From NCBI RefSeq assembly GCF_039655875.1, contig NZ_JBBYXK010000003.1, positions 558,001 to 622,000 of the forward strand: DNA of 64,000 nucleotides. The letters are read 5' to 3'. The translations under genes and the position numbers were made by a program. Origin of the DNA: Emcibacter sp. SYSU 3D8. Its GTDB lineage: Bacteria > Pseudomonadota > Alphaproteobacteria > SMXS01. Each line of letters opens with the position of its first letter. Position 1 is the stretch's first letter. Under the pieces are notes generated by a model. The model ran no database searches and was not told the DNA's origin. It worked only from the letters and a program-made list of their open reading frames with translations. This document shows positions 1 to 64,000 of this stretch, piece after piece.

Positions 1-515
1 GGGCTTCCGCACACCGCGCGCGATGCGGGATCGTCCCAAATCTCCCGCATCTTCTCCTCGACGAGCTTGTCCGAGCGGACGGTGTCGCCGAAGCGCCAGT
101 ACACCATCCGGCGCAACTCGTATCGCGCGGCGGCGTGCGTGTTGCAGCCATGCACATGAAGGCTGACTGGCCCATCGCCAATTGCGTCGATCTCGGCGGG
201 GCTCACGGTGAGGCCCAACGTCACGAACTTCCTCTTACTCTCCAGGAACTTGATGGCCCACCACACTAGCTCAACCTGCTCGGCGGTCGGATCGTCGGGC
301 GAGTGGCCACCGGCCTCGGCCCGCAGACCATTCCATGCGCGTTCAATTTCAGCGGACAGCGGCGGAAGGGGCATCAACCGAGCGAGCTTCCACGCGGCCT
401 CTGCCTCCGAGAGGCAGGAGAGGGTGTGCCGGCGCTTGCCGGCGTTGTCGACCCACCACCCTTCATAGCCGGCACCAGTCCGCGCGGTCGAAACACCAAA
501 GTCAGTCCAACCCAT
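1..515 (-). CDS. Partial hypothetical protein running off the left edge
   Basis: An open frame on the minus strand reads from ATG at 515 to the window edge without a stop, at least 171 codons. Its stop lies outside. ATG at 515 is preferred over ATG at 521 because GGAG sits 6 bases upstream of it. The protein starts MGWTDFGVS and is rich in Trp and charged residues. Segments such as GYEGWWVDNAGKRRHTLSC and EQVELVWWAIKFLESKRK look like a folded soluble protein. I see no signal peptide, membrane segment or motif I can name. It is the most downstream visible gene of the element's minus-strand set, about 170 bases after the RepA-like ATPase gene. The function is not recognised. Confidence 0.6.
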   Translation of the reverse strand, partial: MGWTDFGVSTARTGAGYEGWWVDNAGKRRHTLSCLSEAEAAWKLARLMPLPPLSAEIERAWNGLRAEAGGHSPDDPTAEQVELVWWAIKFLESKRKFVTLGLTVSPAEIDAIGDGPVSLHVHGCNTHAAARYELRRMVYWRFGDTVRSDKLVEEKMREIWDDPASRAVCGS

Positions 516-683
516 AGTCATCTCCATAGTTGTTTAGTTCTTAACAAGGTGCCGCTGGCACGCCTCGCCTCGTCCCTCACACTCCCTACAGGACGTCGAG
601 GCGCGTCCCTGAAGGGGCCGGCCCTCAGTCCCGGCCTGTCGCATGAACTTCACGTCGAGGCGAACCCCAGGCGTCGAGGCAGC

Positions 684-2474
684 TCACGTCGCGAACGGGC
701 CGGGCAAGGGCTGGACGGCGAACGGCGACTGCGTCCAGAGCACTGCGATCCCTTGCTTGGTGTTGGTGCTCGTGCTACCGGGCTTGGCCACCTTCACCGG
801 CACCTCGGCGATCCAACCTTGAGCAGCGCACTCGGCGAACGCGGTCTTGGCCACGTCTGTCAGGCGGCTGGAGTGGACGGATGCAAAGAAGGGTGCCAGC
901 GCGCGCCCCACCGCGTCGCCATAGAAGCGCCCGACCGCTCGCGGCGAGGCACTGTAAGCGGTTGTCCCTCCGCCTACACCTTGAGCCAGCGTCCGCAACA
1001 CCGCTTCGAGAGCTTGCGCCGTGAACTGGCTTCCCGGCGTACGTGGCGTAAACACTTCCGCCACGCCGACCCAATCCGCCTCAGGGTACTCAGCCGTCGC
1101 GTTGTTCATGGGTACGCCGACGATCTTGAAGAACTGCCGCGCGTCCGCCGGCCCCATGTTGGCCTTTACCGCGATGACCTCCCGGATGTCACCATCCTCG
1201 CCGGGCATGGCGCCGATGTCGCGGAGGGTCTTGGCATCGGACTTGCGGACCAGCCGGACGCCGCGTGATAGGTTCACCCACGCCACGGCACCGAGCGTTG
1301 CCTCGGCGTTGTCGCCCATGGCCGCCGCGCCTTTCTTGGTGTGGGCGACCAGTACGATGGCGCAGTCAGTCTCAGCGGCCACCCTCTTGAGCGCGACTAG
1401 GACCGCCGCGGCCACCTCGTTCTCGTTCACGCCAGCTGTCACGAACGCGGCAAGTGGGTCGAGCACAAGGAGCTGGGCGCCGATCTCAACGACAAGCTGG
1501 CGCAACCGAGCGATGCCGCTCTTGTTGACGCGAGCCCGGCCGGTTTCGCGGTCCACTTCGGTAAGGGCAATACCAGCTACATCTGGGTCGTCAGCGCCGG
1601 CGATGTGAAGCAGGCCAACATCTTGCGTGCTGAGCCTGTGATGCGCCAGCGTGGCTTGGTACCGCAGCGTTACCTCACCGCGCTGATCCTCGCCGTTGAT
1701 CATCAGCACGCACAGAGGCGGGTGACCGAGCGGGCCGGCATGGTCCGTCCCAGCTGCGACCGCCATGCAGACCAACGTGACCACCGTGCTCTTGGCTATG
1801 CCGCCGGGGCCAATGATCAGTGTCACTTCACCGCGCAGCCCCAGACCTCCGGCAACGGGTCGCCGCTTGTGCATGACGTCGAAACCGCAGCTGAAATGTA
1901 GGCGACTGGCTGCGCCGCCGACCGGCGTGGTGATCGCCGACGCCGCGTCCGCCGTGATGAGCCCAAGATTGTCGAGGTCGAGGATAAGGCCGGTCAAAGT
2001 CTTGACCGCGTCGCCCTCGGCGAGCCTCTTGGTGCTACGGGCGATGGCTCGGTCTAGTGCCTCGTCATTTGCTGCCTCGTCGTACCCGTTCGCGTGAACG
2101 CCAGTCGACGAGAACGCGGTCGGTTGCCTCGATATCTCGTGGAACAGTTCGCGCAGATAAGACTCGGCGTCGGGATGAACAACGATCGCAGCTGCAACCG
2201 CGCTCGCGAGCAGAAACCAGCTGCCGTAATCGCACCAGTGATCAGCCGGCACCTGGCGCAGCCGGCACGCTTCCTCAAGAGCGAGGACGCCGGCCCGCTG
2301 AACCAGAGGTAGGTTCGATGTTGCCGTGTAGGGTAGGCGCTGGCGAACGCCCGCCGGCTGGTCGCCGAAGGTCCAGGCATCGTCGTCGGCTTGTGGTGGG
2401 GTGATCTGGCGTGGTGTCGCGCCGAGCGTGCCCAGCAGCCACTCGACGGGCGCCGTCGCGTCCATGTTAAGCAT
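684..2474 (-). CDS. RepA-like AAA ATPase (RecA-fold helicase, AAA_25 type) of the integrated element
   Basis: The protein has a Walker A motif GPGGIAKST near residue 222 and a Walker B-like strand LLVLDPLAAF about 110 residues later, the pattern of RepA/AAA_25 hexameric helicases in plasmids, phages and integrated islands. The segment VLVAHTKKGA fits the following sensor region. About 200 N-terminal residues precede the ATPase core and carry no motif I recognise. The C-terminal 120 residues resemble a winged-helix-type tail, as judged by composition only. The start is uncertain: TTG 2486, ATG 2474 and ATG 2465 are in frame. ATG 2474 gives about 596 aa and follows a G-rich stretch. The first codons overlap the end of the upstream primase-like gene, so the two are translationally linked and probably act together in element replication. 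Confidence 0.75.
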   Translation of the reverse strand: MLNMDATAPVEWLLGTLGATPRQITPPQADDDAWTFGDQPAGVRQRLPYTATSNLPLVQRAGVLALEEACRLRQVPADHWCDYGSWFLLASAVAAAIVVHPDAESYLRELFHEISRQPTAFSSTGVHANGYDEAANDEALDRAIARSTKRLAEGDAVKTLTGLILDLDNLGLITADAASAITTPVGGAASRLHFSCGFDVMHKRRPVAGGLGLRGEVTLIIGPGGIAKSTVVTLVCMAVAAGTDHAGPLGHPPLCVLMINGEDQRGEVTLRYQATLAHHRLSTQDVGLLHIAGADDPDVAGIALTEVDRETGRARVNKSGIARLRQLVVEIGAQLLVLDPLAAFVTAGVNENEVAAAVLVALKRVAAETDCAIVLVAHTKKGAAAMGDNAEATLGAVAWVNLSRGVRLVRKSDAKTLRDIGAMPGEDGDIREVIAVKANMGPADARQFFKIVGVPMNNATAEYPEADWVGVAEVFTPRTPGSQFTAQALEAVLRTLAQGVGGGTTAYSASPRAVGRFYGDAVGRALAPFFASVHSSRLTDVAKTAFAECAAQGWIAEVPVKVAKPGSTSTNTKQGIAVLWTQSPFAVQPLPGPFAT

Positions 2475-2976
2475 CCGCACCCCCAACAGTGTTGCCGGTG
2501 ACCGTCAGGTAACGCTTGTCGGTGTACAACTCGACGCCACCCTGCGACCTCCCGGCGACGACGGGACGCGCTCGACAAAAGATGCGGTAGCCGGCCCCAC
2601 CGGGCGACCACTCGACATAGGCGCCGTAGGGGCGGAACAGGCTGATGATCTCGTCCGCGCGAGCCTGCTGGGCGGCGTTGCCCTTCACCTTGTCGATGTC
2701 GACCCCCGTGAGAGCCAGCCCCTCCGCGTCGAGCCGGCCATCTAGGGCGATGCCGATGCCGTCGAAGTTGTCGCACAAGTACGCCATGACGACAGTGTCG
2801 AAGTCGCTCCAAGTCGCGGGGTCGGTCGAGCTAGCGTGGCGTCCGTCCGGCTGGTGCGGCACCTTGGTCCACCGCCCGCCTTTATAGGTCATCCGCCAGA
2901 GTACCCAGCATGGGCGGCTTCGCAGCAGTTCAGGGATGTTGTCCATGATCACGGCGAGGACGGAGGGCTTGGACAT
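2467..2976 (-). CDS. Primase/polymerase-associated domain protein (NrS-1 HBD-like)
   Basis: A 169-residue protein that matches the small N-terminal domain common in phage and island primase-polymerases: RPCWVLWRM near the start, KVPHQPDGRHASSTDPATW, then the acidic signature GVDIDKVKGN and GGAGYRIFCR. In relatives this module often sits in one polypeptide with a helicase. Here it stops just inside the start of the RepA-like ATPase gene, giving two overlapping genes. I chose ATG 2976. An in-frame open stretch continues upstream to 3120 but overlaps alpA in another frame, so it is unlikely to be used. Role inferred: priming or origin recognition for the element. I do not see a complete archaeo-eukaryotic primase catalytic set, so catalytic activity is uncertain. 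Confidence 0.65.
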   Translation of the reverse strand: MSKPSVLAVIMDNIPELLRSRPCWVLWRMTYKGGRWTKVPHQPDGRHASSTDPATWSDFDTVVMAYLCDNFDGIGIALDGRLDAEGLALTGVDIDKVKGNAAQQARADEIISLFRPYGAYVEWSPGGAGYRIFCRARPVVAGRSQGGVELYTDKRYLTVTGNTVGGADA

Positions 2977-2993
2977 GGACGCCTGCACACCTC

Positions 2994-3278
2994 TCACCGC
3001 GTCACCTCGCCCTTGCGCGGCCAGCTCTGCCGCCGAGAACGCGGCTTGATTTCCGTTACGCCCGGCGCGCGCCATCCCGCCGGGTCCGCGCGCCACGCGC
3101 GCAGGTCGCCGACGCGCCATGCCGAGGCGCGGTTGCCGATCTTGATGGGGGCGGGGAAGCGGCCCTCTTGGATGCGCGCGTGCGCTTCCGAGCGGCTGAT
3201 GGGCGACCGCCTTGCCCAGTCCGCCCAGCGCAACAAGTCATCGTCCGACAAGTCATCGAAGGTGTAGGTCTCGTCCAC
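2994..3278 (-). CDS. AlpA-family DNA-binding regulator / excisionase-like protein
   Basis: A protein of about 94 residues whose core (SRSEAHARIQEGRFPAPIKI, then ASAWRVGDLRAW) is the winged MerR-like helix-turn-helix of phage AlpA regulators. Such proteins activate integrase expression or act as excisionases for P4-like islands. GTG 3278 is the best start: GGAGGAG lies 8 bases upstream, whereas TTG 3305 lacks a ribosome-binding site and would place the Shine-Dalgarno sequence inside the coding region. The basic tail (KPRSRRQSWPRKGEVTR) may add DNA contacts. The gene lies between the integrase and the replication genes, on the same strand, which fits a switch between integration and excision or replication. 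Confidence 0.75.
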   Translation of the reverse strand: MDETYTFDDLSDDDLLRWADWARRSPISRSEAHARIQEGRFPAPIKIGNRASAWRVGDLRAWRADPAGWRAPGVTEIKPRSRRQSWPRKGEVTR

Positions 3279-3394
3279 GATATTGTCTCCTCCACAGGTA
3301 ATCAATGGAGGAGGTATGTCGACGTAGTTGTGTGTTCTTCAAGGGCTAAACAGGAAGCTGTTAGCTAGTTAACATAAAATAAAAGAGTTGCTAT

Positions 3395-3409
3395 CACCAA
3401 CTATTGGTG
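3395..3409. promoter_or_regulatory. Palindrome upstream of the alpA-like gene (possible operator)
   Basis: CACCAA-CTA-TTGGTG is a perfect 6-base inverted repeat with a 3-base centre. It lies in an AT-rich stretch between the integrase stop and the alpA-like start, about 115 bases upstream of the latter. The size fits a dimeric repressor site. No poly-T follows, so a terminator is less likely. The binding protein is unknown. Confidence 0.35.
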
Positions 3410-3454
3410 CTTGTTAGCTGTGCTGACATGTTACCATGAGATTGGTATTGCATA

Positions 3455-4672
3455 TCAACTAGTTATGCGACTGAGCTGGATAATCTCGCCGCCAGCCCTC
3501 AATTTGTCGAGATAGTTGCTCCACCACGCCGCCATCTCGACGCGCTCTTTCCAGTGTGCGCCCCGGTGATAAGCCGCGCGTACAAGGTCCGCGTCTTTGT
3601 GGGCAAGGGCGCGCTCGATGGCGTCGGCGCTCCACCTGCCGCTCTCGTTGAGCAGCGTGCTCGCGGTGGACCTGAAACCATGTCCCGTCATCTCGTCCCC
3701 ACCGTAGCCCATCCGGCGCAGCGCGGCCGTGATGGTGTTTTCGGACATGGGCCGGGCAGCGGAGCGGGTCGACGGAAAGACGTACCGCCCGCGCCCGGTC
3801 AGCCGCTGGACGTCGTGGAGGATGGCCACCGCCTGTTTGGACAGTGGAACGGAGTGCGGCTGGCGCATCTTCATCTTGCCGGCAGGGATGATCCACACCG
3901 CCTTGTCGAAGTCGATCTCCGCCCACTCGGCATGCCGCAATTCGCCGGGGCGCACGAACACGTGAGGGGCCAGCTTGAGCGCTGCCATCGTCGTCGGCTG
4001 GCCTTCATATCCTTCTATGGCGCGCAGCAGTTCACCGACGCGCTTAGGCTCTAGGATCGCCGCCCGGTGCTTGACCCTTGGCGATACCAGCGCACCGCGA
4101 AGGGGTTCGGCTGGGTTCGAAGACGCCCGGGTGGTCGCGACCGCGTACCGAAAGACGCGTGCCGCAAACGAGCGCAGCCGCTGCGCCGTTTCCAGTCTCC
4201 CGCGTGCCTCCTGCTTCTTGAGGGTCGCAAGCAGCTCCTGCGGTGAAATTTCAGCAACCGGGCGCTCGCCGATGGGCGCCAGCAGTTCCAGGAACCAGCG
4301 CGCCTTCTTGGTGGTGCTGGCGGTCCGGCCTTCGCGCTCGATCTTGTCGATGTACTCCATCGCGACGGATTTGAACGTGTTGGCGATGCTCAACGCCTGC
4401 TCGGCCTGCTTCTGCTTCCGGGCCGCGCCGGGGTCTACGCTGGCTTCCAGCAGCTTGCGTGCTGCGTCTCGGCGTGCTCGGGCATCACTAAGGCTGGTGG
4501 CGGGGTAGGTGCCCAGCGACAGCTTTTTTTCTTTGCCGTCTGCGCGGTACTTGAGCCGCCACAGCAGTCCGCCAGAAGGCTGAACCAGCAGGAACAGCCC
4601 CTTCTCGTCGGCCAATTTGTAGGGCTTCGCGCGGGGCTTAGCGGCCCGGATAGCGGTGTAGGTCAGTGACAT
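3455..4672 (-). CDS. int: P4-type tyrosine recombinase / integrase
   Basis: A 405-residue site-specific recombinase. The N-terminus (ADEKGLFLLVQPSGGLLWRL, KLSLGTYP) is the DUF4102 arm-binding domain of P4-like integrases. A central SAM-like core-binding domain follows. The C-terminal catalytic domain shows the expected set: Arg241 in RPGELRHAEW, His331 and Arg334 in HGFR, His358 in ALAHKD, and the nucleophile Tyr368 in AAYHRG. Length is normal for the family and nothing is truncated, so the enzyme should be active. The gene points away from the adjacent tRNA-Thr, whose 3' end is about 165 bases upstream, and that tRNA is the likely attachment site. Repeated GGGGCCAC-type sequences directly upstream may be arm sites or an operator. 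Confidence 0.93.
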   Translation of the reverse strand: MSLTYTAIRAAKPRAKPYKLADEKGLFLLVQPSGGLLWRLKYRADGKEKKLSLGTYPATSLSDARARRDAARKLLEASVDPGAARKQKQAEQALSIANTFKSVAMEYIDKIEREGRTASTTKKARWFLELLAPIGERPVAEISPQELLATLKKQEARGRLETAQRLRSFAARVFRYAVATTRASSNPAEPLRGALVSPRVKHRAAILEPKRVGELLRAIEGYEGQPTTMAALKLAPHVFVRPGELRHAEWAEIDFDKAVWIIPAGKMKMRQPHSVPLSKQAVAILHDVQRLTGRGRYVFPSTRSAARPMSENTITAALRRMGYGGDEMTGHGFRSTASTLLNESGRWSADAIERALAHKDADLVRAAYHRGAHWKERVEMAAWWSNYLDKLRAGGEIIQLSRITS

Positions 4673-4724
4673 TGGGGGCCACTCCTGTGGGTATGTTATG
4701 TAGTGGCCCCTTATGTGGCCCCCA
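4673..4724. repeat. Inverted and direct GGGGCCAC repeats upstream of the integrase
   Basis: TGGGGGCCAC at 4673-4682 and its exact reverse complement GTGGCCCCCA at 4715-4724 form a 10-base inverted repeat. A third copy, GTGGCCCC, lies at 4703-4710. The set touches the integrase start codon and lies on the attachment-site side of the gene. It could be integrase arm-type sites, a repressor operator, or an mRNA hairpin over the start. Sequence alone cannot separate these. Confidence 0.45.
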
Positions 4725-4837
4725 GCCGAGAGCGGCTGTGTGGTGACATGTCAGGGTGTATGTGACAAGACAGCATACAGTATAGCGCAGATTTCTGGGC
4801 TTTGACAGGCGTTGGTGTCGTACGGCAGATGGGGGAG

Positions 4838-4912
4838 TGGTGCCGGATGTCGGACTTGAACCGACGACCTACCGCTTACAAGGCGGTTGCTCTACCACTG
4901 AGCTAATCCGGC
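4838..4912 (-). tRNA. tRNA-Thr (anticodon TGT), CCA encoded
   Basis: Reading the minus strand, the gene starts GCCGGATTAGCTCAG and ends ATCCGGCA followed by an encoded CCA. The acceptor stem GCCGGAT/ATCCGGC pairs fully, the anticodon loop is CTTGTAA (TGT, reading ACA), and the T loop is GGTTCAAGTCC. The gene is intact even though an integrase lies next to its 3' end, as expected if the element restored the tRNA end on insertion. Confidence 0.96.
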
Positions 4913-4928
4913 GCTACCAAGCGCGAAC

Positions 4929-4957
4929 GGGATACGGCAAACGAGAAGAATTGTCAC
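4929..4957 (-). promoter_or_regulatory. Candidate promoter of tRNA-Thr
   Basis: On the minus strand GTGACA and TATCCC are separated by 17 bases and end about 16 bases before the tRNA 5' end. The -35 box is close to consensus and the -10 box is weak. The position is right for a tRNA promoter, but this is pattern reading only. Confidence 0.35.
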
Positions 4958-5104
4958 GCGTTCCGCTGCACCTTGCGGCTGGCCTTGCGGGTTGACAGAA
5001 ACTGGAAATCCGGCTGAACTTTTTCGGCGGGCGTACATCTTCTGACGCGATCGCAACCTGACCATGCTGGCGAGGAGACGCGTGCCGGCCGTCCGAGGAG
5101 CCAC

Positions 5105-5872
5105 ATGAAGCTGTCAGTGGTGATTCCCGTCTACAACGAGGTCGAATACCTGCCCGAGAGCCTCAATCGGGTGCTCGCGGCGTTGCCGGGCGTCGAAAAG
5201 GAAATCATCGTAGTCGACGACGGATCGCTTGACGGGTCGCGCGAGTGGATCGCGTCCGTGATCGGGGAGGGGCCGCGCCCAGCGTGTGCGGGCGCCGGCG
5301 CGCCGGTGCTGCTCGACACCATCCCCGACAACGATGCCGGGGCGGTTTCGACCGTTCGTTCCATCCTGCATGAGCGCAACATGGGAAAAGGCGCCGCGCT
5401 GAGAACCGGCCTTGGCCAGGCCTCGGGCGATGTCATCGTCATTCACGATGCGGACCTGGAATATGACCCGGCCGACTGGAAACGCTTCTGGGGATTGTTT
5501 GAGAAGGGCCACGCCGACGTCGTCTACGGGTCGCGGTTTCACGGCGAGCCGCATCGCTGCCTCTACTACCATCACTATCTTGCGAACAAGCTGATCTCGC
5601 TGATTTTCAGCATCCTCTACAACCAGATCCTGTCGGACATCGAGGTCTGCTACAAAATGTTCAACCGGGAGGTGCTCAAGGTGCTGACGTTGCGGCGCAA
5701 CGACTTCGGTTTCGAGATCGAGTTCTCGGCCAATGTGGCGCGCGCATCGCGTCTGCGCATCTACGAAACCGGCATCTCCTATTACGGACGCAGCTACGAC
5801 CAAGGCAAGAAAATCAACTGGAAGGATGGCGTGAAGGCGATCTTCTACCTGTTCTGGCATCGCTTCGCCTGA
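5105..5872 (+). CDS. GT2 glycosyltransferase (polyprenyl-phosphate sugar synthase type)
   Basis: A 255-residue GT-A fold enzyme of the dolichol-phosphate mannose/glucose synthase group. It opens with MKLSVVIPVYNE. IIVVDDGSLDGS forms the nucleotide-sugar site, ERNMGKGAALRTG follows, and HDADLEY carries the DxD metal-binding acids. EVCYKMFNREVLKVL and FGFEIEFSANVA are typical of enzymes that move a hexose from an NDP-sugar to a polyprenyl phosphate at the inner face of the membrane. There is no C-terminal membrane domain, so it should be a peripheral protein. The gene directly downstream is a membrane GT87-type transferase, a family that uses polyprenyl-phosphate sugars, so the two may work in series. 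The acceptor is unknown. Confidence 0.85.
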   Translation: MKLSVVIPVYNEVEYLPESLNRVLAALPGVEKEIIVVDDGSLDGSREWIASVIGEGPRPACAGAGAPVLLDTIPDNDAGAVSTVRSILHERNMGKGAALRTGLGQASGDVIVIHDADLEYDPADWKRFWGLFEKGHADVVYGSRFHGEPHRCLYYHHYLANKLISLIFSILYNQILSDIEVCYKMFNREVLKVLTLRRNDFGFEIEFSANVARASRLRIYETGISYYGRSYDQGKKINWKDGVKAIFYLFWHRFA

Positions 5873-5893
5873 TCGCGGAACAGGCCGTAGCCG

Positions 5894-7072
5894 TTGACAC
5901 CGATCCTGCACCATCCGCTCAGGGATGCCTTGTGGCTCACCGGAGACCGGGCGCGGGCCGCAGCGACCGTCTGGCTGGCGGCGATCCTGTTGCTTCTGGC
6001 AGCCTTGCCGTTGGTCGCGCCCTCGCTGGTGGTGGGCGCCGACTTCGTTCCCCTGTGGGCGGCGGCCGGCCTGGCATCGGCCGGTGACGGCGCGGCTGCC
6101 TATGGCGCCGAGGCTCGGGCCGCGGTGGCGGCGCGACTCGGCCCTGCCGCCCACTGGCCCTTCGCCTATCCGCCAACCGCGCTGTTGCTCTGGTCGCCCT
6201 TCGCGACACTGTCCTTCCCGGTGGCCCTCGCGGCATGGCTTGGTCTGAGCGCCGCTGCTTACCTGACGGCCATGCGGGCATTGGCCGGCACCGCCGCGTT
6301 CACTGCCGCCCTGGCGTTTCCGGCGGTGACAATCTGCGTCCTGTACGGCCAGAACTCGCTCCTTTCGGCGGCCTTGTTCGCCGGCGCCGCCGTGCTCCTC
6401 GACCGCCGGCCGGTGCTCGCCGGCGTGCTTTTGGGGTGCCTGGCGTTCAAACCCCAATTGGCGGTGCTGGTGCCGCTGGTACTGATCGCGGCGGGGCGCT
6501 GGCGATCCGTTGCAGGCGCGGCAGTCACCCTCGCGGCGCTCGTCGCGGCCTCTGTGGCCTGCTTCGGCGCTGAAGCCTGGGCCGCCTATCTGCCCGTGCT
6601 GCAGGAAGTGCGGGAGTTGAACACCGGCGGCGTATCGGGCTTCGACAGATTCGCCGGGGTCTATCCGGCGGCGCGGATTCTCGGGGTGCCCGCCGCCGCG
6701 GCCTGGACTGCCCAGGCAATGATGGCGGCGCTCGCGGCGATCATGCTGTTCGTGACGGCAAGACGGCGGCCGGGCGGTCGGGCGGAACTGGCCATGCTGG
6801 TCGCGGCGACCGGGCTGTGCGTCCCGTTTCTGGGCGAATACGACCTTGCGATCATGGCGGTGCCGGGCTTCTGGCTGAAGTCCGATGCGCTCAGGACCGG
6901 CTGGTTGCCTTATGAGCGGCTGGGTCTGGCGGTGCTGTATTTTGCCCCCGCAGTGATCGTGGCAGCCTCCGTCAACGGCATTCCGCTGGGGCCGCTTGTG
7001 CCCGCGGCGCTGGCGGCCTTGGTCTTCCGCCGCGCGAGTCGTACGGCCCCGGTGGTCAGTTCTCCCGCGTGA
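5894..7072 (+). CDS. GT87-family (DUF2029) membrane glycosyltransferase
   Basis: A 392-residue, very hydrophobic protein with about nine or ten predicted membrane segments, beginning with TVWLAAILLLLAALPLVAPS. DFVPLWAAAGLA, FAYPPTALLLWSP and FKPQLAVLVPLVL are typical of the DUF2029/GT87 family, which includes polyprenol-phosphate-mannose-dependent mannosyltransferases. The start appears to be TTG at 5894, 22 bases after the GT2 stop, so the two are probably one transcript. The 3' end overlaps the convergent rlmB gene by 17 bases. The inferred role is transfer of a lipid-linked sugar outside the membrane. The product (glycan, lipid or protein) cannot be told. Composition is Ala/Leu-rich but matches the neighbouring core DNA. 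Confidence 0.7.
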   Translation: MTPILHHPLRDALWLTGDRARAAATVWLAAILLLLAALPLVAPSLVVGADFVPLWAAAGLASAGDGAAAYGAEARAAVAARLGPAAHWPFAYPPTALLLWSPFATLSFPVALAAWLGLSAAAYLTAMRALAGTAAFTAALAFPAVTICVLYGQNSLLSAALFAGAAVLLDRRPVLAGVLLGCLAFKPQLAVLVPLVLIAAGRWRSVAGAAVTLAALVAASVACFGAEAWAAYLPVLQEVRELNTGGVSGFDRFAGVYPAARILGVPAAAAWTAQAMMAALAAIMLFVTARRRPGGRAELAMLVAATGLCVPFLGEYDLAIMAVPGFWLKSDALRTGWLPYERLGLAVLYFAPAVIVAASVNGIPLGPLVPAALAALVFRRASRTAPVVSSPA

Positions 7073-7817
7073 GTTCGTAGAGCGCCACGGCGGCCGCGTT
7101 CGATACGTTGAGGCTTTCCACCTGCTCCGAGATCGGCAGCCGCGCCAGCATGCCGCACAACTCCCTTGTCAGGTGACGCAGGCCCTTGCCTTCGGCGCCC
7201 AGCACCAGCGCGGTGCGCTCGCCGTGGGGCGCGTCGCGCATCAACACCGGACCGCCGGCATCGAGGCCGATGCTGAGGAAATCGTGCTCGTGCAGCTTCT
7301 CCAGCAGGCCCGCCAGGTTCTGGATGCGGATGTAGGGCATGGCCTCGAACGCGCCGGCGGCAGCCTTGACCAGCACGGCGGTCTCGGGCGGTGAATGGCG
7401 CCATGTGGTGATCACGGCGGCGGCGCCGAATGCGGCGGCCGAGCGCAGGATGGCGCCCACATTGTGCGGGTCGGTAACCTGATCCAGCACCAGCACGATG
7501 CGGGTCGCCTCGTCCTCAAGCAGGGAATCGAGGTGGATGTCGGCGATCGGGTCGACCAGCAGCGCCACGCCCTGATGCACGGCGTCGGGCGGCACCAGCC
7601 GGTCGATGGCCTTGCGCTCGACGATTTCGGGCTCGATTCCCGGCGCGTCTTCGGCTCTCCGTGATTCGGCCAGAGTCTGGGCCGCGTTCCGGGTCGCCAG
7701 CAATCGGCGAATCCTGCGGCGCGGATTCGCCAGCGCGGCGCGCACCGGATGCATGCCGTAGAGCCAGTAGGGCTCTTCTCCGGGAGGCTGTTTTCCGTGG
7801 TGTCTGTCGCTGTTCAT
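7056..7817 (-). CDS. rlmB: 23S rRNA 2'-O-methyltransferase (SpoU family, RlmB-like)
   Basis: A 253-residue SPOUT methyltransferase. The N-terminal substrate-binding domain starts at YWLYGMHPVRAAL. The catalytic trefoil-knot domain shows the three SpoU motifs: LDQVTDPHNVGAILRSAAAF (motif 1), LVLGAEGKGLR (motif 2) and ISEQVESLNVSNAAAVALYE (motif 3). By homology it methylates the 2'-OH of a guanosine in 23S rRNA (G2251 in E. coli), using SAM. ATG 7817 is preferred because the open frame upstream runs into tRNA-Tyr. The gene lies just before the tRNA/tuf block on the opposite strand, as often seen in Alphaproteobacteria. Confidence 0.9.
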   Translation of the reverse strand: MNSDRHHGKQPPGEEPYWLYGMHPVRAALANPRRRIRRLLATRNAAQTLAESRRAEDAPGIEPEIVERKAIDRLVPPDAVHQGVALLVDPIADIHLDSLLEDEATRIVLVLDQVTDPHNVGAILRSAAAFGAAAVITTWRHSPPETAVLVKAAAGAFEAMPYIRIQNLAGLLEKLHEHDFLSIGLDAGGPVLMRDAPHGERTALVLGAEGKGLRHLTRELCGMLARLPISEQVESLNVSNAAAVALYELTREN

Positions 7818-7870
7818 CGCGGCGTTCCGTGGGGCATGACGAGGGAAACGCGGTTTAACCCCATTCGGGG

Positions 7871-7899
7871 TTGACAGCATAGGCCAAATTCTCTTAGTT
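7871..7899 (+). promoter_or_regulatory. Candidate promoter of the tRNA-Tyr/tRNA-Gly/tuf unit
   Basis: A perfect TTGACA at 7871-7876 is followed after 17 bases by TTAGTT, about 30 bases before tRNA-Tyr. The -35 box is strong and the -10 box is poor, as is frequent in alphaproteobacterial promoters. The position and the lack of another candidate support it. Confidence 0.4.
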
Positions 7900-7929
7900 C
7901 CCCGCACCATCTTCGGGGCAGACCCGTGC

Positions 7930-8015
7930 GGAGGGGTGGCCGAGCGGTCAATGGCAGCAGACTGTAAATCTGCCGGGGTAACCCTACGTAGGTTCAAATC
8001 CTACCCCCTCCACCA
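7930..8015 (+). tRNA. tRNA-Tyr (anticodon GTA), CCA encoded
   Basis: A class II tRNA of 86 bases including CCA. The acceptor GGAGGGG pairs with CCCCTCC, the anticodon loop is ACTGTAAAT (GTA), there is a long variable arm (GGGGTAACCCTAC), and the T loop is GGTTCAAATCC. It is the first gene of a tRNA-Tyr, tRNA-Gly, tuf series. Confidence 0.97.
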
Positions 8016-8060
8016 AGGTCCAACTGATGGGCAGAAGGAGCTGCGGAAGCGGCGGCGCGT

Positions 8061-8134
<74 letters not shown>

Positions 8135-8193
8135 CTACGAGGTTTGGGTCACGTCAATCGCGCCGTGCGGGCGCACTAGCAGAGGTCGAGCCG

Positions 8194-9384
<1,191 letters not shown>

Positions 9385-9460
9385 GGATTTTCGCCCACCG
9401 CACGGTTGACAATCGAGCCCGGTTCACAATAGAAGGTGCGGCTCGAAACAGATCAACGGC

Positions 9461-9489
9461 TCCGGGGGCGGCGACATGCCGTCCCCGGA
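9461..9489 (+). terminator. Hairpin after tuf copy 1 (weak terminator or processing site)
   Basis: TCCGGGG and CCCCGGA flank a second pairing CGGC/GCCG, giving a long GC-rich stem. Only GCTTTG follows, so the U tract is poor. It may terminate part of the tuf transcripts or mark a processing point before tRNA-Trp. Confidence 0.4.
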
Positions 9490-9538
9490 TGCTTTGTGGA
9501 CGGTGCGGTGAAGAGCGAAGCAACGGCTAAGAAGCCTT

Positions 9539-9614
9539 AGGAGTGTAGCTCAATTGGTAGAGCACCGGTCTCCAAAACCGGGGGCTGGGGGTTCGAGCCC
9601 CTCCACTCCTGCCA
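9539..9614 (+). tRNA. tRNA-Trp (anticodon CCA), CCA encoded
   Basis: The acceptor AGGAGTG pairs with CACTCCT, followed by G and CCA. The anticodon loop is TCTCCAAAA (CCA), and the T arm is GGGGGTTCGAGCCCCT. Its position between tuf and secE is the standard bacterial order. Confidence 0.97.
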
Positions 9615-9674
9615 GTATCTACGCCAGCGCCACGGCGACATAGACAAACGAGTATGCGGGTACGCTGAGGAAAG

Positions 9675-9872
9675 ATGGCAAGAACCAATCCAGCGCAGTT
9701 TATGCGGCAGGTCAAACAGGAAGTCTCGAAGGTGGTCACACCTTCGTGGAAGGAAACCTGGGTGACCTCGCTCATGGTGTTCATCATGGTGCTGTTCGCG
9801 TCACTATTTTTCCTCTTGGTCGACATGGGCTTTGCCCAGGCCGTCAAACTCATCCTGCCGAATAACGGCTGA
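9675..9872 (+). CDS. secE: Preprotein translocase subunit SecE
   Basis: A 65-residue single-span SecE. A basic amphipathic N-terminal helix (AQFMRQVKQEVSKVVTPSWKE) is followed by a conserved WVTSL and one membrane helix (residues about 30-55). It clamps SecY in the SecYEG channel of the inner membrane. The short one-helix form is normal outside the enterobacteria. It lies 16 bases before nusG and is presumably co-transcribed with tRNA-Trp upstream. SecY is encoded further along in the same window. Confidence 0.95.
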   Translation: MARTNPAQFMRQVKQEVSKVVTPSWKETWVTSLMVFIMVLFASLFFLLVDMGFAQAVKLILPNNG

Positions 9873-9888
9873 GCCAAACGGAACCGAC

Positions 9889-10419
9889 ATGACCGCCAGG
9901 TGGTACATCATCCAGACCTATTCCAATTTCGAGAAGAAGGTCGCCGAATCGATCAAGGAGCAGGCTGCCCTCCAGGGTATGACTGACATGTTCGAGCAGG
10001 TGATCGTTCCGATGGAAGAGGTCGTGGAAATCCGGCGTGGCCAGAAGGTCAACGCCGAGCGCAAGTTCTTCCCCGGCTATGTGCTGGCGAAGATGGACAT
10101 GACCGATGAGACCTATCATCTGGTGAAGAACATCCCGAAGGTCTCGGGTTTCCTGGGCTCGGGCAACAAGCCGATGCCGATCACGGACAACGAGGCCGCG
10201 CGCATCCTGAGCCAGGTTCAGGAAGGCGTCGACCGGCCGAAGCCGTCGATCCGGTTCGAGATCGGCGAGCAGGTGCGGGTCACCGACGGTCCGTTCACGT
10301 CGTTCAACGGCCTGGTCGAGGATGTCGACGAAGAGCGCGCCCGCCTCAAGGTGGCGGTGTCGATCTTCGGGCGCGCCACGCCGGTCGAGCTGGAATATGC
10401 GCAGGTCGAGAAGACCTGA
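9889..10419 (+). CDS. nusG: Transcription termination/antitermination factor NusG
   Basis: A 176-residue NusG. The NGN domain begins ARWYIIQTYSNFEKKVAESI and contains KFFPGYVLAKM and FLGSGNKPMP. The C-terminal KOW domain shows GEQVRVTDGPFTSFNGLVEDV. It binds RNA polymerase through the NGN domain and Rho or ribosomal protein S10 through KOW, coupling transcription to termination or translation. ATG 9889 is chosen because the upstream open frame overlaps secE. Length is normal. Confidence 0.97.
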   Translation: MTARWYIIQTYSNFEKKVAESIKEQAALQGMTDMFEQVIVPMEEVVEIRRGQKVNAERKFFPGYVLAKMDMTDETYHLVKNIPKVSGFLGSGNKPMPITDNEAARILSQVQEGVDRPKPSIRFEIGEQVRVTDGPFTSFNGLVEDVDEERARLKVAVSIFGRATPVELEYAQVEKT

Positions 10420-10454
10420 GCTCAACGCGTTTTATGGGCGCTCCGGCGCCCGAA

Positions 10455-10490
10455 CGTGCGGGAGGTTTGCCATGACCGGACCGCGCATCC
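10455..10490 (+). promoter_or_regulatory. Putative ribosomal protein L1 binding site (autogenous control of rplKA)
   Basis: The nusG-rplK gap contains GTGCGGGAGGTTTGCC followed by ATGACCGGACCGCGCA. TGCG and CGCA can close a stem around an asymmetric loop. The GGGAGG-TTTG strand facing TGACC resembles the L1 site of 23S rRNA (the GTGGGAGGCTTTG region), which the rplKA leader mimics in many bacteria so that free L1 represses translation. Position and motif fit. I have not folded or aligned it by computer. Confidence 0.55.
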
Positions 10491-10541
10491 CTGGGTAGCC
10501 TCGAAAGCGGCGCCCGCCCGTAACGAAAGGAAGGGAAGTCC

Positions 10542-10970
10542 ATGGCGAAGAAGATCACCGGATACATCAACCTCCAGGTTGCTGCCGGCAGTGCCACCCC
10601 GTCGCCGCCAATCGGTCCGGCGCTGGGTCAGCGCGGCGTGAACATCATGGAATTCTGCAAGGCCTTCAACGCGGCCACGCAGGAGATCGAGAAGGGGACG
10701 CCGATCCCCGTCGTGATCACCGTGTATGCCGACCGCAGCTTCACCTACATCACCAAGACACCGCCCGCGGCGCACTTCCTGAAGAAGGCGGCCAAGATCA
10801 ATTCGGGCTCCAAGACTCCCGGCCGCGACCGCGCCGGCTTCGTCACCCGCGACGATCTGCAGCAGATCGCCGAAGCGAAGATGAAGGATCTCAACGCCAA
10901 CGATATCGATGCGGCGATGAAGATGATCGAAGGTTCTGCCCGTTCCATGGGCATCGAGGTCAGGGAGTAG
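10542..10970 (+). CDS. rplK: Ribosomal protein L11
   Basis: A 142-residue L11. The N-terminal domain carries the proline-rich [20 protein letters not shown] hinge that contacts the GTPase centre. The C-terminal domain carries the rRNA-binding TFITK-like segment (here [18 protein letters not shown]). It binds the 23S rRNA thiostrepton loop and helps stringent-factor and release-factor function. A good GGAAGGGAAG Shine-Dalgarno sequence precedes ATG. It is followed 4 bases later by rplA, the normal L11 operon pair. Confidence 0.98.
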
Positions 10971-10974
10971 TCCG

Positions 10975-11670
10975 ATGGCGAAACTGTCAAAGCGTCAGAA
11001 GGACGACCGCAAGGCCGTCGATTCCAACAAGACCTATTCGCTCGACGAGGCGGTCAGCATCCTGAAGCAGCATGCCCGGTCCAAGTTCGACGAGACCATC
11101 GAGGTCGCCATGAACCTGGGCGTCGATCCGCGCCATTCGGACCAGATGGTCCGCGGCGTGGTGCTGCTGCCCAATGGCACCGGCAAGGACGTTCGCGTCG
11201 CCGTGTTCGCCAAGGACAACAAGGCCGATGAAGCCCGCGCCGCCGGTGCGGACATTGTCGGTGCCGAAGACCTCGCCGAGCAGATCCAGGCCGGCGTCAT
11301 GGATTTCGACCGCGTGATTGCCACCCCCGACATGATGGCCCTCGTTGGCCGTCTCGGTAAGGTGCTCGGTCCGCGCGGCCTGATGCCGAACCCGAAGCTG
11401 GGCACCGTCACGCCCGACGTGGCGGGCGCGGTCAAGGCGGCCAAGGGCGGCCAGGTCGAGTTCCGCGCCGAGAAGGCCGGTATCGTCCATGGCGGCGTTG
11501 GCAAGGCCAGCTTCTCCGAGGACCATCTCGCCCAGAACATCCGGGCGTTTGCCGATGCGGTGATCAAGGCCAAGCCGACTGGCGCCAAGGGTACCTATGT
11601 GAAGAAGGTCTCGCTCACCTCGACCATGGGGCCGGGCGTCAAGATCGACGTGACGGGCCTGAGCGCCTAG
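10975..11670 (+). CDS. rplA: Ribosomal protein L1
   Basis: A 231-residue L1 of normal length. It starts [10 protein letters not shown] and contains the conserved [21 protein letters not shown], the domain 2 region [17 protein letters not shown] and the C-terminal [18 protein letters not shown]1 forms the mobile stalk near the ribosomal E site and is the translational repressor of rplKA in many bacteria. A candidate target lies upstream of rplK. Starts 4 bases after rplK, consistent with coupled translation. Confidence 0.98.
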
Positions 11671-11986
11671 CAACGAGATTTTCCGGACGCCTCGGCGTCC
11701 GGAGATAGGGCGGCTTGTTTGCCGCCCGCCTGTCCAAGACCGTAGGCGCCGCGCAAGCGGCTTAATCGGGTGCACCGGCCTGCACAGACGGGGAAACGAG
11801 TACTTGAAGCTTTCGGTCCGGATACCATATTCCGGGCCGCTCCTGGCAGGGAGGCCTTCGGGCGGGCATCGGGTTCACGGCCCTGGGACAGGGTAACCGG
11901 GTCCGGTCGGCGGTACGCCGCTATCCGGACCTTGATGTGGCTGCGCGGCAGGGAAATCCCCGTCGCGCTTACACTGGAGAGTGAAA
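11671..11986 (+). promoter_or_regulatory. Structured rplJL leader (L10 leader candidate)
   Basis: This 316-base gap holds no gene. It contains a GNRA-capped hairpin GCCGC-GCAA-GCGGC near 11752, a following hairpin GTGCA-CCGGCC-TGCAC, and near 11905 a long hairpin GGTCCGG/CCGGACC around GGCGG/CCGCC. A further hairpin TCCGGACGCC/GGCGTCCGGA lies just after rplA. The leader before rplJ is where the L10-(L12)4 complex binds in Proteobacteria to shut down rplJL translation, and the length and structure fit. None of the hairpins has a clear U tract. Confidence 0.6.
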
Positions 11987-12502
11987 GTGGACCGAGCCCA
12001 AAAGGCGGATCTGGTCACCGAACTCAAGGGCGTCTTCGACAAGACGGGCCTCGTGGTAGTCTCGCACTATTCCGGGCTCACTGTTGCCGAAATGACGGCC
12101 TTGCGCGTGCAGATGCACGGTGTTGGTGCACAGTTCCGCGTGACGAAGAACAGGCTGACCAAGCTTGCTCTCGAGGGCACCAAATGCGAGTCCATATCCC
12201 ATCTGTTCACCGGGCCTACGGCGATTGCCTACTCGGATGACCCCGTGGCGGCAGCCAAGGTGTCGATTGAATTTGCCAAGAAGAACGAGAAGCTGATCGT
12301 TCTGGGCGGCGTGATGGGCGAGACGGAACTGGATGCGAACGGCGTAAAGGCCCTCGCGTCACTGCCGTCTCTGGACGAATTGCGAGCCAAGATCCTCGGC
12401 GTGCTCAACGCGCCGGCGACCAAGGTGGCGGGCGTGCTTCAGGCACCGGCCGGCCAGCTGGCTCGCGTATTTGCTGCCTACGGGAATAGCGAGGCCGCCT
12501 GA
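11987..12502 (+). CDS. rplJ: Ribosomal protein L10
   Basis: A 171-residue L10, the base of the L7/L12 stalk. GTG 11987 is chosen over GTG 11981 because GGAGA lies 7 bases upstream of it and the resulting start [13 protein letters not shown] is the usual alphaproteobacterial one. Conserved segments include [29 protein letters not shown] and the flexible C-terminal helix that binds L12 dimers ([11 protein letters not shown]). The long structured leader before it probably mediates autogenous repression. Confidence 0.96.
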
Positions 12503-12543
12503 TCGGTTGAACCCGACATGGCCTTAATCTTTGGAGATACAAA

Positions 12544-12921
12544 ATGGCTGACCTGCAGAAACTTGTAGACGACCTTTCGAACCTGACCGTGATCGAAGCC
12601 GCTGAGCTGTCGAAGCTTCTCGAAGAGAAGTGGGGCGTCTCGGCCGCCGCGCCGGTTGCCGTCGCCGCCGTTGGCGGTGGTGCCGCTCCGGCCGAAGCCG
12701 TCGAGGAGAAGGACTCCTTCGACGTCATCCTGACCGGTGCGGGCGACAAGAAGATCAACGTGATCAAGGAAGTCCGTGCGATTACGGGCCTGGGCCTGAA
12801 AGAGGCCAAGGACCTGGTTGAGGGCGCGCCGAAGCCTGTGAAGGAAGGCGTGAACAAGACCGAAGCGGCTGATCTCAAGAAGAAGCTTGAAGAAGCCGGT
12901 GCCACGGTCGAAGTGAAGTAA
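12544..12921 (+). CDS. rplL: Ribosomal protein L7/L12
   Basis: A 125-residue L7/L12. The N-terminal dimerisation domain ([32 protein letters not shown], split here only by the listing) is joined by an Ala/Val-rich hinge to the C-terminal factor-binding domain, [20 protein letters not shown] through [15 protein letters not shown]. It recruits and stimulates EF-Tu and EF-G. It lies 41 bases after rplJ. A strong terminator-like hairpin follows, so part of the transcription stops here and rpoBC receive less. Confidence 0.98.
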
Positions 12922-12938
12922 GACTTCGCTACGGAATT

Positions 12939-12974
12939 GGGCAGGCTCTCCGTTCTGGGGAGCCTGCCCGTTTT
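12939..12974 (+). terminator. Intrinsic terminator/attenuator between rplL and rpoB
   Basis: GGGCAGGCTC pairs with GAGCCTGCCC (plus one extra pair) and is followed by GTTTT. The position matches the known partial terminator between rplL and rpoB in other Proteobacteria, which lowers polymerase-subunit synthesis relative to L7/L12. Confidence 0.75.
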
Positions 12975-13043
12975 GGTCATTTAGGCACAAAATCGCCGCT
13001 ATTTTCATCGGCATGAGACTGAGCGGTCAGAGAAGGATCAAGG

Positions 13044-17138
<4,095 letters not shown>

Positions 17139-17221
17139 CCCAGTTGACACGTCAGGTACACTAGGTTGCGAACTTATCTTACCGAGCAGGATCCGCTTCG
17201 GGTCCAGTCGAGGAGCAGAAC

Positions 17222-21430
<4,209 letters not shown>

Positions 21431-21456
21431 AGACACTCGCGCATAACGTTTGAGGA

Positions 21457-21489
21457 AGCGCGCGGCTCCGAAAGGGCCGCGCGCTTTTT
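21457..21489 (+). terminator. Rho-independent terminator after rpoC
   Basis: AGCGCGCGGC pairs with GCCGCGCGCT around TCCGAAAGG, followed by five T residues. It lies 27 bases after the rpoC stop and before a convergent gene. Confidence 0.9.
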
Positions 21490-21493
21490 CGTT

Positions 21494-22015
21494 TCAGGGT
21501 TTCGCTGTCAGGTAGGTGTTGAGCTCGCCGACCAGCGCCGCCAGCGTCTCCTCGCCATAGCCCATATGTACTGACGCGACCTTGCCCTGCTTGTCGATGA
21601 TGAACATGTGGGGCAGTCCCGTCACGCCGAACGCCTTTGCGGCCCGCTGCCAGGGGTCATAGGCGAAGGTGAGGGTCCAGTCGGGCGTTCTCTCCAGGAT
21701 CTTCCGGTAGATCCTTTTCCCCTGGCCGTAATTGATCGCGACAATAGCCAGCCTGTCCTCGCTCACCTGCTCGCGAATGCTTTGCAGCACGGGCAGCTCG
21801 AGCAGGCAGGGGCCGCACCAGGTCGCCCAGAATGTGACCACCACCACCTTGCCGCGCAGTGCACTGGCAAGGATGTCGCCACCGGTGTCGTTCTTGCCGA
21901 GATAGTCGGGCGGCATGTCGCCGACCGCCACCTTGGTCCTGGGGCCGGTCTTGGCCTCGACATGCGGGACGGCGATCAGCAGGCAAGCGAGCAGAAGGAT
22001 GATGGGTCGCAACAT
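21494..22015 (-). CDS. TlpA-like periplasmic thioredoxin-fold protein
   Basis: A 173-residue protein with an N-terminal signal peptide (LLLACLLIAVPHVEA) and a thioredoxin fold of the TlpA/ResA group. The redox motif WCGPC is at residues 66-70 within VVVVTFWATWCGPCLLELP, and the cis-proline region is GVTGLPHMFIIDKQGKV. It is expected to act in the periplasm as a disulfide reductant or carrier, for example in cytochrome c maturation. The partner is unknown because no cytochrome gene is nearby. It converges on rpoC. A GFA-family gene lies upstream on the same strand, 95 bases away. Confidence 0.85.
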   Translation of the reverse strand: MLRPIILLLACLLIAVPHVEAKTGPRTKVAVGDMPPDYLGKNDTGGDILASALRGKVVVVTFWATWCGPCLLELPVLQSIREQVSEDRLAIVAINYGQGKRIYRKILERTPDWTLTFAYDPWQRAAKAFGVTGLPHMFIIDKQGKVASVHMGYGEETLAALVGELNTYLTAKP

Positions 22016-22110
22016 GGCATTGCCCCAATGAATAGCGGTCCGGCTGGACCTAACAAGCCGCTACTCTACCGGGTTATGCCGCCACCCGCATTATGGATGC
22101 GAGGGGCGCC

Positions 22111-22527
22111 TCAGCCGAACCCCTGGCCATATTGCGGCAGCGCTTCGCCGATCTCGTACCAGGAGGATTTCGAATCGGTCCAGACATGCGCGGTGATCTC
22201 GACACCGTGTGGACGGTCGAGACCGCCAAGCCTGATTCGGATATGCGCCGGGTCGAACGCCAGCCTGGCGAACACCGGCGAGCCGCATCGGCCGCAGAAA
22301 CAGCGGAATGCGCCGGGCGAGGCCTCATATTCCCGGATGCTGTCGGCGCCGGCCAGCAGCGCGAATCGCTCCACCGGAACCGATGCGTTGGCTGAGAATG
22401 CGCTGCCCGAGGCGCGCTGGCACATGCGGCAATGGCAGTAACGCACCGGCCCCAGCGTCCCGCTGACGCGGTATCGGACCGTTCCGCACAGGCATCGTCC
22501 CTCGGATGCTGTCCCGCTGCCTGACAT
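22111..22527 (-). CDS. GFA-family (CENP-V/GFA domain) zinc protein
   Basis: A 138-residue protein with the cysteine pattern of the glutathione-dependent formaldehyde-activating enzyme family: CLCGTVRY, CHCRMCQRASGSAFS and CFCGRCGSPVF, which bind structural and catalytic zinc. Family members are annotated as S-hydroxymethylglutathione synthases, but most small paralogues have no proven activity. ATG 22527 is supported by GAGGAGG upstream. The open frame beyond it has no ribosome-binding site and runs toward the rpsL promoter. No formaldehyde-oxidation genes are adjacent. Confidence 0.8.
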   Translation of the reverse strand: MSGSGTASEGRCLCGTVRYRVSGTLGPVRYCHCRMCQRASGSAFSANASVPVERFALLAGADSIREYEASPGAFRCFCGRCGSPVFARLAFDPAHIRIRLGGLDRPHGVEITAHVWTDSKSSWYEIGEALPQYGQGFG

Positions 22528-22872
22528 TGCCGCCTCCTCGCTGCATGAACGCGCAGTATACCGGGCCAGGGAGTGGCGGAAATGGTCAGGATTTGGGCCG
22601 AATTGCAGGCACCGGCGCCATGTGGATGAATCCTGATCTAACGCTTGACGAGTGGGCAGGCCGCTTATATGTTCCGCGCCTCTCGAGGGTGCAGGCTGTA
22701 GGCCAAGTCCTAGACGCTGCGCTGTGACAGTCCAAGTAGTGGATGTCAGCCTCACCGATCACCCCGAGAACACGATCAGCGGCAGCCGCCTAGCGGCGGG
22801 ATGCCGTTGGTTTTCTGCTAGTTGGATGCGGCATTCGCCGCAGCTGTTTTTGATGGACGCCAAAGGGTTCTC
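22528..22872. other. 345-base gap: divergent promoter region and leader of the str cluster
   Basis: This gap separates the minus-strand GFA gene from rpsL. It holds the candidate rpsL promoter at 22645-22673 and an untranslated leader of about 190 bases. Within the leader, CGGCA-GCCGC-CTA-GCGGC (22780-22797), then TGCCG after a 4-base bulge, makes a hairpin followed by TTGGTTTT, which could be an attenuator. No coding frame of interest is seen. Confidence 0.5.
22645..22673 (+). promoter_or_regulatory. Candidate promoter of rpsL-rpsG-fusA-tuf
   Basis: TTGACG and TATGTT are separated by exactly 17 bases and followed by a GC-rich start region. It lies about 200 bases upstream of rpsL in a gap with no gene, the place where the str operon promoter is expected. 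Confidence 0.6.
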
Positions 22873-23244
22873 ATGCCGACGATTAACCAGTTGATCCGCA
22901 AGCCGCGCCAGCAGCCGGTGAAACGAAACAAGGTTCCGGCGCTCGAAGCTTGTCCGCAGAAGCGCGGTGTTTGCACGCGCGTCTACACGACAACGCCAAA
23001 GAAGCCGAACTCGGCGCTGCGTAAAGTTGCGCGCGTCCGTCTCACCAACGGCTTCGAGGTTACCAGCTATATCCCGGGCGAAGGCCATAACCTGCAGGAG
23101 CACTCCGTCGTGCTGATCCGCGGTGGCCGCGTAAAGGATCTTCCTGGTGTCCGCTATCATATCCTGCGCGGTGTGCTCGATACGCAGGGCGTCAAGGACC
23201 GTCGTCAGCGCCGTTCGAAGTACGGCGCCAAGCGGCCCAAGTAA
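22873..23244 (+). CDS. rpsL: Ribosomal protein S12
   Basis: A 123-residue S12. It starts [13 protein letters not shown] and contains [20 protein letters not shown] and [12 protein letters not shown], the segments at the decoding centre where streptomycin-resistance mutations arise. The Lys residues at those sites are the sensitive type. The C-terminus [14 protein letters not shown] is basic. ATG 22873 is preferred over an upstream in-frame ATG that lacks homology. First gene of the str cluster. Confidence 0.98.
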
Positions 23245-23256
23245 GGAGTTCCGAGT

Positions 23257-23727
23257 ATGTCGCGCCGTCGCGCCGCCGAAAAACGTGAAGTTCTGCCCGA
23301 CGCCAAGTATGGCGACGTGGTGGTGTCCAAGTTCATCAACAACCTGATGTATCACGGCAAGAAGTCCGCCGCTGAAGACATCGTGTACGGTGCCTTTACG
23401 CGCATCGAGAAGGTCGGCAAGAACGAGCCGGTCCGCGTCTTCCACGACGCGCTCGATAATGTCCGTCCGCAGATCGAGGTTCGCTCGCGTCGGGTCGGCG
23501 GCGCCACCTACCAGGTGCCGGTCGAGGTTCGCTCCGAGCGCGCCCAGGCTCTGGCCATTCGCTGGCTCATCGATGCGGCCCGCAAGCGGTCCGAGAACAC
23601 GATGGAAGAGCGTCTGTTCAAGGAGCTCCTGGAAGCCAGCGATAATCGCGGCTCGTCCGTCAAGAAGCGCGAAGACACCCACCGCATGGCGGAAGCCAAT
23701 CGCGCGTTCTCGCACTACCGCTGGTAA
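23257..23727 (+). CDS. rpsG: Ribosomal protein S7
   Basis: A 156-residue S7. It starts [20 protein letters not shown] and contains [36 protein letters not shown] and RAFSHYRW at the C-terminus. It nucleates assembly of the 16S rRNA 3' domain and is the translational repressor of the str operon in E. coli. No E. coli-like S7 target can be recognised here, because the rpsL-rpsG gap is only 12 bases. Confidence 0.98.
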
Positions 23728-23750
23728 CGAACCCTAAGGTCTGATTCAAA

Positions 23751-25826
23751 ATGTCCCGCACCACTTCGCTCGATCGATACCGCAACATCGGCATCATGGC
23801 GCACATCGATGCCGGTAAGACGACCACGACCGAACGTATTCTTTATTACACCGGCCGCAGTCACAAGATCGGCGAAGTCCATGATGGCGCCGCCACCATG
23901 GATTGGATGGAGCAGGAGCAAGAGCGCGGCATTACCATCACGTCGGCCGCGACCACCTGTTTCTGGCGCGACCATCGCATCAACATCATCGACACCCCCG
24001 GCCACGTGGACTTCACCATCGAAGTCGAGCGCAGCCTGCGCGTGCTCGATGGCGCCGTCGCGGTGTTCGACAGTGTGGCGGGCGTTGAGCCCCAGTCCGA
24101 GACCGTGTGGCGTCAGGCCGACAAGTATCATGTGCCGCGCATGTGCTTCATCAACAAGATGGACCGCACCGGCGCCAACTTCGAGCGTACGCTGGGCATG
24201 ATCCGCGACCGTCTGGGCGCGACCGCGCTGGTCATTCAGCTGCCGGTCGGCTCGGAGAGCGACTACAAGGGTCTGATCGACCTGATCCGCAACAAGGCCG
24301 TCATCTGGCGCGACGAGTCGCTGGGCGCCGAGTTCGATTATGTCGATATTCCGGCCGATCTTGCCGAAGCCGCCGCCACGGCCCGCCTCGAGATGATCGA
24401 GCTGGCCGTCGAGCAGGACGAAGAGGCGCTGGAGCTTTACCTGGACGGCAACGAGCCGGACGAGGAAACCCTGCGTCGGTGCATCCGCAAGGGCACCATC
24501 GGCGGTGCGTTCGTGCCGGTGCTGAACGGTACCGCGTTCAAGAACAAGGGCGTGCAGCCGCTGCTCGATGCCGTTGTCGATTTCCTGCCGTCGCCGCTCG
24601 ATGTGCCGGCCTATGTGGGCCACGTTCCGGAAAGCGACGACACCACCGAGCGCAGCGCGTCCGATGACCAGCCTTTCGCCGCGCTGGCGTTCAAGATCAT
24701 GAACGACCCGTTCGTCGGCTCGCTGACCTTCGTTCGCATTTATTCCGGTGTCGTAGAGAGCGGCACCCAGGTGCTGAATTCGGTGAAGGGCAAGCGCGAG
24801 CGTGTCGGCCGTATGCTTGAGATGCATGCGAACCACCGTGAGGACGTCAAGGAAGCCCGCGCCGGCGACATCATCGCCTTCTGCGGCCTGAAGGAAACCA
24901 CCACGGGCGATACGCTGTGCGATGCGGTCAAGCCGGTCATCCTCGAGCGTATGGAATTCCCGGAGCCGGTCATCGAAGTAGCCGTCGAGCCGAAGACCAA
25001 GGCCGACCAGGAGAAGATGGGCGTCGCCCTGCATCGCCTGGCCCAGGAAGATCCCTCGTTCCGCGTCTCGGTCGACCACGAAAGCGGTCAGACCATCATC
25101 AAGGGCATGGGCGAGCTGCATCTGGAAATCATCGTCGATCGCATGAAGCGCGAGTTCAAGGTCGAGGCCAATGTTGGCGCGCCGCAGGTGGCGTACCGCG
25201 AGACCCTGACCCGCCGCGCCGAGGTCGACTACACCCATAAGAAGCAGACCGGCGGTTCGGGCCAGTTCGCCCGCGTCAAGATCGTGGTCGAGCCCGGCGA
25301 GCCTGGTTCGGGCGGTGTGTTCGAGTCCACCATCGTCGGTGGTTCGGTGCCGCGCGAATACATTCCGGGCGTCGAGAAGGGCGTTCACAGCGTCGCCGTT
25401 GCCGGCGTGCTGGCGGGCTTCCCGGTTATCGACTACAAGGTCCAGCTGATCGACGGCGCGTACCACGATGTGGATTCCAGCGTGCTGGCGTTCGAAATCG
25501 CCAGCCGTGCGGCGTTCCGCGAAGCGGCCCAGAAGGCTGGCATTCAGCTCCTCGAGCCGATCATGGCCGTCGAGGTGGTGACTCCGGAAGATTATGTCGG
25601 CGACGTGATGGGCGACCTGAACAGCCGCCGGGGTCTTGTTGAAGGCACCGACATGCGCGGCAATGCCAACGCCATCAAGGCGTCGGTGCCGCTCGCCAAC
25701 ATGTTCGGTTACGTGAACACGCTGCGGTCCATGACCCAGGGCCGCGCCCAGTACACAATGCAGTTCTCGCACTACGCGCCAGTTCCCAAGGCCGTCAGTG
25801 ACGAGGTTGTCGCGAAACGCGCGTAA
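23751..25826 (+). CDS. fusA: Elongation factor G
   Basis: A 691-residue translocase GTPase. The P loop is [13 protein letters not shown], the switch II region is DTPGHVDFT, and the specificity motif is NKMDR. Domains II to V follow, with [19 protein letters not shown] in domain [14 protein letters not shown] in domain IV and AHYAPVPK-like [13 protein letters not shown] at the C-terminus. Length and order (rpsG-fusA-tuf) are standard. It is the only EF-G in the window. Confidence 0.99.
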
Positions 25827-25852
25827 GCAACGCAGAGAGAAGGAATTATCCC

Positions 25853-27043
<1,191 letters not shown>

Positions 27044-27054
27044 GAAAAGAACAA

Positions 27055-27084
27055 GGGCCGGTCCGGCCTATTCCGGACCGGCCC
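27055..27084 (+). terminator. Hairpin between tuf copy 2 and rpsJ
   Basis: GGGCCGGTCCGG pairs perfectly with CCGGACCGGCCC around CCTATT-type loop bases. The tail is AATTATTT rather than a clean U run, so termination may be partial. It would separate expression of the str and S10 groups. Confidence 0.6.
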
Positions 27085-27104
27085 AATTATTTGGTGAGAG
27101 TGGC

Positions 27105-27419
27105 ATGGACAACCAAAATATCCGCATTCGCCTGAAGGCGTTTGACCACCGGATTCTCGACCAGTCGACGGGCGAGATCGTGGGGACGGCCAAGCGGACC
27201 GGTGCGCGTGTTCGCGGCCCGATCCCGCTGCCGACCAAGATCGAAAAGTTCACCGTGCTGCGCTCGCCTCACATTGACAAGAAGTCGCGTGAGCAGTTCG
27301 AAATCCGCACCCACAAGCGGCTGCTGGATATCATTGACCCGACGCCGGAAACCGTGGACGCGCTGATGAAGCTCGACCTCGCCGCTGGTGTCGACGTCGA
27401 AATCAAGCTGCAGGCCTAA
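27105..27419 (+). CDS. rpsJ: Ribosomal protein S10 (NusE)
   Basis: A 104-residue S10. It starts [20 protein letters not shown], with [20 protein letters not shown] and RTHKRLLDI following. Besides its place in the 30S head it binds NusG and NusB in antitermination. It opens the S10 cluster, 20 bases after the tuf hairpin. No separate strong promoter is obvious in that short gap. Confidence 0.98.
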
Positions 27420-27434
27420 GGCAGGAAGACTCCA

Positions 27435-28217
27435 ATGCGTTCGGGAATGATAGCACAGAAGGTCGGAATGACCCGCGTGTTCGCCGAGGACGGGGCTCAT
27501 GTGCCCGTTACCGTCCTCAAGGTGGACAATTGCCAGGTCGTGGCCCAGAAGACCGAGGACCGTGACGGCTACTCCGCCGTCCAGCTCGGAGTGGGCATGG
27601 CCAAGGTAAGCCGGGTCGGGAAGCCGATGCGCGGCCACTTCGCCAAGGCGAATGTTGAGCCGAAGAAGAAGGTCGTCGAGTTCCGCGTGTCGCAGGACGC
27701 GCTGATCGATGTCGGCGCGGAGTTGACCACGGATCATTTCGTGGCAGGCCAGTTCGTCGACGTGACCGGCACCAGCATCGGCAAGGGCTTTGCCGGCGTC
27801 ATGAAGCGCCATCACTTTGGCGGTCTGCGGGCCTCGCACGGTGTGTCGGTGTCGCATCGCTCGCACGGTTCCACCGGTCAGCGTCAGGATCCCGGCAAGG
27901 TGTTCAAGGGCAAGAAGATGGCCGGTCACCTCGGTGCCGTGCGCGTCACGACCCAGAACCTGAAGGTGGTTTCCACTGACGTCGAGCGTGGCCTGATTTT
28001 GGTTCACGGCGCTGTTCCGGGTCCGGCCAGTGGCTGGGTCCTGGTTCGCGACGCGGTCAAGCGCAAGCAGCCGAAAGACCTGCCTTTCCCGGCGGCGATC
28101 CGTCAGGCCGCCGTGGCCGAGGAGCCGCAGGTCGAGGAAGCCCAGGTCGATGAGGCGCAGGTTGACGCGGCCCAGGTCGATGGAACCAGCGGCGATGCCG
28201 CCGAGAACAAGGAGTGA
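27435..28217 (+). CDS. rplC: Ribosomal protein L3 with a repeated acidic C-terminal tail
   Basis: A 260-residue L3. The conserved core includes [20 protein letters not shown], the central [20 protein letters not shown] finger that reaches the peptidyl transferase centre, and [19 protein letters not shown]. The usual protein ends near residue 225. Here about 35 residues follow with the short repeat [10 protein letters not shown] ([18 protein letters not shown]), acidic and likely disordered. The tail is also visible as an imperfect tandem repeat in the DNA. The stop overlaps the ribosome-binding region of rplD. Confidence 0.97.
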
Positions 28218-28222
28218 TGGCG

Positions 28223-28843
28223 ATGAAAGTTGACGTCATTACCCTCGACGCCGGCGCCGCCGGCTCGGCCGATCTGGACGACGCGATCTATGGCCTGCCT
28301 GCTCGCCAGGACCTGCTGCAGCGCGCCGTGCGCTGGCAGCTGGCCAAGCGCCAGGCCGGCACGCACAAAACCAAGGGTCGCTCGGAAATCGCGCTGACCG
28401 GCAAGAAGTTCGTGAAGCAGAAAGGTTCCGGCGGCGCCCGTCACGGCGATCGCAAGGCGCCGCAGTTCCGCGGCGGCGGCAAGGCCTTCGGTCCGGTCGT
28501 TCGCAGCCATGAGCATGATCTGCCCAAGAAGGTTCGCAAACTGGCGCTGAAGACCGCGTTGTCCGTCAAGCACGCCGAAGGCAAACTGGTGGTGCTGGAT
28601 CACGCGACCCTGTCGGATGCCAAGACCAAGGCGCTCGTGGCTACTCTGGCCAAGCTCGGCTGGTCCAACGCGCTGATCATCGATGGTGATGCGGTCGAGC
28701 AGAACTTCGCTCGCGCCGCGGCCAACATTCCGCACATCGACGTGCTGCCCAGCCAGGGCGCGAATGTCTACGACATCCTGCGTCATCACACGCTGGTGCT
28801 GACAAAGGCCGCGGTCGAGAAGCTCGGGGAGCGCCTGAAATGA
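28223..28843 (+). CDS. rplD: Ribosomal protein L4
   Basis: A 206-residue L4. ATG 28223 is chosen because AAGGAG lies 8 bases upstream. GTG 28214 and ATG 28217 are too close to it. The long tunnel loop contains [20 protein letters not shown] and [20 protein letters not shown]4 lines the exit tunnel and in E. coli also represses the S10 operon. Its stop overlaps the rplW start as ATGA. Confidence 0.97.
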
Positions 28844-29145
28844 GCAAGATGAAGGCGAAGAACAAGCACTTTGACCTGCTGCTGAAGCCTGTCGTCACTG
28901 AAAAGTCGACGGTTGGCGTCGAGAACAACCAGGTTACCTTCAAGGTCGCCCTCAACGCGACCAAGCCGGAAATCAAGGAAGCCGTCGAGACGGTGTTCGG
29001 TGTGAAGGTCAACGCGGTCAATACCCTGCGCCAGCAGGGTAAGGTCAAGCGGTTCCGCGGTGTTGTCGGCAAGCGTCCCGACTACAAGAAGGCCATCGTG
29101 ACCCTCGCCGAAGGCGAGACGATCGATATTACGACGGGAGTCTAA
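28840..29145 (+). CDS. rplW: Ribosomal protein L23
   Basis: A 101-residue L23. Conserved [22 protein letters not shown] and [21 protein letters not shown] are present. L23 sits at the tunnel exit and docks trigger factor and SRP. Its first codon shares bases with the rplD stop, so translation is coupled. ATG 28849 (MKAKNKH) is an alternative start. Confidence 0.97.
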
Positions 29146-29148
29146 CCG

Positions 29149-29982
29149 ATGGCGCTTAAGACATATAATCCGATCACGCCCGGCCAGCGCGGCCTCGTGC
29201 TGGTCGACCGGTCCGGTCTCTGGAAGGGCAAGCCTGTCAAGGCGCTCACCCATGGCCTGACCAAGAAGGGCGGCCGCAACAATACCGGACGCGTTACCGC
29301 GTTCGGTCAGGGCGGCGGTCACAAGCGGTCGTACCGGCTGGTCGATTTCAAGCGCCGCAAGTTCGACTCTGTCGGCACGGTCGAGCGTCTGGAATACGAT
29401 CCGAACCGCTCGGCGTTCATCGCCCTCGTGAAGTACGAGGACGGCGAACTGGCCTATATCCTGGCGCCGCAGCGTTTGTCGGTTGGCGATCAGGTGATCG
29501 CGGGCAAGAAGGTCGACGTGAAGCCGGGCAACGCGATGCCGCTTGGCGCCATGCCGGTCGGCACCATCGTGCACAACGTGGAGCTGAAGCCGGGCAAGGG
29601 CGGCCAGATCGCCCGCGCCGCCGGCACCTATGTGCAATATGTGGGCCGGGACGGCGACTACTCGATCCTGCGTCTGGCCTCGGGCGAACAGCGGATCGTG
29701 CATTCCACATGCATGGCCACGGTTGGCGCGGTGTCGAACCCGGACAATCAGAATACCAACCTTGGCAAGGCCGGCCGTAACCGCTGGCTGAACAAGCGCC
29801 CGTCGGTGCGTGGTGTTGCCATGAACCCGGTCGATCATCCCCACGGCGGCGGCGAAGGCCGCACCTCGGGCGGTCGTCATCCGGTCACCCCGTGGGGCAA
29901 GCCGACCAAGGGTAAAAAGACCCGGTCCAACAAGTCGACGGATCAGTTCATCGTTCGCTCGCGCCACGCGCGGAAGAAGTAG
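29149..29982 (+). CDS. rplB: Ribosomal protein L2
   Basis: A 277-residue L2. It starts [15 protein letters not shown] and contains [19 protein letters not shown] (in [11 protein letters not shown]), [20 protein letters not shown] and the C-terminal [20 protein letters not shown] with the conserved His near the peptidyl transferase centre. Only 3 bases separate it from rplW. Confidence 0.98.
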
Positions 29983-29992
29983 GAGACAGAGC

Positions 29993-30271
29993 GTGCCACG
30001 TTCAGTTTGGAAAGGCCCGTTTGTCGACGGCTACCTGCTCAAGAAGGCCGGAGCCGTCCGCGACAGCGGCCGCAGCGAAGCGATCAAGACCTGGTCGCGC
30101 CGTTCTACCATCGTGCCGCAGTTCGTCGGTCTCAACTTCGCCGTCTACAACGGCCACAAGTTCGTACCGGTGCATGTGTCCGAGGAAATGGTCGGCCACA
30201 AGCTCGGCGAGTTCTCGCCGACCCGTACCTACTATGGCCACGCCGCCGACAAGAAGGCGAAGAGGGGCTGA
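29993..30271 (+). CDS. rpsS: Ribosomal protein S19
   Basis: A 92-residue S19 starting at GTG ([19 protein letters not shown]). It contains [20 protein letters not shown] and [20 protein letters not shown]. It pairs with S13 in the 30S head. It ends 1 base before the rplV start, typical for this cluster. Confidence 0.98.
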
Positions 30272-30272
30272 T

Positions 30273-30653
30273 ATGAGCAAGAAAGCCAAAGAGCGCGCTC
30301 TGGGCGATCACGAGGCGACGGCTATCGCCACCTCGATCCGCACCAGCCCGCGTAAGCTGAATCTGGTCGCCGGCATGATCCGCGGCATGAAGGCCGAGCA
30401 GGCGCTCAATACCCTGACCTTCTCCAAGCGCCGCATCGCCAACGATGTGAAGCGGGTGCTGGAAAGCGCCATCGCCAACGCCGAGAACAATCATCAGCTG
30501 GATGTCGATCAGCTGATCGTCGCCGAAGCCCATGTGGGCAAGGCGCTTATGATGAAGCGGTTCCATGCCCGTGCGCGTGGCCGCGGCGCCAGGATCGAAA
30601 AGCCCTTCAGCCGGCTGACGATCATCGTCCGCGAAGTCGAGGAGACGGCCTGA
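30273..30653 (+). CDS. rplV: Ribosomal protein L22
   Basis: A 126-residue L22 ([20 protein letters not shown]). The core [20 protein letters not shown] is followed by the tunnel hairpin region, [20 protein letters not shown], where macrolide-resistance changes arise. Its stop overlaps the rpsC start as ATGA-type TGATG. Confidence 0.98.
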
Positions 30654-31354
30654 TGGGTCAAAAGATTAATCCAATTGGTCTTCGCCTGGGCGTAAACCGC
30701 ACCTGGGATTCGCGCTGGTACGCGAATGACAAGGATTTCGCCCGGCTGCTGCACGAGGACATCAAGATCCGCGAATACCTGGAGAGCAAGCTGTCTGCTG
30801 CCGGTATCTCGAAGATCGTCATCGAGCGGCCGGCCAAGAAGGCCCGAGTCACCATTCACTCGGCGCGTCCGGGCGTGATCATCGGCAAGAAGGGCGCCGA
30901 CATCGACAAGCTCCGCAGGGAGATCTCGACGATGACGGGCTCGGAAGTGCATCTCAACATCGTTGAGGTCCGCAAGCCCGAGATCGATGCCAAGTTGATC
31001 GCCGAGAACATCGCGCAGCAGCTCGAGCGCCGCGTCGCCTTCCGCCGCGCCATGAAGCGCGCCGTTCAGTCCGCCATGCGCCTTGGCGCCAAGGGCATCC
31101 GCATCAATTGCGGTGGCCGTCTCGGCGGCGCGGAAATCGCGCGCATGGAATGGTACCGCGAAGGTCGTGTGCCGCTGCATACGCTGCGCGCCGATATTGA
31201 TTACGGCGAGGGGCGTGCCAACACCGCCTACGGCGTGTGCGGTGTGAAGGTCTGGGTTTTCAAGGGCGAGATCCTTGAACATGACCCGATGGCCTCCGAA
31301 AAGCGGGCACTGGAGTCGCAGCAAGGCGGCCCCGGCTCCCGGTCGATGAACTAG
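30653..31354 (+). CDS. rpsC: Ribosomal protein S3
   Basis: A 233-residue S3. It starts [20 protein letters not shown]. The KH domain has the GIVIGKKG-type loop (here [17 protein letters not shown]). The C-terminal domain has [20 protein letters not shown] and [13 protein letters not shown]. Together with S4 and S5 it lines the mRNA entry channel. Confidence 0.98.
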
Positions 31355-31376
31355 CGCAGACTGAAGGTACAGGTCC

Positions 31377-31793
31377 ATGCTTCAGCCGAAGAAAACGAAA
31401 TTTAGGAAGGCCTTCAAAGGCCGCATCCATGGCAAGGCCAAGGGTGGCACCGAACTCAACTTCGGCGCCTTCGGTCTGAAGGCGGTAGAGCCGGGCCGCA
31501 TCACGGCGCGCCAGATCGAGGCGGCCCGCCGCGCGATCAGCCGTCACATGAAGCGTGCCGGTCGTGTCTGGATCCGGATCTTCCCGGATGTGCCGGTCTC
31601 CAAGAAGCCGACCGAAGTCCGCATGGGCAAGGGTAAGGGCTCGCCGGAATTCTGGGTGGCTCGCGTAAAGCCGGGCCGGATCATGTTCGAGATCGAGGGC
31701 GTGTCCGAGACGATCGCCCGCGAGGCCTTCGATCGCGCCGCCGCCAAGCTGTCGATCCAGACTCGTCTGGTATCGCGGCCCGGCGAACACTAG
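31377..31793 (+). CDS. rplP: Ribosomal protein L16
   Basis: A 138-residue L16 starting [39 protein letters not shown] and [19 protein letters not shown] are conserved. It helps place A-site tRNA on the 50S subunit. 22 bases separate it from rpsC. Confidence 0.98.
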
Positions 31794-31805
31794 GAGATTG
31801 AAGCC

Positions 31806-32009
31806 ATGAAGGCCTCGGAAACCAGGGGTATGACCCCCGATCAGCTCAGTGACCGTCTCGGTGAACTGAAGCGTGAACAGTTCAATTTGCGGGTCCAGCA
31901 GGCCACAGGTCAGTTGGAAAACCCAGCGCGTCGCCGCCAGGTGCGCCGGGACATCGCGCGGATCAAGACAATTCTTGGCGAGAAACAGGCCCCCGGGGCC
32001 GGCGCGTAG
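31806..32009 (+). CDS. rpmC: Ribosomal protein L29
   Basis: A 67-residue L29, two antiparallel helices: the first has [20 protein letters not shown], and the second ends [20 protein letters not shown]. It lies at the tunnel exit beside L23. It is about the usual length, with a short Gly/Ala tail. Confidence 0.96.
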
Positions 32010-32026
32010 GACGGAGTACGCTAGAG

Positions 32027-32263
32027 ATGCCGAAAAGAATTCTGCAAGGCGTGGTCGTCAGTAACGCCAACGAAAAGACTGCGGTGGTCCGTGTCGAACG
32101 ACGCGTGAAGCATCCGCTGCTGGGTAAGGTCGTGCGCCAGTCAAAGCGCTACCATGCCCATGACGAAGCAAATACCTGCCAGGTCGGTGACATGGTGCGT
32201 ATCGAGGAATGCCCGCCGATCTCGCGCATGAAGCGCTGGCGGGTGATTGCCGAACAGGCTTGA
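32027..32263 (+). CDS. rpsQ: Ribosomal protein S17
   Basis: A 78-residue S17, an OB-fold protein with [40 protein letters not shown] and the end [20 protein letters not shown]. It binds the 16S rRNA 5' domain. It follows rpmC and closes the S10-type gene group before rplN. Confidence 0.97.
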
Positions 32264-32285
32264 TGGACGTTCCGGGAGATACGCC

Positions 32286-32654
32286 ATGATTCAAATGCAG
32301 TCGAATCTGGAAGTTGCCGATAACTCGGGTGCGCGCCGTGTCCAGTGCATCAAGGTTCTCGGCGGTTCCAAGCGGAAGGTCGCTTCCGTCGGCGACGTCA
32401 TCGTCGTCAGCGTCAAAGAGGCGATTCCGCGGGGGCGTGTGAAGAAGGGTGACGTGCATCGCGCCGTTATCGTTCGCACCGCCAAGGAAATTTACCGGTC
32501 GGACGGGTCGAGCATCCGGTTCGACACGAATGCGGCCGTGCTGATCAACAAGCAGGGCGAGCCCATCGGTACCCGTATCTTCGGCCCGGTGACCCGCGAA
32601 CTGCGTGCGAAGTCGATGATGAAAATCATCTCGCTGGCGCCGGAGGTGCTGTAA
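32286..32654 (+). CDS. rplN: Ribosomal protein L14
   Basis: A 122-residue L14. It starts [20 protein letters not shown] and includes [20 protein letters not shown] and [16 protein letters not shown] 32286 with the preceding GGGAG fits, and an upstream in-frame ATG lies inside rpsQ. Its stop and the rplX start overlap as TAATG. It opens the spc-type group. Confidence 0.98.
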
Positions 32655-32968
32655 TGGCTGCGAAGATAAAAAAAGGCGACCAGGTCATCGTGACCAAGGG
32701 CCGCGACAGGGGCAAGAAGGGCGAAGTGCTGCGGGTCATTCCCGATGACGGCCGCGCCGTTGTCCAGGGCGTGAACATGGTCAAGAAGCACAAGCGTCCG
32801 AGCCAGCTCGATCCGGGCGGCATCAAGTCGGAAGAGGCGCCGCTGGCGCTGGCCAACCTGTCGATCGTCGACCCCAAGACGGGTGAGGCGACCCGTGTCG
32901 GCTTCCGCTTCGAGAATGGCCAGAAGGTCCGCTTCGCGAAGAAGTCAGGAGAGAATATCGATGTCTGA
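32654..32968 (+). CDS. rplX: Ribosomal protein L24
   Basis: A 104-residue L24 with a KOW motif ([20 protein letters not shown]) and [20 protein letters not shown]. It is an early assembly protein of the 50S subunit. It overlaps rplE by 8 bases. Confidence 0.97.
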
Positions 32969-33518
32969 GACCGCTGAAAAAGCGCGCCTGCAGGCCCATT
33001 ACGAGACCGAGGTGCGTCCGCAGCTCATGGAGCAGTTCGGGCTGAAGAATCAGCTCGCCGTGCCCAAGCTGGACAAGATCGTGATCAATATGGGCGTGGG
33101 TGAAGGCACCCGCGACACCAAGAAGATCACCATCGCGGCCGAAGAGCTCACGAGGATCGCCGGCCAGAAGCCGGTGGTCACCAAGGCCAAAAAGTCAATC
33201 GCCGGCTTCAAGCTGCGCGAAGGCATGCCGGTCGGTTGCAAGGTGACGCTTCGCGGCAAGCGCATGTACGAGTTTCTGGACCGTCTGGTGACCATCGCGT
33301 TGCCGCGGGTTCGGGATTTCCGGGGCGTTTCGCCCAAGAGCTTCGACGGCAACGGCAATTATGCGCTGGGCCTGAAGGAACAGATCGTGTTCCCGGAAAT
33401 CAACTATGACCAGATCGACGAGATCCGGGGCATGGACATCATCATTTGCACCACGGCGACCGACGACGAGCAGGCGAAAGCCCTGCTGACCGGTTTCCAA
33501 GTGCCGTTCCGGGGTTAA
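32961..33518 (+). CDS. rplE: Ribosomal protein L5
   Basis: A 185-residue L5 ([20 protein letters not shown]). [38 protein letters not shown] and the C-terminal [20 protein letters not shown] are conserved. It binds 5S rRNA and bridges to the 30S head. ATG 32961 is preceded by GGAGAGAAT. Confidence 0.98.
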
Positions 33519-33559
33519 GGCGTTGTTTGCGCTGGAGCAGGTCTCAGGAGGACTTGATC

Positions 33560-33865
33560 GTGGCTAAGAAGAGTTCGATTGTTAAGAACAAGAGGCGTGA
33601 GCGTCTGGCGACCAAGTTTGCCGACAAGCGCCGTGAATTGAAGGCTCAGGCGAAGGACGACACGCTGTCGCCGGAAGATCGGTTCCGCGCCCGGCTGAAG
33701 CTGGCCGAGATGCCGAGGAACGGTGCGCTGGTCCGCGTGCGTAATCGCTGCGAACTGACTGGCCGTCCGCGCGCCGTCTATCGCAAGTTCAAACTATCAC
33801 GAATTGCCTTGCGCGAGCTCGGGTCGAAGGGGCAGATCCCCGGCCTGGTCAAGTCGAGCTGGTAA
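33560..33865 (+). CDS. rpsN: Ribosomal protein S14 (zinc-free long form)
   Basis: A 101-residue S14 starting at GTG 33560 with AGGAGG upstream ([20 protein letters not shown]). It has [20 protein letters not shown] and [11 protein letters not shown] but lacks the paired CxxC motifs of the short zinc form, so it is the long C- type usual in Proteobacteria. Confidence 0.97.
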
Positions 33866-33878
33866 CGGAGAAACGCCC

Positions 33879-34277
33879 ATGGCGATATCAGATCCAATCG
33901 GCGATATGCTGACCCGCATTCGCAACGCCCAGATGCGGCGCAAGTCGACGGTGCGCGTGCCAGCCTCCAAGCTGCGTGAGCGCGTTCTCGAGGTGCTGCA
34001 GTCGGAAGGCTACATCCGCGCCTACGAGCGCCACGATCTTGAAGACAACAAGGCCGAGATCGAGGTGTCCTTGAAGTATCACGAGGGCGAGCCGGTCATT
34101 CGCACCATCGCCCGCGTGTCGACGCCGGGACGCCGCGTCTACTCCTCGGTCGGAGAGCTGCCGCGTGTCGCCAACGGCCTGGGCATTTCGATCATTTCAA
34201 CGCCCAAGGGCGTGATGTCCGACAACCAGGCCCGTGCGGCCAATGTTGGCGGCGAAGTGATCTGCACGGTCGTCTAA
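33879..34277 (+). CDS. rpsH: Ribosomal protein S8
   Basis: A 132-residue S8. It starts [20 protein letters not shown] and ends [18 protein letters not shown] followed by GGEVICTVV. In E. coli S8 represses the spc operon by binding near the rplE start. No obvious mimic was identified by eye here. Confidence 0.98.
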
Positions 34278-34303
34278 GGCCGAGAGCGTAAGGAAACGGA
34301 ACG

Positions 34304-34837
34304 ATGTCTCGTATCGGTAAGAAGCCAGTCAGCATTCCCAGCGGCGTCGATGTGACGTTGAGCGGGTCGGAGCTGTCGGTGAAGGGACCAAAGGGCGTGC
34401 TCGCCATGACTTTCGTCGATGACGTGGTCGTGACGCAGGAAGATGGCGCGATTTCGGTGCAGCCTCGCAGCAAGAGCCAGCGCTCGCGCGCCATGTGGGG
34501 TTTGCAGCGCACGCTCGTCAGCAATCTGGTCACCGGTGTGTCCACGGGCTTCACCGAGAAGCTGGCGATCACCGGCGTCGGTTACCGCGCCGCGGTGCAG
34601 GGTCGGACCCTGACGCTGCAGCTCGGTTACAGCCACGACGTGGTGTTCCCGATTCCCGACGACATCGAGATCAAGACGCCGGTCCCGACCGAGATCGAGA
34701 TTTCGGGCATCGACAAGCAGAAGGTTGGCCAGGTCGCGGCGAAGATCCGCGAATGGCGCAAGCCGGAGCCCTACAAGGGCAAGGGCGTGCGTTATGCCAA
34801 CGAATTCATCTTCCGCAAGGAAGGCAAGAAGAAGTAA
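34304..34837 (+). CDS. rplF: Ribosomal protein L6
   Basis: A 177-residue L6 ([20 protein letters not shown]), with two similar domains. The C-terminal signature [20 protein letters not shown] is present. It lies near the sarcin-ricin loop, where elongation factors bind. Confidence 0.98.
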
Positions 34838-34871
34838 ATGCCGCGTTTGGCACACTGGTGGGTTTGAAGCC

Positions 34872-35234
34872 ATGAACAAGAGAATTGAGCTGTTTCTTCG
34901 GCGCCAGCAGCGGGTGCGCAACCGGCTGCGGAAAAGCGGAACCGGGCGGGTGCGCCTGGCCGTGCACCGTAGTGGCAAGCATATCTATGCCCAGGTCATT
35001 GACGACCGGGAAGGCCGGACGGTGGCCTCCGCGTCGACGCTGGAGAAGGATTTCCGCGGTGCCGGCAAGTCGGGCGCCAATGTGGACGCGGCCCGTGAAG
35101 TGGGCACCCTGATCGCCAAGCGTGCGGTCGATGCTGGCATCAAGGATGTCATGTTCGATCGTAGCGGTTTCCTCTACCACGGCCGGATCAAGGCCTTGGC
35201 AGATGCCGCGCGCGAAGGCGGCCTGAACTTCTAA
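34872..35234 (+). CDS. rplR: Ribosomal protein L18
   Basis: A 120-residue L18 ([20 protein letters not shown]). [20 protein letters not shown] and [20 protein letters not shown] are conserved. It binds 5S rRNA together with L5. ATG 34872 is chosen because the longer open frame runs back into rplF. Confidence 0.97.
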
Positions 35235-35264
35235 GCCGATAACGGAATCGAGTAGGAACACGAA

Positions 35265-35834
35265 ATGGCACGGGAACGTGGAGAACGGTCGGATCGCTCG
35301 CATGACCGCAATCAGGACAGCGAGTTCATTGATCGCCTGGTGCACATCAACCGCGTCGCCAAGGTGGTGAAGGGTGGTCGGCGTTTTGGTTTCGCCGCGC
35401 TCGTCATCGTCGGTGATCAGAAGGGCCGCGCCGGATTCGGCAAGGGCAAGGCGCGCGAGGTGCCTGAGGCAATTCGCAAGGCGACGGAAGCCGCCAAGCG
35501 CAGCCTGATCCGTGTGCCGCTGCGCGAAGGCCGCACGCTGCATCATGACATCGACGGTCGCCATGGCGCCGGCAAGGTGGTTCTGCGTACGGCGCCAGCC
35601 GGTACCGGTATCATCGCGGGTGGCCCGATGCGTGCCGTGTTCGAGGCGCTGGGCATCCACGACGTGGTGACCAAGTCGATCGGCACGTCGAATCCCTACA
35701 ACATGGTGCGCGCCACGTTCGACGCGCTGAAGAAGCAGATGTCGCCGCGTATGGCGGCCGGCAAGCGCGGCAAGAAGGTGGGCGACATTCTCGTCCGCCG
35801 TCCCGAGCAGGTCGGCGAAATTGTCGAAGGCTGA
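35265..35834 (+). CDS. rpsE: Ribosomal protein S5
   Basis: A 189-residue S5. It has [20 protein letters not shown] (double-stranded RNA-binding part), [20 protein letters not shown] and [16 protein letters not shown]. The N-terminus is a charged extension ([20 protein letters not shown]). It works with S4 and S12 in decoding accuracy. Confidence 0.98.
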
Positions 35835-35861
35835 TAAGGCCGGAAGCGGAAGGTCAGGAAG

Positions 35862-36053
35862 ATGTCCGAGAAAATGTTGAAGGTGACGCAGATCGGTAGT
35901 CCGATCCGCCGGGCCAAGGACCAGCGCGCGACCCTCGTTGGCCTGGGCCTGAACAAGATGCATCGTACCCGCGTGCTCGAAGACACGCCCTCGGTGCGCG
36001 GCATGGTTAACAAGATTCACCACCTGGTGCAGGTGGAAGAGGTCGACGTTTAA
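35862..36053 (+). CDS. rpmD: Ribosomal protein L30
   Basis: A 63-residue L30, [20 protein letters not shown] then [19 protein letters not shown] and [13 protein letters not shown]. Normal size and place between rpsE and rplO. Confidence 0.97.
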
Positions 36054-36082
36054 GCGTCGTCCCCTAACGAAGGAATATCGAG

Positions 36083-36565
36083 ATGCGTCTCAACCAGATC
36101 AGCGACAATCCCGGCGCGACCAAGACCAGCAAGCGCATCGGACGGGGCATTGGCTCCGGCAAGGGCAAGACCGGCGGCCGTGGCGTGAAGGGTCAGACCT
36201 CGCGCTCGGGCGTGGCAATCCACGGCTATGAAGGCGGTCAGATGCCGCTGCATCGCCGGCTGCCGAAGCGTGGTTTCAAGAGCATCAATCGCAAGCGCTA
36301 TGCATCGGTCAATATCGGCCGTCTGCAGGCAGCCATCGATTCCGGCAAGCTCCAGGCCGGTGTTATCGACGGCGCCGTGCTGGTTGCGGCGGGCGTGGTG
36401 ACGCATCTGCGTGACGGCTTCCGTCTGCTGGGTAAGGGCGAGATCACCGCCGCCATCGAGATTACCGCCAATGGTGCGTCGAAGACGGCGATCGAGGCGG
36501 TTGAAAAGGCGGGGGGCAAGGTCCACATCGTCGCGGGAGCGACGCCGACGGACGGCGCCGAATAA
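36083..36565 (+). CDS. rplO: Ribosomal protein L15
   Basis: A 160-residue L15 starting [20 protein letters not shown]. The glycine-rich extension [20 protein letters not shown] and [18 protein letters not shown] are conserved. The C-terminal domain has [20 protein letters not shown]. It is followed 30 bases later by secY. Confidence 0.98.
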
Positions 36566-36595
36566 AAGCGCCTAGGCGCGGAAGCGGGAAGTCCT

Positions 36596-37923
<1,328 letters not shown>

Positions 37924-37927
<4 letters not shown>

Positions 37928-38589
37928 ACGTTATTCTTCTGGGTCCTCCTGGCGCTGGCAAGGGCACACAGGCCAAGCTCCTCGAGGAGCGTCACGGAAT
38001 GGTCCAGCTGTCGACAGGTGACATGCTGCGTGCCGCCGTGAAGGCCGGCACGGATGTCGGCAAGATCGCCGAAGACATCATGAAGCGCGGCGATCTGGTG
38101 CCCAATGACGTGGTGGTGTCGATCATTTCGGATCGAATCGATCAGCCGGACGCCAAGCGCGGTTTCATCCTGGATGGTTTCCCGCGCAATGTGGCCCAGG
38201 CCGAAGCGCTTGACGCCATGCTGGAGAAGAAGGGCCTCAAGCTGGACCATGTGATCCAGATGGAAGTCGACGACGAGGCGCTGGTCGAGCGCATCACCGG
38301 ACGCTTCACCTGCGGCAATTGCGGCGCCGGTTATCATGACCGGTTCAAGCCGACGAAGGTTGCCGGGGTGTGCGACGTGTGCGGTTCGACCGAGATGGTG
38401 CGCCGCGCCGACGACAACGAGACGACAGTGCGATCGCGGCTGGCCACCTATCACAAGGAAACGGCGCCGCTGCTGCCCTATTACAAGAAGCGCGGCAATC
38501 TGGTTCAGCTCAACGGCATGGCGCCGATGGACCAGGTCGCCGAAGAGATCAAAACCGTACTCGCCGCCGACCAGCGGTTGAGCGGTTGA
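37924..38589 (+). CDS. adk: Adenylate kinase with zinc-binding LID
   Basis: A 221-residue enzyme converting ATP plus AMP to two ADP. The P loop is LLGPPGAGKGTQAKLLEE. LSTGDMLRAAV and GFILDGFPRNVAQAEAL bind AMP. The LID carries four cysteines (C130, C133, C150, C153: CGNC and CDVC) that bind zinc, a form known in some Gram-negatives. TTG 37924 overlaps the secY stop and has GGAAGGG just upstream. The position between secY and rpsM is common in Alphaproteobacteria. The stop codon is inside the -35 box of the promoter for the next genes. Confidence 0.97.
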
Positions 38590-38613
38590 CTGGACGCTGT
38601 AGCTTTCTATAAT
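38586..38613 (+). promoter_or_regulatory. Near-consensus promoter for rpsM-rpsK-rpoA-rplQ
   Basis: TTGACT and a perfect TATAAT are separated by 16 bases, about 60 bases before rpsM. The -35 box overlaps the adk stop codon. It is the best sigma-70-type promoter I find in the window and would let the alpha cluster be expressed independently of the spc genes. Confidence 0.75.
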
Positions 38614-38674
38614 CCCGCGTTCCGCGAATCAGGGCGGATCAGCGCAGAATTGAACGCGTAAGGAGACTAACGTC

Positions 38675-39043
38675 GTGGCACGTATCGCCGGTGTAAACAT
38701 ACCGACCAACAAGCGGGTCGAGATCGCGCTGACCTACATTCATGGGATTGGGCATACGCGCGCCAAACAGATTTGCGCGAAGCTGAGCATCCCGGCGGAA
38801 CGCCGCGTCAACGAACTGACCGATTCCGAGGTCATTCATATTCGCGAGAGCATCGATAGCGACTTCATCGTCGAAGGCGATCTGCGCCGTGAAGTGGCAA
38901 TGAATATCAAGCGGCTGATGGATCTGGGTTGCTATCGCGGCCTGCGCCACCGTCGTGGCTTGCCGGTACGCGGCCAGCGCACCAGCACCAATGCGCGGAC
39001 GCGCAAGGGCAAGGCGAAGCCCATCGCCGGTAAGAAGAAGTAA
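38675..39043 (+). CDS. rpsM: Ribosomal protein S13
   Basis: A 122-residue S13 starting at GTG ([20 protein letters not shown]) after [23 protein letters not shown] and [20 protein letters not shown] are conserved. It contacts L5 across the subunit interface. No rpmJ (L36) gene lies before it, unlike in enterobacteria. Confidence 0.98.
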
Positions 39044-39055
39044 GGACAGAGCGCA

Positions 39056-39445
39056 ATGGCAACCGATACCGGCCGCGTCAAGCGTCGCGAACGCAAGAAC
39101 ATCACCTCGGGCGTTGCGCATGTCAGCGCCACGTTCAACAACACCATGGTGACCATCGCCGATCACCAGGGCAACACGATTGCCTGGTCCTCGGCTGGTG
39201 CGCAGGGCTTCAAGGGCTCGCGTAAGTCCACGCCATATGCGGCCCAGCTGGCCGCCGAAGATGCCGGCCGGAAGGCGCAGGAACACGGCATGAAGACGCT
39301 TGAAGTCGAAGTCAGCGGTCCTGGTTCGGGTCGTGAGTCGGCGCTCCGTGCGCTGCAGTCGGTGGGTTTCACGATCACCTCGATCAAGGATGTGACGCCG
39401 ATCCCGCATAACGGTTGCCGCCCGCCCAAGCGTCGCCGCGTCTAA
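39056..39445 (+). CDS. rpsK: Ribosomal protein S11
   Basis: A 129-residue S11. It has [40 protein letters not shown] and the C-terminal [17 protein letters not shown]. It lies on the 30S platform near the E site. 12 bases follow rpsM. No rpsD (S4) gene follows, the usual alphaproteobacterial state. Confidence 0.98.
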
Positions 39446-39519
39446 GCCTCAAGGCACGCGGAACATTCAAGAGTACGGCGCCCCCACCGGGGCGCTTGAC
39501 CTTAAAAAGGGGTCTAACG

Positions 39520-40539
39520 GTGGTAGTACAGAAGAACTGGCAGGAATTGATTCGGCCGAACAAGCTGGAGGTCAAGCCGGGTAACGACGCGAAGACGAAG
39601 GCGACCGTCGTCGCCGAGCCGCTCGAGCGCGGCTTCGGGCTGACCTTGGGCAACGCTCTGCGCCGCGTGCTGCTGTCTTCACTGCAGGGCTCGGCCGTCA
39701 GCGCCATCCAGATCGAGAATGTTCTGCATGAGTTTTCCTCGATTTCGGGAGTCCGCGAGGACGTCACCGACATCGTGCTGAACATCAAGTCGCTCGCCGT
39801 GAAGATGCACGTCGAGGGGCCCAAGCGTTTGTCGCTCAAGGCCAAGGGCCCGGGGCAGGTGACCGCCGCCAACATCAGCGAGCATGCGTCGATCGAGATC
39901 CTCAACCCGGACCTGGTGATCTGCACGCTGGACGAAGGCGCCGAGATCAACATGGAATTGACCGTCAACAACGGCAAGGGCTACGTGCCGGCGGACCGCA
40001 ACCGTCCGGACGATGCGCCGATCGGCCTGATTCCGGTCGATGCGCTCTATAGCCCGGTCGTGACGGTGTCCTACCGGGTCGAGAACACCCGCGAGGGCCA
40101 GGTTCTCGACTATGACAAGCTGACCATGGACGTCGAGACAGACGGCTCGATCAGCCCCGAGGACGCGATGGCCTACGCCGCCCGTATCCTGCAGGACCAG
40201 CTGCAGCTGTTCGTCAACTTCGAAGAGCCCCGCGAGGTCGTCCGCCGCGAAGAGGAGAAGGAGCCGGAGTTCAACCGGAATCTCCTGCGCAAGGTCGACG
40301 AACTCGAATTGTCGGTGCGCTCGGCCAATTGTCTGAAGAACGACAATATCGTCTATATCGGCGATCTCATCCAGAAGACCGAGGCGGAGATGCTCCGCAC
40401 GCCGAATTTCGGCCGCAAGTCGCTGAACGAGATCAAGGAAGTGCTGTCCTCGATGGGCCTCAAGCTGGGCATGGAAGTGCCCAACTGGCCGCCAGAAAAC
40501 ATCGAGGAACTGGCGAAGAAACTGGAAAGTGAGTACTGA
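39520..40539 (+). CDS. rpoA: DNA-directed RNA polymerase subunit alpha
   Basis: A 339-residue alpha subunit starting at GTG ([20 protein letters not shown]) with AAAAAGGGG upstream. The N-terminal dimer domain has [20 protein letters not shown] and the beta-contact region. The C-terminal domain (residues about 250-330) has [20 protein letters not shown] then [20 protein letters not shown], which contacts UP elements and activators. The length is normal. Confidence 0.98.
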
Positions 40540-40572
40540 TCGGCCCTAGGCCGGTCATTCGGGAGTAGCGCG

Positions 40573-41001
40573 ATGCGCCATGGTATGTCGGGACGGAAAC
40601 TGAATCGCGACTCGTCGTCGCGCAAGGCGCTCTTGCAGAGCCTCGCGACGTCACTGCTCAAGCACGAGCAGATCAAGACCACACTGCCCAAGGCGAAGGA
40701 GCTTCGGCCCTACGTCGAGAAGCTGATTACCTTGGGCAAGGCCGGCAGCCTGCACGCACGCCGCCAGGCTGCGGGCAAGATTCCGGAGTCCAAGGTGGTG
40801 GACAAGCTGTTCTCGACCATCGCGGAACGGTACGAAGAGCGGTCAGGCGGTTACACCCGCGTGCTGAAGGCTGGCTTCCGCTACGGCGATGCCGCGCCGA
40901 TGGCTTTCATCGAGCTGGTTGACCGCGATCCGGCGGCCAAGGGCACCGATGCCGGTCCCACCGCCGACGCCCGCGACGAGGACGTCGAGGACGAGGCATA
41001 A
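40573..41001 (+). CDS. rplQ: Ribosomal protein L17
   Basis: A 142-residue L17 ([20 protein letters not shown]). [20 protein letters not shown] and [20 protein letters not shown] are conserved. About 20 acidic residues ([11 protein letters not shown]) extend the tail beyond the short E. coli form, as in many Alphaproteobacteria. Last gene of the ribosomal block, followed by a terminator. Confidence 0.98.
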
Positions 41002-41024
41002 GCCTGGTCCACAGGGAATTCACG

Positions 41025-41051
41025 AAAGGGCAGCCTCATCGGCTGCCCTTT
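41025..41051 (+). terminator. Terminator after rplQ
   Basis: AAAGGGCAGCC pairs with GGCTGCCCTTT around TCATC. The 3' arm ends in CCCTTT and GCGTTT follows. Position at the end of the ribosomal block supports a terminator role. Confidence 0.75.
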
Positions 41052-41109
41052 GCGTTTGGGGGCTGGTTGCCTAAATAGAACACGTGACTTTGAACGGGGT
41101 GACGGACAT

Positions 41110-42597
41110 ATGAGCGGATGGATGTCGGGTTGGCGCGGGGCGCTGTCGGTCGTGGTCATGCTGGCGGTCGGCGGTGCCATCTATGGGAGTTACGCGCAAC
41201 TCGGGCCGCCCGAACCGGACGCCGATGCTCCCGCGCCGCTGGCATCGCCCGCGCCGGTTCAGAAGGTGGTTCCCGCCGACACCTCCGTGATCGAATATTC
41301 CTATGCGCCCCTCATGAAGCGCGTGGCGCCTGCCGTGGTGAACATCTACACCACCAAGATGGTGCAGACCGGCGGCAACCGGTTGTTCAACGATCCGTTC
41401 TTCCGCCAATTCTTCGGTGACCGTTACGGCGACGAGCCGCAACAGAAAAAGAAGGAACAGAACTCGCTGGGTTCCGGCGTCATCGTGCGCGCCGATGGTC
41501 TTGTCGTAACGAACCACCACGTCATCGATGGCGCGGACGAGATATTCGTCGTGCTGAATGACCGGCGGGAGTTCAAGGCGAAAATCGTCGCCGACGAGGC
41601 GCGCCTGGACCTGGCGGTGTTGAAGATCGAATCGGCCGGCCTGCCTTTCCTGCAGTTGCGGGACTCGGACACGATCGAGGTCGGCGACGTTACCTTCGCC
41701 ATCGGCAACCCGTTCGGCATCGGCCAGACCGTGACCCAGGGCATTGTCTCCGCAGTGGGACGCGCCAGCCGCTCTTCAGCCGGCGCATATGAATTCTTCA
41801 TCCAGACCGATGCCGCCATCAATCCGGGCAATTCCGGCGGCGCGCTGGTAGGCCTCGACGGCACGTTGTTCGGCGTCAATACCTGGATCTACTCGCCCAC
41901 CGGCAGCTATGCGGGCATCAGCTTTGCCATCCCGGCAAACATGGTGAAGCGTATCGTCGATGCGGCCGACCGGGGTGGCAAGGTGCTGCGGCCGTGGTTC
42001 GGCGCAACGGGACAGGTGATCACCAGCGACCTGGCCGACTCGCTTGGTCTGGACCGACCTGGCGGCGTGCTGATCAACGCAATTTATCCGGGCGGTCCCG
42101 CCGACAAGGCCGGGCTGCAGATCGGCGACGTGCTGACCGAGGTTGAAGGACGGCTGGTCGACGATCCGGGCAGCATGATCTCGATCCTGGCGACCCATTC
42201 CGTTGGCGGCAAGGTAGAGGTCGAGATCGTGCGCGACCGCAAGACCATGAGCCTTCGCGTGCCGCTGGTCGCCGCGCCGGAAGTGCCCAAGCGCGACGAA
42301 ACCATGCTGCCCGCCGGTCATCTGTTCGCCGGCGCCAAGGTGGCGAACATGTCGCCGGCGCTGGCCGACGAATTGCAGCTCGACATCATGGCCCGGGGGG
42401 TCATCGTCCTCGCCATCGAACGCGGCAGCTCGGCCCACCGCGCCGGTCTTCGGCCGGGCGACTTCATCGTCTCGATCAACGACAAGCCGGTCAAGACGGT
42501 GGCGGAACTCAACGCCGTGTGGGCCGGCTACAAGGGCGTCATGAACGTGAAGATCAAACGCCAGGGCCAGATCGTCAGCGGCACCTTCCGCCAGTAG
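41110..42597 (+). CDS. Do-like (DegP/DegQ) periplasmic serine protease
   Basis: A 495-residue HtrA-family protein. An N-terminal hydrophobic segment (ALSVVVMLAVGGAIYGSYA) exports or anchors it. The trypsin-like domain carries the triad His137 (TNHHVID), Asp167 (ARLDLAVLK) and Ser242 (INPGNSGGAL). Two PDZ domains follow (about residues 300-390 and 415-490), the second including AGLRPGDFIVSINDKPVKTV. It should degrade or refold damaged envelope proteins. ATG 41110 gives the full hydrophobic lead, and the open frame upstream overlaps the rplQ terminator. It stands just before rarA. degP, degQ and mucD-type orthologues cannot be told apart here. Confidence 0.9.
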   Translation: MSGWMSGWRGALSVVVMLAVGGAIYGSYAQLGPPEPDADAPAPLASPAPVQKVVPADTSVIEYSYAPLMKRVAPAVVNIYTTKMVQTGGNRLFNDPFFRQFFGDRYGDEPQQKKKEQNSLGSGVIVRADGLVVTNHHVIDGADEIFVVLNDRREFKAKIVADEARLDLAVLKIESAGLPFLQLRDSDTIEVGDVTFAIGNPFGIGQTVTQGIVSAVGRASRSSAGAYEFFIQTDAAINPGNSGGALVGLDGTLFGVNTWIYSPTGSYAGISFAIPANMVKRIVDAADRGGKVLRPWFGATGQVITSDLADSLGLDRPGGVLINAIYPGGPADKAGLQIGDVLTEVEGRLVDDPGSMISILATHSVGGKVEVEIVRDRKTMSLRVPLVAAPEVPKRDETMLPAGHLFAGAKVANMSPALADELQLDIMARGVIVLAIERGSSAHRAGLRPGDFIVSINDKPVKTVAELNAVWAGYKGVMNVKIKRQGQIVSGTFRQ

Positions 42598-42620
42598 GCC
42601 GCACGCCCTACATTAGGCCA

Positions 42621-43946
42621 ATGGCAGACCTGTTCCAGACAGCCGGGCTCGAGACATCGGCGCCGCGCCCGCTCGCCGACCGGCTGCGGCCGGCGCGCAT
42701 CGAGGATGTGGTCGGGCAGGGGCACCTGCTCGGCCCGACCGGACCCATCGGCCGCATGCTGGCCGCGCGGCGGATGGCCTCGCTGATCCTGTGGGGACCA
42801 CCCGGCACCGGCAAGACCACGATTGCCCGCTTGCTGGCCGACCATGTCGACCTTCATTTCGAGCAGGTATCGGCGGTGTTCTCGGGCGTTGCCGATTTGC
42901 GCAAGGTGTTCGACACCGCCCGGGGGCGCCGCCGCGACGGCAAGGGCACCCTTCTCTTCGTCGACGAGATCCACCGGTTCAACCGTTCCCAGCAGGACGC
43001 GTTCCTGCCCTATGTGGAGGATGGGACGGTGATTCTGGTGGGCGCCACCACCGAGAATCCGTCGTTCGAACTCAACGCCGCGTTGTTGTCGCGCGCCCAG
43101 GTCATGGTGCTCAACCGGCTCGACGATGCGGCCATGGAGACCATGCTGGAGCGTGCCGAGGCCGAGACCGGCCATCCACTGCCGCTGCAGCCCGATGCGC
43201 GAGTGGCGCTGAAGGCGATGGCCGACGGCGACGGCCGGTTTCTCTACAACATGGTCGAGGAAGTGGCCGCGCTCGGCCCGGATACCGAACCGTTCGACAC
43301 CGCGGCGCTTGCCGACGTGGTGCAGCGCCGGGCGCCGGTGTACGACAAGGCCCAGGAGGGCCACTACAATCTGATCAGCGCCCTGCACAAGAGCCTGCGC
43401 GGCTCGGACGTGGACGCGGCGCTCTATTATCTGGCGCGCATGTTGACGGCCGGCGAGGACCCGCTCTACATCACCCGCCGTCTCGTGCGGTTCGCCGCCG
43501 AGGACATTGGCATGGCCGATCCGCAGGCGCTGGTCCAGGCGCTGGCCGCCAAGGACATGTACGACTTTCTGGGCTCGCCCGAAGGCGAACTGGGCATCGT
43601 CCAGGCGGTGATCTATCTGGGCACGGCGCCCAAATCGAACGCGGTCTATACCGCCTCGAAGCAGGCCAACGCCGCCGCGCGCGAGGCGGGATCGCTGATG
43701 CCGCCCATGCATATCCTCAACGCGCCGACCCGGATGATGAAGAATCTGGGTTACGGCAAGGGCTATGAATACGACCACGATGCCGCCGACGGCTTTTCCG
43801 GCCAGAATTACTTCCCCGAAGGCATGGAACGCCGGCAACTCTACCGGCCTCTCGAGCGGGGTTTCGAGCGCGATGTGCTCAAGCGCCTCGACTACTGGGC
43901 CAGGCTGCGCGCCGAACGGCAGCAGCGCGAGGCCGGCCAGCAGTGA
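42621..43946 (+). CDS. rarA: Replication-associated recombination protein A (RarA/MgsA)
   Basis: A 441-residue clamp-loader-like AAA ATPase. The start MADLFQTAGLETSAPRPLAD leads into ADRLRPARIEDVVGQGHLLG. Walker A is GPPGTGKTTIARLLA and Walker B is LLFVDEIHRFNRSQQD. VGATTENPSFELNAALLSRA is sensor 1. The C-terminal tetramerisation part has GSDVDAALYYLARMLTAGED and NYFPEGMERRQLYRPLERGF. It acts at stalled replication forks. 23 bases follow the protease gene. The stop overlaps the next start (GTGA). Confidence 0.95.
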   Translation: MADLFQTAGLETSAPRPLADRLRPARIEDVVGQGHLLGPTGPIGRMLAARRMASLILWGPPGTGKTTIARLLADHVDLHFEQVSAVFSGVADLRKVFDTARGRRRDGKGTLLFVDEIHRFNRSQQDAFLPYVEDGTVILVGATTENPSFELNAALLSRAQVMVLNRLDDAAMETMLERAEAETGHPLPLQPDARVALKAMADGDGRFLYNMVEEVAALGPDTEPFDTAALADVVQRRAPVYDKAQEGHYNLISALHKSLRGSDVDAALYYLARMLTAGEDPLYITRRLVRFAAEDIGMADPQALVQALAAKDMYDFLGSPEGELGIVQAVIYLGTAPKSNAVYTASKQANAAAREAGSLMPPMHILNAPTRMMKNLGYGKGYEYDHDAADGFSGQNYFPEGMERRQLYRPLERGFERDVLKRLDYWARLRAERQQREAGQQ

Positions 43947-44821
43947 ACCCGTTCGACCTGTTCGTGGGGGCGGACTGGTCGGGTGCGCGCGGCCCCGGGC
44001 TGAAAGGGCTGCAGGTGGCGATGTGTGCGCCGGGACAGGCTGCGCCTTCGCTGGTCGGCAATCCGGCAGGCGGCCCGTGGACGCGGCCGGCATTCGCCCG
44101 GTGGCTGCTGGACCGGTCGGCTGCGCACCGGGTGCTGTGCAGCCTCGACTTTTCATTCGGCTTTCCGTGGGAAGACCGGCAGGCCTATTTCCCCGGCTTC
44201 GCGGACGACCCGGCGGATCATGCCGGCTTGTGGGCGCTGGTCGAGGCGCATTGCGGCGCTGCAGGCAGCCTGTTCGGCGGTGACTTCGCCGGCGCCGGTC
44301 CGTTTCAGCGCCACTTCCGCCGCGGCGGGGTCACGGGCGACCGCTATGTGCGCCGCCTGCGCACGGTCGAGACGCTGATCCATGCGCGGGGCCTGGGCGC
44401 GGCCGAATCCGTATTCAACCTGGTCGGCGCGGGGCAGGTGGGTCTGGCATCCCTGTCCGGCATGCGGATGCTGCGCTGGCTGAAGCACTGCCCCGGCGTG
44501 GCGGTGTGGCCGTTCGATGACAGTGCCGGTGCCCGGCTGGTGCTGGCCGAAACCTTCCCCACGGCCTTCGTGCGCATGGCGGATTGCGGCCGGGGGAAGG
44601 TGCGCTGCGCCGGGCGGCTGAACCGGGTCCTGGACCATTTCGGCTCCGGGCCCTTTCCGGGCGGGAACAATGATACATTTGCACTGTCAGACGACATGAC
44701 CGACGCGCTGATTCTCGCCGCCGGTCTGCGCCGGCTTTCCGGCGCTGCCTCGCTGTGGAATCCGGCGGGCTTATCGGATAGGGTCCGCCGCTTCGAAGGC
44801 TGGACCTTCGGTTTAGAGTGA
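43943..44821 (+). CDS. DUF429-like protein (predicted RNase H-fold nuclease)
   Basis: A 292-residue protein starting at GTG that overlaps the rarA stop. The spacing of conserved acids looks like the DUF429 RNase H-like family: GADWSG at the start, CSLDFSFGFPW near residue 68, AETFPTAF near 195 and DDMTDALILAAGL near 255. Between them lies an unusual stretch rich in Phe, Gly and Arg (FPGFADDPADHAGLW). No membrane segment or signal is seen. The tight overlap with rarA and the nearby RNA-modifying rluC make a nucleic-acid role plausible, but activity is not established. The family call is by motif spacing only. Confidence 0.55.
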   Translation: MNPFDLFVGADWSGARGPGLKGLQVAMCAPGQAAPSLVGNPAGGPWTRPAFARWLLDRSAAHRVLCSLDFSFGFPWEDRQAYFPGFADDPADHAGLWALVEAHCGAAGSLFGGDFAGAGPFQRHFRRGGVTGDRYVRRLRTVETLIHARGLGAAESVFNLVGAGQVGLASLSGMRMLRWLKHCPGVAVWPFDDSAGARLVLAETFPTAFVRMADCGRGKVRCAGRLNRVLDHFGSGPFPGGNNDTFALSDDMTDALILAAGLRRLSGAASLWNPAGLSDRVRRFEGWTFGLE

Positions 44822-44837
44822 TGGACGGGATCGTGTC

Positions 44838-45806
44838 ATGAGTGTCGTGCAAACCATATCGGTCAAACCGGCCGATGCCGACCAGCGGCTCGACCGCTGG
44901 TTCAAGCAGCATTTCCCGGCGCTGTCATTCGGCCACCTGCAGAAGCTGTTGCGTACCGGCCAGATCCGGGTGGGCGGCAAGCGCGCCAAGGCCGACTACC
45001 GGCTGTTGGCGGGCGACCAGATCCGCATTCCCCCCATGGGCGAGATGGCCTTGCCCATGAAGAAGCCGTTGCCGGCGCCGCCGCGCAGCGAGGACGTCCA
45101 GATGCTGCAGGACGCGGTGCTCTACAAGGACGATCACGTCATCGTAATCAACAAGCCGCCGGGCCTTGCCGTGCAGGGCGGCACCAGCATCGGCAAGCAT
45201 CTTGACGGCATGCTCGAGGCATTGCGCTTCGGCGCCTCGGATCGCCCCCGGCTGGTCCACCGTCTGGACAAGGACACCAGCGGCGTCCTGGTGCTGGCCC
45301 GTTCCCGCCAGGCGGCCGCCGCGCTGGCGCTGTCGTTCAAGGACCGCAAGACCAGGAAGACCTACTGGGCGCTGGTCACCGGCGTGCCGAGTCCGAACGA
45401 GGGTGAGATCACCTCGATGATGGAAAAGGACGGCGAGGAGGACGAGCGCGTCCGGCCTGGCGACAAGGGCCTGAAGGCCATCACCGAATACAAGGTGATA
45501 GAGAACGCGGGCAATGCGCTGTGCTGGCTGGCGCTGCGGCCGGTGACGGGCCGCACCCACCAGCTCCGCGTCCATTGCGCCCAGCTTGGCACCCCCATTA
45601 TCAGCGATGGCAAATACGGCAGCGAGGACTCCTTCCGCGACGGTATTTCCAGCAAGCTGCACCTGCATGCCCGCAATATCGTCATTCCCCATCCGGTGCG
45701 CGGCACCATCGATGTGACCGCGCCGTTGCCACCGCACATGCGCGAGACCTGGGCCCTGTTCGAGTTCGATCCGAACATGCGGCAGGACGTGTTCGCCGAT
45801 GACTGA
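44838..45806 (+). CDS. rluC: RluC/RluD-type 23S rRNA pseudouridine synthase
   Basis: A 322-residue enzyme. An N-terminal S4 RNA-binding domain (ADQRLDRWFKQHFPALSFGH, KLLRTGQIRVGGKRAK) precedes the catalytic domain with PRLVHRLDKDTSGVLVLARS, whose Asp is the pseudouridylation nucleophile. KTYWALVTGVP and PVTGRTHQLRVHCAQLGTPI complete the RluA-family motifs. Which 23S uridines it modifies cannot be read, so the symbol is by closest type. It overlaps the HAD gene by 8 bases, a pairing frequent in Alphaproteobacteria. Confidence 0.88.
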   Translation: MSVVQTISVKPADADQRLDRWFKQHFPALSFGHLQKLLRTGQIRVGGKRAKADYRLLAGDQIRIPPMGEMALPMKKPLPAPPRSEDVQMLQDAVLYKDDHVIVINKPPGLAVQGGTSIGKHLDGMLEALRFGASDRPRLVHRLDKDTSGVLVLARSRQAAAALALSFKDRKTRKTYWALVTGVPSPNEGEITSMMEKDGEEDERVRPGDKGLKAITEYKVIENAGNALCWLALRPVTGRTHQLRVHCAQLGTPIISDGKYGSEDSFRDGISSKLHLHARNIVIPHPVRGTIDVTAPLPPHMRETWALFEFDPNMRQDVFADD

Positions 45807-46476
45807 CCTGCGCCTGATCATGTTCGACTGCGACGGCACACTGGTCGACAGCCAGCATGTCATCTTCGCCGCCATGAACCATGCATTCGACCGGCATGGC
45901 ATGGCCTGCCCGGACCTGAACGCGGTGCGCCGCGTCGTCGGCCTGGGGCTGGTCGAGGCGGTTGCCGAGCTGGTGCCGCAACTGGACCGCAAGACCCATG
46001 TCGACCTGGCCGAATCGTACAAGGATGCGTTCGGGCATCTGCGCCATGATCCGCTGCACACCGAACCGCTGTTTCCCGGCGTCCGCGAGGCGCTGGAGAC
46101 ACTGTCGGGGGCCGGCTATCTACTCGGCGTCGCTACTGGAAAGTCGCGGCGCGGGCTGGCCAGCACCCTGAAGCTGCACGGCATGCGGGACCTGTTCGTG
46201 ACCCTGCAGACGGCCGACGACGCGCCAAGCAAGCCTCATCCGGGCATGCTCGACAACGCTCTGAGCGCCACCGGGGCGCGGCGCGAGGATACGGTGATGA
46301 TCGGCGACACGGTCTTCGACATTCACATGGCGCGCAGCGCCGGGGTTCACCCGCTGGGCGTGTCCTGGGGCTACCATCCCGCCGAGGAGCTGACCGATGC
46401 CGGCGCGCGCCATGTGCTGGGCGACTATGCCGGCCTGTCGCCCTGGCTGGGGACCCTGTGGGAGAAGGCGGCTTGA
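45799..46476 (+). CDS. HAD-IA hydrolase, phosphoglycolate phosphatase-like
   Basis: A 225-residue HAD phosphatase. Motif I is MFDCDGTLVDSQ with nucleophile Asp10 and Asp12. A helical cap follows. Motif II is LGVATGKSRRGL, motif III is Lys in PSKPHPGML, and motif IV is VMIGDTVFDIHMARSAG. The sequence resembles phosphoglycolate phosphatases (Gph) and pyrophosphatases, but the substrate cannot be assigned. Gene overlaps on both sides (rluC and atp12) suggest one operon. Confidence 0.85.
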   Translation: MTDLRLIMFDCDGTLVDSQHVIFAAMNHAFDRHGMACPDLNAVRRVVGLGLVEAVAELVPQLDRKTHVDLAESYKDAFGHLRHDPLHTEPLFPGVREALETLSGAGYLLGVATGKSRRGLASTLKLHGMRDLFVTLQTADDAPSKPHPGMLDNALSATGARREDTVMIGDTVFDIHMARSAGVHPLGVSWGYHPAEELTDAGARHVLGDYAGLSPWLGTLWEKAA

Positions 46477-47168
46477 AGCGGTTCTACAAGGCCGTCGAGG
46501 CGGTCTCCGTCGACGGCGGCCACGCCATCACGCTCGACGGCAAGCCCGTCCGGACGCCGGCCCGTGCGCCGTTCGTCGTGCCGTCGCGGCCGCTGGCCGC
46601 CGCAATTGCCGCCGAATGGGATGCCCAGGAGGACGAGGTGCGGCCCCAGTCCATGCCGATGACCGGACTGGCCAACGCCGCCATCGACCTGATGGCGACG
46701 CGCCGGGGCGAAATACTGACGGATGCCGCCGGCTATGCGGATGCCGATCTGCTGTGCTACCGCGCCGATGCGCCGGCCGGCCTCCGCGTCCGACAGGACG
46801 AGAGCTGGCAGCCGCTGCTCGACTGGGCGGCAGAGCACCTCGGTCTGCGCCTTGTCGTGACGACTGGTGTCGTGCACGTCGCGCAGGCGCCCGGTACCAT
46901 CGAGGCGGCCCAGCGCCACCTCGACGCCTATGACGATTTCACCATGGTCGGAATCAGCCGGCTGACCCAGGGGCTGGGCTCGGTGGTGCTCGCCGCTGCC
47001 ATCGCCGAAGGCCATCTGGCTGCCGAAGACGCCTTCGATCTGAGCCAGATCGACGAGCTTTGGCAGGAATCCCTGTGGGGCGTTGACGACGAGGCGGTGG
47101 CGCGCCGCGTTCTGCTGCGCCAGGATCTGCTCGATGCCGCCCGGTTCATGACGCTGACCCGTTCCTGA
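46473..47168 (+). CDS. ATP12-family F1-ATPase assembly chaperone
   Basis: About 231 residues from TTG 46473 (LKRFYKAVEAVSVDGGHAIT), preferred over GTG 46458 because GGAGAAGG lies just upstream. LDGKPVRTPARAPFVVPSRP, AAAIAAEWDAQEDEVRPQSM-type residues and PMTGLANAAIDL are the ATP12 signature. DDFTMVGISRLTQGLGSVVL and a C-terminal WQESLWGVDDEAVAR follow. ATP12 binds the F1 alpha subunit during ATP synthase assembly in mitochondria and Alphaproteobacteria, a lineage clue. No ATP synthase genes are in the window. Confidence 0.88.
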   Translation: MKRFYKAVEAVSVDGGHAITLDGKPVRTPARAPFVVPSRPLAAAIAAEWDAQEDEVRPQSMPMTGLANAAIDLMATRRGEILTDAAGYADADLLCYRADAPAGLRVRQDESWQPLLDWAAEHLGLRLVVTTGVVHVAQAPGTIEAAQRHLDAYDDFTMVGISRLTQGLGSVVLAAAIAEGHLAAEDAFDLSQIDELWQESLWGVDDEAVARRVLLRQDLLDAARFMTLTRS

Positions 47169-47338
47169 CACACGCCGCCCGTGAAAAATCGCCCGGCCCG
47201 GCACCCGCCAAACGACCTATGCCGCAGATGCGAGAGTCTGTTACAAAGCAGTTAACCTTGCTATATGGTCGCCACCAAATTGCCGGCTGCCGGTCGGTCT
47301 CTCCATAATCGACAATCAATCGTTGGGGGTATCCCGCC

Positions 47339-48871
47339 ATGCAGGAAATCTTGCAGGAGTTGGAAAAGCGCCGTGCCCAGGCCCGCATGGGCGGTGGCGA
47401 GGCGCGTATCGACGCGCAGCACAAGCGCGGCAAGCTGACAGCCCGTGAGCGGCTGGAAGTCCTGCTCGATCCCGGCTCGTTCGAGGAATACGACATGTTC
47501 GTCGAGCACCGGAACACCGATTTCGGCATGCAGGAACAACGCATTCCCGGCGACGGCGTGGTCACCGGCCACGGCACCATCAATGGCCGCCTGGTCTTCG
47601 TGTTCTCGCAGGATTTCACCGTCTTCGGCGGCGCGCTGTCGGAAACCTTCGCCGAGAAGATCTGCAAGGTGATGGACCGCGCCGCCAGTGTTGGCGCGCC
47701 GGTCATCGGCATCAACGATTCGGGCGGCGCCCGCATCCAGGAAGGCGTCGCCTCGCTGGCCGGCTATGCCGACGTGTTCCAGCGCAACATCGAGCAATCG
47801 GGCGTCATTCCCCAGCTGTCGCTGATCATGGGCCCGTGCGCCGGCGGCGCGGTCTATTCCCCCGCCATGACCGACTTCATCTTCATGGTGAAGGACACGT
47901 CCTACATGTTCGTCACGGGTCCCGAAGTGGTGAAGACGGTCACCCAGGAGACCGTGACCCAGGAGCAGCTCGGCGGCGCCATCACCCACACCACGAAATC
48001 GTCGGTGGCGGACCTGGCGTTCGAAAACGATGTCGAGGCGCTGCTGCAGACGCGCCGCTTCTTCGATTTCCTGCCGCTGAACAACAAGGAAAAGCCGCCG
48101 GTCCGCGAATCCTTCGATCGCGCCGACCGGCTCGAAATGTCGCTGGATACGCTGATACCCGACAATCCGAACAAGCCCTACGACATGCTGGAGCTGATCT
48201 CCAAGGTCGTCGACGAGGGCGACTTCATGGAAGTTCAGCCCAAGTTCGCGGGCAACATCATCACCGGCTTCGGCCGCATGGAAGGCTCCACTGTCGGCAT
48301 CGTCGCCAACCAGCCCATGGTGCTGGCCGGCTGCCTCGACATCGACAGCTCGCGCAAGGCTGCCCGTTTCGTGCGCTTCTGCGACGCCTTCAACATCCCG
48401 ATCGTCACCTTTGTCGACGTGCCGGGCTTCCTGCCGGGCACCGCCCAGGAATATGGCGGCATCATCAAGCATGGCGCCAAGCTGCTGTTTGCGTTTGGCG
48501 AGGCCACGGTGCCGAAGGTTACCGTCATCACCCGCAAGGCCTATGGCGGCGCCTATGACGTGATGAGCTCCAAGCACCTGCGCGGCGATGTCAACTATGC
48601 CTGGCCAACAGCCGAAATCGCGGTGATGGGCGCCAAGGGCGCGGTCGAGATCATCTTCCGCAAGGACATAGGCGATGCCGAGAAGATCGCCGAGCACACG
48701 AGGAACTACGAGGCGCGCTTCGCCAATCCGTTCGTGGCGGCGAGCCGAGGCTTCATCGACGAGGTGATCATGCCGCATTCCACGCGGCGCCGGATCGCCA
48801 ACTCGTTGCGCATCCTGAAGAACAAGGACGTGCGCAATCCCTGGAAAAAACACGACAACCTGCCGCTTTAA
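47339..48871 (+). CDS. pccB: Acyl-CoA (propionyl-CoA) carboxylase beta subunit
   Basis: A 510-residue carboxyltransferase. The N-terminal half has [39 protein letters not shown] and the acyl-CoA oxyanion loop [20 protein letters not shown]. The C-terminal half binds carboxybiotin, with [20 protein letters not shown] and [19 protein letters not shown]. It moves CO2 from biotin to propionyl-CoA to give methylmalonyl-CoA. The alpha subunit follows 18 bases later. Substrate preference is inferred from overall similarity to PccB. Methylmalonyl-CoA mutase and epimerase are not in the window. Confidence 0.92.
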
Positions 48872-48889
48872 GGCGAGGGGAGGAAGCCC

Positions 48890-50878
48890 ATGCTGTTCGA
48901 CAAGATCCTCATCGCCAATCGCGGCGAAATCGCCTGCCGCGTCATCAAGACCGCCCGCAAGCTGGGCATCGCCACCGTCGCGGTCTATTCGGATGCCGAC
49001 CGCGAGGCATTGCACGTGCAGATGGCTGACGAGGCCATCCATATCGGCCCGTCGCCCGCCGCCCAGTCCTATCTGGTGATCGACAAGATCATGGACGCGG
49101 TCAGGCGCACCGGCGCCCAGGCGGTGCATCCGGGTTACGGATTCCTGTCCGAGAACACCAAGTTCGCCGATGCGCTGAAGGAGGCGGGCGTCGCCTTCAT
49201 CGGCCCGAACCCGCATGCCATCTTCGCCATGGGCGACAAGATCGAATCCAAGAAGCTGGCGGCCGCGGCCAATGTCAGCACGGTTCCCGGCTATGTGGGC
49301 GTGATCAAGGACGAGGACGAGGCGGCGAAGATCGCGGCCGAGATCGGCTATCCGGTCATGGTCAAGGCGTCCGCCGGTGGCGGCGGCAAGGGCATGCGTA
49401 TCGCCTTCAACGACGCCGAGGCCCGCGAGGGCTTCACCTCGGCCACCAACGAGGCGCGCTCCAGCTTTGGCGATGACCGCGTGTTCATCGAGAAGTTCAT
49501 CGAGGAGCCGCGTCACATCGAAATCCAGGTGCTGGGCGACAAGCACGGCAACGTGATCTATCTGGGCGAGCGTGAGTGCTCGATCCAGCGCCGGCACCAG
49601 AAGGTGATCGAGGAGGCGCCAAGCCCGTTCCTGACGCCCGAACTGCGCAAGGCCATGGGCGAGCAGGCCGTGGCCCTTGCCCAGGTGGTGGACTACGACA
49701 GCGCCGGCACCGTCGAGATGATCGTCGGCCAGGACGGCAGTTTCTATTTCCTCGAAATGAACACCCGCCTGCAGGTCGAGCATCCGGTGACCGAACTGGT
49801 GACTGGCGTCGACCTCGTCGAGCAGATGATCCGCTCGGCCGCCGGCCTGCCGCTGAACATCACCCAGGACGATGTGACGCTGACCGGCTGGGCAGTGGAA
49901 AGCCGCATCTACGCCGAGGATCCGCTGCGCAACTTCCTGCCCTCCATCGGCCGCATCGAGCGCTATCAGCCGCCGGCCGAAACCGACGGCGTCCGCATCG
50001 ACACGGGCATCTATGAGGGATCGGAGATCAGCATGTTCTACGATCCCATGGTCGCCAAGCTGTGCACCTACGCGCCGACCCGGCTCGAGGCCATCGAGCG
50101 CATGCGCGTGGCGCTCGATGAATATTACCTGCGCGGCATCTCGCACAACGTCTCGTTCCTGTCGGCGGTGATGGCCCATCCGCGCTTCAAGGAAGGCCGG
50201 CTGTCGACCAATTTCATCGCCCAGGAATATCCTGACGGCTTCCACGGTGCGCCGCTGACACCGGCCACCAGGGACGGCCTTATCGGTGTCGCGACGGTTG
50301 TCCATTCCCTGTCGGCGGCCCGCGAGGCCACCGTGTCGGGCCAGTTGCCACACTGGACGCCCGCCGAGGCGACGGATTGGGTGGTCGGCGTCGACGACGA
50401 ATCCCATGACGCCCGCATCGCTGCGGCCACCGCCGGTTGGGACGTGTTCCTCGACGGCCGGTTCGTCAACCTGCAGTCGAACTGGAAGCCGGGGCAGCCG
50501 GTGTTCAAGGGATTGCTGAACGGCATGCCATTCGCCGTCGAGGTGGATCGGCTGGCCGACGGCTACCTGCTCACCCGTGACGGCTCGTTCGTGAAGGTTA
50601 CCGTGCGCTCGCCGCTGGTGGCCCGATATGCCGCTATGATGCCGGTGAAGGTGCCGCCGGACACCTCCAAGTTGCTGCTCTGCCCGATGCCCGGCCTGAT
50701 CGTGTCGATCGCCGTCGAAGAGGGCGAGGAAGTGTTTCCCGGCCAGACGCTGGCGGCGGTCGAGGCCATGAAGATGGAGAACATCCTGCGCGCCGAGAAG
50801 CAGTCCAGGGTCACCAAGATCCATGCCAAGCCCGGCGACAGCATGGCCGTCGACCAGGTCATCATGGAATTCGAATAG
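48890..50878 (+). CDS. pccA: Acyl-CoA (propionyl-CoA) carboxylase alpha subunit, biotin carboxylase plus BCCP
   Basis: A 662-residue biotin enzyme. The biotin carboxylase domain starts FDKILIANRGEIACRVIKTA and has the ATP-grasp loop KASAGGGGKGMRIAF, ERECSIQRRHQKVIEEAPSP and EMNTRLQVEHPVTELVTGVD. A linking BT domain follows (about residues 450-590). The C-terminal carrier domain ends with EAMKMENILRAE, where Lys628 is biotinylated. The length matches PccA rather than bacterial AccC, which lacks the carrier domain. Paired with the beta subunit upstream, and 4 bases before an acylphosphatase gene. Confidence 0.94.
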   Translation: MLFDKILIANRGEIACRVIKTARKLGIATVAVYSDADREALHVQMADEAIHIGPSPAAQSYLVIDKIMDAVRRTGAQAVHPGYGFLSENTKFADALKEAGVAFIGPNPHAIFAMGDKIESKKLAAAANVSTVPGYVGVIKDEDEAAKIAAEIGYPVMVKASAGGGGKGMRIAFNDAEAREGFTSATNEARSSFGDDRVFIEKFIEEPRHIEIQVLGDKHGNVIYLGERECSIQRRHQKVIEEAPSPFLTPELRKAMGEQAVALAQVVDYDSAGTVEMIVGQDGSFYFLEMNTRLQVEHPVTELVTGVDLVEQMIRSAAGLPLNITQDDVTLTGWAVESRIYAEDPLRNFLPSIGRIERYQPPAETDGVRIDTGIYEGSEISMFYDPMVAKLCTYAPTRLEAIERMRVALDEYYLRGISHNVSFLSAVMAHPRFKEGRLSTNFIAQEYPDGFHGAPLTPATRDGLIGVATVVHSLSAAREATVSGQLPHWTPAEATDWVVGVDDESHDARIAAATAGWDVFLDGRFVNLQSNWKPGQPVFKGLLNGMPFAVEVDRLADGYLLTRDGSFVKVTVRSPLVARYAAMMPVKVPPDTSKLLLCPMPGLIVSIAVEEGEEVFPGQTLAAVEAMKMENILRAEKQSRVTKIHAKPGDSMAVDQVIMEFE

Positions 50879-50882
50879 GCCC

Positions 50883-51161
50883 ATGAGCCGCACTGTCATA
50901 TCCCGCATCCGCGGCAGCGTGCAGGGCGTTGGCTTTCGCGCCTGGGTATTGCGCGAGGCGACGCGGCGCGGGCTCAGGGGATGGGTCCGCAATCGCCAGG
51001 ACGGCAGCGTCGAGGCGATGTTCTCCGGTCCCAACGAGGACGTCATCGAGATGATGATGTCGTGCTATCTGGGACCGCCGGGCTCGAAGGTGAGTGAGGC
51101 CGTGTCCGATCCCTCGCGGGCCGACCCCGGCACCGGATTTGAAATCCGCGAGACTGCCTAG
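50883..51161 (+). CDS. acyP: Acylphosphatase
   Basis: A 92-residue acylphosphatase. RIRGSVQGVGFRAWVLREAT carries the phosphate loop with the catalytic Arg, and GWVRNRQDGSVEAMFSGPNE carries the catalytic Asn. It hydrolyses carboxyl-phosphate bonds. It begins 4 bases after the carboxylase alpha stop. Carboxyphosphate is an intermediate of biotin carboxylase, but a link is only suggestive. Confidence 0.93.
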   Translation: MSRTVISRIRGSVQGVGFRAWVLREATRRGLRGWVRNRQDGSVEAMFSGPNEDVIEMMMSCYLGPPGSKVSEAVSDPSRADPGTGFEIRETA

Positions 51162-51267
51162 CGGGGCGCCGGCGCGCCGATCGCCTTGAGCGTACGCAGG
51201 ACTTGTGCCACCGTTCGCGCCATTCATTCAGCATGTGCAGGAATTCGAGGCCAAGGGTGTTTATCGA

Positions 51268-51888
51268 ATGACACTTGCCGGCAGGAAGCCGCGCCGGTCG
51301 CAGGCCGAGAGATCCGCCGCGTCCTCCAATGCGATCCTGAACGCGGCGGTCGAGTTATTCCTCGAAGTGGGCACGCGGGCGTCGATGATGGAAATCGGCC
51401 GCCGTTCGGGCTTCAGTCACGGTCTGGTCATGGCCCGGTTCGGCTCCAAGGATGGCCTGATCGCCGCCGTCACCCACGAGATTCACCGCCGGTTCCGCGA
51501 CGAGGTTTTCGAGACATTGGGGGACGCGCGCGGTCTGGCGGCATTGTACCGCTTCATCGATGCCTATTGCGGGTCGCTGATGCGGAATTCGGTCAGCTCC
51601 AGCACCTTCTTTGTCCTGCTTGGCGAGGCGCTGGGGCCCAACAATGTGGTCCGTAGTGCTTTCTCCGAACTCGACGCGCTGTTCCGCGACATTCTCGGGA
51701 CGATGATCGAGCAGGCCAAGGCCGACGGTGATGTCAACACCCGGCTGCCTACGGCCGCCGTAACCGTGTTGCTTGTGGGCATGCTGAGGGGGATCGGCGT
51801 TCAGGCGCGGGTCAATCCGGGGGCGGTCGATATCGAGGCTGCGCACGACGCGGCCCATCTGCTGCTCGAAGGGGCCTTCCGGCCCTGA
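51268..51888 (+). CDS. TetR-family transcriptional regulator
   Basis: About 206 residues. The N-terminal helix-turn-helix is typical of TetR: SNAILNAAVELFLEVGTRAS, MEIGRRSGFSHGLVMARFGS, KDGLIAAVTHEI. The C-terminal ligand domain has about six helices and no known signature. ATG 51268 is chosen. GTG 51205 in the same frame would add 21 residues and has a weaker context. It is upstream of, and codirectional with, the TonB receptor, in whose promoter region a palindrome lies, so it may control that gene. The ligand is unknown. It follows the carboxylase group by about 100 bases. Confidence 0.85.
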   Translation: MTLAGRKPRRSQAERSAASSNAILNAAVELFLEVGTRASMMEIGRRSGFSHGLVMARFGSKDGLIAAVTHEIHRRFRDEVFETLGDARGLAALYRFIDAYCGSLMRNSVSSSTFFVLLGEALGPNNVVRSAFSELDALFRDILGTMIEQAKADGDVNTRLPTAAVTVLLVGMLRGIGVQARVNPGAVDIEAAHDAAHLLLEGAFRP

Positions 51889-51941
51889 CCGCTGGTCGGT
51901 GAGGCCCCGGCGCACGGGGCAATCGTCAAAAGCAGACGGTC

Positions 51942-51969
51942 TTGACTTTTATATATGGACATATACAAA
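51942..51969 (+). promoter_or_regulatory. Candidate promoter with embedded palindrome before the TonB receptor
   Basis: TTGACT at 51942-51947 can pair with TACAAA at 51964-51969 (16-base spacer) as a promoter. Between them TATATG-GA-CATATA (51952-51965) is a perfect 6-base inverted repeat. A repressor bound there would block polymerase. The adjacent TetR protein is the natural candidate. The start of TonB translation is about 107 bases downstream. Confidence 0.5.
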
Positions 51970-52075
51970 GTTGGTGCTGGAGACACAGGGGTTTCCGGCC
52001 ACAAATGAATTTCTGAAAGCAGGGATGGCTCAGTCCATCCCGGATAACAGCGTCTATTAACCCCCGGGGGGAATC

Positions 52076-54487
52076 ATGAATCGTTTCGCAAGCGCTCTTG
52101 CGCAAGCGCTCTGCCGCCCGCTCGTGCTCGGCGCACTGAGCATCGGCATTGCTGCACCAGCTCTCGCACAGGATCCGCCGGCCCGCACCGGCGGCATCGA
52201 ATCCGTCACCACCACGGCGCGCAAGCAGGAAGAAACCCTGATGGACGTGCCGGTCGCGGTCAGCGCGCTGACCGAAAATGATCTGGATCGCTACAATGCG
52301 ACCAGGCTCACCGAAATCGGCGACATGGTGCCGCAGCTGCAGATCACACCCGGTACGTCGGGCAATGGCGGTGCAGTCATCCTGCGCGGCATCGCGTCCT
52401 CGTCCACCAACGCGGGTATCGAGACTGCGGTGAGTTTCAATGTCGACGGCGTCCAGATCTCGCGCGGCTATATTTCGCGTGCCGCGTTCTTCGACCTGGG
52501 ACAGGTCGAGGTGCTGAAAGGCCCGCAGGCCCTGTTCTTCGGCAAGAACAGCCCGGCCGGCGTGGTGTCGCTGCGCTCCAAGGGGCCCGGCTCGGAATGG
52601 GAAGGCTACGTCCAGGCCGGCTACGAGTTCGAGGCCCAGGAATTCATGGTCGAGGGCGCCTATGGCGGCCCGGTCAACGACAAGTTCGGTATCCGCGTGG
52701 CGGTCCGCTACTCGCAGATGGAAGGGTACCTCCGCAACGTCTCGGGCCCGCTCGCCAACCCGTTCGAGCCTGCCTATCCGTTGCCCGGCCCCAACCAGCG
52801 GAACAAGGTCACGCCGTCGGACCAGAACCTGGTCGGCCGCATCACCATGCAATTCGATCCCTCCGACCGGTTTACCGCGACCCTGCGCATCCTGGGTTCG
52901 CAATACACCGATGACGAGCAGACCGGCATCACCCAGGTTGTCGCCTGTGGCGCTGACGGCGCCACCACCCGCGGCTTCCGTGATCCCTACGAGGATTGCG
53001 TGCCCGACCATTTCCGCGTGTCGAGCCAGATGCCCGAGTTCATCGCCTCGACCTACCCGCTGCAGAAGAAGAGCAACAAGGGCCAGTACTTCACCAAGAT
53101 CAAGAGCACCTTGATCTCGCTCGACATGAGCTACGATTTTGGCAGCGTGAACATCAATTCGATCACCGGCTTCTACTATCTCGACACCAAGGGATGGGGC
53201 AATTACGGCTATGACACGTCGACCCATTTTCCGGGACTGAATGGCGAAAGCCAGTCTCAGTTCAGTGAGGAGCTGCGTGTCACCAGTACCTTTGACAGTC
53301 CGGTCAATTTCGTCATCGGCGGTTATTACGAGAACACGACCCGGCATCCCTACAATGCGGGACGCGGCGGCCTCAACACGGCCCTGACCCTGGACCCCAC
53401 GGTGCCCTTCTTCATCGGGTACTGGCACCGCGACACCAACAAGCGCGAGACCCTGTCCGGCTTCGGTCAGGTGCTCTGGGACATTGTCGAGGACCTGCAG
53501 TTCACCGCTGGCGTGCGCTATACCAACGAGCACATGTATGCGTTCCGCGAGAATCTCTACATCAATCCCGGTTCGCTGTTCCAGTTGCTGATGCTGCCGC
53601 CGGGCCAGAATATCCAGGGCACCACGGACACGTCGAACTGGTCGCCCGAGGCCACGCTGACCTGGCACCCCGCGCCCGACCATACGATCTACGCGGCCTA
53701 CAAGACCGGCTTCAAGTCGGGCGGCATCTCGCATGCCGGCCTGATCTTCAAGTCCGAGACGTTTCAGGGTCTGTCGTTCGGCCCGGAAACCGCCAAGGGC
53801 GGCGAAATCGGCTACAAGGGCGTGCTGCTGGACGGCACCATCCGCGTCGACTTGAACGCTTATTACTACCTGTTCAAGGGCCTGCAGCGCTCGTCGCTGG
53901 ACATCGTGACCACCTCGTTCGTCATCCGCAACGCGGCGTCCGCCGTGACCAAGGGCGTCGAGGCGGAAATCATGTGGGTGCCGGACGATCACTGGACCGT
54001 CCGCACCGCGCTGACCTACAACGTCGCCAAGTTCAGGGACTTCTCCACCGCGCCGTGCTTCAACGGCCAGTTGCCGTCGGAAGGCTGCCTGCCGTCCAAG
54101 CCGGGCGGTCCGAACGTCTTTGATCTGAGTGGCGAGACCCTGGCCAATGCGCCCCGGTTCTCTGGCTTCTTCGGCGTTTCCTACGACACGCCGATCACCG
54201 ATGGCGTCAATATCGGCCTGTCGGGCGACGTGAAGTACATCAGCTGGTACTGGTCGCAGGACAGCCAGGCGCCGGGCAGCCGTCAATCCGGCTATGCCAA
54301 GATCAGCGCGTCGATCCGGTTCCACGATCCCGACGACAGCTGGGAGTTCGCGTTCATCGGCCGCAACCTGACCAACGAGATCAAGGTGCTGACGTCGGGC
54401 GACAAACCCGGCGGCAACCGCGGTGATCTCGCCGGCGTCGTCGAGCGTGGCCGCGAGTTGATGGTGCAGGGCACCTTCCGCTTCTAG
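52076..54487 (+). CDS. TonB-dependent outer-membrane receptor
   Basis: An 803-residue receptor. Signal peptide residues 1-32 (LVLGALSIGIAAPALAQ). An N-terminal TonB-box-like region (IESVTTTARKQEETLMDVPV) is followed by the plug domain (VAVSALTENDLDRYNATRL, QITPGTSGNGGAVILRGIAS, EVLKGPQALFFGKNSPAGVV). The beta-barrel ends with the canonical terminal strand (GRELMVQGTFRF). The plug style is that of the receptors abundant in Sphingomonads and Caulobacters, often for glycans, polyphenols or steroids. The ligand cannot be assigned. No TonB/ExbBD genes or catabolic enzymes are adjacent, other than the acyl-CoA carboxylase upstream. A terminator follows. Confidence 0.93.
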   Translation: MNRFASALAQALCRPLVLGALSIGIAAPALAQDPPARTGGIESVTTTARKQEETLMDVPVAVSALTENDLDRYNATRLTEIGDMVPQLQITPGTSGNGGAVILRGIASSSTNAGIETAVSFNVDGVQISRGYISRAAFFDLGQVEVLKGPQALFFGKNSPAGVVSLRSKGPGSEWEGYVQAGYEFEAQEFMVEGAYGGPVNDKFGIRVAVRYSQMEGYLRNVSGPLANPFEPAYPLPGPNQRNKVTPSDQNLVGRITMQFDPSDRFTATLRILGSQYTDDEQTGITQVVACGADGATTRGFRDPYEDCVPDHFRVSSQMPEFIASTYPLQKKSNKGQYFTKIKSTLISLDMSYDFGSVNINSITGFYYLDTKGWGNYGYDTSTHFPGLNGESQSQFSEELRVTSTFDSPVNFVIGGYYENTTRHPYNAGRGGLNTALTLDPTVPFFIGYWHRDTNKRETLSGFGQVLWDIVEDLQFTAGVRYTNEHMYAFRENLYINPGSLFQLLMLPPGQNIQGTTDTSNWSPEATLTWHPAPDHTIYAAYKTGFKSGGISHAGLIFKSETFQGLSFGPETAKGGEIGYKGVLLDGTIRVDLNAYYYLFKGLQRSSLDIVTTSFVIRNAASAVTKGVEAEIMWVPDDHWTVRTALTYNVAKFRDFSTAPCFNGQLPSEGCLPSKPGGPNVFDLSGETLANAPRFSGFFGVSYDTPITDGVNIGLSGDVKYISWYWSQDSQAPGSRQSGYAKISASIRFHDPDDSWEFAFIGRNLTNEIKVLTSGDKPGGNRGDLAGVVERGRELMVQGTFRF

Positions 54488-54506
54488 GTTTCGCAATATT
54501 CAGGGC

Positions 54507-54544
54507 GGGCGGGTCATCGCAAGGTGGCCCGCCCGTCGCTTTTT
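54507..54544 (+). terminator. Terminator after the TonB receptor
   Basis: GGGCGGGTCA pairs with TGGCCCGCCC (one G-T pair) around TCGCAAGG. GTCGCTTTTT follows closely. It ends the TetR/TonB unit before a convergent toxin-antitoxin pair. Confidence 0.75.
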
Positions 54545-54568
54545 CGGGGTGCCGGCCCCATTGCAGGC

Positions 54569-54922
54569 TTAGTTTGGCGGATCGTTCAGAAGTCTGGTGG
54601 CCTTGGCCCGCAGTTCAGGAACGTCGTCGATCACGATGCCCCAGACAATCGCGTCGGCTGTATCCTCATAGCTGTGCACCAGCCGGTTGCGAAAGGCGAT
54701 GATGGCTGAGCGCGTGGGGAAGTGTTCCGCATAGTCGGGGTATTGCCGCAGTAACTGGACGATAGCCTCTCCGACAATCATGAGCTGACGTTCGACAGCA
54801 GACTTCATGTACGCGTCGGCTGTGTATGTTTCCAATGTGCCGCCGGCAGTGAACTGCCGCGTCTTGTCGCAAGCATCCACGATGTCCCAAAGGTAGGCGC
54901 CCGCGCTACGCCGCTTCTTCAT
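54569..54922 (-). CDS. hepT: HepT-like toxin (HEPN domain RNase)
   Basis: A 117-residue all-helical HEPN protein of the DUF86/HepT family. The family motif R-x4-H-x-Y is present as RNRLVHSY near residue 79, with Arg and His as the RNase active site and Tyr as the AMPylation site used by the partner in studied systems. The helix MKSAVERQLMIVGEAIVQL is typical. The gene starts 17 bases before the end of the nucleotidyltransferase gene, so the pair is translated together, antitoxin first. It probably forms a toxin-antitoxin module. The active-site residues are intact. Confidence 0.85.
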   Translation of the reverse strand: MKKRRSAGAYLWDIVDACDKTRQFTAGGTLETYTADAYMKSAVERQLMIVGEAIVQLLRQYPDYAEHFPTRSAIIAFRNRLVHSYEDTADAIVWGIVIDDVPELRAKATRLLNDPPN

Positions 54923-55220
54923 AAATCAGTTCGTTTGAAGACAGGATCGCGTCACGGCGATAGGGATTCCGGATGGCATCCTCGACGACGAGGTCGATCT
55001 TGCGGGAAAATAAATCCTCGAGGTCGCGCTGAAGACCGAAAAAGTGATCCTTGTAGTCCACTGGAGGCAGCGGCTCGAACACAACCACAAAATCCAGATC
55101 GCTGGTAGCCGGATCGAAATCGTCATGGGCCGCCGAGCCAAACAGCGCCAGCTTGCGGACCTTGTGCTTGATGCACAAAGCGCGAATGTCACTCAGCCTG
55201 TCTGTAACCAGCGGTATCAT
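54906..55220 (-). CDS. mntA: MntA-like minimal nucleotidyltransferase antitoxin
   Basis: A 104-residue polymerase-beta-type nucleotidyltransferase. The family motif is GSAAHDDFDPATSDLDFVVV, with GS and the acidic DLD for metal. A third acid is likely in KIDLVVEDAI. In characterised systems such proteins AMPylate the HepT toxin and so neutralise it. This one precedes and overlaps a HepT gene on the same strand. The spacing between GS and DLD is one residue longer than in the classical motif, a common variant. Confidence 0.85.
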   Translation of the reverse strand: MIPLVTDRLSDIRALCIKHKVRKLALFGSAAHDDFDPATSDLDFVVVFEPLPPVDYKDHFFGLQRDLEDLFSRKIDLVVEDAIRNPYRRDAILSSNELIYEEAA

Positions 55221-55570
55221 GAAGTCATTTATAGCTCATCCATGCCGCTTTGAGAACGCAGGCGTCGCGTGAACGTCTTGCCGCCGATGGAACAGTGACG
55301 AGACCGTCGGTAAATGTCCCGCGCCACGGTTAGCATCGAAGCGGCCAGGAGCAGTGTGCTTTTTGGGAATCTTGTCCAGATCCTGCCCGCTCCTGTGTAA
55401 TTCCATCCCGATGTTCAGAATGCTCGTTTACGGCCACCTTTGGCGGCAGGTGAATTTGGAGGCTGTGTGAAGGCGGGATTGGACGCGAGACGTTTTCAGG
55501 GTAGAGGCACAACCGGAAAGCACCGGGCTAAACACATGGGCGGTGGCGCAGACCGGCGAACTGATGGACC
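55221..55570. other. 350-base gap without a recognised gene
   Basis: No convincing coding frame, tRNA or hairpin with a U tract is seen. A 60-codon minus-strand frame at 55330-55512 has no ribosome-binding site or family features. The base composition is more AT-rich than around, and the gap sits next to the HepT/MntA pair, so it may be decayed accessory DNA. Confidence 0.4.
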
Positions 55571-56209
55571 CTATGACGAGTAAGCGTCGCTGAACACGCC
55601 GTCGAAGCTTTGCTTCAGCGCCACGTCCAGGTCGGCCAGGGTGACCGGCAGGCCCAGATCCACCAGCGACGTCACGCCGTGCTCGGAAATGCCGCAGGGC
55701 ACGATACCCGAGAAATGCTCCAGCACCGGGTCGACGTTGATGGCGATGCCGTGGAACGTGATCCAGTGGCGCACCCGCACGCCGATGGCGGCGATCTTGT
55801 CCTCGCGGCCATGTCCTCTGTCCACCCAGATGCCGACGCGTCCAGCGCGCCGCTCGCCCTTCACGTTGAAGGCGGCGAGGGTGTCGATGATCCACTGTTC
55901 CAGGCTGGCGATGTAGCGCCGCAGGTCGCGGCCGCGCCGGTTCAGGTCCAGCATCACATAAGCAACGCGCTGGCCGGGGCCGTGATAGGTGTACTGGCCG
56001 CCGCGTCCGGTGTCGAAAACCGGAAACCGGTCGGGCGTCAGCAGATCTTCGCGATGGGCGCTGGTGCCGGCGGTGTAGAGCGGCGGGTGCTCGAGCAGCC
56101 AGACCGTCTCGGGCGCGGCGCCGGCCGCGATATCCGCGACGCGCTGCTCCATGAAGGAGAGCGCGTCGGGATAGGCGACGGGTGCGTCGGCGATGATCCA
56201 GTCCGGCAT
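55571..56209 (-). CDS. lipB: Octanoyltransferase LipB
   Basis: A 212-residue enzyme that moves octanoyl from acyl-carrier protein to lipoyl domains. The lipoate-binding region is [20 protein letters not shown], then [20 protein letters not shown]. The catalytic Lys is in [10 protein letters not shown] and the catalytic Cys in [18 protein letters not shown] 56209 is chosen over TTG 56218. No LipA gene is adjacent. It is followed on the same strand by the unrelated toxin-antitoxin pair. Confidence 0.93.
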
Positions 56210-56240
56210 ACCCGTCAAGCTAGAACATTGTCCCGGCTGA

Positions 56241-56666
56241 TCAACCGGCCTGGATACGGGTGCCGCGGGCGACCAGTTCGTGGCGGGCGATCTTCCATTC
56301 GCCGTTCACGCGCTTCATGTCGCTCTCATAGGTTGCCCAGAGCGTCAGCGTGGTGTCGGGCTTGTCCTTCAGATAATGCAGTGCCTGCACGTCGGTGCGG
56401 CAATGGGCCTTGTCGCCGTCCACGGTGGCGAGCTGCGGGCCAAGCATGTGCTGGGTCGGTCCGTACTGGGCCAGCGCTTCCTTGACATATGCGGTCCACG
56501 CATCGCCGCCATGATAAACGTTCTCGCCGAAGCCCACGACTTCCACATCGTCGGTGAACACCGACCGATAAAGGTCGAGGTCGCGATTGTCGACGCCCTT
56601 GGTGTATTTCAGCATCACGTCCGTTAACGCGATACGATCGGCCACATATTGTACGGAATCCGACAT
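56241..56666 (-). CDS. SnoaL-like (NTF2-fold) protein
   Basis: A 141-residue protein with the cone-shaped NTF2/SnoaL fold. [39 protein letters not shown] and the C-terminal [20 protein letters not shown] are typical of the small polyketide-cyclase and steroid-isomerase-like proteins found as stand-alone genes. ATG 56666 has AGGGGAG upstream. The function is unknown. It lies upstream of lipB on the same strand, 31 bases away. Confidence 0.7.
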
Positions 56667-56815
56667 GCTGGCTCCCCTTTCTGCCGCTGGATGTCTCTCA
56701 AGAAGGATCGCCAGAATAGGCACGCGATGGTGAGAGTTCCACAACAACGTCGGTTCTGGCGGGGGAATTGAATTAACATAATTTCGGTGTAATATTTTGA
56801 GTTTTACATGATCCC

Positions 56816-56843
56816 TTGAGATTTTTTCCGATACCCCTAATAT
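56816..56843 (+). promoter_or_regulatory. Candidate promoter of the siroheme synthase/cysH pair
   Basis: TTGAGA and TAATAT are separated by 16 bases in an AT-rich stretch, about 48 bases before the siroheme synthase start. It lies between divergent genes where a promoter is needed, but the boxes are only moderately good. Confidence 0.35.
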
Positions 56844-56890
56844 ACAGTGTCAATTGGTAGTCGGCGCGATTGCCGGGAGCGGAGCGGCCC

Positions 56891-57451
56891 ATGATCCCGA
56901 TCATGATAGACCCGGAAAGGGTGGCCATCGTGGTGGCGGGAAACGGACCCGCCGCCGAGCGACGGGTGCGTCAGGCCCGCGAGGGCGGCGCCAGGGCCGT
57001 GGCGGTGTTCGCGCCTGGCGAGACCGATCGGTTCGCGGCGCTGACCGACGGCGTGGTCCATGACCGGTTGCCCGAAGTGGCCGATCTGGCCGGCGTGGAT
57101 CTGCTCTACGTCGCCGGGCTCGACAACGACGCGTCGTTCAGCCTGGCGCTGATGGCACGCGAGCATAACGTGCTGGTGAATGTGGAAGATGTTCGCGAAT
57201 TGTGCGACTTCCACGTGCCCGGTTCGGTCCGGCGCGGCGACCTGCTGATCGCCGTCGGCACCGGCGGGGCAAGTCCGGGTTTGGCGCGCAGGTTGCGCCG
57301 CCACCTGGAAGAGGAATTTGGGCCTGAATGGGCCGAACGGCTCCTGACGCTGTCGGCGCAGCGCCGGAAGTGGATCGAGGAAGGCGCCGATATGGCGACG
57401 GTTGCCGAGCGCACCGACGCCATGATCGAGAAGAGCGAGTGGTTGAAATGA
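56891..57451 (+). CDS. Siroheme synthase N-terminal type (precorrin-2 dehydrogenase/ferrochelatase, Met8-like)
   Basis: A 186-residue stand-alone Met8/CysG-N type protein. The Rossmann loop is AIVVAGNGPAAERRVRQARE, ADLLYVAG-like LAGVDLLYVAGLDNDASFSL follows, then VLVNVEDVRELCDFHVPGSV and AVGTGGASPGLARRLRRHLE. It oxidises precorrin-2 with NAD and inserts iron to give siroheme, the cofactor of sulfite and nitrite reductases. The SAM methyltransferase half (CysG C-terminal) is absent, so uroporphyrinogen methylation must come from another gene. It overlaps cysH by ATGA. ATG 56891 has GGGAGCGGAG upstream. Confidence 0.88.
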   Translation: MIPIMIDPERVAIVVAGNGPAAERRVRQAREGGARAVAVFAPGETDRFAALTDGVVHDRLPEVADLAGVDLLYVAGLDNDASFSLALMAREHNVLVNVEDVRELCDFHVPGSVRRGDLLIAVGTGGASPGLARRLRRHLEEEFGPEWAERLLTLSAQRRKWIEEGADMATVAERTDAMIEKSEWLK

Positions 57452-58170
57452 CTTTGGCGTTGCAAGCAAAGCAGCAGGACCGGCCGCGCGACGAAGCGTG
57501 GCTGAACGAACACTATGGCCATCTGGACGGCAGGGATCTGCTCGAGGTCATGATCAAGGAAGTCTTCCCCGGCCGCATCGCGCTGGTGTCGTCCTTCGGC
57601 TCGGAATCCGCCGTGCTGATCGACATGGTCGCCCAGATCGACCCGTCGACGCCGATTCTGTTTCTCAACACCGGCAAGCTGTTCGGCGAGACCCTGCGCT
57701 ACCGCGACACGCTGGAGAGCCGCTTCGGCCTGACCGACATCCGCACCCTGAAGCCCGACGCCGATGAGGTTCGGGAAGAGGACAGGAACGGCCTGCTGTG
57801 GACCCGCAATCTCGATGCCTGCTGCGACCTGCGCAAGACCCGGCCGCTGGACGCGGCGCTGGAAGGATTCGATGCCTGGATCACCGGCCGCAAGCGGTTC
57901 CAGACCGGCACCCGCGCGGCCTTGCCGCTGATCGAGGAAAGCGAGGGCCGCATCAAGGTCAACCCGCTGGCCAATTTCAGCCTGGAAGATCTGCAGCGCA
58001 TCGCCAATGAAAAACAGCTGCCGCGTCATCCGCTGGTTGCCGACGGCTATCTGTCGATCGGCTGTATGCCCTGCACCAAGCGGGTCGAGGCCGGCGAGGA
58101 CTACCGTTCCGGCCGCTGGGCGGGCACGGACAAGACCGAGTGCGGCATTCACGTCGCGGAGAATATCTGA
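57448..58170 (+). CDS. cysH: Assimilatory APS/PAPS reductase (CysH), iron-sulfur type
   Basis: A 240-residue reductase that converts (phospho)adenylyl sulfate to sulfite. SSFGSESAVLIDMVAQIDPS is the nucleotide-binding loop. Cysteines CCDLRKTRPL and CMPC near the C-terminus are the [4Fe-4S] ligands of the APS-using form, and TECGIH carries the catalytic Cys. The start ATG overlaps the siroheme synthase stop, so the two are coupled. The usual middle gene of this cluster, the siroheme-dependent sulfite reductase cysI, is absent from this site. Length is normal. Confidence 0.92.
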   Translation: MTLALQAKQQDRPRDEAWLNEHYGHLDGRDLLEVMIKEVFPGRIALVSSFGSESAVLIDMVAQIDPSTPILFLNTGKLFGETLRYRDTLESRFGLTDIRTLKPDADEVREEDRNGLLWTRNLDACCDLRKTRPLDAALEGFDAWITGRKRFQTGTRAALPLIEESEGRIKVNPLANFSLEDLQRIANEKQLPRHPLVADGYLSIGCMPCTKRVEAGEDYRSGRWAGTDKTECGIHVAENI

Positions 58171-58280
58171 GGTTATCCGGGCCTGCGGCGGGCAATCGTT
58201 CCACCGCTCGAACCTAATACCCTGAATGCGCCGTTCTTTCCTTGCGGCCTCCATTCGATTTTGCTACTTGAGCGCCCACT

Positions 58281-58367
58281 GCGGTCGTGGCGGAATTGGT
58301 AGACGCGCAGCGTTGAGGTCGCTGTGGGCGCAAGCTCGTGGAAGTTCGAGTCTTCTCGACCGCACCA
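58281..58367 (+). tRNA. tRNA-Leu (anticodon GAG), CCA encoded
   Basis: An 87-base class II tRNA. The acceptor GCGGTCG pairs with CGACCGC, followed by A and CCA. The D arm is GGCGGAATTGGTAGACGC, the anticodon stem CAGCG/CGCTG holds loop TTGAGGT (GAG), there is a long variable arm, and the T loop is AGTTCGAGTCT. A strong terminator follows. Confidence 0.97.
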
Positions 58368-58374
58368 GTTCAGG

Positions 58375-58411
58375 GACCTGCAGGTAGCTGAGTTACCTGC
58401 AGGTCTTTTTT
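58375..58411 (+). terminator. Strong terminator after tRNA-Leu
   Basis: GACCTGCAGGTA pairs perfectly with TACCTGCAGGTC around GCTGAGT, followed by six T residues. It is one of the clearest intrinsic terminators in the window. Confidence 0.95.
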
Positions 58412-58444
58412 CTTCAGTGCACCGGTGTTCAGCAGGGGCTGCCC

Positions 58445-59845
58445 ATGCAGAGCGAAGAGACGGATACGGAAGACCGCCCCGTCACCGAGGCACCTGAAAA
58501 CTCGCCCTATCGCGTTTCCCCCGAGGAAGTCGCGCAGGTCGCCGAGGCTCTCAAGAACGACGACACCGTCTTCATCCACGCGTTGCTCGACGATTATCAC
58601 GCGGCCGACCAGGCCGACCTGATCGAGCAGCTGTCGTCGAAGAATCGCGTCCGGCTGGTCGAGATGGCCCGCGACCGGATCGCACCCGAGGCGCTGACCG
58701 AACTGGAAGAAACGGTTCGCGACGAGATTATCGACCTGCTCGAGCCGCGCGAGATCGCCGCGGCCATGAGCGAGCTTGAGGCCGATGACGCGGCCTATCT
58801 GATCCAGGACCTTGACGACGCCGACCGCCGCGAGGTGCTCGATGCCATGCCGGTCGAGGACCGCGCCGACGTCGAGGCCGCGCTGGCCTATCCGGAGGAA
58901 TCCGCCGGCCGCCTGATGCAGCGCGATTTCATCGCGGTGCCCGCCTACTGGACCGTCGGCCAGACCATCGACTACATGCGCGAGCATGACGACCTGCCCG
59001 ACGATTTCTACGAGATCTTCGTCGTCGACCCGAAGATGAAACCGTTCGGCACCGTCGCGCTCAACCGCATGCTGCGCGCCAAGCGGGCGGTGAAGGTCGA
59101 GGAGATCATGGAGCCGGACCCGATCCTGATCAATGCGATGACCGACCAGGAAGAAGTGGCGTTCCTGTTCCAGCAATACAATCTGGTGTCGGCGCTGGTG
59201 GTGAACGACGACAACCGGCTGCTCGGCGTGATCATGGTCGACGACATCGTCGACGTCATCCACGACGAGGCGCAGGAGGACATTCTGCTGCTGTCCGGCG
59301 TATCCGACGCCTCGGTGCACGAATCGGTGCTGTGGACCGTGCGCACCCGTCTGCCCTGGCTGCTGGTCAACCTGCTGACCGCGATCCTCGCCGCCTCGGT
59401 GATCAAGCAGTTCGACGCCACCATCGAGCAGATGGTTGCACTGGCCGTCCTCATGCCCATCGTGGCCAGCATGGGCGGCAATGCCGGCACCCAGGCGCTG
59501 GCCGTGGCGGTGCGAGCGCTGGGCATGAAGGAGCTTACTTCCAGCAACGCCATGCGCACCGTGATCCGCGAGGCGTCGGTGGGCCTGCTGAACGGCCTTA
59601 CCATGGCGCTGCTGATCGGCCTGCTTGTCGGCTTCTATTTCGGCAACTGGATGCTGGGCGGCGTTATCGCCAGCGCCATGATCATCAATCTGGTGGTTGC
59701 GGCGTTTGCCGGCGTGCTGATCCCGCTGGGGCTGGCCCGCGCCGGAGTCGATCCGGCGGTGGCCTCCAGCGTGTTCGTGACCACGGTCACCGACGTGGTC
59801 GGCTTCTTCGCGTTCCTCGGTCTCGCCGCGCTGATCCTGATGTAA
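58445..59845 (+). CDS. mgtE: MgtE-type magnesium transporter
   Basis: A 466-residue channel. The cytosolic N-domain is helical and acidic (EEVAQVAEALKNDDTVFIHA, LLEPREIAAAMSELEADDAA). Two CBS domains follow (about residues 150-270) that sense magnesium or ATP. The C-terminal part has five membrane helices, including LPWLLVNLLTAILAASVIKQ, VLMPIVASMGGNAGTQALAV (the selectivity region with GGNAGTQ) and VFVTTVTDVVGFFAFLGLAA. Mg2+ import across the inner membrane is closed when internal Mg2+ is high. No riboswitch was noticed upstream, where the tRNA-Leu terminator lies. Confidence 0.93.
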   Translation: MQSEETDTEDRPVTEAPENSPYRVSPEEVAQVAEALKNDDTVFIHALLDDYHAADQADLIEQLSSKNRVRLVEMARDRIAPEALTELEETVRDEIIDLLEPREIAAAMSELEADDAAYLIQDLDDADRREVLDAMPVEDRADVEAALAYPEESAGRLMQRDFIAVPAYWTVGQTIDYMREHDDLPDDFYEIFVVDPKMKPFGTVALNRMLRAKRAVKVEEIMEPDPILINAMTDQEEVAFLFQQYNLVSALVVNDDNRLLGVIMVDDIVDVIHDEAQEDILLLSGVSDASVHESVLWTVRTRLPWLLVNLLTAILAASVIKQFDATIEQMVALAVLMPIVASMGGNAGTQALAVAVRALGMKELTSSNAMRTVIREASVGLLNGLTMALLIGLLVGFYFGNWMLGGVIASAMIINLVVAAFAGVLIPLGLARAGVDPAVASSVFVTTVTDVVGFFAFLGLAALILM

Positions 59846-59958
59846 ATCCGTCGCGGGGCACACCCTGTGTCCCATTGCGGGTTGACTCCCGGCCCCCGGC
59901 CAAAACAAAACACATCCACCGCGCCGCCGTCACGGCGCATCGCAACGAAGGAATTTCC

Positions 59959-61140
59959 ATGTCTGACACTTCGATCGTCATCACCGGCATCGGCCGCACG
60001 CCCATGGCCACGTTCCAGGGCGAGTTGTCCTCCCTGACCGCCACGCAACTGGGCGCCATCGCCGTCGGCAAGGCCGTCGCCGAGACCGGCATTCCGGTCG
60101 CCGATTACGACGAATGCGTCATGGGCTGCGTGCTGCCCGCCGGCCTCGGCCAGGCGCCGGCCCGCCAGGCCAGCCTGGGCGCGGGCATCCCCGACACGGT
60201 GGGCGCCACCACCGTCAACAAGATGTGCGGCTCGGGCATGAAGGCGATCATGCAGGGCCACGACATGATCGTCGCCGGATCGGCCGACATCGTGATCGCC
60301 GGCGGCCTCGAGAGCATGTCGAACGCCCCCTATCTGCTGCCCAAGGTGCGTCAGGGCCTGCGCATGGGCCATGGCGAGGTCAGGGACCACATGTTCACCG
60401 ACGGCCTCGAGGACTTCCGCCACGGCCGTCTGATGGGCACCTATGCCGAGGCGACTGCCCAGCGCTACCAGTTCACCCGCGAGGAGCAGGACGCCTTCGC
60501 CGTGGCCTCGCTGACCCGGGCCCAGACCGCCAATGTGGATGGCACCTTCCGCCGCGAGATGGCGTCGGTGACGGTGAAGACCCGCAAGGGCGAGTCGGTG
60601 GTGGATTCGGACGAGCAGCCCCGCACCGCCGATCATTCCAAGATCCCCAACCTGAAGCCGGCCTTCGCCAAGGACGGCACGGTGACGCCGGCCAATTCCA
60701 GTTCCATCTCCGACGGCGCCGCCGCCGTGACCCTCATGAGCCGCGCCAATGCCGACAAGCGCGGCGTCAAGGCGCTGGCCCGCATCGTCGGTCAGGCGAC
60801 CTTCGCCCACGAGCCGGAATGGTTCACCACGGCGCCTGTCGGCGCGGTGAAGAAGGTGCTCGACCGGGTCGGCTGGAAAGTCTCCGACGTGGATCTGTTC
60901 GAAGTCAACGAAGCGTTCGCCGTCGTCCCCATGGCGGTGATGCGCGACCTGGGTATCGGCCACGACATCATGAACATTCATGGCGGGGGCTGCGCGCTGG
61001 GGCATCCGGTCGGGGCGTCGGGCGCCCGCATCATCGTCGGTCTGGTCAATGCGCTGGAGAAGCACGGCCTGAAGCGCGGTGTCGCGGCGATCTGCCTGGG
61101 CGGCGGCGAGGCCACGGCGCTGGCCATCGAGCTGGCGTAA
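59959..61140 (+). CDS. Acetyl-CoA acetyltransferase (thiolase II type)
   Basis: A 393-residue thiolase. Cys90 in TVNKMCGSGMKAIMQG is the acyl-carrying nucleophile. NEAFAVVPMAVMRDLG, GGGCALGHPVGASGARI with its His, and ICLGGGEATALAIEL with its general-acid Cys complete the active site. It joins or splits acetoacetyl-CoA units in beta-oxidation, ketone or polyhydroxybutyrate pathways. The neighbours do not decide which one. Ends overlapping the DUF1489 gene (TAATG). Confidence 0.9.
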   Translation: MSDTSIVITGIGRTPMATFQGELSSLTATQLGAIAVGKAVAETGIPVADYDECVMGCVLPAGLGQAPARQASLGAGIPDTVGATTVNKMCGSGMKAIMQGHDMIVAGSADIVIAGGLESMSNAPYLLPKVRQGLRMGHGEVRDHMFTDGLEDFRHGRLMGTYAEATAQRYQFTREEQDAFAVASLTRAQTANVDGTFRREMASVTVKTRKGESVVDSDEQPRTADHSKIPNLKPAFAKDGTVTPANSSSISDGAAAVTLMSRANADKRGVKALARIVGQATFAHEPEWFTTAPVGAVKKVLDRVGWKVSDVDLFEVNEAFAVVPMAVMRDLGIGHDIMNIHGGGCALGHPVGASGARIIVGLVNALEKHGLKRGVAAICLGGGEATALAIELA

Positions 61141-61547
61141 TGGCCAGCATTCACCTGCTGCGGCCGGCGGTCGGGGTCACGGACCTCGACCATCTGCGGC
61201 AGGTGACGCGGGAGCGCGGGGACGAGCGCTGCATCCATACGCGCAACATCCCCAAGCGCGCCGACGAGCTGCTCGAGGGCGGCTCGGTCTACTGGATCAT
61301 CGCCCGCAAGATCCAGGCGCGTCAGCTGCTGACGTCCATCGAGCGCCTCGAGGACGACAACGGCCGCGCCTATTGCCGGATCTACCTGGACGGCACGGTG
61401 GTGCCGGTCCAGCCGTGGCCCCGGCGACCGCACCAGGGCTGGCGTTACCTCAAGCCCGAGGACGCGCCGCCCGATCTGAGCGAGGGCGACACCGGCGACA
61501 TGCCGCCGGAAATGATTGCCGAATTGCGGGAACTGGGGCTGCTCTAA
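61140..61547 (+). CDS. DUF1489 family protein
   Basis: A 135-residue conserved alphaproteobacterial protein. MASIHLLRPAVGVTDLDHLR, GGSVYWIIARKIQARQLLTS and CRIYLDGTVVPVQPWPRRPH then QGWRYLKPEDAPPDL are the features I associate with the family. The Arg/Trp-rich segment may bind nucleic acid or an anionic ligand, which is speculation. No activity is known. The start overlaps the thiolase stop, so translation is coupled. A palindromic hairpin follows. Confidence 0.8.
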   Translation: MASIHLLRPAVGVTDLDHLRQVTRERGDERCIHTRNIPKRADELLEGGSVYWIIARKIQARQLLTSIERLEDDNGRAYCRIYLDGTVVPVQPWPRRPHQGWRYLKPEDAPPDLSEGDTGDMPPEMIAELRELGLL

Positions 61548-61561
61548 GCTCTAGAATGGTT

Positions 61562-61589
61562 CGTCATCTCCGCATGGGCGGGGATGACG
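61562..61589. repeat. Palindromic hairpin between convergent genes (REP-like or bidirectional terminator)
   Basis: CGTCATCTCCGC and GCGGGGATGACG form a 12-base stem (one T-G pair) around ATGG. The sequence resembles the CGTCATCCCCGC-type palindromes scattered in many alphaproteobacterial genomes. It lies between the DUF1489 gene and the convergent panC. Whether it is a repeat family or a terminator cannot be told from one copy. Confidence 0.5.
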
Positions 61590-61609
61590 CTACCTGGGGG
61601 ATCGCGGCG

Positions 61610-62461
61610 CTATTCCACGGCCCAATTGTCGATCAGCCGCGTCGTCCCCAGCCGGGCCGCGCCGAAAACCCGGGCGGGCTTGCCGGGTGCGGTGACAAGC
61701 TCAAGGCTCGCCGGATCGCGGACCTCGATGTAGTCGACGCTGTCGAAACCTGCCTTCAGCACCTGCTCGCGGGCCGTGGCCGAGGCCGCGGACGGGTCGC
61801 CGCCCGCCTTCACAATATCGCGCACCGACTTGAGCGCCAGGGAAAGGGCCACGGCGATCCTGCGCTGTTCCGGGCTCAGATACCGGTTGCGCGACGACAG
61901 GGCGAGGCCGTCGGGCTCGCGCTCGATGGGAGCGCCCAGGATACGCACCGGAATGTTCAGGTCGGCGGTGAAACGGCGGATGATCTGCAGTTGCTGGTAG
62001 TCCTTCTCGCCGAAGATCGCCACGTCGGGCAGCGCGGAGGTCAGCAGCTTGACCACGATCAGCGCCATGCCGTCGAAATGGCCGGGACGGTGCGCGCCGC
62101 ACAGCACGTCGCCCAGCCGGTCGATATGCACCCTGGTGGCGAAGCCCTCGGGATACATCTCGCGCGCCGTCGGCACGAAGGCCGCGTCGATGCCGGCGGT
62201 TGCCAGCTTGGCCACATCCTCGGTCTCGGTGCGCGGATAACGCTCGTAATCCTCGCCGGGACCGAACTGGGCCGGATTGACGAAGATGCTGGCGATCACC
62301 CGGTCGGCCAAGCCTTTCGCCAGCCGCATCAGCGACAGGTGACCGTCATGAAGTGCGCCCATTGTCGGGACGAGGGCGACGGTTTCACCGGCTTTTCGCC
62401 ACGCGGCCACTTGTCCCCGCAGGTCGGCGACGCCACGTAAGATGACTGGTTCCTCTGGCAT
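61610..62461 (-). CDS. panC: Pantothenate synthetase
   Basis: A 283-residue ligase that joins pantoate and beta-alanine using ATP. The HIGH-like motif is MGALHDGHLSLMRLA, FVNPAQFGPGEDYERYPRT binds substrate, and the KMSKS-like loop is LALSSRNRYLSPEQRR. VIFGEKDYQQLQIIRRF (here VAIFGEKDYQQL) is also conserved. ATG 62461 is chosen, and the open frame beyond overlaps the divergent VWA gene. panB is not in the window. Confidence 0.95.
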   Translation of the reverse strand: MPEEPVILRGVADLRGQVAAWRKAGETVALVPTMGALHDGHLSLMRLAKGLADRVIASIFVNPAQFGPGEDYERYPRTETEDVAKLATAGIDAAFVPTAREMYPEGFATRVHIDRLGDVLCGAHRPGHFDGMALIVVKLLTSALPDVAIFGEKDYQQLQIIRRFTADLNIPVRILGAPIEREPDGLALSSRNRYLSPEQRRIAVALSLALKSVRDIVKAGGDPSAASATAREQVLKAGFDSVDYIEVRDPASLELVTAPGKPARVFGAARLGTTRLIDNWAVE

Positions 62462-62480
62462 GGCGGCACGATACTCAAGC

Positions 62481-63185
62481 ATGGCGGGCAAGACACCAAA
62501 AATTGTGGGCGGACCGGGCGAGGTCGACGCCTTCCTGCGCAAGCTGTCGCTGACGCCGGCGCCCGCCTCCGGCAAGCGGGGGCGTTTGATCTTCGCCCTC
62601 GATGCGACCATGAGCCGACAGCCCACCTGGGACCGGGCCTGCCACATCCAGGCTGACATGTTCCGCGAGGCCGATGCGGTCGGCGGGCTCGATATCAAGC
62701 TGGTGTTCTTCAGGGGATACCGCGAATGCAAGGCCAGCCCCTGGTATGGCCAGTCGGCGCCCCTGACCCGCGCCATGACGTCGATCCAGTGCCAGGGCGG
62801 CTATACGCAGATTGCCCGGGTGCTGAAGCGGGCGTCAAAGGAAGCGCGCGAAGCCAAGGTGAACGCGCTGGTCTATGTGGGCGACAGTTGCGAGGAAGAA
62901 ATCGACGCGGTCTGCGCGGCCGCAGGTGAACTGGCGCTGTCCGGCGTGCCCGCATTCATGTTCCAGGAAGGCGGCGATCCCTATGCCCAGTCGGTGTTCC
63001 GCGAGGTCGCGCGGTTGACCGGCGGCGCGTGGTGCCCGTTTGATGGCGACAGCGCCGGGCAGCTCCGCGAGTTGCTCAGCGCCGTGGCCATCTTCGCCGC
63101 CGGCGGGCGCAAGGCGCTTTCGGATTATGGCAATCGCCAGGGCGGCGAGGTGCTCCGGCTGGCGAAACTGGTGGCCGGCGGGTGA
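62481..63185 (+). CDS. VWA-domain protein of unknown function
   Basis: A 234-residue soluble protein. GKRGRLIFALDATMSRQPTW looks like the first strand and metal site of a von Willebrand A domain (D-x-T-x-S instead of the usual D-x-S-x-S). NALVYVGDSCEEEIDAVCAA and GVPAFMFQEGGDPYAQSVF fit later strands. It has no signal peptide or membrane part. Its start is only 19 bases from the divergent panC start, so control elements must lie within coding DNA. ATG 62460 in frame is an alternative start. It is followed about 90 bases later by a membrane DnaJ-domain gene, and the two are probably functionally linked. Confidence 0.65.
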   Translation: MAGKTPKIVGGPGEVDAFLRKLSLTPAPASGKRGRLIFALDATMSRQPTWDRACHIQADMFREADAVGGLDIKLVFFRGYRECKASPWYGQSAPLTRAMTSIQCQGGYTQIARVLKRASKEAREAKVNALVYVGDSCEEEIDAVCAAAGELALSGVPAFMFQEGGDPYAQSVFREVARLTGGAWCPFDGDSAGQLRELLSAVAIFAAGGRKALSDYGNRQGGEVLRLAKLVAGG

Positions 63186-63273
63186 ACGGCATCTGGCGGC
63201 GTGACGCTCGCTATGGCCTGCGCCGCCAAGCTGGGCCATGATGGCTGCCGAACCGACGATATAGGGAAACCTG

Positions 63274-63954
63274 GTGCCTTTGATTTTCTTTGGGGCGATT
63301 GTTCTCGTCCTGCTTGTGCTGCTGGTGAATTGGGCCGCCCGTGCCGACCGTGCCACGGTCCGCCGCGTGGCGCGGTATTTCGGGGCGTTCCTGGTTGGCG
63401 TCGCGGCGCTGTTCCTGATCGCTCGCGGCCTGACAGGCGTCGCCCTTGCATTGCTGGCGCTGGCCGGCACGCTGGCGTCGCGCAAGCGCCTCGCATTTCT
63501 GGGCGGCGGCAAGAAGGCGCCGCAGCAGCAATCCCAGGTTGAAACCAGCTTTCTGCGCGTCACCCTCGACCACGACACCGGCGACCTTGCGGGCGTCATC
63601 CTGGCCGGACGCTTCGCCGGCCAGCGGCTTGACGAGCTGGGCCGGGAAGATTTCAGCACGCTCTATGACGAGCTTCTGCGCGACGATCCGGAAGGCGCGC
63701 GGCTGCTCGATGCCTATCTGGCGCGCGCCTATCCGGGCGAATGGCGGCAGGAGCCGGGGCCCGGCCCCGCCGGCGACGGCCCGATGACGCGCGACGAGGC
63801 GTTCGAGATTCTGGGCATTGCGCCGGACGCCACGGCCACGGAAATCCGGGACGCGCACCACCGGCTGATGAAGAAGTTCCATCCGGACCAAGGCGGTTCG
63901 ACCTACTTCGCCACCCGCCTCAATGAAGCCAGGGACCTGCTGCTGAAAACCTGA
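63274..63954 (+). CDS. Membrane-anchored DnaJ-domain protein
   Basis: A 226-residue protein starting at GTG (MPLIFFGAIVLVLLVLLVNW), with two or three N-terminal membrane segments up to about residue 65. A middle region (ETSFLRVTLDHDTGDLAGVI, RFAGQRLDELGREDFSTLYD) is unlike DnaK co-chaperones of the classical types. The C-terminal J domain (MTRDEAFEILGIAPDATATE, then LMKKFHPDQGGSTYFATRLN) has the HPD motif needed to stimulate DnaK. The layout resembles Tim14/DjlA-like tail or membrane J proteins. Its role is unknown. Nothing further is seen to the window end. Confidence 0.8.
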   Translation: MPLIFFGAIVLVLLVLLVNWAARADRATVRRVARYFGAFLVGVAALFLIARGLTGVALALLALAGTLASRKRLAFLGGGKKAPQQQSQVETSFLRVTLDHDTGDLAGVILAGRFAGQRLDELGREDFSTLYDELLRDDPEGARLLDAYLARAYPGEWRQEPGPGPAGDGPMTRDEAFEILGIAPDATATEIRDAHHRLMKKFHPDQGGSTYFATRLNEARDLLLKT

Positions 63955-64000
63955 TCCGATCCGGGGCAGGGCCAGGCCCGGTTTGCACTGCAACACACTT

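Follow-up and report, generated by a model that had tools for sequence, protein, structure and literature searches.

The locus considered here raises the question of what a VWA protein and a membrane-anchored J protein do side by side. The analysed window (the whole stretch of DNA under study, 64,000 nucleotides) ends with their genes, which are arranged in tandem on the + strand, as an earlier note made from the sequence alone had reported. It is well established that J proteins carrying the HPD tripeptide recruit and stimulate DnaK. The VWA proteins known as partners of chaperones have mostly been found with AAA+ ATPases.

Results

Organization of the locus

The VWA protein gene (62481..63185, + strand) encodes 234 amino acids when read from the ATG at 62481, and an alternative ATG at 62442 would give a protein of 247 residues. 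The ATG at 62481 is the likelier start, since the longer reading frame would overlap the start of the divergent panC gene by about 20 bases, and since a methionine stands at the equivalent place in three relatives (loci L012, L015 and L017). The panC gene itself (61610..62461, - strand; start codon placed by eye), encoding pantoate-beta-alanine ligase (Pfam Pantoate_ligase, 325 bits), is no part of the VWA-J system. The second gene of the pair (63274..63954, + strand) encodes a Tim14-type membrane J protein of 226 amino acids, in the form referred to below as long; it starts with GTG, just 3' of the sequence AGGGAAA. Beyond the window, on the same contig, the J gene is followed on its 3' side by genes for a nucleotidyl transferase, a UDP-glucose dehydrogenase and a phosphoglucomutase. 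A scan for promoters and terminators around the pair gave nothing above the level of shuffled sequences.

The VWA protein and its metal site

The Pfam model VWA_2 matches the window's VWA protein with 18.9 bits, below the cut-off of 27, and it matches 23 of 29 members of the family weakly. The VWA fold is nevertheless present: the AlphaFold2 model (pLDDT 85.3, pTM 0.80) matches VWA folds with Z values of 16-19 over 165-187 residues among the 50 matches listed, where many VWA proteins are tied in the ranking and no nearest family stands out. No named family was found for the protein in NCBIfam. On the basis of its model and sequence, we take it to be soluble.

The earlier note had described the metal motif of this protein as altered. 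This description was abandoned, because the site is the DxTxS version of an intact MIDAS. Judged by its residues (247-residue numbering), the protein has an intact DxTxS...T...D MIDAS, composed of (i) the D-A-T-M-S motif (62601..62615, + strand), whose D54, T56 and S58 are present in all 165 homologues with letters at this place (6 of the 171 rows of the alignment are gapped here), (ii) T122 of GGxTQI (62805..62807, + strand), which is threonine in 164 of 165 homologues and serine in one, and (iii) D148 (62883..62885, + strand), found in 171 of 171. The residues following D148 are also conserved, namely E151 (171/171), E152 (170/171) and D155 (167/171). A reading of the pair as a defence system was rejected, with no PADLOC match for either protein and no phage match found for the VWA protein.

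Architecture of the J protein

The J protein matches Pfam DnaJ with 32 bits, above the cut-off of 27.8. Its model (pLDDT 86.5, pTM 0.45), together with the hydropathy of this protein and its family, predicts N-terminal hydrophobic helices at about residues 2-23, 26-50 and 54-69 (63277..63480, + strand). Next comes the middle domain, which is about 73 residues long (residues 86-158; 63529..63747, + strand) and consists in the model of three strands and two helices. The earlier note had called this domain unusual, and rightly so: it belongs to no Pfam family, and the search yielded only single-member matches (best E 0.012). Within it lies an L-D-H-D-T-G turn (residues 98-103; 63565..63582, + strand), which the conservation of H100 makes a candidate docking site for the VWA protein. 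The C-terminal part is a J domain (residues 171-225; 63784..63948, + strand) with an HPD tripeptide (63880..63888, + strand), which in J proteins is needed to stimulate Hsp70; its H, P and D are present in all 170 homologues with letters at these positions.

Two points go beyond the earlier note, i.e. that the middle domain follows the VWA protein in its distribution, and that the J domain is of the Tim14/Pam18 type. When solved chains were compared with a profile of 28 members of the J family, Tim14 (2guz_A) came first with 67.8 bits and the next chain reached 36.9. By fold the same chain led with Z 10.7 (65 residues, rmsd 4.0), followed by one at 8.8. Chain A of PDB entry 2guz is the mitochondrial Tim14/Pam18. 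Compared with the eight J loci of its own genome, the Tim14 fragment matched this J protein with 36.2 bits and the next one with 6.4. The fragment matches the long form of the protein and a short form (described below) about equally well (medians 36.1 and 35.0 bits). A predicted N-terminal membrane anchor and a C-terminal J domain, as in Tim14, are both found in the J protein; the J domain follows the anchor directly in the short form, whereas in the long form the 73-residue middle domain separates the two.

Co-occurrence and linkage of the two genes

Among 289 genomes of Alphaproteobacteria (the class sample), the VWA protein was found in 107 and the middle domain in 117; both were present in 106, the VWA protein only in one, the middle domain only in 11, and neither in 171 (Fisher p 6e-65, uncorrected for relatedness). 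A second sample of 299 genomes, drawn from the phylum and overlapping the first in part, contains 26 genomes with the VWA protein and 42 with the middle domain. The co-conservation across Alphaproteobacteria envisaged by the earlier note was thus confirmed, the middle domain of the long J protein being present in 106 of the 107 genomes with the VWA protein in the class sample and in 26 of 26 in the phylum sample. The one genome of the class sample with the VWA protein only (G092) is 10% contaminated and its VWA protein is distant.

This distant relative (L281:3671-4282; 35% identity) is paired with a short J protein only. It keeps DATAS and GDSFEE motifs, and a sister VWA family may therefore exist.

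The VWA gene is present in nine of the ten genomes of the order to which the window's genome belongs. Directly downstream of 102 of the 109 VWA genes of the class sample lies a long J gene on the same strand. Six genomes of this sample, three of them from one genus, keep both genes in non-adjacent positions, either far apart on one contig (G063 and G172) or on different contigs (G075, G171, G241 and G251). We also compared 81 loci, i.e. the best 80 (named) of at least 546 relatives together with the window's own. The middle domain was found downstream of the VWA gene, on the same strand and within 1.2 kb, in all 81, and a well-scoring J match in 79; the contigs of the remaining two break off 357 and 379 bp past the VWA match. 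No fused VWA-J protein was found among the ORFs searched.

Thirteen of the best 80 named loci are from Gammaproteobacteria, including Thiohalocapsa and Thiococcus; the idea that the pair reached them by a single transfer was unsupported. The VWA gene also occurs on 12 plasmid records (Azospirillum, Microvirga and Methylobacterium), and the long J gene adjoins it in all six of the plasmid loci examined. Azospirillum brasilense is among the species with the pair. Two annotated plasmid copies carry the names "VWA domain-containing protein" and "DnaJ domain-containing protein". Microvirga sp. VF16 has the pair on each of two plasmids of one strain (L325 and L326), and two VWA and long-J pairs per genome were seen in G061 (contigs C73 and C84) and G248 (C75 and C87).

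The short J form and contrasts within families

Genomes without the VWA protein frequently contain a short form of the J protein, in which the membrane segments and the J domain are kept and the middle domain is absent. By a count resting on our own cut-off, 48 of the 289 class genomes have this form, and the VWA protein is present in one of the 48 (G092). None of the 38 short-form sequences that were inspected contains the middle domain; their stop-to-stop length is 149-184 codons in 35 cases and 211, 230 and 265 codons in the others.

Both forms occur in each of six families (f9, f28, f72, f96, f108 and f109), and in all six the VWA protein goes with the long form. In f72, the only genus-level case among them, the contrast sits inside one genus (G253 versus G080 and G175). 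The genes on both flanks are conserved at the sites of four families (f72, f9, f96 and f108, in the last of which genome G116 has about 2 kb more upstream), only one flank is conserved at f28 and in the comparison of f109 with G117, and none in that of f109 with G272. Genomes with both the VWA gene and the middle domain thus have relatives that lack the two at the same syntenic position. Since the code for the membrane segments lies between the VWA gene and that for the middle domain, this joint absence is not the result of one clean deletion. Switches between long and short forms recur across families, appearing as repeated changes of form. A tree of J proteins, built with sequences from 148 out of 165 genomes that carry either form, gave 20 and 21 as minimum numbers of changes; being weakly supported overall, it left two to four independent pairs whose branches have good support, a number insufficient for a test.

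Long J proteins without a VWA partner

The middle domain was found without the VWA protein in 11 of the 117 class genomes that have it and in 16 of the 42 of the phylum sample. These include seven genomes of one genus and G005, whose middle domain is well kept; in one of the 11 class genomes (G156) the J gene lies at a contig end and the VWA gene may be missing from the assembly. Since the middle domain occurs in genomes lacking the VWA protein, the J protein is able to function, or at any rate to be maintained, in its absence. The dependence is one-way: the VWA protein needs the middle domain, and the middle domain can outlive the VWA protein.

Middle domains left in this way tend to decay. 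The eight lowest middle-domain scores among 109 J proteins (G156 and G069 left out) all come from genomes without the VWA protein, and seven of the eight are 2.4-3.9 SD below the value predicted from the J domain; the eighth (G170) is only 0.7 SD below. The J domain is also more diverged in the absence of the VWA protein (median 64.9 bits versus 94.8 in its presence), which explains part of this decay, and in the case of G170 the whole of it.

The residues affected were compared with G156 left out. H100 is present in 95% of 202 rows with the VWA protein (near relatives included) versus one of 10 rows without it in the first set. In these 10 rows, from six families, loss is most frequent at H100 and at the nearby L98, D101 and G103 of the turn, and residues G112, G116 and D138 of the middle domain are retained. 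The histidine has been lost in five of seven lineages without the VWA protein (G156 again left out). A rule that the LDHDxG turn is always lost along with the VWA protein was rejected, as the histidine is kept in one genome without that protein (G150) and in seven genomes of genus g224.

In these seven genomes (L348-L354) DUF1489 and the J gene have no VWA gene between them, unlike in G399 of the same genus, and the LDHDxG turn is kept; either the VWA gene was lost only recently or the turn serves another purpose as well. N-terminal tblastn matches at these loci were at first candidates for VWA remnants; this reading was given up, since they coincide with DUF1489 read in a different frame, leaving at most faint C-terminal traces (best E 8.6e-4, in L353). 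The g224 loci thus form a set of natural VWA deletions. In family f58, eight genomes without the VWA protein lack the histidine (in two of them the turn is unaligned), and G438 and G440, with the VWA protein, have it; the DUF1489-J site is found in three of the eight.

The genus of the window's own genome offers a further case. The order of genes is panC-TPR-J in G005 and TPR-VWA-J in its relative G004, and G005 has a proline in place of H100. The TPR protein encoded upstream of the VWA and J genes has N-terminal hydrophobic stretches (L184:6055-6837 in G005 and L015:589-1398 in G004); a search of the window's own genome for it, run without a positive control, gave no match.

Gene neighbourhood

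Over the 81 compared loci the pair has no third constant neighbour. The adjoining genes vary by lineage and include galU-ugd-pgm, dacF-phasin-clpS-clpA, DUF1489 and others, so a function deduced from gene neighbours was rejected, and the client is unlikely to be the product of one fixed neighbouring gene. In one group of loci (e.g. L096, L120 and L143) the pair lies near mipZ, DUF1489 and genes for a D-Ala-D-Ala carboxypeptidase, phasin, clpS and clpA.

Discussion

We propose, with a probability of roughly 55%, that the VWA protein and the J protein form a membrane-anchored complex recruiting Hsp70, in which the VWA protein docks on the middle domain and gives the recruiter of DnaK its target. 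We infer a physical complex with the following topology, docking site, choice of client and chaperone activity, DnaK being the chaperone. The N-terminal hydrophobic segments would anchor the J protein in the inner membrane, with the middle domain and the Tim14-type J domain facing the cytoplasm. The VWA protein would bind the middle domain, most likely near the LDHDxG turn, and would use its intact metal site to keep hold of a protein that is either a client or a partner. The J domain would then make DnaK lock onto what the VWA protein presents; recruitment and stimulation of DnaK are implied by a J domain with HPD. According to PMC7159879, VWA domains use their metal site to bind extended peptides and partner MoxR chaperones, i.e. 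they act, via the MIDAS, as peptide-binding co-chaperones of another class of chaperone. An analysis of residue coupling in 154 VWA-J pairs (171 before those more than 90% alike were merged; effective number 128) did not favour the middle domain and gave no support for any region, and a correlation of distances was no more informative.

The persistence of the J protein without its partner in several lineages, and the existence of DUF1489-J and TPR-J arrangements lacking the VWA gene, would also be expected if the VWA protein were an add-on control rather than an adaptor for clients, binding the middle domain to switch off or cluster the J protein while the membrane segments choose the client. 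We consider such a regulator possible, if rather doubtful, since hardly any homologue departs from the metal site of the VWA protein, and conservation of this degree suggests that the site has some ligand in addition to a fixed docking partner. That the two genes are independent and merely neighbours, their co-occurrence reflecting genome size and phylogeny, draws some strength from the observations that all 107 class genomes with the VWA protein are at least 2.1 Mb in size and that the J tree does not allow an independent test in the formal sense. Such independence seems improbable, however, given that six genomes keep both genes in non-adjacent positions, that in six families the two traits vary jointly between relatives, and that it is the middle domain, and not the J gene as such, which tracks the VWA protein.

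The earlier note had also thought of metal insertion, and the pair might in principle be a chaperone that inserts metal into, or assembles, a single defined enzyme complex. VWA proteins acting with MoxR-type ATPases do this, as in the case of RavA-ViaA and the fumarate reductase complex, according to PMC7159879. Metal insertion specifically found no backing in our data, as none of the genes around the pair is constant over the 81 loci. No gene of an enzyme complex is constant beside the pair, no AAA+ MoxR gene adjoins the VWA gene in the window's own locus, and a MoxR ATPase is found in none of the ten recurrent neighbour families that were annotated. We therefore give this explanation little credit and retain the recruitment of DnaK by a docked VWA protein as the preferred reading.

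In the open-licence literature, a search for VWA proteins acting with J proteins or DnaK found no matching system (the one VWA/J match is a different system), in agreement with the opinion of the earlier note that no described system corresponds to this pair. Nor was a VWA partner of a J protein, with a domain that tracks it, found there in print, also when bacterial relatives of Tim14 were searched for. The type of the J protein is known in outline. TimB, a Caulobacter protein reportedly described by Clements et al. in 2009, is said to be an alphaproteobacterial J protein of the inner membrane and a relative of Tim14. It probably belongs to the same family as the present J protein, and it is not known to have a VWA partner. 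To our knowledge, no job has been assigned to the bacterial Tim14-type J proteins. The fixed VWA partner, the domain that tracks it and the natural deletions offer a concrete way to find the one performed by this J protein. The 2009 paper is cited in PMC7064343.

The bacterial Tim14-type J proteins bear on the origin of the mitochondrial import motor. Tim14/Pam18 is the J protein of the motor that imports presequence proteins into mitochondria. The J protein of the window resembles it in having the J domain closest to it by sequence and fold, in the order of its parts (anchor first, J domain last), in the GGS that follows HPD and in an Asn-x-Ala of helix III common to both. Unlike Tim14, the long form has a middle domain between the anchor and the J domain, as well as a VWA partner. 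The short form (e.g. L196, L200 and L203) shares with the long one the N-terminal membrane segments and the Tim14-type J domain but differs from it in having no middle domain and, in 47 of 48 genomes, no VWA protein. It is tempting, though we think it unlikely and offer it as speculation, to imagine that Alphaproteobacteria have a two-part, VWA-steered membrane recruiter of Hsp70 with a J protein akin to mitochondrial Tim14, and that shedding the VWA protein and the docking domain would leave such a J protein with the anchor-plus-J layout of Tim14, freed for capture by other machines, e.g. the import motor.

Finally, the pair resembles the MoxR-vWA pairs (RavA-ViaA and the ternary conflict systems; PMC7159879) in that a VWA protein with an intact metal site is the partner of a chaperone. 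It differs from them in that the chaperone side is here a J protein and, presumably, DnaK instead of an AAA+ ATPase. If the proposed mechanism is true, it adds a case on the Hsp70 side to the VWA partners of chaperones.
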